Positions 1-64,000 of a stretch of 64,000 nt of DNA are shown in pieces. Numbering within the stretch: position 1 is the stretch's first letter; each line of letters opens with the position of its first letter. A model generated the notes under the pieces. That model was not told the DNA's origin. It searched no databases and was given only the letters and a program-made list of their open reading frames with translations. The position numbers and the translations under genes were made by a program. The stretch lies in NCBI GenBank assembly GCA_026075535.2, contig AP026544.2:2914001-2978000 (forward strand), written 5' to 3'. The stretch is from Tricholoma matsutake (Eukaryota; Basidiomycota; Agaricomycetes; Agaricales; Tricholomataceae).

Positions 1-558
1 CCTTCAAATGAAACTGAATCGCAGACAGAAGCCAGACGTACAGCAGCAATACCCACAGGAATGACCCTCCACTTCTTTAGCTTCCATATTCTCCAACAGA
101 AGAAAATATGTACACAGGACGCAACTGGAATCTAGAATTAGCATCTGTACATTGGTACTAGTAGGGAAAAGTGCGACATGCCTAAGGCAGAAAACAAAGG
201 CATAGGCCAATAAGGCCAATCCAGCGGAGTCAGCGTATCAGGATTACCCCAACCAGAAGCAAGTGTATTCCACGCTGCAACAGTGGAGAGCATCGTTATG
301 ATTGTGTCGAAAAAAAACAGGACCCGAACTGGTTATAACAGTTACTATTAGCAGGGACCGGATTCTATCCCAAGATTAAAATTACCAAGGATTCTGATCC
401 AGAGCGGATCTTTCAAAAATCTTTGGTGGTACAGAACTATAACATGGTAAGATGGAGGAAGCTGGAAGATATGAGGAAGGCGCACAAATCTGCACGATAA
501 GGATACCGTACAGCGCATATCCGATGAAGTTACCCAACAACTTCAAGCAGAAATTCAT
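1..558 (-). CDS. DUF6534-type multi-pass membrane protein, partial
   Basis: Spliced gene read on the minus strand and cut by the left window edge. Proposed exons are 558-486, 436-386, 328-182 and 124-1. All joins are phase 1 and keep one frame, and the introns are 49, 57 and 57 nt. The product shows GYALYGILIVQ, YHQRFLKDPLWIRIL, SGWGNP and HIFFCWRIWKL, the pattern of the N-terminal half of the 7-helix DUF6534 proteins that are abundant in mushrooms and whose function is unknown. Only the first three or so membrane helices are present. The intron at 125-181 starts with GC (GCATGT) rather than GT. The ATG at 558 is the first in frame, but family members usually have a longer N-terminus, so an upstream exon is possible. 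The family call rests on motif memory, not a search. Confidence 0.6.
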
Positions 559-1438
559 CGTCACTCACTGGCAGGCGAGTAATTAACAAAATACATACGA
601 TGGGTCCTGTCCTGAGAAATTTGATCGTCTTGATAAGGTATCATCTCGGCGAGTTTTCACCTACACTCACTGTATGGCCACATTGCTGGGGACGCCTTGA
701 AGTCGGGGCATGATTGGGAAGCTTTGGAAGGTCGAAACGTAGCTCGCCTTTTCAGTGACGCCGACACTGTCCAAAACTTATCTTCGCCATGAGAAATCGA
801 TCTCTAGGTGACATTGACAATCGGAAAAAACGCATTTCCCATGGCACCCGGATCATTTAAAAAGCAATTAAAAATATCTCAAACTGGTTACGATTTGGTT
901 GCGATTCAAGGCGATGATGATAACGTAATGTACATACTCGTGAGCAAGCATGATCTAGTGCTGCCACATGTTGGCATGCATTCGATGCATTGATGACTAC
1001 TTGCTTGCATTGGATTGCGATCATGATGCATCACTATTACTGACCGTGGTTTCTACCCGGGGTATCGCATCAGGATTAATATTAAATCTTAAACGCTGAG
1101 CCTGCGTGTATGACGGATCGTTTGTATACCTTTGCATTGCACGGGGAATGTGCATAAAGAAGAACCTGAATAAGTAGCACGCCTACCAATTTTGTAAAAG
1201 GTTAGTCGGATCCTCTTTAGTTTGGATGGGGCTAGTGTTGCAAAAGACTTTAAGCCCCTTTCTTGGGACTCCGGGAGTTGGGGTTTCTAGTTACATAAAT
1301 TTGATCTACAAGTCAAAAGCAGATACGAAATTGTAGACACCTACGGGGATTCTCCCCGACTCTCTCACCCATCGCAGGAATAGCCAGAAGTGACCTTCCT
1401 ATAGTTGAAACCTGATGGATGTCTGTAATGTGGGTGAC
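559..1438. other. No recognised gene
   Basis: I see no conserved domain, long frame or repeat shared with the rest of the window. A 61-codon plus-strand frame at 808-993 has no recognisable motif. The stretch is probably the upstream region of the membrane-protein gene plus decayed DNA beside the copia relic. Confidence 0.4.
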
Positions 1439-2700
1439 TCACGGGCGAAACGAGCCGAATAGAACCCAAGTTGTTGGGTTATCCAACGAATGAAATGGTA
1501 CTAGTATCGAATGTGACACGATGTGTCTGGTGCGAGCGAGATATTCTTTCGTGAGTACGACAGCAATTGATTGTCGGAAAAATGGGTCAGAGTTAAAATG
1601 GCGAGTTGTTGGATGACGATCGAAGCCATAGTATGATAAAACTTCTTTGGCAGCATGGGTGATGGCGATATATTCGCTATCAGTAGTCGATAGCACTCCA
1701 AGAACGGCTCTATGAATGCACCAGAAATATTGTGTCTACTGCTCTTCAAGCAACGAAAGATAAGTACTCTGAGCAAGTCCAGGCTTTATTATATGAAGAA
1801 ACGACTCGGAGACAGTGCAAATGAAAAGTCCCGGCAAATTCCGAGTGCCGCGTAAACGGTCGCCTCTTGTTTCGACGCCGCAGTCAGCTCTAGTCAGCTC
1901 GCCAACTTGAAAGCCTCGATCACTGGCAGGGCCATCACGGTTGCCGCAATTGTCCAATGATTCAAGTGATTCATTGACATGGACGATGATGCAAATTGTC
2001 GGAAGAACATTATGATACGGTCATCGCAGCGTGTGAATCCCAACTTGGGCATGACTTCGACAAGTGTCTGGTACTCACGCATTCCGCACTGTTTCAGCCC
2101 ATACAACCTCTTACAAACTTGAAGTCGGCAGACTTCGCCAGCAGAATTAGGGGCGGATATCCGGGGTGTTGAGACATAAAAATGGTCTCGGTTCCGTTAA
2201 GTTCTCCATCGAGAAACGCCCTTCGTGATAAAGCTCAATATCTTCCACAGCAGCCATGGCGAGAACACCTTGAGCCCGAATCAATGTGAATTTAACAACG
2301 GGAGCAAAGGTATCAGAAATTTCAACAGTTTTTACTGGTACTTACATCATTAGCACGGACAGGGACAGACTTCTTCACGGCGGACGAGAGCGTAGCACAC
2401 ATGATCGTACCTACATGCTCATGTGAGTACGAAAGCCATCTGTTCCTGAACGGGACCGCGACGGAAAACGTATCTTATCGTACCCTCGAGCCGCAAGGCA
2501 ACATCTTTCTTTGCGTGGAAAATCCATTTCGAGCTTGTTGACTTCATTTGGTGCCAATTTGGTGCATCGCTAAGTTCCCAAACTGCTCATAGATTGCCTT
2601 CTCCCAGTGGCCCTTATGCTCGAGAGTCGACATCACCTCGAAAACCCTTGGCAGGGTGATAATGACCGAAGTCGGTATTCGGTTCAGTAATTTGAGTTGC
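1439..2700 (-). pseudogene. Ty1/copia pol relic (RT and RNase H)
   Basis: Decayed copia-type polymerase in several frames. From high to low coordinate, about 2220-2330 encodes DTFAPVVKF and AFLDGEL (copia RT signatures, with AFLNGEL as the usual form). 1894-2106 encodes MYGLKQCGMREY (LYGLKQ motif). 1439-1776 encodes an RNase H tail with STTDSEYIAITHAAKE and LTKEYLARTRHI, the copia pattern of STTEAEY and TKALAR-KHI. Frames break repeatedly and no LTRs or integrase were found, so this is an old inactive fragment. The boundary near 2700 is where resemblance fades. Confidence 0.75.
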
Positions 2701-5700
2701 CCAGCTGTCAAAAGGCGTTTCTGATATCAAAGCGGCAAATGCCAACCAGGCGTGACTGTCGCCGTGACATGTGAAATTGCACCTGAGCTTGCGAATTAGG
2801 CTCAGGAAATGCGGACTAAAAGCGTCCTTGGCTCCATACTCGTCTGAGCGTTCCTATATAGCCTAGTTAAAGGTGATATATGATAGGTCAAAAGAGCGCC
2901 CTACTTAGGTGGTTGTCACCTGACATCAGGACACTCACATGCTGTATTTGCTGTGTATTATTATTCGTGGAACCATAAGACCCAGAATTTTTGACACACA
3001 CTGCTTGCCATAATCTCGTTCTCATCAATAAATTGAGAACTTAAGACCGAGGGAAAGTCCGGGAAAGTGTCGACGGGTCACACGTCATCAAAAACCTTGG
3101 CTGTTCAACTCAATCTATATATGTATTTACCAGAGTGTTTTCCATGCGATCGCGAATTGTTTACATGCGTACTCGATTGCTGGTGAGAGAGCCTGATGCA
3201 AAGCACGCTTGGAATGGGTATCGTTGTGTAGAAATCGAGACTTCTAGCGACCGTGTCACGATTATATTCATTTGAGTGTTGTGTCGTGGCCTGTCTTGGA
3301 GATCATGTCCCTCATGAGGATGCTACCCCGTTTGCAGCTTAGAAGCGTCGAAAAACCTTCCATTGTGTGTAACTACATCCAACGTAGTAATCATGGAACT
3401 TTCTTCAATTCTTTGGCAAAGGGTGAGAGCAGCTGCTAGCTGTGACCGACTTTGACGATAAACTAGTATTTTACTTGCAGCCTATCGGATGGAGATCGAA
3501 GTTTGATATGCACCGATGGGTTTCTGATCGTCAAAAGCGAGCACTCTGCTTTCACTGACTACCGTTCTCATGGACACTGCGACACTACCTTCCGCTCTTG
3601 TCAACATTGCATCCCCTCCTTTTGGGGCCCTTGATCTGTGTTGCATTGTCATGAGGTTCCAGAAGTGGACAATACGACTTCTCCGAGACTTTGATCCAAA
3701 GTTGTTCGAGTTTAGTAGGCAGTCGCACGCAATGCATCCAATGGTGGAAGAAGACAGGTTGGAGGTATCAGATATGACAATAGCATGGTGGGATGTGATA
3801 TTAGACACTGGCAAGTAATGACCAGTCTTTTCGACGTTGGTAGTAAGTACTAGAACGGTTGGAACCGGATTAGACTTCAATTACCAATCAATTACATAAG
3901 GGACCTTGCAAGCAAGGTAGTTACTTAGTCTCCCGTAGGCAAGAATGCTAGTTATATACTTATCTGTGTGGTCTCTAAAAAACAAGATCGACACCTTGTA
4001 CTAAGTGCCCAAGAGTTGCCGGAAATTGTACGGCGTACCGTATATATATTATCTTCGGATTTGTTGAAAACACTCGGGCCATGTTCAGTCCCTGTTCAGA
4101 GTCCAGCTGACGAAGAACTTGGGGAGCACGCTCGTACATGCGAAATGGCTATGTAGAGGCGACTGGCCTTTCGGTACATCGAGGTGAGACGCTTTAGTTA
4201 CATCACTTTCAATATGATAATCACGATTTTACGACCACTAGACTAGATCCTTAATTATCTGGGTCATATTCATCCTCAAAGCAACCTCAAAGCATACTTT
4301 ATAGATGATTTGGCTTTCCAGCAGTGTATAACATTATGTTACAGAATAATAAAAAAGATGCCCATGGCAGGACTTGCACGAATGTCATACAAGTGTATGT
4401 TTTGCATTATTTTCGAACAAGACTCAAAAATGACGAACGGGCAATTGTCAAACAGGTTTCAGGTGCTGTTACTATACAGAATAAATGTTAAAATCAGTGC
4501 CAGCGATTGGCACCAGGCGTTAGCCCCCTGTAACAGTAATGACAATGGTACAAACCGATGGATGTACACTACTGTAGCTAGAGATTATATACTCTTGCAT
4601 GCTGTGAGCTCGAGTCTGCTGCATACGTACCGGCTACGCCTACTGCTTGCACTGTATTACGTAATAATAAATATTGCTGCCAAGCTCAAATTACCGATGT
4701 GCGCTGGTTCAAATTCCAACAATAGACATGGTCAGCAAAGGCGACGCTGATGAAGGCAAATTGCAAGCGGCGCGGATTCGTGTCCCGTGATTTGAGAATC
4801 GAATGTCCTGAACAGACAAGTTGACCACACAAGATGTATCCCACGAGACTGCCAGAAGTCGAACGTCACGGTCGAACACCAGAAATCTGTGAAGGTGCTT
4901 CAAATAATCAATTGGTTGCTGCGCAGTCCTTGAGGATCTGAGGACCCCAGATTTCGCACCTATTTGATACCCATGGGCAGTGCTGGGAAAACGGAGTTTA
5001 ACCCCGAGATTGATACACGATGAAGATCTGTTGCGTGGGGCTCTGGAATGAAGTAAGCGACTCGGATGTTCAATACTTCAGCTACCTTCTGGCAAGTAAA
5101 TGAGCTGTGAGTAGGTGTAGTTGGCGCATGGAATTATGAATACAATAAGGTCTGCAGCACTCGCTAACTGATATGATGAATACAAATTACATGAGAAAAA
5201 CGAAAGCCGCTTCAGGGCTTCGACCCTCCAGTGAGAATAAAACAGAATAGTCAGCGAATGCAGAGCGAAAGAAGCATTGAAGGCACTAGCTCATCTGATT
5301 CTCGACTTGAAGAATGGGCACGTGCCTCGCCCATGGTCGGCACAGCTCGGCAGAAAGAAATCAATTCGGCTGGCAACGGCACAGCTTACTTTTGTAGCTT
5401 ACTAGCGGGATTGAAAATGGTAGAGAGTTTGAAAAACGATCTCATGGACACATCTAGACAACCTTATATTCAAACTAATTGAGACACTATTATGTGTATT
5501 CTATGCAAACATTTTCCAGAATTCCGATTGAAAAAAGAGGGAGTGGATGACTTGCTGTACAACGATCTTTGATCACAAAATGCAATACCTGGGAATATCG
5601 GCTCTGTAACCTTTCAAAAAGTTCTGGGAAAGTTTGGAGGGGTTTATTATACATGGGTCCTTATAAGCCAAGCGTCTCAAGGTGCCCCGACAGCAGATTG

Positions 5701-6660
5701 GGGAGATACGGGCAAACGACTTGTTCAGCGTGACAGAGACGACTCAAATGAGGGGAGTGTTCATACTCCGCTGATTTGAATGACACGACCGTTTGCTCTG
5801 AGAATTTCAAACGGCACTGTGACATTTCGTGACACAGATTTTCAAAGACCCTGTTTTACAGGTTTTTGTGCTCGGCATCGCTCCGATGGCAGCATCCCTT
5901 CGACTATCGCGAAAGTAACATCATAGCCAGGTAGAACACATGTTATTCAAGGTATATGCCAAGCCACTTCATGAAATGTTGAATTGTTGTAGAGTTATTC
6001 GTGGTTTGCAAAATATTTTTAAACTCCTGACCGATGATAGTATTCTTATATCAATCAGATCGACTCATGATCTGATATTTAAGGTCAGCTACCGGAGACT
6101 AGCTTATTCTTGCCAACTTGGTTTATTCAACGAAAAACGTTAGTTCGTGGCTGGACGTAAGAATGATAATGAAATTTAGCAGGCAATGCAAACGGCACAG
6201 GCGCCTCCTAGAACTTCAAGGTTGATCTAAGTGACTGGGCCAGTAGTGCACAGCCTCTCTCCCGACATGTGAGGGATCTAAGTATCACGGAAGTATTTTT
6301 AAAAATAGAAACGAACATGGCCGATCATCATCTGCTCTAATAAAGCACATTGGGAGCAACACGTTTTCAGGTCAACCGAAAGCTTCCAATAGTTTCTGTG
6401 ATCATTGATATGACCGAAATTAGACCTTCTGGATGGACCTACATAAACTAGCATCGGTCCATCCAAAATACCTTGTTGGAGTCGCTGTGCTGAAACCATA
6501 AATCTCAACACAAATTTCAGCTGACCTTTTCCCGATGGGTCTCATCTCCTCCGATAAGTTTGAGGGTGTACTTACCAGAACGCCGATGATCACAATTTGT
6601 CAAAGTTTACGTTTCTTGATCCCTCCGCGTCACCTGACATGATCCTGTTGGCAATCACTG
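2701..6660. other. No confidently recognised gene
   Basis: Short open frames are present: 3482-3880 (132 codons, minus), 3570-3818 (plus, its antisense), 4310-4750 (plus), 4709-4903 (minus, QDIRFSNHG) and 5231-5482 (plus). None shows a family I can name. The minus frame at 4709-4903 and the RVAYFIPEPH stretch just upstream on the same strand look protein-like and could be exons of a decayed or unrecognised spliced gene. No mobile-element termini are visible. Confidence 0.35.
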
Positions 6661-6703
6661 TTCGTGAAGAGGAATCTGATTGAATCAGATCCCTCTTCAT
6701 GAA
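6661..6703. promoter_or_regulatory. Inverted repeat upstream of the GMC gene
   Basis: Two 21-nt arms (6661-6681 and 6683-6703) around one central base pair at all but two positions. The core arm is GAAGAGG.ATCTGATT. The repeat lies 55 nt before the start codon of the oxidoreductase gene, in what should be its core promoter or 5' leader. It could be a palindromic factor site or a leader hairpin; only the symmetry is seen. Confidence 0.5.
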
Positions 6704-6757
6704 ACGGTTTAAAAGTGCGATGCTTATCTCGTTTGTTCCTTCAACTTTCTTGTGACA

Positions 6758-9700
6758 ATGCCTATCGTCTCACTAGAACAAGTTTCAGACAAGTCATTTG
6801 ACTACGTTATCGTTGGTGAGTGGCCGATATAATGACTCGGCGGGATTCACACTTACTGTTCTCATCATCAGGCGGAGGAGTAAGTCTTTAACACAAATTG
6901 ATGCCAGGTGTCAGAGATACCACCATTGATATTGTAGACTGCAGGCCTTGTCCTCGCGGCACGACTTACCGAAGACCCAAACTGCTCAGTCGTAGTCCTC
7001 GAAGCAGGTGAGGCGAACCTCGACGACCCTGCAATCTGTGAGCAATCCCTTCCAAATCATTAGTTATCTTACTGATGAATCACTCTAGTCCGCCCTGGAC
7101 AACATGGTAGTCATTTTGGGCAACCTGCATATTCTTGGACTATGTTCACAGTACGTTTCATCGCGTATGAAAACTGAGCATCCTGATCCTATTATGTCGC
7201 AGGTCCCCCAAAAGCACGCAAACGGAAACACGTTTCCATGGTTTCGGTATGTTTTTTGATTCTTTGAAGCTTCTGGCATTAGTAAGATCAACCCGATCTC
7301 TTCATTAGCGGCCGAGGACTAGGAGGAAGCTCTGCAATCAATTTCATGGCCTGGAATAAGCCCAACAGGCAAGAAATCGATGGTCCGTTCTACCCTTTGT
7401 GCTGCTTGAGACATTTTAATGCTGGTTTAGATTGGGAGAAACTCGGCAACAAGGGTTGGAACTGGGACGACCTCGCCAAGTACTCAGCAAAAAGTTCTTC
7501 GTTAGTGGTTTCCTGCCCGACTATTATATGTATATACAGACGGACTCTTATATATAGGTTTGTTCCTGCTTCCCTCTCCGCTGAAGAAATCGCCAGGCGT
7601 GGGCTTGGTGCTGGGAGTGGATGGGATAAACCATTTGGCGATGGCATGTCTTGTTGTCGCTTCAATATCATCACAACTTAGATGGATTTCACAGGCCCTA
7701 TAAAACTGACACATCCCCAAGTTAGGACAGATTTAGATATCAAGGTCCAAGAGGTGCCATCTCTAATTGTTTCTCCCAAAGTCTCATTCTCTGAGCTCTG
7801 CTGCAGACTTTGCACAATATGGGCATCCCTCGGGCGCCCCAGCCTGTAAGTCTCCGGTTAGCCCGTCATTGCACCTTTTTATATCTATTGTCATTATTTG
7901 TAGCTCCATGGTGATGTACGTGGTCCAATTTCGCAATTTTTAACTTAGGCCAAACTGTCGATGGACGTACAGCCCGCTGGAACTACCATTTTCCCTAACA
8001 ACATGGATCCCGATACTTCGCATCGGAGTTATGCTGCCACAGTGTGTCCGATCATAATCCTCATCTATCATTTGTAAACCCTGTTTCTGAAGACATACTA
8101 CCTCCCGAACGCCGCGCGTCCTAACTTCGTGGTCCTGACCTCTGCGTATGTGCATAGGATCATCTCTTCCTCTGAAGGCGGAGAAATTGTCGCCAGTGGA
8201 GTTGAATTCAGTCATGGAAAGGACGAGAATGTTCACATTACTCGTGCGACAAAGGAAGTCATCTTATCAGCCGGGCAAGGTCTTTCCTTCTTTTCCTTTC
8301 AATATTACTCATCGCTTCTTAGTGCTCTAAAATCACCTCAGATATTGGAACTCTCTGGAATTGGACGGCGTGCCATTCTTCAGAACATCGACGTCCCTGT
8401 GAAGTTAGAGCTGGAAGGTGTCGGTGAGAATGTTCAAGAGCATGTTTGGGTTGGAATCACCTTCCGTTCGTAGCCTTTGTTGCCAGCGGGTTTTCCTAGC
8501 AAGAGGTGCTTATTCATCAGACAGAGCTCAAGGACAGTGTCCCAGACGAAACATTTGACGTGCTAGGCTTCCCGGGCGCAGCTGAGAAGCATGCTAATAT
8601 TTTGTATGTCATCCACTTTCCAATAACATTCTGATGGCCAAACGATGGTTTCTCTTAGCGCTCAGTCCAGAGGAGTGTATGCGATGGGTATTGAAACTTT
8701 GACCTTCCAGCCTCTGAACACATTTTCTGAAAATGCCACCTCCCTCCACGCTGATATCAAAGCTGATATTTTGGAGAATATTCAAGAAGGAAATTACCAC
8801 CAGGGGCTTGTGGACCAATACAAATTGCAGCTTGCGAGGCTCGAACCGGACCAACTTTTACCGGTTTGTGAACTTATTAGCTTTCCGGGATTTTTGTCCT
8901 TCCCAAGTATGTTGCTTCCGTCGCAAATGCCCATTAACTCACCTCTTTCCAAACAACAGACCCCCCGTCACCGGGGAAGAAACATTTCACATTGATCGCC
9001 GCCGTTAACAACCTCTTCTCGAGAGGTACAATTGTGCGTAAACATGTCATATGTCAGAGACCTGAATGATTGTGACTGATCCTGTTTTGGTGCAGCACGT
9101 GGGCTCGGCTGACCCGAAGGCTCCTCCGATCATTGATCCTCATTATTTTGAGAAGGACATTGGTAAGCTGCTCTCTGTTGCTCATGGGTGCTGATCATAA
9201 TGGGGTAAATCATTCAGACCTTCGAAGTCTTGTAGAGATGGTGAAATTCTGTCGAAAAGTTGCTTTGAATGCACCCGTCAACGGTTTCCTTGGTAAGAAT
9301 GCATACCATTGAGCTGACATGGCAAACTGACATGTGCTTTATTGGACAGACTCAGAGGTCGTTGAGCTGAACCCCGGCCCTAAAGTACAAACTGATGCTG
9401 AGATTGCCGGCAAGTGCTGCTTCGCAAGGTTCTCTTAACTGAACACTCAAAGTAAATGCACAGAGTGGATCAAGAGTGTAGTTGCGACCACGTATCGTGA
9501 GTATGCTGTGTTATCAAGACTTCTAGTGCTTTCGGTTGAATCAACCCCAGATACTATGGGAACTCTGTCCATGCTGCCTAAGGACAAAGGAGGCGTCGTC
9601 GATCCTACTCTTAAGGCATGAGGCCACTGACTATTTTCAAGTTTCTACTGCTAAACCATATGCTATCCAGGTTTATGGTACCAAGAATATCAGGATTGTT

Positions 9701-9909
9701 GATCTATCCGTCGCGCCTTTGACTTTCTCATCTCATCCCCAATGTAGGCATTCGCCAATCCACTTGTTCGCTGATGTTGATTATTTTGTTCCCTACAGGG
9801 GCGGTGTACGCTATTGCCGAGAAAGGTTTATTTTCTCTCTTCTCGCGATGTCAGCGACTGATCCTTCTAATCTGTTGCAGCGGCAGAGATTATCATGGGC
9901 AAAATCTGA
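6758..9909 (+). CDS. GMC-family FAD oxidoreductase (alcohol oxidase/dehydrogenase type)
   Basis: Intact gene of 25 exons and 24 introns (48-62 nt), predicted at 611 residues, a normal GMC length. Exons: 6758-6815, 6872-6879, 6938-7037, 7089-7150, 7203-7246, 7309-7382, 7431-7500, 7558-7643, 7695-7753, 7807-7845, 7904-7915, 7973-8041, 8093-8274, 8323-8465, 8525-8603, 8659-8906, 8960-9033, 9096-9162, 9218-9292, 9350-9409, 9464-9496, 9551-9615, 9671-9743, 9799-9825, 9881-9909. Domains: N-terminal FAD-binding DYVIVGGGTAG and VVLEAGE, GMC signature 1 GRGLGGSSAINFMAW, signature 2 SPQILELSGIG, and a C-terminal substrate domain with the catalytic-base His in YHTMGT and a second His in SSHPQ. The family oxidises alcohols or sugars with FAD. 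The N-terminus MPIVSLEQ has no signal peptide, so an intracellular enzyme is inferred; the substrate is unknown. Four introns have GC donors, and exons 2 and 11 are 8 and 12 nt. Confidence 0.93.
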
Positions 9910-10740
9910 GTATAGAACAATCTGAAATGGTTGAAATGTATTTATACCAACATATCTGTCTAGCCTGTGGAACGTGCCATTTTCAATTTACTTTGTTGAA
10001 TATACTAGGCATTTGTTTTTCCAAAATGTTGACTATCTTGTAGTGCTGCTGTAGAGTGTGTGAAATGCTTCCAACACTCAGCTGGCAATTTTTGTGGTCT
10101 GCAGTGCAGTAGATCAAAGGGATTACAGGGTTTTCAGAAATTCTTGTTTTTGCCATTGGGCTACTGTGAACCATGTCTCAATTTTTTGCTCTACATTATT
10201 GGCAGATCTCGCTTCGCTGTCAAGCTTCAAGCTTCGAGACCCGACCATCGACCCTTCCACATTCCAAGTAATACCTCCCGTAGAGACCAATTATATCACA
10301 AGAGAGAGATGCAAGGGTTAGTGATGCCACGGCTCGGCTCGGCCGGCTCGCCCACGGTGCACTTGAGCCGATCAAAATGGTGCTCAGTCACCCTGAGCGA
10401 GCTGGCCAAGCTGATTGAAATTGCCCAAAGTTGTGGGCTCACCGTTCTACTTGTAGTAATGCTTCAGTTATGCTTTTTAACGTCAAGTAAGTCGTGTAGA
10501 CCATTATTACAAAAGAAATATGGCATACTATTTCAGTTTTGTATGCATCCGTATCATTGATGAGATTGTTTGGCTGTGTTTATCTCCTCATATTACAAAA
10601 AATGCTCGCAAGATGGCAGTGGGGAATAGGGTATGAGACTCTGAGCCACTCAATGAGTCACCTATGTTACCCCACCTTATACCTGGAACTGAGCAACAAT
10701 GCATTCCTTTGAATGATCAAAGGAAACAAAGGAAGACATA
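9910..10740. other. 3' flank of the GMC gene; no recognised gene
   Basis: A 166-codon frame (10060-10560) has no recognisable domain. At about 10322 the sequence GATGCCACGGCTCGGCTC resembles the end of a hAT-type element, but no matching second end or target duplication was found. Otherwise nothing identifiable. Confidence 0.35.
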
Positions 10741-11690
10741 TGGCTTAACACCATGAATCGACAGATCCCAAGACACTCCCCCTCCCACACCCAATCCCCT
10801 ATGCCCACACTGGCATCCACACACACAGACCTGCCTGATAACCCCTCCCCCACGATTGGCAAGAGGAAACATCTAGACAACACCAGAGTTATGACAGACT
10901 CGCCAATGGACAAAGTATGTACCACATCCCCCATGTAGACAAAGCACTTACTGTATACCACAGCTCCAGAACTACAGTGATACTGATGCTTCACCACATA
11001 GAACAGATGCAGACAAAGACCATCCCACACAGCAGACGGCTGCACCAGACAATGTTACAGCACACACCCAAATTGATTCTCAGAATCCTCCTGACATGAC
11101 CCCACACCACACTGGACCAAACAAGGCTGACCCCACTGCTGTCAATCCCCACTTCCATACAAACCAGAGAGGGATGGAACTGACCACCCCCCAAGCCTCC
11201 AGTATCCCCTTCACCTCTGCAGTCTTCCCCTGAGCAGTGATCCCATATCACACCCTCCTTGGGAATATTAATGATGAAACTACTGAAGCCATCAAAAGCA
11301 ACCCAAACACTTTCCTTGCAATTGTCCCCTATGGTGGCAGAAAATGACTCCTGGAGGAGAACCCCTCCCTTGCAAGAGACATTGAATGTTTTATCTGATC
11401 CTTCAGATATGCTAAAACATATGAGTCACCACACCAAAGGCCAAACACCCCCCCTCTGACAACTTTGGAAAACCCAACATTTTGCTCCTCACAAACCCCT
11501 CCAGAGAGCTAACTGTGTATCTCATATACCAGCAGACCTTTGCCTTTGAAATGAGCAAAGAGGAGGGCCTGAAGAAAATTGCCTTCCATGCCCTCTCTTT
11601 CGACAAGTCTGTAAAATCTTGGATAATCATGGACATATCAGGCAACTTCATCGCAAACGACAAATATGCTAAAATGTCTGCCCTAGCTAC
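10741..11690 (+). pseudogene. Retroelement gag/ORF1-like relic, first half
   Basis: Broken plus-strand coding remnant. Pieces with consistent protein character include 10753-10938 (Ser/Pro/Thr-rich), about 11259-11460 and 11482-11700. The third frame runs to 11690, where a hAT-type element interrupts it; the sequence resumes at 13187. The second half carries a zinc knuckle, so the whole looks like a nucleocapsid-type ORF of a retroelement. The class (LINE ORF1 or gag) cannot be fixed because no polymerase is attached. Confidence 0.5.
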
Positions 11691-12275
11691 TAGTGTTTGA
11701 AGGTCTGGTTCAGTCTGGTTTTTTTCCATTTTGGAATGGAACCAGAACTGCAACCGGTTCAATGACATTTAAAAAGTAAACAAAACTGGACTGAACCACA
11801 CAAAACTGGTTTGTTGCAGTCCTGTCCAGTTTGACCACTGGTTGTAGCCCGTTTCTCACAGACCGACTAGAGTCGACATTATATACATGATATATACTTA
11901 ATAATACTATTATAAACTAGAATAAAAGCCCCTCACAGGCAGGGGCCTGTGAGCGGGCAAGTAGATAGTAATAAATAAAAAAGTGGTCATTAGTTGGCAG
12001 TGGGCATTGGGGCTGTGTCATTGTTGGTGTTGACAGTAAGGGTTGATGATGTGGCAGCAGTGCCATGTCAGCATTGTCATCGTTGGTGGAGGGCATTGGT
12101 GATGCAGCGCAGCTGCATTGTTGTTGGGGTTGGTGGTGGTGGTGGGCTTTGGTGATGGGGTGGTGACATGGCAGTTGTTGTTGTTGTTGTTGGGGTTGGT
12201 GCTGTGTCAGGGTGGTACTAAAAATAAAAATGAATACTAGTTAGTTGAGCAAATATAAAGAAAAACATACCAGTA

Positions 12276-12303
12276 GCCCAAACGATGTGGTTGTCATTTG
12301 GGC
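12276..12303 (-). repeat. Hairpin abutting an intron-like donor
   Basis: Arms GCCCAAACGA and TCATTTGGGC. On the minus strand the stem ends 5 nt before a GTATGT donor at 12270, which is followed by CTAAC and an ATTTTTAG acceptor near 12222. Same module as in E1-E3. Confidence 0.7.
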
Positions 12304-12613
12304 CCACTTTGCATTCGATCATGATGTCCCTCGTCATTGTCGTCAGCAACTCCAACAACACCCTATGAGCAGTGGCTTGCAGGTGCATTTGTTTGGTGTT
12401 GCTCATCTGGGTCATGTTGTGTGTCATTTTGGTGATTGTTGGCATTGGAACACAACCTGTCACCACCCTGTGAGCAGAGGCTCACAGCAGTGGGTGAAGC
12501 GGGTGGGGGTAGGTACCATCTTGGTGCTGTGTTGTAGGTATAACATAGTTAGAACCTAAAAATGAAAAGAAAAGATTAGCTAGTATAAAAAGAACATTAA
12601 AAAAACATTACCT

Positions 12614-12641
12614 GGGGCCCAAATGAGGTCGTTTGGGCCCC
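12614..12641 (-). repeat. Hairpin abutting an intron-like donor
   Basis: Perfect 10-nt arms GGGGCCCAAA and TTTGGGCCCC. On the minus strand the donor GTAATG starts at 12611, 2 nt beyond the stem. A T-rich tract ending in TTTTTAG follows near 12557. Confidence 0.7.
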
Positions 12642-13186
12642 ATGTGGTTTGTTGGCAGTGTTTTGGGGCATTGTCTGATGTGGAGGATGTGGGAGTAGTG
12701 GCCCGTGTTGATGAGTGGTGGTGGAAGGAGGCAGAGGGGAGCATGGTCAAAAGGTGGTGGTGGTCGATGTTGATGTGGCATGTGTTTGGCAGGCATGGAA
12801 ATGGTGAACCAAGTGGCACCACTTTTTTGTTTGGGTGCGCAAACGTGACTAAATGGTCTGTGCCCAGTTTCAGGGTATATAAACCCTTGCTTTCAGTGTT
12901 TCTTTTTCTTGGGCACACCCCACTTTAATTTTAGTTTTGTTATTATTACATTTAATTATAATCAAATTACATCTACTTACACAAGTATAGTATGTAGGTT
13001 AAAGGTCGGTTAGAACTGGTTAGAACCAGTTTTAATCAGTTTTAAATGAATATTACATTCAAGGCAACTGCAACCAATTGGCTTGCAGAATGAGGGCAAC
13101 CGCAACCACAAAAAGACTGAACTGCAGTTCAGTTTGGTCCAGTTTCAGTTTTTTTCCAGTTTGATGAACTGGACTTTCAAACACTA

Positions 13187-13760
13187 CTAGCTACAATCAA
13201 GTCTACCCTCAGTCATGATCAGACTTCCAGAATATAGTTGACCACTGCTATGCTGAGGCTGGAAGCACCCTAGACCTCAATGGCCGGGTAGAAGATGCAC
13301 TATGCTCTTTTCACTTAACAATGACCACACTCCAACAACAAGGGAAAGAAGAATGTGTTATGTGGCAAAACCAATCTTGGCCAGCCACAATCACCAAAAT
13401 AAATGGACCATATCCATCTGGGAAGTCTCCTACCTTGTTGACCATCTTTTCTCTCTTGATGCACACTAAGTTATCAAGCAGTGTGATTTCTGTAAAAATG
13501 AAACACACCCCCATTATATGTGTCCCTCCCTGTCCATCGAAGGATGGAAGGGACCTACACCTGAAGCAGTTCTTAGTGTGTGTGACCTCCAAGAAATATG
13601 CTGTCCCCGAACCAACACCCAAGGCGGTGGAAGAGGGGGTAGAGGACGGGGAGGCAGGGGAGGCCAATGCCATGGAACTGGCTCCCCTTTTACTGTTAAC
13701 TATGGTTCCCCCAAATGCTCAAGACCATACTAGCCTTATCTCTCATAACCTTAACTAGAA
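13187..13760 (+). pseudogene. Retroelement gag/ORF1-like relic, second half with zinc knuckle
   Basis: Continuation of the ORF interrupted at 11690. One frame encodes a CCHC knuckle, CDFCKNETHPHYMC (C-x2-C-x4-H-x4-C), followed by an Arg-Gly-rich tail (about 13615-13670, GRGGRGRGGRGG). This is typical of a nucleic-acid-binding nucleocapsid-like protein. Frameshifts and stops are present. Confidence 0.6.
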
Positions 13761-13960
13761 CTTTGTATTGCACACCACATACCATATACACTACCAACTC
13801 ATCTCATGTATACTGCTACACCAAAATGTATGCTGATACCTATCACCCTTCTGACTGAATGAACCAAATCACATGATACTCCACTGTCCAGAAGATGAAC
13901 AAAAAACCACATACGACCAAAGTCAGTGACTTAAATGCGATGTGGTGCAGCAGTGTGCCA
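13761..13960. other. Boundary between two retroelement relics
   Basis: A-rich stretch with no gene, LTR or terminal repeat that I can recognise. Confidence 0.3.
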
Positions 13961-15442
13961 TCAGTGGAATTCCTTGACTAACCAAGGGGCATTCACATTG
14001 GACTCTTTGACCCATAAGTTCTCCTCATACCCATAACCCTTCCAGTGCACTGAGTACTGGAGTTTTCCTCGATGCTGGCTGTCCAAGATTGACTTGACTT
14101 CATACTGGGGTTCTCTCTCAATCACTGTAGGCAGTGGTGGTGGATGTGAATGGCATCCCGGGAATGGATCTGGGGGAGCTGGAAGGAGTTTGACAACATG
14201 GAAGACTGGGTTGAGTCTGGACATGGAGGCTGGGAGGCATAGACAATAAGCATGGACTCTGACACACTTGACAATGGGGAAAGGTCCCAGGAAGCAATGA
14301 GCAAGTTTCTTGGATGGACACATAGTGGAGATGTCACTGGAGTCAAGATAAACTCGATCACCAACCTTGTACTGAGGGGTTGGAGAATGGTGTTGGTTGT
14401 AAAAGTGTGCCATGTCATCCTTTACCTTTGCTAAGGCTGCCTTTGCCTCCTCAAAGCTATCCCGCATGTGTTCTGTGAACTCATTCACCATCTCAATGTG
14501 TGAGGGAGTTTGGCGAGGCTCAAATCTTATGTGTGGATGCTGTCCAGTGTCTAGGAGGAAAGGGGTCTGTTGAGTGGAAACATGGACATGGTTGTTGTAT
14601 CCAAACTCAGCCAAGGGGAGAAGATTGTCCCAATTGTCCTGGTGCTCATTGACAAAGATGCAGATGTACTGCTCCAGTTCCTGGTTGACTTGCTCAGTCT
14701 GGCCATTGGTTTGTGGGTGATAGGCAGTCAAAGCAAGGAGTTTGATCCCCAGAAGTCAGTACAGCTCACAAGTGAACTCTGCCATGAACTGAGGGCCACA
14801 GTCAGAGAGGAAAGTGCCAGGAAGTCCATGTAATTTCCACACATGGTGGAGATAGAGTTGGGTGGCACCCAGGGCACTGACAGTGGTGTGAGTGGAATGA
14901 AGTGAGCGTGTTTCCCCACTGAATCAACAGTGCACATCACTGCATCAAACCCATTCAACTCTGGCAACTCCACCGCAAAGTCGACACTGACAACATCCCA
15001 TCAACTCTCTGGAACAGGAAGAGGGTGTAGCTTGCCAACAGGTTTGTGATGAGGAATCTTGGTGTGTAAGCAAAGGTCACAAGTCCTTTTTTTCAGCCCA
15101 CTCTGCTGCATGCAAGGAAAGGGTGGATCCCTTCCTCAGTTCTTTAACAGCTTGGGCAACAACATCCTCATGTAAACTGCTATGGTTTGCACAACAAATG
15201 TCATGTAGGATGTCCCGCTCCTTGCCCTGGGGTGCAATGCCTTCCAGTACCTGAATGGTGAACAGGCCTGGCTGCAACAACACAATGTTTTGATTGTCAT
15301 TGCTGCCATCCCCATGGTCTGCATGTTGAGAGAGGGCATCGGTCTTCCCCATGCTGCAACCCAGATGGTGGTGCAAGGAGAAGTCAAATCTGGATAGATA
15401 CAGGGACCAACAAGCTTGATGATGGTTCAATTTCTTGGCCAT
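13961..15442 (-). pseudogene. Ty3/gypsy chromovirus family A: pol 3' part (RNase H tail, integrase, chromodomain)
   Basis: Minus-strand polymerase remnant. 15077-15442 encodes the end of RNase H (AKKLNHHQACWSLYLSRFDF) and the linker to integrase. 14728-14973 matches an integrase core start (DAVMCTVDSVGKHAHFIP). 13961-14731 is a 256-codon open frame with the catalytic-Glu region AYHPQTNGQTEQ, the GPF turn and a C-terminal chromodomain (YEVKSILD, WKGYGYEENLW) ending at 13961. Frames shift between pieces. The 5' continuation lies at 26355-26667, separated by the nested element B. In this family the chromodomain directs integration to heterochromatin. Confidence 0.85.
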
Positions 15443-16604
15443 TGCAGGAGGGAAGTTGGAGTTCTGGTCGGGTTCCGTTGAGGTCATCAAACTCTAGGGG
15501 ATTTGAGTATGGGAGAACCGTGAAAGGAGGTGGAAACAGGAGGAAAAGAGGGCTGACGTAGAACATCAGGGATGGATGGCCATGGGAGGAGGAAGTACAA
15601 TGAATGGGAATAAACACATTTATGCATAGGTGTTGAAAGGCTGTGTAGACCACAACGTGGGGGAAATTGCTAGAATAACGTTTCTTGAGACTTATTGTAG
15701 GTAAAAGAACCCGGACTTCGAGAAGGCTGAGTTCTTGAGAGGTCTAAAGGGCAAGAAGTCAACTCAAGGGGAAAGAAATACTTGTACTACACCTTGGTGT
15801 GTAGAAAACTTAATCCCCTCTTAGCAAGAGATAAAACTTAGGCTTGCAGACGATTTTTTGGTCAAAAGGAAGGGTTCTTATTCGAGTAGTGTTAGGACAC
15901 CTAAATACAAACTTGAGAGAAAAATGGCACCGCATGCATACTCTCACACCGGTCCGACTGGAGATCAACAATTTAGAATAATTAGGTCGAAAAAGATCAA
16001 AATAGAAAGGCCTCAAGAAGATGACATCAAAAAGGAAACGTACATGCACAAGCTGAAAAACAAGGAGCTGGACAATGTCTTGGGGAGATGAATGTTGCCC
16101 GTAGGTCCTATTGACTTGCATTGCCTGCCCCAGCTCAAGCGCGGGACCCTCTGGACAATGCCACTCGACCCTACATTCCAGACCCCAGAATCCAACAAAG
16201 TACGCATACGGTAGAGAAAAGACTGGTCGATGGCAAACATAGAACTGTAAGTGTCAAGAAGTTGATTAAATGCGAAACACCCGAAGCCAAAAGCACTGAA
16301 TCCCATCGATCAAATTATTCTTCTTCAGCTAGCCGAGCCATTCTTGAACTTGGAGGTTTTCGAGAGGATGTCGAAGGGGGTAGGGGATTCTGTTGAAGTC
16401 TAGAGGTCTCAGGGAGATTAAGGACAAAGCAGAGTATCACGAAAGTACACAAGTAACAAAAGATAAAGGAAATCAACAAACACGCATTCAACACGTGTAC
16501 GTATGTTAGGGCTGGTGACAAGCACAGCCACATTCCAATCATGAACTAGACACGTAACACATTCAACTGTCGAGTCGACGAGCAGAGCTCTAGGCTCTAC
16601 AACA
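15443..16604 (-). repeat. 3' LTR of element B
   Basis: 1,162 bp, the same length as the 5' LTR at 25193-26354. By hand I count about 55 differences, of which about 51 are transitions. It has TG..CA ends. Confidence 0.88.
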
Positions 16605-16998
16605 ATTCATGGATTGTTTGAATGATGCCCCCATCATTCTGGCTAGGCAAACATAGATAAGCAAAATAAACAAATTCAACAAGTCAAACAAAGTAAAAGG
16701 CTTCAATCAAATCGTTGAGGGCAACAGTGTCGAGAAAAATTAAAATTAAGATAGCAAGAAAAAGGAAACAAGGGAGAAAACAAGTGCTTCACGGATTGTT
16801 TGCATGAAGCCACCAAGTCAAAAAAAAAAAAAAAAAATTACTGAAAGATAAACGGAACACAAAGCGGCACCCATCTCACGGATTGTTCGCATGATGCCCC
16901 CATCGTTCCACACAATGAACAAAGAGAAGAAGAAAGTAAAGTAATCGAAATACAGAGACTTAGCGTAACAGCAGAAATTTGCGAGTCCAATCTTCCAG
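16605..16998 (-). other. 3' untranslated region of element B with spaced direct repeats
   Basis: Noncoding. A motif around GGATTGTTTG.ATGATGCC recurs at about 16612, 16793 and 16879. There is an 18-nt A run at 16820. No polypurine tract is obvious beside the LTR. Confidence 0.5.
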
Positions 16999-18450
16999 TC
17001 ATTCAAGTCCGAGACTACAGGGATCTAACCGTGTGACTGTGAGTGGTGAGTATTCAAACGTGTTCATGTCAAGGATGCCAAGTAGGTGAGAAGTCCTAGG
17101 ATCAGTAAGCTTTCTGATAGGAGGGCACGCACATAAACGAGTGATGTGACCAGGAGTCTGTTGAATGTGCTCAAGCACAGGTGTCCAAACAAGGTCTGGG
17201 TTGGGGTACCCACAAGTATAAATACCTTTCACAACAAGGACGCGGTAAGATTTGAGGTCGCCACAACCATCAATGGTAACAATCAGGTTAGCAAAGTGCT
17301 CGCGCCAGTCGACATTGGGATACTGGATTTCCAAAATGCCATGGAAGGATGAACGAACCATTTGATAATGTTTCCTGTAGTAAAAGATTTTTAGTTGCAT
17401 CGCAAAATACAACTCACGTTTAACTGTCCCATCCAACTCCCTCAACTTGTATGTCTTGTCGCGGACCTTCTCATGAATGATGAAAGGGCCAGTCCAACGA
17501 AGGGTGCCCTTGTTCCCAACTTGTGTATCGAGCCAAGTGTCATGTGTGAGAACCCAAGTTCCAAGTGTGAAATCGCCGGTAGAGAGTTGAGCTCAGTGTT
17601 TTTCATTGAATTCGTCCACAGCTCGCTTGCAGAGCACCTTTTGCTGAGCCAGGCCTTGAACAAGATGACGATCACGTCGAGCGACTTGTTGAGCATGCAT
17701 GCCAATAAGATCGGCAGTGGACTGTACTGTGTGCCAATCTAGTGTATCCCAAGTACGGTTGGCAATGTTGAAAGCTAATAAAGGTGTCCTGCCATATAGT
17801 AAGTAATAAGGGGAAAAACCAGTCATACAAGAAGTTGTGCAATGCATAGCCAATAAACAAGCAGATAAGAACAATGGCCACCTTGAAGAATCAGTACCAC
17901 AAGCACAAAAGAGGGACTCAACAAGGGTAGGGTGTGCCCGTTCCGCAATGGCATTATTATGAGGACTATAGGGACTTGCAACGATGGTGATGACACCGTA
18001 CTGCTTGAAGAGGATCTTGACCAAGCTCTTGAACTCGGAGCCGCCATCAATTATGAATAGAGGAATAGAACCAAACCTGCATATGATATCCTTGTAAAGG
18101 AATTTTGCCCACGACTCAGAATCATTCTTCCTTGATGCCCGCACTTCTGGCCAACTGATCCTGGGTTCCATGGCTTGAAGTAAAAATTTCTTTCCACTGT
18201 AACCATCAGGCATGTGGACAGTATCCAAGTCGAAGTGTCGAAGGATTGTAGAGTTCCAAGTTGATGAGTAAGGGACTTTGGGGCGTGATGCTGAACGTAA
18301 CTGGCAGATAACACAGGAGACCATGAAAAATGCCATGTCATCAAATAGATTTGGCCAATAAAAATGGTCCATGAGGTGTTTGAACGTAGCATCGCATCCA
18401 CGATGCCCGGCCTCGTTATGAGCCTCCGCGATGAGTTTCTGTCGACGCAC
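16999..18450 (-). pseudogene. Element B integrase
   Basis: 17593-18450 is a 285-codon open frame with a zinc-binding HHCC domain (GHRGCDATFKHLMDHFYWP then CVICQL). The catalytic core keeps all three acidic residues: Asp in DLDTVHM, Asp in FIIDGGSEF and Glu in HNNAIAERAH. The C-terminal region continues in other frames down to 16999 (WTGPFIIHEK then REHFANLIVT). This is the DNA-joining enzyme of the element. A frameshift near 17590 separates core and tail. Confidence 0.85.
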
Positions 18451-18504
18451 GAGATCAGTGATAACAAGACATGGAACCAGACCTGTTTTGCCAATCTTCC
18501 AGAG

Positions 18505-20812
18505 TCAATTGTCGTGGTGAATGAATTGACGAGCCCGAGTGGTGAATTTCTTGAGTGCTGCAGGGTTTGAACATCGGGGAGGGAGAGTACCATCTCTAAG
18601 AAATATTAGTAGTTCAGACCAGAGTTCATGGGACTCATCATCCTTCTTTCCAAACTTATGACCTATACAAGTTACAGCCGTCCATTCCAATCGGGGCAAG
18701 TCGTAGCCTGTGCGATCGTCAAACTGAGCCTCACTATTGGAGCTGTTATCATATAAAGGTTCAGTAATATAACAGCTTGAATATTCAGAAATACAAATCG
18801 AAATAAGCTCTCTGCCCCAATCACAATCCACCATCTGCTCCATCTTGACCTTCCTGAAAAAGAATTCATGACCAACATAGCTTTCAGTATGGTTAGCCGA
18901 AAGGAGGGATTGGGCAATCAAGGAGTTAGGCAACTTATACATGTCGCACGCCGAGTCGATGACACAATTGCCAATGATGTTCATGTTAACGCCCATTGCG
19001 TCTTGGCTATTTGGCACAGTTGCAAAGTAGGAAATATCAAGGGTGTCAGAAGTTGTCGTTTGATAGGTGATACCGTGTCCAAGAAGTCTCAAGCATTGCA
19101 TCTTGAGCCAAGATGTAAAATATTCAGTAGGAAACAAAAGAGCACTGCTGTAATCTGGCAAAACTCCCAAATGGACAAAATGTTCAGCAAACATGGCAAT
19201 GGACAAGCAGGAAACAACCGTGGAGGAGCCAATAAACGAATTGAGGTAAGCTTCAGCATCTTGGTCGTCAGAATTGAGAGGGGAAGGTTTGCGTCTTGAA
19301 AGTCCATCGGGTACTTTACACTTTTCTGCAGGAATGTGAAGTAGATCAAAATCGAAGAGTTGAATGTATAGAAGCCACCAGGTCATCGGGGCATTAGGCA
19401 GTTCGGGAGCGAGCATGGAGCATTTCAAGAAGAAACTCAGCATCAACTTCAATCCTAAAATAGATTCCCCATATGTGGTGTCTAAGTTCTTTCAGTGCTC
19501 GAAAAATGCCATAGAGTTCAGCTTTAGGTTGAGAATATCTAGATTCAGTCTCGCTGTAAGTGCATGAGCCAAAAAGAACGGGGTGCTTCTCTGTGTTCTG
19601 TATCTGATAAACCACCCAACCTGAGCCGTACTTTGAAGAATCAATCGCAACGATCACAAGGCCTTCATCGCCTGGAGGTCTGTGGTGCCTGGTTGCTAAT
19701 TTAGCCTTTTCATAATCAAGACGTACCAAAACCGGAGTGGTCGAGATCAATTCCTTGATCCTTTGTTGAGCCTCACATGCCTCGGGGCCAGAGAAAAATG
19801 AGTCTCCCATTGCGCGTGTCAGTAACGTTAGTGGTTTAACAATTAAAGAGAAGCCCTTAATCCATTTTCTGCCAACTCCCACGGTTCCAAGGAACGATCG
19901 TACATCGGAGACAGATTCCAAGTCCGGCCAGTTGAGGATCTTTGAAGCAATGCCATGCGATAGGTGCCAGCCATCCTTCGATACTTCGGTGCCCACAATG
20001 TGTAGTCGAGGGACTGCAAGTACCAATTTGTTTCCCGATGTGGTGATCCCAGCATAAATCATCCTGACTAAAATGCAGTCAACAGTGGTAGCAAATTCAT
20101 ATATGAACTTCCAAATTCCCAGGCTTATTTCTTCATCGTTGTAATTGCTGTATGGCCCCTTAGCACCTACATCGTCAATAAAAACATCTGCATGGTCCGG
20201 AATGTCACCAGAAAGGCAGTGGTTAGTACATTTACAAAATTCTGGAACCGAATTCATAGCTCCCTGTGGTAAACATGTCAGTCAAAGAGGGCCAATAATA
20301 GTACTCAATGTCGTCATAGGGCAAGACTTCACTGCTAAAACGGGGCCGTCGTAGCCTGCAAATAGATCAAATAAGCCATAAATGTGATGTCCAGCAAACC
20401 CTTCAGCAAAATCATCTATATGAGGCAGGAGTGCCGAATTGTGGATGGTGACTTTATTCAGTTCTTGGACATCTGCAACGAGTCGGATTCCTGGTTCTTT
20501 CTTTGCCACACAAAACATTGGGGAGCGATAGGAGGCAGTCAAAACTTCATACTTGCCCGCTGCTTTCTGTTCTTCGAGGATGCACCGAACGTCAGCCTCA
20601 ATTGCCTTTGGGACACGAATTGGTGGCAAGAACCAAGGAATATGCTCTATAACAGGAATCTCGTAGTCAGGGTAATATTCACAGGAGAACGTACCATGTT
20701 CACGATCTTTGAAGGCTAAAGCTTTGTCTCTAGAACGTAGGACAAAAATTAATAAATCAAGTTCTCGGCTAGGAAAGAAAACCATTGGGAACACTTTGCA
20801 AAATCTTATCAA
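18505..20812 (-). pseudogene. Element B reverse transcriptase and RNase H
   Basis: Three overlapping frames. 20282-20812 covers the RT fingers and palm (YRSPMFCVAKKEPGIRLVAD, LFAGYDG). 19394-20257 contains the RT active site FIDDVGAKGP, the thumb and the RNase H start (VIVAIDSSKYGSGW). 18505-19452 carries the connection to integrase (FDLLHIPAEKCKVPDGLSRR). Frameshifts at about 20270 and 19400 break the polyprotein. Confidence 0.85.
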
Positions 20813-20847
20813 GTTGTTCTTGAGTCAGCCTTTCTGTAGGTTCAAAT

Positions 20848-22478
20848 TCAGTGATCAAGTGGAAGAGAAAGCAAAACAGGAATTTTGATGGGCTTAAACT
20901 CTTGCCCCAAGGGATCAGGCATGTAAGTAGGAACAGGCCAAACTTTACGGTCAACAGGCTTGTACTTGCATTTAGCAGTGTTTGAATAACAGGGTGGCAG
21001 AGCCAATGCTCTAGCAGACCAAGGAGTCAATATGGGAGTAGCGGGTGCAGCCTGAATTATAGTTCGAAGAAGGGCATCATAGCTTTCTGGAGGGAGTATC
21101 AGTTTTGAACACTCAATCAAATCTTCATTGTAAGTCGCAAAACCAGCAAGACAAGAAATCATATGTCCTAATATAGGAACGGGAGCACCCCCCATTGACT
21201 GAGGTTCAGACTGTGCACCCATCACTAGTTTTCCGCAGCTTCATCAGAAACTTCTTCAATCGTTGCACAGTGCGAGTGAGGCTGTAAAACTAGATGATCA
21301 GCATTTTGTGGAGAATCAACAGGACATAACTGAATAGAAAGCATTGGGGGAATGCAATGCTTGTGTTTGGGACAACACCGTTCACTGCTAGCCCATAAAA
21401 GAAGGTGTACCCCCTCGGAACGGCTATATGAAATATCAGTGGCATACCATAACATCCAAGGCTGACCTAAAATTATTTCTTGCTTCCCAGTGCCTTCGGA
21501 CGAAACAAAAAAATGGTGATTGAAAGAATGCCCCCCGATATTAACAGGGGAGTTCTGAATGCAAGCTACAAGAGGCACTGCAGGACCATTAATACCTTTG
21601 AGTGACCAGCATCTCCCATCATGATCAAGAGGGAGGCTTGTTTGTCGATAAAACTCTTCTGACATCAGGTTGAGTTCCAAGCCAGTGTCGACCATAAACG
21701 TCACTTTGTGGCCAGCCATATTACCTTCAAAACTGCCAGTGGACATTGCAAATAGAGGGGCTGTATGTAGCAAGACGGCGGAACTGTAACATTCAAGGAC
21801 TTCGCGGACATCTTCATAGGAGAACTGGAGCCTTGATTCCGTCGTCGCATTTTCCTGGTATTCCTCGTCAGTTGATAACTCAGAGTCTGACTCACCTTCG
21901 GATCCACACTCGTCCTCACATTCACCCTGACCATATGAAGCAGCCACTACCTTCTGGGAATACTCCCGTCGAGTCTTCGTTGAACCCGCAAAGCGTTTCT
22001 GTAGATCTGCAGACATGCCTATAATATCACGGAGCAGTAAAGTAATCATTGTATTGAGGATTCGTGACTGAACGACATCACCATCTGCCATTTCTTGAAT
22101 TGTCGAGGTGAAGTGATATCCCCCCTTGTTCTTGGTCACATCTTGCATCTCTATGTCTTGGTAATCGGCTTTCTTTGGAGCGGTCTTCTTCTTCTCTTTC
22201 CATGCATCAGCCATGTTCTGATAAGGCGGCTGAGGAGGTGGAGGTGCTGGTTCAACTCGCGTGGCAGCCTTCGGAAGTTTTGTGGGTTTGGGGAGAGGAG
22301 GCACAGGTACAGAAGCTGGCGGAGGAGGAGCTGGGACAGGGACTTGAATGGCAGGTGCATGCTTTGGAGGGGGCGGAACAATTGGGAGTTTCTTTAGTTT
22401 GCATTCAGGCTTCTTCAAGGTGTAAGGTTCTGTTTGGGGAAGTTCCTTCTGGGATCGAGTGACTGGATAGCTAGCCAT
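20848..22478 (-). pseudogene. Element B pol N-terminus with aspartic protease
   Basis: 21225-22478 is a 417-codon frame starting MASYPVTRSQKELP. It has a Pro-rich segment (about residues 25-95), an acidic stretch, then a retropepsin with the catalytic Asp in FMVDTGLELNLMSEEFY and the flap/Gly region IILGQPWM. 20848-21225 links protease to RT. The protease processes the polyprotein. The overlapping plus-strand frames in the Pro-rich part are antisense shadows. Confidence 0.75.
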
Positions 22479-22697
22479 CTACTGAGGTACAGAGGATATT
22501 GCATAGACATCGTGGCCATTGCATTGGATTCCTGCAGGTTGTGCAAAGTGAGGAGGTGTTTCACGTTCTTTATCTTTTCGTGAGGGACCAGGGTTGCTTT
22601 GATGAGCTTTCTCTTCCCGAAGGATCCTTGCGACACTGCCAATACCACCCCCATTCCTAGGAAGGTCAGTACCATTGGGACAAACTAGCCTACCTAC

Positions 22698-23800
22698 TGT
22701 TACAATTTGTTATCTGGACCCGCAAGACTGGGCACTTCATTTTTCTTGTTCGATTTGACTCACTTCCGACGGGAGACACCTTGACACATGGTGACTCCAT
22801 GCACCCGAATCCACTCCCACACACACCATGATACAACAACCCCTTTACATGAGGTCCGTGACGTCGGATGCCTCATGCTAGGCATGAGGCTTATCTCTTA
22901 TTGTTCTCTGATATGCTGCACTGCAGCACTCCTTGACATCGGACGCCTCATGCAAGGCATGAGGCCTATTGTGTCTATTGTTCTTGTCTATATTTACCTG
23001 ATAAGCATCTCACCTTCCGATTGGACGATAGATAGTCCTGGAACAGTATATAAGCTGTAGCTACACTCTGTAAGGGGACTAGGGGGGTGCCCTGTGTGTT
23101 TTTCCTATTTTTTATGTTCATCCTATATTTTTCCCCACCTCATTTCCTTCTATTCTTCATTTTCTATGATTTTTCCAGATTTTATTACTAATTTTCCCTT
23201 GCTATCATGTTTGTACATGTTGACACTTTTATATTTAGAGGCGGAGTACCCCTTCCGACACATACCCCTTGGTATGATGTCATTTGGTGGCCTTGATCTG
23301 CCTATCTCCGCCTTTTTCTATTTTTAGGTTATATTTGATTTTTGTCATCTTCACATATACTGGGCATCAGCAAGGGGATCCTTAGAGTTTTCTCTTTGGA
23401 TTTCCCTTTGCTAGGTGTGTCCCCAATGCCTGTATTATGTAGTATAATTTTAACTTCGGATTTCCCTTTGCTAGAGGCTTAGGTTGCCCTTATACACTCT
23501 GTGTATTCTCCAGCTTGACCTAATTCAAATAACGGTCTTAGACTCAACCAGAACACTTGACAGCTTAGGAAGTCCCCAGCTGTGATAACTCAAACTCGAC
23601 AGTTGGAAAGCCTCCAACTGTGATACACAAACCGATGGTCTACTCAGAAAGCGGATAGCCATATCAACTTAGGAAGCACCAAGTCCCAAACAGAACCCGA
23701 TACAGTAAGAAAGCCTCTTACTGCAAGAACCGATACAGTTGGAAAGCCTCCAACTGCAACATATGAAGACTAGGCTGAGTTGAGACCTATAGTCTTAACA
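22698..23800. repeat. Solo LTR C (1,103 bp) inside element B gag
   Basis: Ends TGTTA...TAACA, flanked by a perfect 5-bp target duplication CCTAC (22693-22697 and 23801-23805). Removing it restores the gag reading AIYNTVGRLVCPNG. A solo LTR is left when the two LTRs of an integrated element recombine. It is itself interrupted at 23069 by solo LTR D. Confidence 0.88.
23069..23494 (+). repeat. Solo LTR D (Y family, 426 bp) nested in solo LTR C
   Basis: Starts TGTAAGGGGACTAGG and ends TTGCCCTTATA, with the final CA mutated to TA. Flanked by CACTC on both sides (23064-23068, 23495-23499). The same LTR family occurs at 35042, 49047, 52231 and 60152, twice directly in front of a gag gene, which identifies it as an LTR. 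Confidence 0.88.
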
Positions 23801-25192
23801 CCTACTGTGTTGTAGATTGCGAGGCCCTCGTTAATCAAGTTTCTAGTTTCTATGCAATTAGCAACTCCCAAACAATGAATGAAGGTTCCATCACAAATAA
23901 AACACTTTTGTTCAGCAGGCAGTGCAGGGTTGTATGCATTCACCAATTCTTGGAGAAGACGTTGCTTTTCCATTGCTAGCTCCTGTACCTGTCGACTCAA
24001 AGTATCCACGTCAGCCATAGGAATAGGTTTGACAATGGGAGCCGCAGGAACGATGTTAGATTCAAACTTAACAGTTTTCTTCTTCTCCATTGCAGGCTTG
24101 AGCTTTGTTCGCACCATGGCATCGAGATCAGAGTCTTTGTCCTCTTTGTCTTCTGAATAATCATGTAAGTCAATCTCATGCACCTGAGCATCAAGATCGG
24201 TCTCATCAAACTCTCGTCATAACACTCCCAAAGTCACATCGACATCTGGGGGATTAGTAATCTTCTGGTTGGTGGATGGCAGACCCTTCTTGATCTTCTT
24301 GCAAATTGAATTGGGTATCCCCTGGAAAAACAAAAGGTTGACATCGCGCTGAAGAATCTCCTGTTGTGCGATCAGGAAATCGGACTGTGTAATAAATCTG
24401 CAGTAGTATATATCAATATCCTGTAAATGAGAGAATGCGCCTTCATTCGCATGTTTCTTAACCCAAGCTCGGAATTTGTCACTGGTAATAAGCGGGTCTT
24501 GATCCGCTGAGGCATATAACTTGACTAGAAAGGCACAAGCAGCAGCCCAATCATTCCCAGACCAAATGGCATGACAACATATCATTTGATGAATCTTGTC
24601 ACTACAGTAACAAGGAATGTAAGCAGGTAAATGAACATGAGAAAGACGAGCATTATCGGCATGATTCTTGAGCGCATCAAGAAAATCCTCAACACGTGTC
24701 CCCTTGAAGTACAGTGCATTGTCAGTGCCAGGTGTTGGCATGGAAATGGCTAGGGAATGAAGAGACGTAAACAAGGAGCCTGTAGAGCCTATATTCGAAG
24801 AGGTGGAGTCTGATGGATGGGGGAGGTGTTGGGCCTGGAGCACCCCCAGTCATCTCTGCATTGGGCATAAAGGCAGGACCCACAGGAGGAAGTTCGGGAG
24901 GATTCAGAGCAGTTGATGAACTTGGCATAACTTGGCGTTGGTACAATAGATGAGCAATCCTAAGCTGTCGAGCAAGAAACTGTTCTATGGTGGCTAAGGT
25001 TGCATTTGTCAAAGGTTTGGAGGTTGGCGTTCAAGTGGAAAACCAGTCGATAAATGATGCTGAACATGGTGCAAAAGGATTTAAGAGGTCTAAGGCAGAA
25101 GAATAAATGCAAATGTTCGACGCGTGAGCCAAACGATGGATGGTGGAGTTTGAGTGGAAAACCAAATGATAAATGTTCCCCTGTCTCGGTAT

Positions 25193-26354
25193 TGCAGGAG
25201 GGAAGTTGGAGTTCTGGTCGGGTTCCGTTGAGGTCATCAAACTCTAGGGGATTTGAGTATGGGAGAACCGTGAAAGGAGGTGGAAACAGGAGGAAAAGAG
25301 GGCTGACATAGAACGTCAGGGATGGATGGCCATGGGAGGAGGAAGTACAATGAATGGGAATAAACACATTTACGTGTAGGCGTTGAAAGGCTGTGTAGAC
25401 CACAACGTGGGGGAAATTGCTAGAATAATGTTTCTCGAGACTTATTGTAGGTAAAAGAACCCAGACTTTGAGAAGGCTGAGTTCTTGAGAGGTCTAAAGG
25501 GCAGGAAGTCAACTCAAGGGAAAAGAAATACTTGTACTACACCTTGGTGTGTAGAAAACTTAATCCCCTCTTAGCAGGAGATAAAACTTAGGCTCGCGGA
25601 CGATTTTTCGGTCAAAAGGAAGGGTTCTTATTCGAGTAGTGTTAGGACACCTAAATACAAACTTGAGAGAAAAATGGCACCGCATGCATACTCTCACACT
25701 GGTCCGACTGCAGATCAACAATTTAGAATAATTAGGTCAAAAAAGATCAAAATAGAAAGGCCTCGAGAAGATGACATCAAAAAGGAAACGTACATGCACA
25801 AGCTGAAAAACAAGGAGCTGGACAATGTCTCGGGGAGACGAACGTTGCCCGTAGGTCCTATTGACTTGCGTCGCCTGCCCCAGCTCAAGCGCGGGACCCT
25901 CTGGACAATGCCACTTGACCCTATGTTCCAGACTCCAGAATCCAACAAAGTACGCATACGGTAGAGAAAAGACTGGTCAATGGCAAATGTAGAACTGTAA
26001 GTGTCAAGAAGTTGATTGAATGCGAAACACCTGAAGCCCGAAGCATCGAATCCCATCGATCAAATTATTCTTCTTTGGCTAGCCGAGCCATTCTTGAACT
26101 TGGAGGTTTTCGAGAGGATGTCGAAGGGGGTAGGGGATTCTGTTGAAGTCTAGAGGTCTCGGGGAGATTAAGGACAAAGCAGAGTATCACGAAAGTACAC
26201 AAGTAACAAAAGATAAAGGAAATCAACAAACACACATTCAACGCGTGTACCTACATTAGGGCCGGTGACAAGCACAGCCACGTGCCAATCACAAACTAGA
26301 CACATAACATGTTCAACTGTCGAGTCGATGAGCAGAGCTCTAGGCTCTACAACA
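25193..26354 (-). repeat. 5' LTR of element B
   Basis: 1,162 bp. On the coding strand it is followed by AATACCGAGACAGG, then leader and gag. See the 3' LTR for the comparison. Confidence 0.88.
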
Positions 26355-26667
26355 CTGTCATAAAGTACTTGAGATTCTTGTGATCTGTCCAAATTTCTGC
26401 CTTGTGTTGGGCACCCTCGAGGAAGTGTCACCACTCCTCAAGTGCATGCATTATTGCCAACATCTCCTCGTCATGGATCTTGTAGTTTTGCTTTATAGCA
26501 CTAAGGCTTTTGGAATAGAATGCAACAGGATGCCACTTCTGGTCCTCCAGAGACTGCTGAGACAACATGGTGCCCATTGCAAAGTCAGAACTGTTGGCTT
26601 CTACACAAAAAGGGCATGAATCATCAGCAAAGGTAAGAATGGGAGTGGAAGTGACCATCTCCTTAAT
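26355..26667 (-). pseudogene. Family A chromovirus: RNase H 5' part
   Basis: Encodes EMVTSTPILTFADDSCPF, ASDFAMGTMLSQ-type and WHPVAFYSKSL motifs, HDEEMLAIMHALEEWRHFL and WTDHKNLKYFM. These are RNase H of the same pol that continues as AKKLN at 15442. Element B separates the two pieces, and E1 lies directly upstream. Confidence 0.82.
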
Positions 26668-26930
26668 GAGTACACTCCTCCACCTATTCCAGTCAGATTC
26701 CAGTTGGAATGCCCATTCCGATCGGAATTTCCAGAATTCCGGTCAATTCCATTTACATATATTTTTCTCACAAATCATAATTCTGGTCGGACTGGGGGGT
26801 CAATTTTACCTCCAGAATCCCCAGAATCTTCCCAGACTCATTTTTACCTGGAATAGTCGGATCAACCGGATGCATGGCACTAGCATAACTGGAATAACCA
26901 GAATGCATGTGCTTTCCCAAATAAAATTTT

Positions 26931-27007
26931 GACGTGCAACAAGAATTGAACACTCAACCTTGGGTCTGCACACATAACAGCACACTTAACCACTGAGCTA
27001 CCGGGTC
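26931..27007 (-). repeat. tRNA-like sequence, left end of E1, facing outward
   Basis: On the minus strand it begins with a near-canonical D-arm/A box (GGTAGCTCAGTGGTTAAG) and has a B-box-like GTGTTCAATTC about 35 nt further on. No acceptor stem pairs, so it is a pol III promoter-like relic or SINE-head-like module rather than a tRNA gene. Confidence 0.55.
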
Positions 27008-27255
27008 ATTATTCATCTACATCCATCTAATGCTTTTATTACCCAACCAAGGTGCATAGTTACAGCAATACACACACATGCATATTGCATGACACATGAC
27101 ATGTGACTGCCAGCTCACAACCACCACCACCATCTTCAAGGCTGCCTCCTCCTCCCCACTCTACCACCACCACTGCATGTGCACCTGCCACCACCATTCC
27201 CATGCCCACTCCCACCATCACCACCACCCTCAAACAAGCTGACTGGACAGAATGC

Positions 27256-27660
27256 GGGCCCAAACGACACAGATTGTGTCGTTTGGGGCCTAAGTATGTT
27301 TTTTTCGTTTGCTTTTTGTTTTTATAAACTAACTAACCTTTTTTTTAGTTTTCTAGGTTATAATCTACTAGTAACGACGCCACCACCCACAAATGAGCCA
27401 ATGCCTTATGTAAGTTTTTTTGCTTGGTTTTTGTTTTTATAAACTAACTAACTCGTTTTTTTAGTTTTCTAGGTTATAATCTACTAGTAATGACACCACC
27501 ACTCGCAAACGAGCCGACGTGGGCCCAAACGACGCAGATCGCATTGTTTGGGCCCTATGTAAGTTTTTTTCACTTGGTTTTTGTTTTTATGAACTAACTA
27601 ACTTGTTTTTTTAGTTTTCTAGGTTATAATCTACTAGTAATGACACCACCACCCGCAAAC
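27256..27660 (+). repeat. Tandem intron-like modules with hairpins in E1
   Basis: Three copies of a unit: donor GTATGT or GTAAGT (27294, 27410, 27559), T-rich tract, ATAAACTAACTAAC branch-like site, TTTTTTAG acceptor, then a shared exon-like start (GGTTATAATCTACTAGTAA). Donors 1 and 3 are preceded by a hairpin GGCCCAAACGAC...GTTTGGGCC (27256-27290, 27521-27555), ending 3 nt before the donor. Donor 2 lacks it. Confidence 0.75.
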
Positions 27661-28254
27661 GAGCCAACACACCCACCCCACGCCTGCGAGCCCCTGCTCA
27701 TAGGGTGGATTGTGAGTGTGTGCAGGCAACAACAACAATGACGCCGCCGTCTACCAGCACCAGAACCCCCCAGAATGCAAAGCATGGCTGCCAACAATGA
27801 CAGACAACGACGACAAGGCCAACGACACACCACCCGCCCCCAGCCTCACGAGCAACTGCTCGTGGGGTGGATCATGGGTGGAATGACAACGACGACAAGC
27901 CACCCACCTCCAGCCTCATGAGCAACTGCTCGTGGGGTGGATCGTGGGTGGAACAACAGACAACAGCGGGGTCGCGTCCCCTCCCCCTCCCCTGCACTTT
28001 GTGTGGGGAGGGATTTTTTTTGTAATTTTAATTTTTTGTACTTATAATTATTTATTAGTATTGTGCCCCCCCTCCCCCATTTTGCCTGGGGGAGGGATTT
28101 TTTTCGTCATTTTTACCTCCCCCCTCATGTTTGGCGCAAGGGGTTAGCTTTTTATGTATATAAATAAAACTCCCTTAATTAAAAAATTTTGATCTTAACT
28201 ACTTCAAAAAAAATTAGAGTGTCATGAATAAACATTATATTACTAACTAATAAT

Positions 28255-28347
28255 TCTCCTGTGGCTCAACTGGTTAAGCACACATGTTTGGTTTGTCATG
28301 TGATCACTCTAATCAAGATGTCTTGAGTTCAATTCTTGCTCTGCACA
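28255..28347 (+). repeat. tRNA-like sequence, right end of E1, facing outward
   Basis: A box TGGCTCAACTGGTTAAGC and B-box-like GAGTTCAATTC, read toward the right end of the element. No pairing acceptor stem. Confidence 0.55.
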
Positions 28348-28555
28348 AATATATTTTGTAGGCACTTTGACAACTTAAGACTTGAAATTTGACTATCCAT
28401 TAGGGTATATACTCTAAGTTGAGCATCTGGAGTAACCAGAATCTGGTTGGAATAACCGGAATCCACTGGAATCCAGTCAGAATAACCAGAATCCACTGGA
28501 ATCCAATGGACTCCAGTGAGTCCAATCGGAATAGGTGGAGGAGTGTAAATTACTG

Positions 28556-29438
28556 TCCTTAACAGTCAAGGTGATTTTGGGTTCTATTCGTGCAGCGCAA
28601 ATAAAGAATTTAGGGGTTTTCAGAAATAATGCTTGGCAATTTTCTTTGTCACATGATTCACAACAGTTGGACTCCTCCTCGATTTCCTTTTCTGGTTTGC
28701 TCTGGGTTTCCTTGGATACTAATACATTGTAAAGATTTTGGGTCACCAATGGGGAAACCTTCACTGGGACTCTTCTACAAACTTCTTCTGCCTGCCTTCC
28801 TCCAGCTTCACTTCCTTGATTGTAGCTTCCCTAATCTTTCTTTTCTGCCTACAATTCCTAGCAATGTGTCCTAACTGCCCGCAGTTAAAACATTTAAATG
28901 GGGCTCATCTTCCTGCTTGATCAACCTCCATTGCATCTATGATCTGCTGGTGCTGCTGACTCCATAACTAGAGGTGTCACTGCCATGGCTGGTGGCTGTG
29001 CCCTCGGAGTTTGCACCTGAGGTGCTTTTCCTTTCTCGGACTTTCCTCCTGATGGCTTTCCAAATTTACTACTTCCATACATCAACTTCAATTCCGCCTG
29101 TTCCTGCCAATATTGCCGATCAAGGTGCATCACCCAATTATACCACTCATCCAACTTCTCTGGCATGGAAGGTAGTCTGTAGATAGACTTGAATAAAGAG
29201 GGATTTAGTCCTGCTTTCAAAATTTCTACCAACATGGCTTCTCACATATCCATTGGCGAAGCTTCTGCTTTGAACTGCAAAATAAATTCATCTGCTGTTA
29301 GGGAACCTTGGCACATGGTTTTTAATTTGGCATTGGCTGTCGCCTTTGGATTAGGGTCCCCAAACTGTTCTGCCAATCTCTCCAGAAATTCCTTGAAGGT
29401 TGCAAACGGTTTATTTCCCATGGGAATTTGATTAATAG
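28556..29438 (-). pseudogene. Family X gag, C-terminal part
   Basis: Minus-strand copy of the gag at 52896-53968. 28921-29235 encodes GLNPSLFKSIYRLPSMPEKL, and upstream pieces extend to 29438. An in-frame TGA (28905-28907) precedes the zinc-knuckle segment, as in the plus-strand copy. The N-terminal half lies beyond E2 at 31548-31971. Downstream, X resemblance stops at the E1 insertion. Confidence 0.8.
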
Positions 29439-29667
29439 GAGGTCTTTACACTCCCCCCCCCCCCAATCTGAGCAGACTCTGCTCGGACACTTGGACTTCT
29501 TTGGCTGAAAGTCCTGCCAAACTAATTGTCCAGTCCAAGCTGAGTCCAAGCTGAGTCCTTGGACTGTCCTAGGACTATCCAAGCATCTGAGCAGAGTCTG
29601 AGTGGACCAGCACTTGTACAGTCCTAGGACTGTCTGAGTTGCTTATATAATTGACTGAAAAATCTGT

Positions 29668-29755
29668 GGCTACTGCAGGGATTGAACCCTTGTAGTCACA
29701 TGATAAAGTACAATTAAGTCAGCGATATAACAGTTAGACTAAACCATCATTACAG
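29668..29755 (-). repeat. tRNA-like sequence, left end of E2, facing outward
   Basis: Minus strand: A-box-like TGGTTTAGTCTAACTG and B box GGTTCAATCCC. Same as 37288-37375 in E3. Confidence 0.55.
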
Positions 29756-29884
29756 GTAAGTAGTTATATCTCTCTATGTACCGCCCCAGCTGTAATGACA
29801 AATCAACACAGCTGCGTCATCAACAATGCTGGCAACGGCGCCACCTCCTCCTTACCTCCTGCCCCAATAACCAACAATGGGAAC

Positions 29885-29984
29885 GAGCCCAAATGATGGC
29901 ATTGTTGTTTGGGCTCACTTGTAAGTGTTTTTTTACATGATCTTTGTTCTTTTGTTTAACTAACTGAAATTTCCTTAATCATAG
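29885..29984 (+). repeat. Hairpin plus intron-like module 1 of E2
   Basis: Hairpin GAGCCCAAA...TTTGGGCTC (29885-29916), donor GTAAGT at 29921, TTTAACTAACTG, and acceptor AATCATAG ending at 29984: a 64-nt intron-like segment. Confidence 0.72.
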
Positions 29985-30254
29985 GTTTTATCTATGTTAT
30001 AACGATGCCGCAGCCTCAAAACCATGACAATGGCTGACACAGCCACCACCCTAGGACCCAGAACCACTGCCACAAGCAACTGCTTGTGGGGTGGGAATGG
30101 GTACAACTGCAAAATGGCAAGACAATGGCAACACCGACTTGGCCCAATGGAACAACAACGCAACGAGATGACTGGAGATGACTGGGACTGGGAGATGGAA
30201 TGATGAGGGGACAAGCGGGAAACAATGAAAGGAAGGCAAAGCAAACGGAGAAAA

Positions 30255-30336
30255 GGCCCAAGAGATGTCGTTTGACATCTCTTGGGCCATTGGTAAGTTT
30301 TTTTTTCTTGTTTTTGTTACTAACAAACTTTTTTAG
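30255..30336 (+). repeat. Hairpin plus intron-like module 2 of E2
   Basis: Perfect 15-nt arms GGCCCAAGAGATGTC and GACATCTCTTGGGCC with a GTTT loop (30255-30288). Donor GTAAGT at 30293, TACTAAC branch-like site, TTTTTTAG acceptor ending at 30336: a 44-nt intron-like segment. Confidence 0.78.
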
Positions 30337-30622
30337 GTATTATCCAGTACTGCTGATGACGATGATGACGAGCACTCAGAACCACTGCCGCAAGCAGCTG
30401 CTTGCGGGGTGGGAATGGGTGCAACTTCGAAATGACAAGAATGGCTACTGATGCCCACCATGCAGGACACACCACCCGCCTCCAGCCTCACGAGCAACTG
30501 TTCATGGGGTGGATGGTGGGTGGAATGACTATGATGGCAGGGAACAATGACAGCACCAGCCCCAGCCCTATGAGCCACTGTTGGTAGGATGGACGGCGGG
30601 TGGAACGACAATGATTAGGGGA

Positions 30623-30714
30623 GACCCAAGAGATGTCAAAGTCTCTTGGGTCCTATAGGTAAGTTTTTTTTTCTTTTCTCATTTCATTTTTTGATCCTAA
30701 CTAACTTTTTATAG
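30623..30714 (+). repeat. Hairpin plus intron-like module 3 of E2
   Basis: Arms GACCCAAGAGA and TCTCTTGGGTC (30623-30652). Donor GTAAGT at 30659, CTAACTAAC, acceptor TTTTTATAG ending at 30714. Compared with module 2 the second arm pair changed from G-C to A-T on both sides. Confidence 0.75.
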
Positions 30715-31218
30715 GTACAGACTACTACTGGCAATGACAATGACAACACCACCACCACCACTACTGTGAGCCCCTGCTCGCAGGGTGGAAGGTGAGGTGA
30801 AGAGATGAGGGGGAAGGAGACGAGAGGGAAGGGAGATGAGAGGGAAGGGAGACGATGATGAGAGTGGGGACACCCATGATGACACCCACCCCACGCCTAT
30901 GAGCATCTGCTCATGGGGTGGTTTGGGGGGGAGAAGAATGGGGACAGGAGAGTGAGATGGCCAGGGGATGACCCGGGGAGAGATGAACGCCGCCACGAGC
31001 AACTGCTCATGGTGGGTGTTTTTAATTTATTTTTATAATTGATAATTACGGCCCCCTCCCCTCAAGCTTGCAAGGGGAGGGCTTAGTATTATACATATTA
31101 ATTACCCATATTAAATACCCCTTGCACAGATGCAAGGGGGTCAATTTAATAATCTATTCATGATATATAACAAATTAGATTTCAGTAATAAACAGATATA
31201 ATGTATGTAACTTTAAAT

Positions 31219-31309
31219 GACTACTTGGCTTAAGTGGTAGAGTGTGCATATTTTGTTGTCATGTGATTGCTAGTCCAGAAGGCTGTGGGTTCAATTCCTG
31301 CTGTGCACA
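31219..31309 (+). repeat. tRNA-like sequence, right end of E2, facing outward
   Basis: A box TTGGCTTAAGTGGTAGAG and a perfect B-box core GGTTCAATTCC, followed by TGCTGTGCACA. No pairing acceptor stem. Confidence 0.58.
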
Positions 31310-31547
31310 CATTATTTTGTGAGACTTATAAGACTTTCTCTAAGACTGGAACTCAGACTTTACTTGGTCAGTACTTTAAAAGGTGTAAATAGATGCCCAA
31401 TTGATGTTTTCCGAGCAAAGTCTGAGTGCAGTCTGAGTGCAATCCTTGGACTTTACTCAGACAACTTGGACAGTCCTAGGACAGTCCAAGTGTCCAAGTG
31501 TGTCCGAGTGGAGTCTGCTTGGACTGGGGGGGGAGTGTAAAGTACTG

Positions 31548-31971
31548 GATTAATAGCCTTGTTTCTCCAGAACTGTGCTTTCCCCTCCTGAACGTATGAG
31601 AGAGCAAACATAATCCTAGACTTGGCTGTATGAAACTCTGGCTTCCTCCCATGGATGTACAATACTATAGAGCTGATAAAAGATTTTGTGTTCTCCATGG
31701 TACTATCAAGGATTTGCAGGGGCACATACTTAGGTAAGCATGCTTTTCCATATCCAGATTTCTCCATTACCTGCACATCATCCTGTGACATCCACTCCAC
31801 CATCTCCTCCATCTCATCATCTCTATCTCCTGTCATCTCTGGCTGTACCTCTGCTGGTCTGGGCTGTGATGCTGCCAACACTGACACTAACTGCAACATT
31901 TGTGCCATAAGTGCATCAATTGGTGTGGGAACAGGATTAGGACTGGGATTAGAAGTTGAGGGTTCAGACAT
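31548..31971 (-). pseudogene. Family X gag, N-terminal part
   Basis: Starts at 31971 with MSEPSTSNPSPNP, nearly identical to the plus-strand copy at 52896. It runs through a capsid-like segment (KSFISSIVLYIHGRKPEF) to the E2 insertion. The N-terminal half is complete but separated from its C-terminal half. Confidence 0.85.
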
Positions 31972-32848
31972 AACAGTTAGAGCTGTGATGAATCACCTCT
32001 TTGGCAGAGTCAAAACTTGTTCTTTGAGACCTCTCCAAATGTCTACAGGTCACATGATTCTGTAACTCAGGTACCAAACTCAGAAAAACCCATTTGTTTG
32101 TCAATTGTTCATTTGTTCATTTGTTCATCAAGCACTTTGGATCAAGATCCCTAATACTGAATTTGGCTTGTAACTAAAATAGTCATCTGAATAGAGTAAT
32201 GTAATTCTTGACTAAACCAGATCCAATTGGTTGTCTGGTTGCAGTTGTCCTAATGACGAGTGCTGCCTCTCAATCACTGGCAGTCGTAATGTAAGGCGAG
32301 GCCTGGCATCAGCTTATGAAAGAAAAGGTAGATTACAATTTATGTATATACAAGTACTTCTGGCTTGTGCCAAAAGGAAGAGTAATCAGATGTGGCATGG
32401 TGAAACCATGACATATGTGCAAGTAAGAGAAGGCACACTGATATGGGAAGTTGTGTTTTTCTGTTAGGGTGACACCCACTATCTGCTAGCTAAGACTGTG
32501 CAGGTTCTCTCTACAAGAAGGGGGTGTGATGTGTGCACACAATACAGGGATTAATGGTTTTGATGTGAGGGGTTATTAATAGATGAGTTTGTTGAGAAAG
32601 GCATTTCACACCACAAGTGTAGGTAGAACACAACTGGGTCCCTAGGTGTATATTTAGGGTTTATATACTATGTTACATATATTGTACATTGTTGTTACCG
32701 ATGTGCTCGTTCACATGTGTACATATTGATACATGTGAAATAAAATTCTCACACTATCAAAGTGGAGCGTCATTCAGCGTAATGTAGCATAATTCAACAT
32801 AATAAAATAAAATGAAATTTTATTAGGTAATGGGGCTGTTTCCTAACA
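31972..32848 (-). repeat. Family X LTR and leader
   Basis: On the minus strand it begins TGTTAGGAAACAGCCCC at 32848 and matches the leader of the X element at 47581 onward. It holds the unoccupied sites of two insertions present in that copy (32608-32615 for the hAT relic, about 32430-32440 for Y1). A primer-site-like TTTGGTACC lies near 32080. The exact LTR end is unresolved. Confidence 0.65.
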
Positions 32849-35041
32849 CAAACCAGGATTGAAGCAATTTTATATGTAGTATGTGAGCTAATTTTGATTG
32901 ATAAATGAGAGAAAAATGCTGTGGGAAAATCATGCAAAAATGCAGGGAAAACCTTGTCAGAATGACAGAAAAGTCTGGCATTCTCTCAAAATGTTCTGGT
33001 GAGGAAATCTTAGGCAAAATCAAGGGAAAACCTTGGAGAAACTTATGTTCTTCTCAAATTTTACCACATGCAAAATTTTGGGCTTTGTGCTGTGTAGACC
33101 ACAATATGCATACACTACTTGTTCTTATTAGAATATTGTTTTGCAAGACACCTGGTATGCCACAATCAGAGAATAGAAAAAAAGAACACATTTCTCAACT
33201 GCCATGTCTTTATTTCAATTCAATTTTTTGTGGCATTTGTGGCATTTGTGGCAGACTTTAACTGTAAATCCTGTGCATCAGGAAAATCACACATTGTTTT
33301 TCTAGCTTTATAAAGCCACTCCAAACAAGGGGGTTACAGGATTTGAAAGAAGCATATCAGGTTGATTTCTGATGTATTTTTGGTGAAGGAATCTGAATCT
33401 GAAGGAATTATGCACACCTGGTCAGTGGTTTGAAAGATATTGCTTGATTTTGTCACCTGTGGGAAAAAAAATTTCATCAATTTTTTTGATAGATTGGGTG
33501 ATTCTGTGTTGTTTTCAAATTTCTGAGAGATGCTAGGGGACAGAGAATCTCAATTTTGGATAATCCCACAACTACAAGTACTGTTTGTTCTGTTTGTCCC
33601 ATTTGGCTTATGTCACCACTAAATCTGAATTCATGTTGATTTGTTGTAAAAGTGGGTTCCAAGGGTAAGGAGCTTTTTTGTAGGCCTCTGCGCCACCTCA
33701 AGATCACACATCTAGCTCCGCTACCCACATGGTCTCAGAGCTCTGCTCAACCTCCTTTTTTGCATGGTCCATGACTTGGTGCTAGAGGCTAGCAGATAAG
33801 ACAGTTGAAGTGTGACTAGGAGATCCTGTGTTGCTTCCTTTCAACCCCCATCTCACTCATAAGCAACACAGGTAAGTGCACCGCACTTCATATTGTTTTC
33901 AGCTTCTTACCCTGTTGGTTTTGTTATTCAAGGCCTTGCCTCTCATAATAACATTTCCTTGCTTTGTAAGAGATCTCACAATCTCCTACAGATTAGACTC
34001 AACTAGACTTTTGCTCAACAGGATTCTTCTGGCATCATTTAATAGCTTTGCTACCTCATCCAGTTGAATCTTATGAGTGAGCGGGTGTTCCATCCATTTC
34101 TATCTGAGTCTATTCCTTATCTGACACAATACACACAGGGTTCATTGAATCATTCAATCAACATTCGATTTTCATGGCCCTCCCACCTCTCCCCTTTTTA
34201 ATATTGTATTAGTCTTGTATTAGTGTCTCCTAGTCAAATGGTCTATGCTTCAACTTAATTACTTGTAACTGTACTTTTTCTTTTGTATTTGTAGCACATC
34301 CACTCTCTTGCCTATGAAAAACTTAAGAGGGGAACATTAAGTGAGAGTTAAAGGAGCATGTCCTATTCAAAAGGTGGGGAGACACCTATATACATTTTTT
34401 GCAGTCAAGATAACAGAGAATCTGATCACATGCGTTCTCTTGCACTGACAGAGCCAAACAATGTGAGAGATAAGCTACTAAAGAATCAAAATTGTCAGAC
34501 TCAAGAAGTATTGACAAAGTCCAAAAGAAGGGTTGTGCTTGCTACAATAAACCATGATTGTGTCATTGAGTCCTCATCTCAGAGTTTCACAGGCTGGGGA
34601 TGTCTCAGGAATTGGTTCCATGTCAGGGTTCTCTATTGACAATATGTTGCCTGTGCCCCCAGCAAGCATGGAGAACTCTCAAATGGGACCTCTCAACCCT
34701 ACCATCCAGTCGATCAACTGAAGGAAATATATACTGGAATGAACACTGAACTGTTGCCAAGATAAGTTATTAATAGGCCAATGAAACACCAAATGCAAGG
34801 TTGATTAAAAACCCAGTACCCTCCTTCCCATTGACAGGGTGCTGTCAGCACAAAGGCTGAGGGAGCAGTAACTGACTATGTGACACACAGCATAACCTAG
34901 ACAGTAGGAATTGATTGAAAAACTGTTAACATGACAACATGCAAGATAAAAAATAGAAAAGAGTGGGGGTTACAAGTAGGCCTCATTACCCTACCACACT
35001 GTGTGTGTCATCAAGATTCCGAGCCACACACAAAGACCCAT
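32849..35041. other. Degenerate repeat family W and unassigned DNA
   Basis: 33230-33610 matches, in inverted orientation, the flanks of element H (37936-38155 and 43916-44130), so it is a dispersed repeat, here called W. TGGTCTCAGAGC at 33730 resembles an initiator-tRNA(Met) primer-binding site directly after ...CCACA, which would make W an LTR ending at 33729. No open frame of note; a 93-codon frame at 34358-34639 has no known motif. Confidence 0.45.
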
Positions 35042-35405
35042 TGTAAGGGGACTAGGGGATACCCCATGTGTTTTTCCTATTTTTTACGTTCGTCCTATAT
35101 TTTTCCTCACTTCATTTCCTCCTATTCTTCATTTTCTATGATTTTTCCTTATTTTATTACTAATTTTCCCTTCTATCACATTTGTGCATGTTGACAGTTT
35201 TATATTTAGAGGCGGAGCACTCCTTCCGACATCTACCCCTTGGTATGATGTCATTCAGTGGCCTTGATCTGCCTATCTCTGCCTTTTCTATTTTTAGATT
35301 ATTATTTGATTTTTGCAGTCTTCACATATACTGGGCATTGGCAAAGGGGTCCTCATAGTTTTCTCTTCAGATTTCCCTTTGACAGAGGCTGAGGTTGCCC
35401 TTATA
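35042..35405 (+). repeat. Solo LTR of the D/Y family (364 bp)
   Basis: TGTAAGGGGACTAGG...GCCCTTATA, flanked by CCCAT on both sides (35037-35041, 35406-35410). It lacks an internal segment present in the 426-437-bp copies. Confidence 0.85.
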
Positions 35406-35745
35406 CCCATCAAATGACCATGCTCAGCAAAATCACTCTCTGAGGTGTCCTGAAGCTGTTGGATTCATACCAAACAGCTGATTTTAGAGCCTCCCAACAA
35501 CTGGTAACACAAGTCTCCAGTACTTTACACTCCCCCCCCCAGTCTGAGCAGACTCCACTTGGACTCTGCTCGGACACTCGGACTCTGCTCAGACTGTCCA
35601 AGTTGTCCAAGTAAAGTCCAAGGACTGCACTTGGACTTTGCTCAGACAACATCAATTGTGCATTTATTTACACCTTCTAAAGTACTGTCCAAGTAAAGTC
35701 TGAGTTCCAGTCTTAGAGAAAGTCTTATAAGTCTCACAAAATAAT

Positions 35746-35839
35746 GTGTGCACAGCAGGAATTGAACCCACAGCCTTCTGGACTAGCAATCACATGACAA
35801 CAAAATATGCACACTCTACCACTTAAGCCAAGTAGTCAT
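35746..35839 (-). repeat. tRNA-like sequence, left end of E3, facing outward
   Basis: Minus strand: TTGGCTTAAGTGGTAGAG and GGTTCAATTCC, the counterpart of 31219-31309. Confidence 0.58.
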
Positions 35840-36383
35840 TTAAAGTTACAAACATCATATCTATTTATTACTGAAATCTAATTTTATATATATCATGAAT
35901 AGATTATTAAATTGACCACCTCGCATCTGTGGGAGGGGTAATTAATATGGGTAATTAATATGTATAATACTAAGCCCTCCCCTCGCAAGCTCGAGAGGAG
36001 GGGGCCGTAACTATCAACAATAAAAATAAATTAAAAACACCCACCACGAGCCACCGTTGCTTGTGGCAGCATTTGTCTCTCCCCGGGTTGTCCCCTGGCT
36101 GTCTCGCTCTCCTGTCCCCATTCTTCTCCCCCCCGAACCATCCCATGAGCAGATGCTTGTAGGCATGGGGCGGGTGTCATCGTGGGTGTCCCCACTCATC
36201 GTCGTCTCCCTTCCCTCTCATCTCTGGTCCCCCTCGTCTCTTCACCCTCACCTTCCACCCTGCGAGCAGGGGCTTGCAGCAGTGGTGATGGAGGTGTCAT
36301 CATCGTCATCACCAGTAGTAGTTTTTACCTATAAAAAGTTAGTTAGGATCAAAAAATGAAATGAGAAAAGAAAAAAAAACTTA

Positions 36384-36418
36384 CCTAGGACCCAAGAGAC
36401 GTTGATGTCTCTTGGGTC
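36384..36418 (-). repeat. Hairpin abutting an intron-like donor in E3
   Basis: Perfect arms GACCCAAGAGAC and GTCTCTTGGGTC (36389-36418). The minus-strand donor GTAAGT begins at 36384, followed by T-rich sequence and CTAACTAAC. Confidence 0.73.
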
Positions 36419-36747
36419 TCCCCTAATCATGGTTGTTCCACCTGTCATCCACCCTATGAGCAGTGGCTCGTAGGGCTGGGGTGGGTGCTGTTGTCATTCC
36501 CTGCCATCGTCATCATTCCACCCATCATCCACCCCATGAACAGTTGCTCATGAGGCTGGAGGTGGGTGGTGTGTCCTGCATGGTGGGCGTCAGTAGCCAT
36601 TCTTGTCGTTTTGAAGTTGCACCCATTCCCACCCCGCAAGCAGCTGCTCATGGCAGTGGTTCTGAGTGCTCATCGTCATCGTCGTCAGCAGTACTAGATA
36701 ATACCTAAAAAAGTTTGTTAGTAACAAAAACAAAAACAAAAAACTTA

Positions 36748-36785
36748 CCAACAGCCCAAGAGACATCAAACGACGTCTCTTGGGC
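36748..36785 (-). repeat. Hairpin abutting an intron-like donor in E3
   Basis: Arms GCCCAAGAGAC and GTCTCTTGGGC (36754-36785), minus-strand donor GTAAGT at 36748, acceptor TTTTTTAG near 36709. Confidence 0.73.
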
Positions 36786-37119
36786 CTTTTCTTTGTTTGC
36801 TTTGCCTTCCTTTCATTGTTTCCCACTTGTCCCCTCGTCATTCCATCTCCCAGTCCCAGTCATCTCCAGTCGTCTCATTGCATTGTCATTGCATTTGGCC
36901 AAGTCGGCATCGCTGTTGTCTTGCCATTGTCTTGCCATTTTGCAGTTGTACCTGTTCCCACCCTGCAAGCAGTTGCTTGCAGCGGTGGTTCTGGGTCCTA
37001 GGGTGGTGGCTGTGTCTGGTTTTGAGGCTGTAGCATCATTATAACATAGATAAAACCTATGATTAAATAAATGTCAGTTAGTTAAACAAAAGAACAAAGA
37101 TCATGTAAAAAAACACTTA

Positions 37120-37156
37120 CAAGTGAGCCCAAATGACAATGCCGTTGTTTGGGCTC
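37120..37156 (-). repeat. Hairpin abutting an intron-like donor in E3
   Basis: Arms GAGCCCAAA and TTTGGGCTC (37125-37156), minus-strand donor GTAAGTG at 37120, then TTAACTAACTG and an AATCATAG acceptor near 37055. Confidence 0.73.
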
Positions 37157-37287
37157 GTTCCCATTGTTGGTTATTGGGTAGGAGGTAAGGAGGAGGTGGC
37201 GCCATTGCCAGCATTGTTGATGATGTGGCTGTGTAGATTTGTCATCACAGCTGGGGCAGTACATAGAGAGATATAACTACTTACCTG

Positions 37288-37375
37288 TAGTGATGCTTTA
37301 GTCTAACTGTTATATTGCTGATTTAATTGTACTTTATCATGTGACTACAAGGGTTCAATCCCTGTGGTAGCTACA
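37288..37375 (+). repeat. tRNA-like sequence, right end of E3, facing outward
   Basis: A-box-like GCTTTAGTCTAACTG and B box GGTTCAATCCC, the counterpart of 29668-29755. Confidence 0.55.
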
Positions 37376-37643
37376 GATTTTTCAGTCAATTATAGAAGCA
37401 ACTCAGACAGTCCTAGGACTGTACAAGTGCTGGTCCACTTGGACTCCGCTCAGACACTCAGACAGTCCAAGGACTCAGCTCGGACTCAGCTCGGACTGGA
37501 CATTTAATTTGGCAGGACTTTCAGCCAAAGAAGTCTGAGAAAAGTCTGAGCAAAGTCCTCGGACAGTACTTGGACAGTCTGAGTGTCCAAGTGGACTCTG
37601 CTCAGATTGGGGGGGGGGGGGAGTGTAAAGACCTCCAAGTCTC

Positions 37644-38155
37644 TGAGATCCTACAACTGTTTTGGAGGAACTGTGTTATTGATGGCAGCAAAACATTGGG
37701 AGGATCAGATGCAGGGACACTGGTTGGTTGAACAAGGATGATATTATTCTTCATTTTCATGGCCAGCATAATAAACTTGAGTATTTGCTGCAATGACAGC
37801 TCAGAGTGTTTTCAATTCAACACAAGGATCTTTTGCATGTCTAGATTGCACATTGCAGGTGGTTAATGTGGCCATTGACTGTTCTACATGACTATGGCTG
37901 ACATATTGATACTTATTTGGCTGACCAGGACAGATGGAAGAAAAAGAACAAACAGAACAAACAGAACAAACACGGGATTATCCAATACTCACATGTCCTC
38001 CAAGGGGAACTAACTCTCACATGACTTGCCTTATTAGGATGCATTTAACCCATATAAGGCAGGTGTTCCTGTCATTTTTAATTGCCTCATATGTCACAAA
38101 CCACTTGCCAGGTGAGTATAATTCCTTCAGATTTGAATTCCTCAACCCAAAATAC
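37644..38155. other. Unassigned DNA and W repeat flank
   Basis: No gene. From about 37936 the sequence matches inverted W repeat near 33600. It is the left flank of element H. Confidence 0.4.
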
Positions 38156-38387
38156 TGTAATGAAAGCACACTAGTGCCTTGATCACTTAAGAGCAGGAAC
38201 CACATAAATTGGAACTTGATATGGTTAAAAGGGGAGAGGGAAGTAACTAAGACATCATTTGCAAATCAACAGTCAAGCACATGATTGTGTATATTAGTAA
38301 TGGTCCAGAAAGGGATGGTAATGGAAAAGGTAATGCATTGGTGGGGAAGTAGTAAGGTAATAAGATAATCAATGGAATTATCTTACA
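38156..38387 (-). repeat. 3' LTR of element H
   Basis: 232 bp, equal in length to the 5' LTR, with scattered mostly transitional differences. Confidence 0.9.
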
Positions 38388-38454
38388 CTCGCATATATCC
38401 TCTAAAAAAAAGAAACAGGCAGTGCCTTGAGAAATGCATGTTCAGTCTAAGGGT

Positions 38455-40087
38455 GTTCTGCTTCATATAATGTGAGCACCTCTGTCTCCAGGAGTTCTGA
38501 TCGTGGTAGCCAGAGGTCATGTTCTGTGCTGTAACCAGTCCATCTTAGAAGGAATTGGTGTCCCCTACCTCTGGGTCAACAGTCGAGGATTCTATCAATG
38601 AAGTACTCTGCTGTTCCATCTTTAGTGAGCAATGGTTTGGGTGGGGTTTGTGCACGACCTGGGAAGAGTTCATCATCATTCAGTACATGCATTCACAGTT
38701 GCGTGATGTGAAATGTAGAGTAAGCGTTTGAAGGTGGAGGGAGGAGAAGTTTGTATGACAATGATTCCAGGAAGGCTTGTGTGATTTCGTATAGTCTGTC
38801 GAATCTTGGCATGAATTTCGCAATGCATCTATCCTTTGCACGCATGTAGTCTCTCCATCGATGAGCCGTTGCTAGCATGACTTTGTCCTCTACATTAAAT
38901 GTGGGTTCAGGGAGCCATTCCTTGTTTGCAAAATGTGCTTGTTGGATCTTGGCTGCGAGGAGATTGTCTTTTGCGGCGTTCATTTCTTCTTCCATGTTCT
39001 TGATGAAGTTTTGTGCATCCAATTCATCAGTGGTGATAGACCATGATGTTTTGTCAGGTGGTGTTGTGATGAGAGGTGGCAACAGTCATGGTGATTGTCC
39101 TGTCTTCAACACAAAAGGTGATACTCCTGTCAAAGAGTTTGTGGAGTTCATGATGTTGAATCTGACTTTAGGTAGCGCTTTTGCCCACCCCTTTTGGTTC
39201 CTCTCGATGTGGAACCACAAGCACTGCACTATGGTTTTGTTCGAGCGCTCAGACGAGCCATCGGTTTGTGGATGGTAGGCTGTGGGAAGTTTGTGTTCAA
39301 TTCCTGTGAGTTTCACGAGTGCTTTCCAAAACTTTGAAACAAAAAGTTTATTGTGATTGCTGATGATCTCTAAAGGGCACCCATTCTTGCAGTACCACTT
39401 GTCAAAGAAAAGGTAAGCAAAATTCTCTGCTGTCATGTTTGTGCTGCAAGGTGTGATCTGAACATCAGCCCCTAGGTGGTCTGTCATTGTGGCAATTGCA
39501 TTGAGACTGTCATCTTTTGGTAAAGGTCCCATGAAGTCTATTGCCACTGAATCAAAGTGTTTGTCAGGGATAGGTAAGGGGTGAAGGGGACCAGCTGCTT
39601 TGGAAGTGCAAGCTTTGTTTCTCTGGCAATCCGTGCACTTGGGGACATAACCACGCGCTAGATCACTCCTCATGTTTGGCCAATAGAAATCATTTCGGAG
39701 GTTGGCATAAGATTTCTCTGCCCCGAAGTGGCTGAGGTTGTCATGTGCCAACTGGGATAGTTGCTCTCTGAGGTTCTTGTACTTTGGAATAACCAGCCTG
39801 CTACTGATAAAAAGGAGGCCATGTTTAAGTGATATGTTCAGTTTTGCATCCAACATGCCTTGCTTCAGATTGTCCAGTATTCCCAAGCACCATGAGTCTG
39901 CATGATATCCGTTCTTGATACAGGTGATAAGTTTCGGGTCTGAGTTGATGGAGAATATGGCTGAAGCGACCAAAGCTGGCATTTCTTTGTCTACAGAGTC
40001 AGGAAGCCTAGACAAGGCATCGGCGATGGTGTTTCTTTCCCACTTGATATACGTGATGCTATATTCATATTGAGATAGGTACTCCAT
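38455..40087 (-). pseudogene. Element H integrase and chromodomain
   Basis: 39086-40087 (333 codons) holds the RNase H tail (ADALSRLPD), the HHCC domain (LSHFGAEKSYANLRNDFYWP, CTDCQRNK) and the integrase core with AIDFMGPL and HPQTDGSSERSN. The second catalytic position reads IISNHNKLF, where active relatives have IISDRDKLF, so the essential Asp is Asn. 38693-39082 is the integrase C-terminus. About 38455-38640 encodes a chromodomain (AEYFIDRILD, RWTGYSTEHDLWLPRSEL) with a stop inside. Confidence 0.85.
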
Positions 40088-40089
40088 CC

Positions 40090-41544
40090 ATCTTGCTTGT
40101 CATTGAGAAAGGTCCCATTGGAAATCAAAGTTCTGCAAGGTTTTGTGATCCGTGCAGATATGAATGTGTGAACCAAGTAAATCTACTCACCATTTCTTCA
40201 ATGCTCTCATGATCGCCAGCATCTCTTGTTCATGGACAGAATAGTTATATTCTGCATTGTTCATTTGTCGGCTTTCAAATACTATGGGCCGCACAGATTC
40301 CCATGATGGCCCAAAAGAGAGGACAGTGCCTGTTCACCTCTTGCTCGCAATGCAGGTTACAAAAATCTTATTGTCACCAGGATGCTTGTGGTCAATTGTT
40401 GTTAAACAGTCCTGTCTGATTACGAGGCATTTGATGTTGTAAAATGCTGCTTGATGATAACATGTCCATGTTGGGAAAGACGAGTTGCATTCTTTTCAAG
40501 TGAGTGGTGTAAGTACAGCGGTGTATTCAGTGAGTGATGGCAGGAAGGCTGTGATGTACCAGACCAGACCTAGGAATTGTCGTACATGCTTCACCGATTT
40601 AGGTGCAGGCCAGTTGAGAATCTGCAGGACTTTGGATTGGTCTGCTTTGATACCTTGCGCTGAAATGTGGTGGCCCAGGAAATCTATTTCCGTTGAGAAG
40701 AGCATTGATTTCTTTAGTGAGCAGTACAGGTGAGCTTTGCGCAGTGCTTTGGTTACTTGTGCGATGTTCTGTTTATGCTCCTCTAGGGTGTTAGACCAAA
40801 TGATAATGTCATCAAGGTAAACGTGACATATCTTTCCTATTACAAATCTTTGAGTGCAAGGGTGACACATCTCTGATGAGTTGCTGGTGAGTTCCGCATG
40901 CCCATCGGCATGACTACCCATTCCCAGAGACTGAACGGGGTAAGGGTAGCTGTGTATTTGATGTTGTCAGGGTGAACCAGAGTTTGGAAAAAAGAATTTG
41001 TCATGTCTATCTTGCCCCAGATCTTGCCTTTTGCACAGTCTGCTAGAATATCATCAATGCAGGGAAGGGGGTAGTTGTTGGTGATGGTCAGTTGATTCAG
41101 ATGTTGGTAGTCGTTCACCCATCGGGGGGGTACTGTTGGGTCAGCCTTTGGTATGATGAAAGAGGCTGATGCATATGGTGAGGAAGATGGGCAAATTCGA
41201 CCTGCCACTACATGTTGGTTGATGAGCATTTTCCAGCCCGCTTGATATTTCCATGGGCATCCATAGGTGTGTGTGATGGATACAGGTGCACCTGGCAATA
41301 GTTTGATGTGGTGGTACGCATCACGAGGGAGGTCCTTTACATGGGGAATGTCTGAGGGGAAGCGGTCTGCAAAGGAGTCTTTCATCTGTTGATCAAGTTT
41401 TCTAAGCATTGCTTCCCCTGCCAATTGTGCAATCCATGTTTTGATCATTGTGATGATATCTGGCGGGCCGGTAGTGAATGCTGTCATTTCAAAATGTTCT
41501 GGGTTTTCCTCAAAAAGGGCCATTAGCTCCATGTGGATGAGCAC
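40090..41544 (-). pseudogene. Element H reverse transcriptase and RNase H
   Basis: 40840-41544 gives RT fingers/palm (SSSPYASASFIIPKADPT, INQHVVAGRI). 40496-40921 gives the active site ICHVYLDDIIIWS and thumb (FLGHHISAQGIKADQSKV). RNase H follows down to 40090 in broken frames (YSVHEQEMLAIMRALKKW, then a stop). Confidence 0.87.
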
Positions 41545-42477
41545 TCAAGTTTTCTTGGTATCATTCTGCCCTGCTTTTATTTGCTGCGCTTCAAGCTTAC
41601 AATGTTCAGATGGTGAACTTATAGTAGGTTGACAATGTAATTTGGGATCGGGGGGGTTTAGTAAGTCATAACCAGATTCTTTGGCAATAACAGTTTGTAG
41701 TTCAGGGTTGACAACAATTTGATTTTTCATGAGAAAATCTAGGCTGAGTATCACGTCGGTGTGGAGTTTGGGACAGATAATTGTGTTGATAATGCGAGAG
41801 TGCCAAAGAGAGTCTGGAGAGATGATCAATAATCTACAATATTGAGTTAAGACAAGAGGTGTTCTTTTGTTGTTCTTATTTGAGAAAGCTCCAGAAACAG
41901 AAAGTGGTTTGAAGAGTGGTCTTGCAGTGAGGCATAATATATTGGCGAGCTCACTAGAAATCAAGACTGGTGACGATCCATGGTCAATTAGTGTGTTAAC
42001 AGGGGTAGGAGCACAGGTAGCCGGCGCATCAATACAGCACATCCAACAAAGGTGTTGAGGGAGGGCAAAAGGCAAAGGAACGTACTCTTTGACCTCATTT
42101 GCATCCACATAATCCTCCAAATCTCCATTGCTCTCACTATCTTCGAAAACAGCATTGGCTTCAAAAATGGCAGCAACAGTGGTTGTTGAAGCGTGTGATG
42201 CATCCTGTATTTTGTCATATGCTGCCTTTGCCTTGGCCACATTTGCCACCATCACTCGCTTGCAATCATCAAGCGTGGGGTGTGGGTTGGTGCAGTTCCA
42301 TCCAAGATGACCTGCATAAAAAATATGGCACTTGTAACAACCAAGGTGTTGTCTGAGGAGAGTCTTCTCATTGTTGGTGATCGTCGGTGAGCAGTTTGAG
42401 AGGGGTGGTGTAGGTGACATTTGGCATAGGAGTGGGAGTTGTGGTGGTGATGTTAACATTCTGTGCCAAAGAGTCAC
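41545..42477 (-). pseudogene. Element H nucleocapsid knuckle and aspartic protease
   Basis: A 310-codon frame. The N-terminal part has CYKCHIFYAGHLGWNC, a CCHC-type knuckle. Further on, TLIDHGSSPVLISSELA corresponds to a retropepsin active site, with DHG where DSG or DTG is usual, and DVILSLDFLMKN fits the conserved hydrophobic-Gly region. The knuckle binds RNA and the protease cuts the polyprotein. Confidence 0.78.
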
Positions 42478-42479
42478 TA

Positions 42480-43588
42480 CCAGCTTTCACAGTGCAGGTG
42501 ACCCATCCGGTGTGGCTCACCTGCAGATCTTGCTCTAGAAGTTGCAGGCATTCCATCCACTCCTCAAAGTCTGTGATGGCATTGAGCGTGCCCTTTGTTG
42601 CACCGGGAGCAGTCCCATTGTTGGCCTTGTACAGTCGTTTCATTCCATCGGTGAGGTGAGGAATCAAGTGGAGTCAGAAGTGGTCGTCAGGGATGTGGTA
42701 GGGTGATTTAGCTGTGCCAAGTTCGTCGTTTGCGTTCTGGACACTGTTGACCCAAGTTAGCAGATCGGTAGTTCCCTGTGGCAAGATCTGAGCTTGTACC
42801 AGCTCATCTTCCCAAGAACGAGGTAAGAATTTCTTCTTGCTCACGATAAGAAAATCAGGGAACACCAGTGTGAGGAGTCGAGCTTCCTCTGCGTTGATCC
42901 AAGACTGGATTGCGGTGGACTCAAGTTGTAGATGATTTTTTCTACATGTTCATCTGCAGGTACATCCTTTACAGAAAAGTAGCGATAACAAGCAGTGTCG
43001 AACTCGTGGACAACTTTGACTGTTAGATGGCCAGCAGAGAGGAGGGGTGTGGATGAAGGTGAAGCCTGCTTAACTTCAGTGGATGCATACAGGGGGGAAA
43101 CTGTGGATGTCATTCTTGCAGTTGTACTGGGGGTATCAGAGTCAGAGTCTGAGGCAGGGGTGCATTTGCATGATGCTTGCATAACTGGGTTCACAGGGAC
43201 TGGTTTCAGGGCTGGTGATGGGGATAGTGAAGATAAGGGAGACAAGGGTGTGTTTGGAGGTACAATGGCATGCGCTCTGCTCCTGGTGGTGAGCAGTGCA
43301 GTTTGTGAGGGCAGTTGAGACAGATTGGTGGTGCTGGTTAAGTTGTAAAATGGCAGTGAATCTGGGTGTGTTGCTTGTCGAATACAATCATCATATAGGC
43401 ATGGTGAAAATATGCTGGGGGTTGGGGTGGATGTGGATAGTACCGGTCTTCTGAATGTTCTGATGCAACAGTTTCTTCTCACCTAGAAAGGTTAGATAGC
43501 TGTTGGCCACAGTTTCTTCTCGACTAGAAAGGCTAGATAGCAGGTCTGGTTCAGCAGGTTGATCCTTGGTTGTCGTGTTTTGTTCCAT
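42480..43588 (-). pseudogene. Element H gag
   Basis: Pieces in shifted frames: 43391-43588 starting MEQNTTTKDQPAEPDLL, 42841-43482 (213 codons, Ser/Thr/Pro-rich), 42674-42865 (capsid-like, FLIVSKKKFLPRSWEDELV) and the upstream part of 42368-42667. The order and position fit gag, but no single frame is intact. Confidence 0.7.
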
Positions 43589-43683
43589 GCTTCTGCACTA
43601 GATCGGGAGGGGTTTTTGGTTTCTCCAAGTTTCTGACAAGGTGTTTCACAAGATGTCTTGTCAAGTTCAAATTTAAAAAAAAG

Positions 43684-43915
43684 TGTAATGAAAGCACACT
43701 AGTGCCTTGATCACTTAAGAGCAGGAACCATGTAAATTGGAACTTGATATGGATTAAAGGGGAGAGGGAAGTAACTAAGACATAGTTTGCGAATCAACAG
43801 TCAAGCACATGATCATGTATATTAGTAATGGTCTGGAAAGGGAAGGTAATGGAAAAGGTAACACATTGGTGGGGAAGTAGTAAGGTAGTAAGATAATCAA
43901 TGGAATTATCTTACA
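43684..43915 (-). repeat. 5' LTR of element H
   Basis: 232 bp, TGTAATGAAAGC...AATTATCTTACA, followed at the right by the AATAC duplication. Confidence 0.9.
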
Positions 43916-44279
43916 AATACATCAGAAATCAACTTGATATGCTTTTTCAAATCCTGCAACCCCTTTGACTCCAAAGCTGAAAAAGGCACAAAGTTGAAAG
44001 TGGTATAGCTCGGGTCTAATTTTAGGTAATTTTAGCAACATTTGTGGTGGGAAAATCAACCTTCTGACTTTAAAATTTGGCCAAAAAAGTCAAAAAAAGT
44101 CAAAAAGTCAAAAATAATGTGTGATTTCCCTGATGTGGAATGACTTCTATCAACTGGACTAGAATTCATTCTGAAATTGACTAATCCTGCAAGTAAGCTA
44201 GAGTAGAGTTGGACAAGAGAGATGTCATCTTTCCATAAATGGATGCGTATCCAGCATTAAAGAAGCTTTAAACGCAGAA
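43916..44279. other. W repeat flank and unassigned DNA
   Basis: Continuation of the W repeat interrupted by element H. Rich in AAAAGTCAAAA words near 44090. No gene. Confidence 0.4.
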
Positions 44280-44281
44280 TA

Positions 44282-44650
44282 GGGTTGTTCACGGTAGCCA
44301 TTCTTGGGCCATTTTCGGCTCATTTTCATGTATTTGGCAGAGGAACAAACAAAAGGGAACAAAAAATGGAATGGAAAATGACATGAAAAATGGTTACCAT
44401 GAACACCCTGGGAAGGAAATTTTAGAAAAATGGAGCAAAAATGCATTTTTCTCACCAGGCACAGTGCTAAAAGATGAAAAATGATCATTTTTCGTTTCCC
44501 TTTTTACAAAAGCAAGGGTAGGGTTCCATTTTACATTCATTTTACATTCATTCTCAGTTCCATTCTTGAGAAAAATGGAATAAAAATGAAATAGAAAATG
44601 ATTGGAAAATGAGTGAAAAATGAATCAAAAATGCCAACCGTGAACAACCC
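44282..44650. mobile_element. TA-flanked MITE (369 bp)
   Basis: Inverted ends GGGTTGTTCACGG.. and ..CCGTGAACAACCC between TA dinucleotides (44280-44281, 44651-44652), the target preference of Tc1/mariner elements. The arms stay similar for about 45 bp and the interior is built from CATTTTTC-type words. No coding capacity. Confidence 0.75.
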
Positions 44651-45098
44651 TAATATTTCGGAACGACCCGACAAGAGGTTGACAAGAGGTTTATGTTTTT
44701 TAGTGTCCGGTTTATAAGGCCCTGTCATGTAAGCTTTAGCAGGGGCGTGAGATAAAGATAAAACACTCTAGTATTCACGCAACATGAATAACAGTTCAGG
44801 TGGAAAAAGGAATCAGAGTGGTACATTTTGAAGCTAAGCGCTGGTGCACAGCCTGATTGGCCCATAGTCGAAGAGGCTTCAACGTCGAAGAATCAAGATA
44901 TTAGAAAATGAAAGACGGTAGGCGAATGGAAATCATGAGTGCTGTGATAGAAGTGGTGCAATGCTCGGTGAATTTTGACATGACTCAACCACTTCACAAA
45001 AAAGGGGCAGCAGGCGAGAGGGTAAAGGAGCTTCAGTTCTTGAATACAACTCCCAACCATCTTCATTTCTTATATCATTTCACTGAAGCATATCAGCG

Positions 45099-46803
45099 AT
45101 GGGCAGGCGAAAAATAGCAATACAACCTCTCATTGTACGTGTTCCTCGAATCCTCCCACTTCCGTTCCAGTCTGAACCCTCGTTCTTCACCTCCTTTTTC
45201 TGGGTATCCATGTTAATCCATGTCGTTCCTGCTAACGCTTTGTTGTATTCTTAGCACGAGCGCAACCGCTCAGTGACTCTCCAAAAGGTGTGCGCATCTA
45301 TCGTCCCATTCCAAGAGTTAAATTCCGGGACTACGCAAGTCTTGGCTCAGTCACTCACCTGTCTCCTATAGCGCAGGAACGGTCTTTTCAAAAAGGCATA
45401 TGAACTCAGTGTCCTTTGCTCTGTCGATGTCGCTATCCTTATCTTTAGTATGTATCGTGAAAGTTCAAGTTGCAAGAGGCTGTTCTATTTTTATACCCCT
45501 CTTCAATTCCGAGTCTTGGCACCCAATTGATCGTCTTTTTTAGATCGACAGCCAGGTCACAGTGAGAAGGTTCACCAGTACTCTTCATCCGATATCCATG
45601 AGATCTTGAACCGCTACTATGAGGTAACACGTTACATGCATCTTCAGGGGCTGTAATTGATTTTTTTTGTAGCATGCTGGTCCGCTAGAAAAATGTGGGC
45701 CTTCAGACTTCTGTGGTGACCCCGTTGACCACGGTGAGATGGAGGATGTGGAGGATGCCAATGCAGAGGCCGACATCGGTGATTCGGCTCTGAATGACTC
45801 GAGCGTCATCGGGTCTAAGAGAGTCAGGGACGTCGAACTTATCGATCTTGGTGCTTTGCCACCAGGCGATGATCTGACGGGCGCAAAGGTGAGCACAGTT
45901 CAAACCCTATCACTTTACAACCTCCTTTCGCATATCCTTCCTCCTTTTGTTACTTCGTTGGACTGAACAATTGTCATCACTTAGCAGGGGGCCAATGCTG
46001 CACCTCAGGCATATCGGCTGCAAACTCCACCAAACAAGAAGTTCCGTTTGAGCGTCGAAAATTCCATTTCCCAAGATTGGATCGCACCTCACTCAGATCA
46101 TAAACGCAGGTTTTCCCTCTCACCTCGGGAATCACGTATCCCGCATCCGTCTTCGCAAAGTTCCATCTTATCACGTCCAAACAAATATGATGTTGACCCC
46201 GCGGATTGCCCCCCCTATCTGTATACGTTGCCTTCTCCCTCGATGATTCTCCAACACCCCCCTTCATCCCCGCCATCATCACCTTCCATATCCCCGTTTC
46301 CGGCGTCTCATTCGTCCTCATCTACAGACCCGAGCAGCTGTGGCACACCTCCCAAATTCCAAGAACACACAAGTCTACGTTCGCACCCTAGTTTTCGCAG
46401 ACCTGCGCACGATGGTATCGCTCCCCTCGTCTGTTCTCTCCCTACTGGTGATGAAGAAATGATGTTCCTTACATTCATGGAAGCCATCGAACGGGACAAA
46501 ATCAAGGCGTCCAATACACATGCGATGCAGGTCTGGCACCAAGCCTCTTACCCTGGTGCCCCAGACCACTTACCTTTCGATGGACACCCCCCAGAGGCAG
46601 GGGCAGACTGGCTCCAAGTATTATCTCAGAACGCACACCTCGTCAACCTGAAGTCGGGGACTTCTAGCCCTGGGTTTGGGTCCTCGGATGTGACGCATGG
46701 GCCCAGCATGTTTTATAAGCCTGCAAAACTGTTTGATGTCAAGGGGTCGCCTGAGTGCCACCAGCCCTTGCCATTGAGCCTTTTGTTTGAGTCACTCGGG
46801 TAG
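45099..46803 (+). CDS. MADS-box transcription factor (RLM1/MEF2-like)
   Basis: Spliced gene with exons 45099-45134, 45255-45287, 45372-45447, 45544-45623, 45673-45888 and 45985-46803, in frame throughout, about 419 residues. The first four exons encode a full MADS domain: [43 protein letters not shown], then AILIF and the SAM-like extension [20 protein letters not shown]. This matches the fungal MEF2 branch, which binds A/T-rich CArG-like sites and in yeasts acts downstream of the cell-wall-integrity MAP kinase. The rest is acidic (about residues 90-125), then Ser/Pro-rich with many SP/TP sites, as expected of a MAPK-regulated activator; that role is inferred. The last acceptor is TAGCAG, so an alternative 3-nt shift is possible. 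AATAAA lies at 46889-46894. Confidence 0.92.
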
Positions 46804-46888
46804 CTGAGATCGAGTAGATATGGAGATGTGGTTTGATAGTGGTCTAGGGGTTTGGGTGTACACTTCGTAGTAATGGGATGTGCATGTC

Positions 46889-46894
46889 AATAAA
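46889..46894 (+). terminator. Probable polyadenylation signal of the MADS-box gene
   Basis: AATAAA 86 nt after the stop codon. Confidence 0.45.
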
Positions 46895-47012
46895 GGAAAG
46901 GCTCTTCACCAAATGTTTATTTGCATTCGATCCTACTCTGACCTCGGACAAAGGACACCATAGACATCATAGTTATTCAGTAGTTGTTTGGTAGCAATTT
47001 CGTAGCAAACCT

Positions 47013-47057
47013 GTAGATATGGTAGATATTGTAGATGCAGTAGATATTGTAGACATT
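47013..47057. repeat. 9-bp tandem repeat, five units
   Basis: GTAGATATG, GTAGATATT, GTAGATGCA, GTAGATATT and GTAGACATT in direct succession. Confidence 0.85.
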
Positions 47058-47130
47058 TGGTAGAACTCCAGGAGGGTACTGCAAGCAAAATTTTAGTGAA
47101 ACTCAAATTCTCTGAAGTCCCAATCAATAG

Positions 47131-47580
47131 GGTTTTTCACAATTGGCATTTTTGGTTCATTTTTCACTCATTTTTCAATCATTTTCTATTTCATTTTTAT
47201 TCCATTTTTCTCAAGAATCCCGCGAGCAAGTGATCGCAGTGGTGGGTGTTGAGTGCTGGGCTCTCATCCTCCATTCACCTCCCTTGTCCCATCCCCTATT
47301 GTTGTGGCCAAGATGCACCTACAAACCACCCTATGAGCAGATGCTCATACAAGTGGAACCCCCCCAGCTTACCCCTCCTCACTGTCTCCTTCACATGGTG
47401 GGGGTGGGTCACACCCCCTTGTTCCTGTGCACCCACCCCTTATCCACCATGTGAGCAGTTGCTTGCAGCAATAATAGTTGCTCTGGGCATGGGGGTGCTT
47501 GGTTGTCCTCCATCCTTGTCATGGCTGGTAAGTGGTCAGTGCCAGGTGTGGGTGTACAAGGCTAGAGTGTGTACCTTGGA
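47131..47580. mobile_element. MITE end fused to palindrome-bearing repeat DNA
   Basis: Begins TAGGGTTTTTCACAATTGGC, and its first 90 bp match in reverse one half of the MITE at 44282. From 47221 it carries three GAGCA..GCTC-type palindromes (47224, 47331, 47451) of the kind found in E1-E3. No second terminus before the X LTR. Confidence 0.5.
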
Positions 47581-47832
47581 TGTCAGGAAACAGCCCCATT
47601 ACTTGATAAAATATTTTATTTTATTATGTCGAATTATGCTACATTACGCCGAATTATGCTACACTTTGATAGTGTGAGAATTTTATTTCACATGCATCAA
47701 TATGTACACACATGTATGAGCACATCGGTAACAACAATGTACAATATATGTAACATAGTATATAAACCTTAAATATACACCTAGGGGACCCCAGTTGTGT
47801 TCTCTTAGGTATTCCACCTACACTTGTGGTGC
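47581..47832 (+). repeat. Family X 5' LTR, first part
   Basis: Begins TGTCAGGAAACAGCCCC and matches the reverse of 32600-32848. Interrupted at 47833 by a hAT relic and resumes at 48864. Confidence 0.72.
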
Positions 47833-48863
47833 TAGGGATGCCGAAGTTCGGTTCGGTCCGGTTCTCTGAGCTATTTCTCTGAACCGTGAACCAGAACCAG
47901 GCAGCAAGGAGGGGGTAGCCAGAACCGCGAACCAGAACTGAGAGAACCAAGTTCAGCAGGTTCAGTTCAGGTTCGAACGAGGTTTGAACTGTAGAACCTA
48001 GTTAGCAAAAAAAAATCTCACACATGAATTTGAGCAACAAGAACAGAAGTGGGTGAGCAGAGAATAGATCATGCAGATATGTACACAGTTCAGGAGTAGG
48101 TAGAATATGAGATCACAATTCATCATCAACCTCCATTGGTATCCACATTTGATCATGCACAGCAGCTTCATCTTCTGCGACGATAAGCCTGTCCCAGTAA
48201 CAGCACTTCAGGATCTGCAATGCTTCGAAGGTATCCAGTTTGAGCTGGTTTCGAGCCTTTGTATCCATCAATCCACCTGATGAGAATGCACACTCAGACG
48301 GGACCGAGGAACCTTGAATAGCAAGATAATCACAAGCAATGCGGGCTAGTGTTGGAAACTGTGTCTGGTGATGCTATAAATGACGGTAAGACATTGGCTG
48401 TATTTCGAAGTATCAGATAACATACCCCCCACCACTTAACCAGATCATGTTCACCGATCTCCAAAGGACTGTTGATGTAATCAAGAAATTCTTGGCACAG
48501 GCTGCAGCTTGCACGCTCTTGTTCAACATGCCCATGGACTGAAGCATGGATGAATGACATCGCAAATCCCTTTGGCTTCACCAGAGAACCTGTACCCTTA
48601 TGAGAAAATGATAGAAAATGAACGTGAAATCAAATGTATATTACTTTCAATCCCAACTTGGACATTTACGGCTTGAAAACCCTGTGTCATTCATAGTGTA
48701 GGTTCTTTTCGAACCGAGTTCATATAGATCCTGGAGGCCCCGAACCTGCAACCAAACCTACTGGTAAAAGACAGAACCAGAACTGGACTGAACCAGAACC
48801 GCAGGTCTGGTTCAGGCATTCGAGGTTCGAACCTAGGTTCTGAACTGAACTTTGGCATCCCTA
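47833..48863 (-). mobile_element. hAT transposon relic (1,031 bp)
   Basis: Ends TAGGGATGCCGAAGTTCGG and TGAACTTTGGCATCCCTA, flanked by the perfect 8-bp duplication TGTGGTGC (47825-47832, 48864-48871). Dense in GAACC/GGTTC subterminal words. It keeps the last exons of a hAT transposase, so it is an internally deleted derivative of an autonomous element. Its empty site is at 32608-32615 in the other X copy. Confidence 0.9.
48113..48581 (-). pseudogene. hAT transposase C-terminus (dimerisation domain)
   Basis: Two exons: 48581-48426 and 48373-48113, joined by a 52-nt intron (GTATGT...TATAG). The joined frame reads through YINSPLEIGEHDLVKWWG, then FPTLARIACDYLAIQGSS, SECAFSSGGLMD and LKLDTFEALQILKCCYW, the hAT C-terminal dimerisation signature. 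The catalytic core is missing. Confidence 0.85.
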
Positions 48864-48871
48864 TGTGGTGC

Positions 48872-49046
48872 AAAATGCCTTTCTCAACAAACTCATATAT
48901 TAATAACCCCTTGCATCAAAACCATCAATTCCCCCATCACACATGCACATCCTGCTCCCTTCTTGTAGAGAGAACCCACATGGTCTTAGCTAGCAGATAG
49001 GGGGTGTCACCCTAACAGAAGAACACAACTTTCCAGATCAGTGCAC
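48872..49046 (+). repeat. Family X LTR/leader segment between two insertions
   Basis: Matches the reverse of about 32435-32605. Ends at the TGCAC duplication of Y1. Confidence 0.7.
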
Positions 49047-49476
49047 TGTAAGGGGACTAGGGGGGTACCCTGTGTGCTTCTCCTATGTTTTACATTCGTC
49101 CTATATTTTTCCTTGCTTCATTTCCTTCTATTTTTCATTTTCTATGATTTTTCCTTATTTTATTACTAATTTTCCCTTTCTATCACATTTGTGCATGTTG
49201 ACAGTTTTATATTTAGAGGTGGAGCACTCCTTCTGAAATCTACCCCTTGGTATGATGTCATTCGGTGGCCTTGATCTGCCTATCTCCAGCTTTTCTATTT
49301 TTAGACTATTATTTGATTTTTGCAGTCTTCACATATACTGGGCATTGGCAAAGGGGTCCTTAGAGTTTTCTCTTTGGATTTCCCTTTGCTAGGTGCGCCT
49401 CCAATCCCTGTACTATATAGTATAATTTTAACTTTGGATTTCCCTTTGCTAGAGGCTGAGTGAGGTTGCCCTAAAC

Positions 49477-50520
49477 TCTCTCCTAAGGCCTGAAATCGCG
49501 AATGCACTGCCCAAGATAGGCAGGTACAGAGTAGATGATGCTTCCCAAAGCTCCACAGACTCCCTACACACCGTTCCTGACAGGCCAGCCTTTAGTGCGC
49601 CACCATTTTTCACCAAATGCACCTCTTAGCAACATGGACACGTCAGAGTGCCTCGATGCACTTGAAAGTGATGCAAATTGATTCACTTAAATCTACGATT
49701 GAAAACTTTGTCAGGACCCTCCAGACTAACTCTACAACCAATATTCCCCCCATTGCAACTCCAAGTGCACCCAACAATGACATGCCATCTAACATGCCCA
49801 CTAAGGAGTGTGCCCAAATCAAACTGTCTCCCCCCACCAAATTTAATGGTGTGTGTGCTCAGGGGCATGCATTCCTTAATTCCTGTGAGCTGTACATCAG
49901 TCTCCAGTCGCATCAATTCATCGATGAGGCTGCAAAAATTTATTGGGCCTTCACATACATGAAATCTGAACTATGTGGACCGTATTCTGCACCAAATTAA
50001 AGAGCTCAGTTCTCTACCTTTTTCCACTTGGGGTGACTTTTGAGCAGAGTTTGTATGCCACTTTTGTCCCCTCAATGAGCACCACTGAGCAGTGACACAG
50101 CTTGAGTCATCAGGCATGTTGATCTGTGGATGACTATATCGACGAGTTTAAGGATTTGGTGGACATGGCAGGATATGGGAGTGGGCTACCAGTGGTGGTG
50201 AAGTTCTGATGGGGCCTCAATCAAGAAATTCAGGACCAGATTGCACAGATGTTGGAAGGGCGCCTGGTGGACGATGATATCTATGCTTGGTATGAAGCTG
50301 CTTCACTCTGTGATGAGAACTGACTCACAAATGTGGTGTTTAATGCTGCATTCCATGCTCCAACTACCACTCATGCACCCTACACCTTCAATCGAACCCT
50401 TCCCCACCATAACCCCATTCCTTTCCATCAGACTCCCACACCAGCCATCAATGTCCTGGTACCAATGGATGTTGATGTGGCCCACAGCCGTTGATGATAC
50501 TCAACCCAGAAACCCAAACA
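49477..50520 (+). pseudogene. Family Y gag relic
   Basis: Matches the better copy at 60593. Readable parts include PTKECAQIKLSPPTKFNGV and AFLNSCELYISLQSHQF (a capsid pattern of gypsy gag), and later the YIDEFKDLVDMAGYGSGL segment. Stops and shifts are frequent. Confidence 0.7.
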
Positions 50521-50639
50521 AAACCCACTAAAAGGCTTCAGATGGTATAACACAAGTCAGAGGAAGGTTGCGAGGCCCTCTAGATGTCACCTGTCAGACT
50601 GACCATCAAATAGTCATAAAACAACTGCTTGTCAAAGCA

Positions 50640-50810
50640 GTCTGAGGCTAAAAGAATGTGTTTTGAGGACTTGCAACGATTTTTGAGGGGTTGCGATGAT
50701 TTGCGAGACATTGCAATGATTTTTGAGATGTTGTGATGCTTTTTGAGATGTTGTGATATTTTTCAAAGAAGTTTTGAGGAATTTTGAGTGCGCAGATATG
50801 TCCGTGTGCA
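50640..50810. repeat. Insert of about 21-bp degenerate repeats in Y1 gag
   Basis: Repeats of a GATTTTTGAGATGTTG-type word separate the gag from its zinc knuckle. The same block occurs reversed at about 59070-59215. Confidence 0.6.
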
Positions 50811-50999
50811 TAGGTTGGATCTCCACTACCACTGTGGGGAAACTGGGCACATGGCCAGAACATGTCCCCATCATCAGGATATCTGCATGCTCACCCCTGA
50901 GGGGTGAGATGAACTCCTCCAAGACCTGTTGGTGCTTGTAGATGTTGAGGAAGCAAAGGGTCAGGTTGCAGAGGAGATCAAGTCAGAAGTTGTAGAGGA

Positions 51000-52230
51000 G
51001 CAGGATTTTTCTATTTGCAGCAAGTGAATGGTACACCCTCACTGCCTGTCCATAACCACTTTGAAGTTTTGTCAGTTGAATCCCTGGTTTTGCACTGAAA
51101 GGAAATTGGATTGCCTTGTGACATGCTAGAAGTTTTACAGCTGAGAATGATACAAATCTAAATCTATGTAGACATACTAAAGGAACTGGGAGTGGGAGCG
51201 ACTTGGTGGGATTGAGGATCTGGAATCTATGGTTATGGAACGAATTGATTTCCTTGATTCCATCTTTGTTGCCTGGGGGTGAGCTGAGAGCATGACTATA
51301 GAAACACACATGAGGAGCAAGCCTAAGGCATGTCATAGTTATGATGGAGTCTCACCCATTGACAGATGTCAAGCCTTAGAGGAGCTTCTTGCGTGCTTCT
51401 GGCCTGTTTGTGGCTTGAGAGGAAGCATCTTGATGTGAATTGCACCCAGAGAGTCTAGGCATCACCAGTACTCCAGGAATGCCTGAGAATGCCATCGCCT
51501 GAACTTCTTCACTACATCTGGTGGCACCCTAGAGACGAGGTAGAAAGTGGTTCCACCAATCTGAAAGCAGTGCCCCATAATGCAGGGGTATCCCTTGCCT
51601 GTTGCTCTGAGGATTCTGTTGATGTTGCAAACTTGGATCTGGTGAGTGTTATGATGTTGTCATGTGCATCATGGTATGCAGCGATGGGATGCTTGATGTT
51701 CAGCCTATTCTTGATGAAGTGCTTGTGGATGGCATGAATAGGGTCAAGAGGAGCTTCCTGGCATGGAATCCAGACATCATTGCCTCTGGCCTTCTGAGTT
51801 TTAGACCATGGCAGGTGGAGGTTGCAGGCTCTGTTCTCGGCTGTCGATTATGTGATATGCATGAATGTGGCGTGCCTTTGAGGGTTGAATTTTCCCAGGT
51901 CCTGCGTGGGCAGCAAGATTTCACCACTGCATAGCTGGCAGAAAAATGACAAAAGGCAGATTGCCCGTATGCAAATGTCTGCGCCCAAGGTTCTGCTGAG
52001 TCCCTTGTTCAAGTCCTCAAGCATTGAAATTGTCATGGGTGCTCTCTTGCTGTGGAACAACACTGCTGGCCTAAGTTCTTCCACACCCTTCAGAGTCCTG
52101 CATAGATGGTCCCCTCCTAGCCATGCCAGACCAAGACTTTCATGCTCTTTCCTTATTGCCAGTAACTTTGCTCTCGCCATCCTCCCAGCCAGTCGCCCTG
52201 CATAGGAGATGCCCAAGTGATGAGAACATC
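51000..52230 (+). other. Y1 interior without recognised domains
   Basis: Open frames at 51489-51737 and 51662-51934 show no family I can name. A polymerase would be expected here but is not recognisable. Confidence 0.35.
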
Positions 52231-52469
52231 CTCTTATTATTTGATTTTTGCAGTCTTCACATATACTGGGCATTGGCAAAGGGGTCCTTAGAGTTTTCTC
52301 TTCAGATTTCCCTTTGCTAGGTGCACCTCCAATCCCTGTACTATGTAGTATAATTTTAACTTTGGATTTCTCTTTGTTAGGTGCACCTCCAATCCCTGTA
52401 CTACGTAGTATAATTTTAACTTTGGATTTCCCTTTGCTAGAGGCTGAGTGAGGTTGCCCTTATATGCAC

Positions 52470-52895
52470 CTTCTTTTACTTGCACATATGTCATTGTTTC
52501 ACTGTGCCACATCTGATTACTCATCCTTTTGGCATGAGCTGGAAGTACTGGTATATTCATAATCTACCTTTTCTTTCATAAGCCAACGACAGGCCTCACC
52601 TTAGATTGTGACCACTAGGCAGTGCTCATCATTAGGACAGCTGCAACCAGCCAACCAATTGGATCTGGTTTAGTAGCAATTTACATTACTCTATTCAGAT
52701 GACTATTTTAGTTACAAGCCAAATTCAGTGTTATCCCTGAGATCAGGCACTGTTGGAAGGGTTATTGATCTGAAGTGCTTTTGCCAAATTTGGTACCCAA
52801 GTTACTGAATCACGTGACCTGTCAACATTTGGAGAGGTCTTGCGGAACAAGTCTTGAGTCTGCTGAAGAAGTGATTCATCACAGATCTAACCATT
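52470..52895 (+). repeat. Family X leader before gag
   Basis: Matches the reverse of 31972-32430. TTTGGTACCCAAGTT near 52790 is a primer-site-like string. Ends at the gag start codon. Confidence 0.6.
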
Positions 52896-53968
52896 ATGTC
52901 TGATCCCTCAACTTCTAATCCCAGTCCTAATCCCATTTCCACACCAGCACTAGAGGCAAAGATTGATGTGCTTATGGTGCAAATGTCACAATTAGTGTCG
53001 GTGTTGGCAGCATCACAGCCCAGACAAGCAGAAGTACAGCCAGAGATGACAGCAGATAGAGATGATGAGATGGAGGAGATGGTGGAGTGGGTGTCACAGG
53101 ATGATGTGCAGATGGCAGAGAAATCTGAAAATGCTTACCTAAGTATGCACCCCCATATATTTGATGGTGCTATGGAGAATACAAAATCTTTTATCAGCTC
53201 TATAGTATTGTACATCCATGGGAGGAAGCCAGAGTTTCATACAGCTGAGTCTAGGATAATGTTTGCTCTCTCATATATTCAGGGGGGGAAAGCACAGTTC
53301 TGGAGAAATGAGGCTATTAATCGAATTGCCACAGGAAATAAACCATTTGCAACCTTCAAGGAATTTCTGGAGAGATTGGAGGGACAGTTTGGGGACCCTA
53401 ATCCAAAGGCAACAACCAATGCTAAATTCAAAACCATGCCCCAAGGTTCCCTAACAGCAGATGAATTTATTTTGCAATTCAAAGCAGAAGCTTTGCAAAT
53501 GGATGTGGGAGAAGGTGCATTGGTAGAAGGATTGAATCCCTCTTTATTCAAGTCTATCTACCAACTACCTTCTATGCCAGAGAAGTTGGATGAGTGGTAT
53601 AATTGGGTGATGCACCTTGATCAGCAATATTGGCAGGAACAGGCAGAATCGAAGTTGATGTACAGAAGTAGTAAATTTGGAAAGCCATCAGGAGGAAAGT
53701 CTGAGAAAGGAAAGGCACCTCAGGCACAAACTCCAAAGGCACAGCCACCAGCCATGGCAGTGACACCTATAGTTGTGGAGTCAGCAGCACCAGATGCTAT
53801 GGAGGTTGACCAAGCAGGGAGATGAGCCCCACTTAAATGTTTTAACTGTGGGCAGTTAGGACATATTGCTAGGAATTGCAGGCAGAAAAGAAAGATTAGG
53901 GAAGCTACAATCAAGGAAGTGAAGCCGGAGGAAGGCAGGCAGAAGAATTTTGTGGAAGAGTCCCAGTG
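52896..53968 (+). pseudogene. Family X gag with zinc knuckle
   Basis: A 309-codon frame (52896-53825) beginning MSDPSTSNPSPNP. A helical capsid-like region (about residues 85-235; KSFISSIVLYIHGRKPEF, FKEFLERLEGQFGDP) is followed by a Lys/Pro linker. After a TGA (53823-53825) the same frame continues with CFNCGQLGHIARNC, a perfect CCHC knuckle, to about 53968. The protein packages element RNA. The minus-strand copy has the same TGA. This is the best-preserved X gag and the empty site for E2. Confidence 0.87.
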
Positions 53969-54201
53969 AAGGTTTCCCTATTGGTGACCCAGAATCATTA
54001 TAATGTATTAGTTTCCAAGGAAACCTAGAGCAAACCAGAAAAGGAAATTGAAAAGGAGTACAACCATTGTGAATCATATGACAAAGAAATTTGCCAAGCA
54101 CTATTTCCAAAAACCCCTAAATTCTTTATATTTGCTCTGCGTGAATAGAACCTGAAATCACCTTGACTGTGGGATTGAAGACAGTGGACACACATGCCGT
54201 A

Positions 54202-56824
54202 CGGCAAGCCAGAGTGATCAGCTCGATTTTCAAGGTCAACATGTCAAACTTCCTACTCCAAATATTGAGATTGGTGGGGCCCCATATACACTTGATGCTC
54301 AATACTTGACATCCACGAGTTTTGGGTTAGTGACACAATTTTTTTTGTGTGCATTAACATAGTCTCAGTATGACAATGAATATCATTATAATGAATATTA
54401 CTCTAAACTTAAAAAAATCATATTTGAGTGAAGGGGAGTGAAGTCGAGGCGCTGATTTGACAAGCATGGACCAAACAGGATGAGGAACCCCATCAGGATC
54501 TCGGGTTATGGCAGAAGCATTCAGGGGTGTAGAAATGCAGGGGAGGGGTGCAAAAGAGTAGAATCTGTATTTCAAACTAACTCTTTCAAAACTCAACCAA
54601 AACATAAGCAAATTACAAGGTGCTCTAGAGCTCAATTACTAGTAGAAAATTTACTACAAGATCATGTAAAAATGTGACCTGGTTGTTGAGATATGGCTTG
54701 CAGAAGACACAAGGCCAGCCTCATAATTTCTCCTTTATGAAATATATTAGAAATATACTTTGAAAATCAAAATTTCTCATGACATTTCAGTGTAGATCAG
54801 AAAGTTTTATTTTCTGGTCATGATTTCTGATCTAATTTCTGAAAGCCTTTCAGGCAATTGATAAGTTAAACATTGCCTTACAGAAATGCTTTCAGTATTT
54901 ACACTGAAATGTCATGAGAAATTTTGATTTTCAAAGTATATTATGGGTAATTTTTTGAATTTCTGTTTGTAGAAATTTAGTCTCAAATATAATATTTCGC
55001 AAAGAATTTCTAACTATATTTCAGAAAGGAGAAATTATGAGGCTGGCCTTGTGTCTTCTGCAAGCCATATCTCAACAACCAGGTCACATTTTTACATGAT
55101 CTTGTAGTAAATTTTTTACTAGTAATTGAGCTCTAGAGCACCTTGTAATTTGCTTATTTTTTGGTTGAGTTTTGAAAGAGTTAGTTTGAGTCCAGCCAAA
55201 AAGGTGTGTGCAAGTAATATGTCAAGAACTAATGGTCAGAAAAATTAAGCTGAGAGTTGGAGACATTTATGGATAGAGTATTAAATGCTACCCAATGCAA
55301 AAACTTTCAGGTTATGTGCTGTTGTGGTCAGCCACTCCCTGATGATGCTGACAAGGTCTCATCACTGCTTCCTTGAGAGTTGACAGTGGCCACAGTGGCC
55401 TATAATCTCAAATTTCATAGGGTATTCCAATATGCACTACTCTAGACAATCTACATCCCTCAGATTATCTGCATGACTTGTGGCACTTGAAATATTACTT
55501 GCACACACCTTTTTGGCTGGACTCAAACTCACTCTTTCAAAACTCAACCAAAAAATGAGCAAACTACAAGGTGCTCTAGAGCTCAATTACTAGTAAAAAA
55601 CTTACTACAAGATCAAGTAAAAATGTAGCCTGATTGTTGAGATATGGCTTGCAGAAGATTCATGGCTTATTTGTGTGAAAAATTCATCAAAATCACACAA
55701 CCACCAACTTTGATGCAAACAGAAATAGACCAGCTATTTATGTAGAACATATAATTGTCCAAAGCACATTGCCAAAACTAAAGAGGGAGCATAGTGGTCT
55801 CCCTTGCTGTGTGATGCATCCAGTAAACAAAGACCAAGTTCAACTTTGGCTGTTCCCAAAAGTTATGTGTTGCACACAATCTGCTGGATGAATAGTGTTC
55901 ACTCTGTATTGTAGGCCATGTCAGCATTTCCACTTTAGGTAGGTGTCATGATTTGTAGTCATCGCAAGCAAAATCAGAGAGCTGCAGACATATACCTATT
56001 TAATTACACTATATTAGAGAAGTATTTGTGTAAACTAATCTACCAATGTACATCTTACAGCATTAAAAATTTAAATGCAAGATGCAATAAGTATTTATGC
56101 TGACATAAGTTGTTGAATGTACCAAACAAGTCACAAGTTCAACATTCCTGTCACACTCACCATCATCATCACCATTGGCTTCCTCATGTCTTTGCTGTTG
56201 TTCATGCTTGTAACATGTAAGCTCAAGGTGAGTTTCTAAGCTATTCTTTTGGGCTTCCTTTTAAAGCTGCTAACTCTTCCCTTTGCTTGAATTTCAGATT
56301 CAATGCTTTTGGAGGGCTAACAGCCTATGCTCATCAAAAGCTGTAGGGAAGTATTATGGAATGAAGGACAGGGATGAGTGAGGTAGCTATGTGAGTATTA
56401 TTTTTCTTTTTGCTTTGAAGCAGAGCTCCTCATAGCTTACAATACAGATTCCACTCTCTTGCACCTCTCCCTCACTCCTTGCGTTTCTATGCCCCTGAAT
56501 GCTTCTGCCACAACCCGAGATCCTCCTGATGTGTTTCCTCATCATGTTTGGTCTGTGCTTGGGGAATCAGTGCCTTGACTTCACTCCCCTTTGCTCAAAT
56601 ATGATTTTTTTAAGTTTATTATTTACAGTAATATTCATAATGATATTCATTGTCATACTGGGACTATGCTAACATGACATGAAAAAAGTTGTGTCACTAA
56701 CCCAAAACTTGTGGATGCCAAGCATTGAGCATTGAGTGTATATGGGGTCCACCAATCTCAATATTTGGAGTAGGAAGTTTGACATGTCAACCTTGAAAAT
56801 CGAGCTGATCACTCTGGCTTGCCA
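54202..56824. mobile_element. Foldback element with long terminal inverted repeats (2.6 kb)
   Basis: Ends CGGCAAGCCAGAGTGATC and GATCACTCTGGCTTGCCA between TA dinucleotides. The terminal arms stay similar for roughly 350 bp (54202-54550 against 56470-56824). Removing the element joins X gag to X protease as HMPYAAIDVEALLDSG. Inside are two further inverted repeats: 54564-54730 against 55020-55195, and 55188-55230 against 55486-55528. A third copy of the first arm lies at 55525-55650. No transposase frame. Confidence 0.82.
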
Positions 56825-58051
56825 TATGCAGCAATTGATGTGGAAGCATTGCTTGATAGTGGTGTTACAGGATTATTTATTAATCGGTCCTTAATTACTG
56901 GAAATGGTATTAGCACATGCAAGCTGTCGCAACCTATACTGGTGTACAATATTGATGGAACAGTTAATCATGGAGGAACTATTAAGGAGGAGGTGACCAT
57001 GGTACTAAGGTATCAGGAGCATCAGGAACAAGCCATATTCAAAGTGTGCAATCTTGGGAAAACCAATCTAATAATAGGAAGTCTGTGGTTACAGAAGCAT
57101 AATCCCAAAATTGATTGAAAGACTGGGAAAGTACAAATGTCTCATTGTCCTAAGGAATGTAATGTGTATGGGAGGAAGGTGAAGAAGGAGAAGAGGAAAA
57201 GGGAAGAGAAAGAACATCTGAGGAAGTATTCTGTTACAATGGAGGAAGTGGAGGAGGAGGAAATGCCAAATGGGGAAGTTCCAGTCATGATTGAGAAGGA
57301 AGAGCAGAAGCAAACCTTCAGAGCAATTTGTGGAGGACAGTCGTGGGATAAGAATATCATGAAGGTGGAGGAGCCAGTGGAGGAGTGGGCACCAAAAGTA
57401 CATCATGAATATCTGTCAGTCTTTCAGAAGAAGGAGTCTGAGTGAATGCCAGTGTGGAAGCCATGGCATCATGCAATCGAGATGAAGCCAGGGTTTGTGT
57501 CAAAGAAGTTGAAGGTATATCCATTATCTCCAATGGAACAAGAAGAAGTTGATGTGTTTCTAAATGAGAATTGCGCAAAGTATACACATGACCTTCAAAA
57601 TCACTGCAGATGTCACCAATATTCTTTGTGCTACAGAAAGATCAGAGGAAGAGGATGTGTACAGATTATAGGTATCTGAATGAGTGGACAGTGAAGGATG
57701 CATACCCCCTGCCTTATAATTGACAAGGTGGAAAAAGCCAAGGTCTTTACAAAATTGGATTTATGATGGGGATACAATAATGTCCAAATAAGGAAAGGAG
57801 ATGAGTGGAAGGCTGCATTTGCCACACATCAAGGACCCTTTGAGCCACTTGTCATTTTTTTGGGATGACCAATAGTCCACTGACTTTCCAAAATATGATG
57901 AACACCATTTTCAAGGATGTAATGGACAAAGGCATTATAATAATATTTATTGATGACATTCTGATATTCATGGAGGATGAAGAACATCATGAAGTGATAG
58001 TACAGGAGGTGCTATGGAGGCTAGTGGAGAACAATCTATCTTTGAAACTGG
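56825..58051 (+). pseudogene. Family X protease and reverse transcriptase (5' part)
   Basis: 56819-57118 encodes a retropepsin-like segment (EALLDSGVTGLFINRSLI, NLIIGSLWLQKH). 57137-57445 is a Glu/Lys-rich linker ending VHHEYLSVFQKKESE. The RT is in broken frames (57446-57690), and 57865-58051 holds the palm with NSPLTFQNMMNTIF and the active site IIFIDDILIF. It is interrupted at 58052 by insertion Z. Confidence 0.8.
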
Positions 58052-59342
58052 TGATAGGTCCACCTTGTTGTTCAAGCTCGGAAAACACATCTACGATCAT
58101 CGTCGAAGCTCTACAAACCCATACGAACCCCTCCAAAGCTCTATGATGCTCTACTAAGCTCTACAAAGTCACGAGAATGCTTCAAAATCCTTCACAACAC
58201 TTCAAAATTCTTCATATGCCTTCGGCTGCTATAATACAATTCCCCCGACCTTCGTACAGCTCAGGATATACACTTGGAGCATCGTCAATGGGTTTCGAAC
58301 CAGTATTGAGCAATATCGCAGTGATATCAGCCTTCGAACAAGTCTGATCGAACATTGCAAATCAACATCGGACACTATATCGCCATCCGAATAATCATCG
58401 CACACATGCCAGACATATTCCCTACCATTGTCAAACAATATCACACCGATATCGGGCCACAAACGAAGTCCAAAGAATCTTCAAAAATCTTCAAAAAACA
58501 TCGAACCTTGAAAAACATTGTCGGACACAGTATTTCCTGCTCGGATGATCTTCGGACGCATGCTGGACACATGGGACACTATATCGAGTATATCAAACAC
58601 ATTTTGACTGCATGTGCATGCATACAATCCGCTCGAAGCAGTTTCCGATCTTTTATTCAATTTATAACAAGGACAGTCCGGTTTTAGCTATTCTTTCTTA
58701 TTATTTCTTCATCATGTGTTATATTCACCCCTTCTAGGCTCGCTTTATTGTTCTGATATACTTATATTGTCTTTTGCCTTGAGTTTTCCACATGTTTGCC
58801 TCATGTTCTCTAGCCTTTTTAGGTACTTTCTTTATTTTATATAAAAAGATGTACTAGATACAAAGAAATACAAGAAAGTCGTCATCTTCCTCCCAGATCA
58901 CAGTGATTTGAGAGTACAGTTTAGTCTTATTCAGTCCGAAGTTTGGTGTTTTATGCTAAACTTCCTCAAAATTCCTCAAAATTCCTCGCATTACACTACT
59001 TTCATTCTCGCTTCCCTCGATTATCCTTTTCTTCACTTCTACTACTTGTCTAGTCCCCCAATCTTGCGTCTGAACATATATGCACACTCAAAATTCCTTG
59101 AAACCTCTCGAGAAATATCGCGACATCTCGCAAATCATCGCAACACCTCAGAAATCATTGCAAGTCCTCAAAACACATTCTTTTTAGCCTCGGACTGCTT
59201 CAACAAGCAGTTGTTTTATGACTATTTGATGGTCGGTCTGACAGGTGACATCTAGAGGGCCTCGCACCCTTCCTCTGACTCGTGTTATACCATCTGAAGC
59301 CTTTTTGTGGGTTTTGTTTGGGTTTCTGGGTTGAGCATCATC
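58052..59342. mobile_element. Insertion Z in family X RT (1.3 kb)
   Basis: Flanked by the 5-bp duplication ACTGG (58047-58051, 59343-59347). Removing it restores SLKLEKCVFGASEIEFLG in RT. The left part is rich in CTCTACAAAGC and CTTCAAAATCCTTC words. The right part (about 59060-59340) is the reverse complement of 50480-50810 from Y1, including a piece of Y gag. It is probably a partial LTR element inserted by integrase. Confidence 0.65.
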
Positions 59343-60151
59343 ACTGGAGAAGTGTGTGTTTGGGGCAAGCGAGATTGAGTTCCTAGGATTATTGATCAGC
59401 CCTGATGGGATTAAAATGGATCTGATCAAGGTAGAAGTGATCACTGATTGGCCTGCACCCACCATGTCAAGGAGGTTCAGGCCTTCTTGGGACTTGCAAA
59501 CTATTATTGTCACTTTGTGCATAATTTTTCCAAAATTGCCACACCCTTACATAACCTTATGTGAAAGGAAGGAGTGTGGAGGTGGGGGGAACATCAGCAG
59601 ACAGTGTTTGAGGAGTTAAAAAAAAAGGAAGTTTGTGGAGGGACCAATATTAGCCCCAGCAGATTTCATGCACCCCTTACAAGTGGAATCAGATGCATCT
59701 GACTTTGCTACTGGAGCAGTATTATCAATGCTGTGTGAAGATGACAAATGGCATCCTTGTGCATATTCATCCCAAGGGTTGAATGATGTGGAAAAGAACT
59801 ATGATGTGCACGACAAAGAGATGTTGGGAATAATACAAGCATCAGAGGCATGGAGACATTATTTGGAGTGATGTATGCATCAGATTGAGGTCCGGATGGA
59901 TCATCAAAATCTGCAATACTTCATGTCAGCTAAAAAGCTTGACCTCCAGCAAGCATGTTGGGGGTTATTCCTATCGCATTTTAATTTTCACTTGGTCCAT
60001 AAAGCAGGAAGCTTAATGAGGAAAGCAGATGCATGATCCTTATGTACTGATCACAAAAGGGGGGTGGAGGAGGACAATAAGAATGTTGTAGATTTCATGC
60101 GCCCCTTACAAGTGGAATCTGATGCATCCAACTTTGCTACTGGAGCGGTGT
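59343..60151 (+). pseudogene. Family X RT thumb and RNase H
   Basis: 59356 onward encodes FGASEIEFLGLLISPDGIK (RT thumb). 59635-59871 is an open RNase H frame (QVESDASDFATGAVLS, VHDKEMLGIIQASEAWRHY), then YFMSAKKLDLQQACWGL. At 60092-60151 the RNase H start is repeated (PLQVESDASNFATGAVL) before the Y2 insertion, indicating a duplication or a second copy. Confidence 0.78.
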
Positions 60152-60592
60152 TGTAAGGGGACTAGGGGGGACTTGGGGGGGTTTCCTGTGTGTTTCTCCT
60201 ATTTTTTTATGTTCATCCTATATTTTTCCTCATTTCATTTCCTTCTATTCTTCATTTTCTATGATTTTTCCTTATTTTATTACTAATTTCCCTTTCTATC
60301 ACATTTGTGCATGTTGACAGTTTTATATTTAGAGGTGAAGCACCCCTTCCAACATCTACCACTTGGTATGATGTCATTTGGCAGCCTTGATCTGCCTGTC
60401 TCTGCCTTTTCTATTTTGAGATTATTATTTGATTTTTGCAGTCTTCACATATACTGGGCATTGGCAAAGGGGTCCTTAGAGTTTTCTCTTCGGATTTCCC
60501 TTTGTTAGGTGCGCCTCCAATCCCTGTAATATGTAGTATAATTTGAACTTTGGATTTCCCTTTGCTAGAGGCTGAGGTTGCCCTTATAGTAG

Positions 60593-61289
60593 AAAACTCT
60601 CTCCTAAGGCCTGAAATTGCGAATGTGCTGCCCAAGATAGGCAGGTACAGAGTAGATGATGCTTCCCAAAGCTCCACAGACTCCCTACACACTGTTCCTG
60701 ACAGTCCCACCTTTAGTGCGCTGCCATTTTCACCTAACATGCCCCCTAGCACCATGGACACATCAGAGTGCCTCAATGTGCTTGAAAGTGACATTAGTGG
60801 AATATGCGCGCAAATTGATTCACTTAAATCTATGATTGAAAACTTTGTCAGAACCCTTCAGACTAGCTCCACAACCAATATTCCCCCCATTTGGACTCCA
60901 AGCATGCCCAACAATGACACACCACCTAATGTGCCCACTAAGGAGTGCGCCCAGATCAAACTGTCTCCCCCTGCCAAATTTAGTGGTGCACATGTGCAGG
61001 GGTGTGCATTCCTTAATTCCTGTGAGTTGTACATCAGTCTCCAGTTGCATCAATTCATCAACTATGCTGCAAAATTTTATTGGGCCTTCACATACATGAA
61101 ATCTGAATGTGCCTATCTCTATGTGGACCGTATTCTGCACCAAACTAAAGAGCTCAGTTCTCTACCTTTCTCCACTTGGGGTGACTTTCAAGCAGTGTTT
61201 GTATGCCACTTTTGTCCCCTCAATGACTGCCACCGAGCAGTGACATGGCTCCCATCATCCTCTTACCATCAGGCATGTCAATCCATGGA
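60593..61289 (+). pseudogene. Family Y gag (best copy, truncated)
   Basis: An open frame from the LTR junction. SLLRPEIANVLPKIGRYRVD is followed by a Ser/Thr-rich segment, a short coiled region (ICAQIDSLKSMIENFVRTLQ), and the capsid start AFLNSCELYISLQLHQF, AKFYWAFTYMKSE and ELSSLPFSTWGDF. It is cut by the hAT-type element and resumes at 62956 with NYIDDSKDLV. Confidence 0.8.
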
Positions 61290-62947
61290 TAGGGTGTAGC
61301 ATGGGTATGGGTAAACCCACAGTAAATGGCCCACAGGTTGGACAGGTATGGGTATGGTTGCTGAAATGCCAGACCTGTGACATACCATACCCATTTTGGC
61401 AGTGTGATGGGTATTGATGGGTGGCTTGAGTTGCCAGATCCAGCAGTTGCTAAACTACCAATCGACTTCAGATTTCCAGTTCCTCTTCACCCATGGGCAT
61501 CGCCCATCATAATAGTAAGTTTTTTGTTTCTTCCAACTAATTAAATGTGCTCTTTTCTAGGGTACAGTGTCAGCTCAACAACAGTAAGTTGTTTATTTCT
61601 TTCAATTAACTAACTGTTTCTTTTTTCTAAAGGTTCTATCTATGTTGTAACAATGAGACAGCACCAAGACAGCACACCCATGCCTAGGATGATGACCCAG
61701 GATGGGACAATTATGGTGATGAGGAAGAGGATGGTGATGGGGCAAAACAAAAAAAAGGTCCAAGAGACACTGCCATCTCTTGGGCCATAGGTAAGTTGGT
61801 TTTTCCTTTCTCATTTCATTTTCTTGTTACTAACAACAAAGGTTTTAGGTAGTGATTTTACTATTGATGATGATGATGTGTGCCCCCTGATTGACCCCCA
61901 CCACTGCCACGAGCCCCTGCTTGTGGGGTGGTCAGGTAGTAGCAAGACCATATGCCCATGAGGCTACCAGCAATGACAAATTTGAGGAAACGATGACTGC
62001 CACTGCAATGCCAGCATCCATGGGGACAATGGACAAACTGCCATGAGCAGCAACAAGAATGGCCACCTGAACCGACACCCACCACCACAGCTGTGTGCAA
62101 CTGCTCGCAGGGTGGATGGTGGTGCTAACAAATGGGAATGCCAGGGGATGAGAGACAGGGCTGATGATGGACACAAAGGGGACAATGGGAGGCAGTGACA
62201 AGAACAACAAGGGCAATCAGGGCACAGAGAACAATGGGGGGGACAAGAGGGGTCAAGAATGGTCAAGAACAACAGGGAGAATGAGAATGATGGGGGGACA
62301 AGGGGGGGATGAGAACAACAGGGAGGACGAGAATGATGGGAGATGAGAATGACAACAACAAATCGCTGCTGCCACCGCATACAAATGGAACGAGCACATA
62401 TTATGACATGGGAGAGGACTGCCACCATGATGTGGGAGAGGAGTGCCACCTATAAGGGGCAGCAGGGGGCAATGAGTGGGAAAGGCACCACCATGATGAC
62501 CTCTTGCCCCTTGCTGTCACAAGATGGCCATCTTTTTCTTTTTGTAGTATTGTATAGAATTATTAAGTAAATAAATTCCTCCATCACTTGAGACGAGGAA
62601 TGAGGTGTATTTTTTTGCATGTGGATGATAAGCATGATTAAATAAAATCCCATTGCTCATGTTATTCAAATTTGAAAAGTATCTATAGCTTAGGTATTAT
62701 GTACAGGGTGTAGTTGAGTTAGTTAAGGGCTTATACCATACAAACACAGGATGTTTAATAGCATAGAACATCAAATTCAAGGCAAAAATCCATGGTGTAT
62801 ATATGTTGTGTCACACCTGCAGTGTTTCACAACAGACCATGGTAAAAACCTGTCACCACAGTTGCGGTGTTAGAATGGGTGTGGTGTTGGCAGGTGCGGG
62901 TGCAGTGTGTGAAATGTTACCCATGGTGTGACCCATGCTACACCCTA
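61290..62947. mobile_element. Non-autonomous hAT-type element J (1.66 kb)
   Basis: Inverted ends TAGGGTGTAGCATGGG and CCCATGCTACACCCTA with a perfect 8-bp duplication TCCATGGA (61282-61289, 62948-62955). The interior has GTAAGT...CTAAC...AG intron-like modules, a hairpin before a donor (61757-61791), GAGCcCCTGCT palindromes (61908, 62093), a GACAA/GGGGACAA-rich tract (62160-62350) and a degenerate tRNA-like stretch near 62710. No transposase. Confidence 0.87.
61757..61848 (+). repeat. Hairpin plus intron-like module in element J
   Basis: Arms GGTCCAAGAGA and TCTCTTGGGCC (61757-61786), donor GTAAGT at 61791, TTACTAACAAC branch-like site, acceptor GGTTTTAG at about 61848. Two further donor/acceptor-like segments lie upstream at 61510-61635. 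Confidence 0.7.
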
Positions 62948-63000
62948 TCCATGGACAATTATATCGATGATTCTAAGGATTTGGTGGTATGGGAGTGGGC

Positions 63001-63338
63001 TACCAGTGGAGTAGGGTGTCTGGGCACCTACTCCAGTAGTCACATGACCACGTAGTTAGTAGCTGATCACCTGTACATAGAGAGTCATCCTATCACTACA
63101 CAACCACATTCTGTGTCTAGTGAGGAGACACCTCAGGCTTCTCCATCTTGGTGATGAGAGTGCGATTTGACTTGCACACTGCTTGATTTCTCAGTCTCTA
63201 GTTTTTTGGTCTGCTCAGTCTCATCATCTTTATTTTGTGTCACATTGCATCGCATCAGTCTACTCTTGTCCCCAGTATTGAATGGTAGCACCACTGGTTG
63301 CCACTCTATCTAATAGCTTCAGTCTTTAGTCTACTATC
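63001..63338. other. Boundary DNA, possible LTR/leader of the next retroelement
   Basis: No gene. It contains GTCACATGACCACG and a GGAGTAGG...CCTACTCC palindrome (about 63012-63030), and leads without other landmarks to the ORF at 63339. Confidence 0.35.
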
Positions 63339-64000
63339 ATGCCTGGACCTGGGAACACCAGAATCCCCACTCTTAGTACTATGCCCAAAATCAGCCACTT
63401 CTGTAACCCCATTGCAGCCATGTCAACAGCTGTTATATGCAATGACCTACTGTGGAGCATCATAATGAAGCTCCTGGAGGACACAAAGGTTAAAGCCCTT
63501 GAAGATGGAAAGAAGATGGGTAGGAAGGAAGAGCTCAAGAACAAGAAAGATGTGGAGAAAAGGGCATATGAAAATGGTTAGAGAGAAGGGCATGAAGCTG
63601 GACTTGAACAAAGCAGGGAGGAATGGGAGGTGAAGTACAAGCTCACATATACAGAAGGGAAGGAACACAGCCAACTGGAGGAAAGGAGTATATGGGTGTT
63701 GAACCACAGTGAGGGCCTCTGTGCCTCCCTGGAGGTGTCGATGCCCAGAATTTGAAACAGCCTCATTGCCAGTACCCAGGCAACTCCCAGGACCTATGAA
63801 ATGGCATCCCAGACCAATGATAACCCAGAATGTCAGTGTGCAGCCCTACAAATAGAGCCACCCAATGACAACGACACCACTGTGCTGAAAAGTGCATGCA
63901 TCGACTTTGGCACCCAAGCCACACCCCAAACCACTGAAATGGCCATGCAAACTCTTGTTGAACACCCCAGCACTCCCCTTGACACTGCCACATCACCACC
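63339..64000 (+). pseudogene. Retroelement ORF1/gag-like N-terminus, runs off the window
   Basis: Starts MPGPGNTRIPTLSTMPKI. It is followed by a charged coiled-coil-like region (EDTKVKALEDGKKMGRKEEL) and, after a TAG at 63579-63581, by REGHEAGLEQSREEWEVKYK in the same frame, with another stop near 63752. Similar Glu/Gly-rich leading ORFs occur in mushroom retroelements; the class is not certain. The TAG could derive from CAG by one transition. Confidence 0.5.

Follow-up and report, generated by a model that had tools for sequence, protein, structure and literature searches.

The 64,000-nucleotide stretch of Tricholoma matsutake DNA analysed here (the window) contains five transposon-like copies belonging to four families (A twice, B, C and D), within which 11 hairpins stand directly upstream of intron-like splice donors. 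Their sequence features are consistent with non-autonomous hAT-like DNA transposons whose interior would be a putative non-coding transcription unit and not a deleted protein gene, a reading on which our confidence is evenly balanced. All 11 hairpin and donor sites listed in a preliminary description are present, whereas its count of 11 element copies was mistaken, these hairpins being shared among the five copies. Its proposal that the elements are non-autonomous and built of modules, each an exon-like segment with a hairpin directly before a donor, is borne out, and the same layout is found again in lineages whose ends are unrelated; the accompanying statement that every exon terminates in a hairpin goes too far, with exceptions in A module 3, B module 2 and D.

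Hairpin and donor sites

Element A copy 1 (29439..31547, plus strand, 2109 bp) carries three plus-strand donor hairpins at 29885..29916 (GAGCCC..GGGCTC), 30255..30288 (GGCCCAAGAGA..TCTCTTGGGCC) and 30623..30652 (GACCCAAGAGA..TCTCTTGGGTC), followed by intron-like segments that begin at their donors (29921-29984, 30293-30336 and 30659-30714, respectively). In A copy 2 (35518..37635, minus strand, 2118 bp), which is 88% identical to copy 1, donor hairpins 3, 2 and 1 occupy 36389..36418, 36754..36786 and 37125..37156 on the minus strand, with donors at 36384, 36748 and 37120. Element B (26668..28555, plus strand, 1888 bp) has donor hairpin 1 at 27256..27290 (donor 27294, GTATGT) and donor hairpin 3 at 27521..27555 (donor 27559), both on the plus strand, and its module 2 (27394..27421, plus strand) lacks the hairpin and retains the intron-like segment. 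Element C (11691..13186, minus strand, 1496 bp) bears two minus-strand hairpins, at 12614..12641 (donor 12611, GTAATG) and 12275..12304 (donor 12270, GTATGT). The donor hairpin of element D (61290..62947, plus strand, 1658 bp) lies at 61757..61786 on the plus strand (donor 61791), and by eye no hairpin of this type accompanies the first and second intron-like segments of D (61513 and 61588). The module 3 hairpin is absent in 4/31 A copies; together with the absence in B module 2, this indicates that the hairpin is not strictly required.

Besides the donor hairpins and short intron-like segments, the interior holds two further hairpin classes. Short GAGC hairpins (YRCGAGC-NNCT-GCTCGYR) are scattered over the A exons (30069..31012, plus strand); the family-A majority sequence contains six, each followed by GGGTGG, and a seventh near 30995 was seen by eye. 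Two C-rich/G-rich hairpins, likewise identified by eye, lie at the 3' end of the A interior (31051..31142, plus strand).

A hairpin-plus-donor covariance model, trained on 20 rows, 8 of them from the window itself, recovers all 11 window sites at E<=5.8e-9. Below these rank the same palindromes in antisense, then the hairpin-less B module 2 (E=0.14) and then noise. Hairpins with a score of at least 23 located 0-8 nt upstream occur at 12/153 donor-like sites in the window vs 11/2887 in 20 second-order Markov control windows, the threshold having been fixed post hoc, after the 11 sites were known, so that all 11 pass. Hairpin-bearing donor-like sites are concentrated within the five elements (11/27, vs 1/126 elsewhere in the window). 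A sample chosen blind to donors, comprising the genome's 14 perfect palindromes GGCCCAA-N9-TTGGGCC, shows GTAAG, GTATG or GTGAG no more than 10 nt away on a single side in 11/14 cases, on both sides in 0/14 and on neither in 3/14; of the last three, one has GTATC and two have, by eye, a site that is one base off.

The arrangement is tightly spaced as well as one-sided. Specifically, GT follows the TTGGG core at a distance of 5-6 nt in 23/26 sites from about nine lineages (6 nt in 17, 5 nt in 6). A short intron of 44-67 nt can be parsed after 21/26 donors from all sources and none after the remaining five, which lie in L002, L068 and L069. Within the window the described segment size of 44-64 nt holds, and the 12611 segment carries CTAAT in place of the described CTAAC.

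Element ends and hAT affiliation

The ends of A copy 1 are GAGGTCTTTACACTCC / CAGTACTTTACACTCC, and its flanks have GATTAATAG in common, while A copy 2 possesses its own TSD, CAAGTCTC, as a separate insertion in the opposite orientation. Because the TSDs of the two copies differ, a single 7-kb palindrome spanning 29.5 to 37.6 kb was rejected. Element B has ends GAGTACACTCC / CAGTAATTTACACTCC and TSD TCCTTAAT/TCCTTAAC, element C ends TAGTGTTTGAA and TSD CTAGCTAC, and element D ends TAGGGTGTAGCATGGG and TSD TCCATGGA. In the window, TSDs are exact in A copy 2, C and D, have one mismatch in B and take the form of a 9-bp match in A copy 1. The terminal inverted repeats, taken as the first 16 bases of each end, are imperfect in A and B, and match at 14/16 positions in C and 16/16 in D. 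Genome-wide, 40 copies were scored per family, out of 3134 candidates for A, 3728 for B, 1225 for C and 1563 for D.

Among 31 family-A copies examined, 25 have both ends, and 21 of these 25 are flanked by an 8-bp TSD (<=1 mismatch, displaced by at most 1 nt from its expected position), 14 of them exact; a looser rule gives 22/25. By the same rule, 600 mismatched flank pairs yielded five TSDs and no exact one. A search for hAT domains returned 151 matches, from which 30 loci were fetched with 1.5 kb on either side only. Over 56 nt, the right end of D matches the end of L045, a hAT-domain locus (score 52 vs <=30 for five shuffled queries), and ends similar to those of A, B and C, found near the hAT loci L056, L057 and L064, are oriented away from the hAT gene. 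Only D has a direct link with such a gene. An autonomous partner carrying donor hairpins was also sought among the 30 loci and rejected, since only L057/L074 had such a hairpin, in an adjacent insertion; in L074, the A/B-like element starts just past the hAT 3' end, which rules out the hAT gene as a part of it. GAGC hairpins were additionally observed near the hAT gene in six other hAT-domain loci.

Stem variation and alternative readings

The arms had been described as changing together. Between modules and lineages this applies to some stem pairs: double changes occur between lineages at 6/11 stem pairs, two of the six being CpG pairs, and paired cells reach 95.8% vs 88.5% in shuffles (0/500 shuffles reach it), most rows of this and the identity test below having been picked up through carrying a hairpin. 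Further pair types are not exceptionally numerous (81/500 shuffles). Within family A the description does not hold. CpG columns account for 243/285 variable columns, and where both arms of a variable CpG pair have changed, 11 cases are compensatory vs 15 non-compensatory (module 2, 9 and 7, Fisher p 0.59; module 3, 2 vs 8, p 0.17); the arm changes are uncoordinated, and within-family covariation was rejected as evidence of maintained pairing. This uncoordinated CpG decay is what would be seen if an ancestral exon-hairpin-intron module had been duplicated in tandem and spread with transposons, its hairpin and splicing now being idle, an explanation that we consider unlikely but of some weight. 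It is further favoured by the alignable repeats formed by the A and B modules and by the loss of hairpins from some copies. However, stem, spacing and donor persist between families while the 60 nt of upstream exon are near chance identity (28%, or 38% at best shift), in sites that were chosen for the hairpin; over the same 99 ungapped pairs the donor is 86% identical and the arms 73-74%, two mis-registered arms having lowered the latter values. Stems also differ by double changes, a point against idleness that is weakened by the hairpin-based choice of sites. Such double changes would likewise result from DNA-level correction, as expected if the palindromes act as DNA, for example by offering a transposase or host factor a dyad to bind, or if template switching from one arm to the other preserves their symmetry, with the GTAAGT adjacency incidental. 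The arms are indeed near-perfect palindromes, and repeats near the element ends already resemble protein sites by eye. A palindrome is without orientation, but the donor is confined to one side in the sample of 14 palindromes and stands at near-fixed spacing, and the stem of L076a is maintained by way of two adjacent G-U type pairs, which would not be expected of a DNA dyad; we judge this explanation improbable.

The short canonical introns, such as coding genes have, could alternatively be left from a multi-exon protein gene, for example a host gene that was captured or an autonomous transposon of which the 5' exons remain, with the hairpins representing repetitive coding sequence. The family-A majority sequence does contain a 119-aa frame that spans a splice junction and includes a basic and an acidic stretch (p 0.057), but the length of spliced frames does not clearly exceed that in shuffles (p 0.057 to 0.77), no relative of the best frame is found among proteins at E<=0.01, and D has, by eye, a stop at the corresponding junction. 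With the hairpin-adjacent exons also near chance identity between families, a protein-gene origin appears very improbable, and the interior looks non-coding. Regarding intronless copies, none was found for the family-A module 1 junction at up to 3 mismatches, and the five matches to the module 2 junction at 2-3 mismatches resemble, by eye, the donors GTATTT/GTAATT and not spliced exons. The preponderance of CpG columns in family A might instead reflect RNA interference, in which structured, slowly spliced hairpin transcripts would be diced and would direct methylation, leading to heavy CpG decay. The stems, at only 11-18 bp, are short as a Dicer substrate, the process would harm the element, and CpG decay is expected of any methylated repeat. 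A precedent from fission yeast, in which introns in a non-coding transcript are described as promoting RNAi (PMC5322907), speaks in its favour; we rate this explanation as extremely unlikely.

Proposed transcription unit and related systems

According to the preferred reading of a putative non-coding transcription unit, the elements would be moved in trans by hAT transposases, RNA polymerase II would transcribe through the unit, and the spliceosome would excise the 44-67 nt introns. The stem, abutting donor positions -3/-4, may hold the 5' splice site single-stranded and stack on the helix formed by the 5' splice site and U1, leading to splicing of the modules and to a mature RNA consisting of a chain of hairpins. 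Tandem duplication would have multiplied the modules, and decay would affect the inserted copies but spare the stem and splice signals of the master copies. In the usual view, a non-autonomous DNA transposon requires nothing but its ends; that lineages whose ends have changed keep a splice-competent-looking, hairpin-rich interior suggests that the RNA is of importance to the element. On the basis of these sequence comparisons it is conceivable, though on balance doubtful, that the elements represent a transposon clade with a functional spliced non-coding RNA of hairpin-ended exons, whose near-fixed stem would control splicing and which hAT-like vehicles of unrelated ends would have handed on to one another or retained. 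Word searches of the open-access literature, at the level of titles and abstract openings, found no description of such an element. Because the distance between stem and 5' splice site is nearly constant in about nine lineages, these constitute a natural set in which the effect of the stem on splicing is directly testable.

The matsutake elements resemble non-autonomous, MITE-like hAT elements, such as Mar of Drosophila, in their 8-bp TSD, short TIRs and subterminal repeats, in the lack of any protein gene found, in high copy number and in an end common to D and a hAT-domain locus (PMC3517528); they differ in their length of 1.5-2.1 kb and in a modular intron-like and hairpin interior common to families with unrelated ends. 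Pack-TYPE elements, as outlined in PMC8903248, similarly have a gene-like, intron-bearing interior between DNA transposon ends, whereas no coding capacity was found in the matsutake elements. Introners and introner-like elements are also mobile sequences with spliceosomal splice sites (PMC9860276, PMC4457414), but an introner is itself the host-gene intron as presented in PMC9860276, whereas the matsutake intron-like segments lie within a larger transposon. In the window copies, the mobile ends and TSDs are hundreds of bases away from the hairpin-bearing donors, which sets these copies apart from introners. A Fanzor/TnpB guide RNA was rejected on the basis of a single profile, PF07282 (Cas12f1-like_TNB), which serves as a Fanzor marker and has 0 matches genome-wide.

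Possible pol III-type boxes occur both in the matsutake elements and in megB1. The latter, a dimeric Alu-like element of Agaricomycetes that is described for Tricholoma, the same genus, and placed among retrotransposons (PMC10627285), is set beside the matsutake elements by description only. Origin of the matsutake elements as a tRNA-derived SINE by retroposition is contradicted by their constant 8-bp TSD and inverted ends, as opposed to a variable TSD length and a simple tail. ARAGORN reports 0 tRNAs in the window, the tRNA model has no match at 26900-27030, and no Rfam family reaches its gathering score in the window, where weak MIR5070 look-alikes near the A ends are the only Rfam resemblances of that kind. 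An outward-facing tRNA-like segment is located on the right side of A (31242..31309, plus strand; RF00005, 20.9 bits, below the gathering score of 29), and its left-side counterpart was recognized by eye only.

Hairpin-donor sites in the window

The hairpin-donor layout, in which an inverted repeat with a TTGGG core (the donor hairpin) lies just 5' of an intron-like GT donor, is a real, non-random, multi-lineage feature of non-autonomous hAT-like elements. All 11 sites claimed in the preliminary description are present in the window sequence, which spans C7:2914001–2978000, and are spread over five element copies from four families: A1 (29439–31547, plus strand), A2 (35518–37635, minus), B (26668–28555, plus), C (11691–13186, minus) and D (61290–62947, plus). 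Its proposal that the elements are composed of modules, each an exon-like segment, mostly a donor hairpin, and a short intron-like segment, is right.

Chance does not explain these sites. A hairpin scoring at least 23 lies 0–8 nt 5' of 12 of the 153 donor-like sites in the window and of 11 of 2,887 in a second-order Markov control (20 windows), at a cut-off that was chosen after the scores were known and equals the weakest of the 11 sites. Within the five elements, 11 of 27 donor-like sites carry such a hairpin, versus 1 of 126 elsewhere in the window. A cruder earlier control using random window positions, element interiors included, gives 17/2000 at a score of at least 25. The only above-threshold pair outside the five elements, roughly the chance expectation, is an 11-bp stem with another sequence at 33826–33871 that abuts a GTAAGT donor at 33872. 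A covariance model of hairpin plus donor, built from 20 training sites (eight from the window), recovers all 11 in sense orientation with E ≤ 5.8e-9; further window matches are the same palindromes in antisense, followed by the hairpin-less module 2 of B (E = 0.14) and then noise.

One-sidedness, spacing and covariation of the hairpin

Across the genome (13 contigs, 161,040,721 bases), the pattern GGCCCAA-N9-TTGGGCC, which holds no donor information, occurs at 14 places. Eleven of these palindromes have GTAAG, GTATG or GTGAG beginning no more than 10 nt away on a single side, none has one on both sides, and three have one on neither; by eye, one of the three (L002) reads GTATC and the other two (L004, L066) carry a similar site one base off. 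The 14 palindromes group by eye into about six lineages and therefore represent fewer than 14 independent events.

The spacing is similarly regular. Among 26 rows (28 less two non-hairpins), the distance from TTGGG to GT is 6 in 17, 5 in six, and 7, 8 and 2 once each; outside this set stand L076a (spacing 6), L067 (12, by eye) and two donor-less palindromes. A short intron of 44–67 nt is parsed after 21 of the 26 donors, and the five rows in which none is parsed all come from L002, L068 and L069. This spacing places the stem at −3/−4, flush with the region of U1-donor pairing, a placement that may aid splicing. Between lineages (99 pairs, ungapped), the 60 nt of upstream exon are 28% identical (38% at the best shift), the hairpin arms 73–74% and the donor 86%, for sites selected for carrying a hairpin and with two arms mis-registered. 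Within family A, the module 3 hairpin is lost in 4 of 31 copies (L010, L013, L018, L027).

The arms had been described as covarying, which holds between lineages and fails within family A. At the 20 sites, both-sided changes occur at 6 of 11 stem pairs, two of the six being CpG pairs; 95.8% of cells are paired, against a shuffled mean of 88.5% and with 0 of 500 shuffles as high, and further pair types are unexceptional in number (81/500 shuffles). In a set of 29 hairpins, where the CpG of one A stem was hand-set to its paired form (at most two cells affected), 324 of 347 cells are paired (shuffled mean 304.9, maximum 317 in 2000 shuffles). Non-CpG double changes fall in this set at stem positions −5, −4, −3, −1, +3 and +4, and each of them may reflect a single event.

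Within family A, CpG columns make up 243 of 285 variable columns and 260 of all 1967 columns, an excess that is a sign of CpG methylation and repeat deamination in this fungus. The variable CpG pair is readable in 29 of 31 module 2 hairpins and 22 of 29 extracted module 3 hairpins; where both of its arms have changed, the outcome is compensatory in nine and non-compensatory in seven for module 2, and in two and eight for module 3. Inserted copies therefore decay regardless of pairing; selection, if there is any, acts on the master copies.

Element ends and relation to known systems

A first look yields 3134, 3728, 1225 and 1563 candidates for families A to D, with 40 scored per family. The family-A sample comprises 30 loci plus A2, 31 copies in all. 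Both ends are retained in 25 copies, and an 8-base target-site duplication (TSD) with at most one mismatch and at most 1 nt from its expected place flanks 21 of these, exactly in 14; control flank pairs from different A copies give 5/600 and 0/600, respectively. A looser rule yields 22 of 25 copies versus 35 of 600 control pairs. The window copies carry GATTAATA(G) for A1, CAAGTCTC for A2, TCCTTAAT/C for B, CTAGCTAC for C and TCCATGGA for D. The TSDs of A1 and A2 differ, and the 7-kb inverted arrangement is therefore two separate insertions.

The ends are GAGGTCTTTACACTCC / CAGTACTTTACACTCC in A and GAGTACACTCC / CAGTAATTTACACTCC in B, with TAGTGTTTGAA in C and TAGGGTGTAGCATGGG in D. Such ends with 8-base duplications fit the hAT superfamily; KDZ elements are likewise said to produce 8-bp TSDs. 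By sequence similarity, the hAT assignment is direct for D, whose right end aligns over 56 nt with the end of locus L045, scoring 52 where none of five shuffled queries exceeds 30. In L045 a hAT dimerisation domain match lies on the inner side of the D-like end. A-, B- and C-like ends near hAT domains (L056, L057, L064) are neighbours or nested insertions, because they are oriented away from the domains. A separate hAT-type element at 47833–48863 has ends TAGGGATGCC / GGCATCCCTA, the TSD TGTGGTGC and, on the minus strand near 48209–48400, a match to the hAT dimerisation domain that contains a stop.

Unlike introners, the elements have mobile ends far from their splice sites, and thus the mobile unit is no introner. 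The TnpB-type domain PF07282 has no match in the genome, and a search of the open-access literature returned no comparable element.

Interior of the elements and putative splicing

Families A, B, C and D have interior patches in common at about 58–91% identity, and their ends differ. Interior dyads are of three kinds: donor hairpins, GAGC hairpins, and C-rich/G-rich hairpins that lie, by eye, close to the 3' end of the interior. The GAGC hairpins (YRCGAGC-NNCT-GCTCGYR, then GGGTGG) number 26 in 12 of 19 sources, allowing up to two mismatched pairs of seven. Their outermost pair is T-A in 13, C-G in 11 and other in two; the second is A-T in 13, G-C in eight, G-T in four and A-C in one; the third, which bears the CpG, varies (C-G 11, T-G 5, C-A 5, T-A 5). 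They also occur near the hAT gene in 6 of 30 hAT-domain loci (L040, L041, L042, L050, L062, L064; L057, with a nested element, excluded), and in L040, L041, L050 and L062 one ~93%-identical 1-kb stretch spans the hAT gene and the first GAGC hairpin.

The sequence itself shows the layout, the one-sided donors, the regular spacing, DNA-transposon ends and CpG decay. In the mechanism proposed here, the element would be transcribed and its RNA spliced, the stem would have a role, and the RNA may have a function. The spliced module 1 junction of family A has no genome match at up to three mismatches, and that of module 2 has five, at 2–3 mismatches and resembling unspliced donors, which agrees with DNA-based movement and lends no support to splicing. 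Joined-exon reading frames are not clearly longer than those of 300 shuffles for the A majority (p = 0.08 stop-to-stop, 0.057 with ATG), the A1 copy (0.77, 0.62) or D (0.62, 0.41, introns placed by eye), and none of 14 candidates is a relative of the 119-aa A frame at E ≤ 0.01.

By eye, elements A and B each have a tRNA-like segment at either end (31220–31310, 29660–29750, 26930–27010 and 28255–28345), facing outward and bearing motifs that resemble A and B boxes; of two tested, one scores as a tRNA below threshold and the other does not, and the segments are weakly supported. On the minus strand of C, a TATA-type motif seen by eye (GGGTTTATATACCC, 12873–12886), 5' of the first C hairpin, is a possible promoter. 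Among the 40 scored D copies, many give alignments broken into blocks (for example C1:5109947–5111548), with interior segments absent or replaced relative to the window D, which suggests gain and loss of modules from one subfamily to another.
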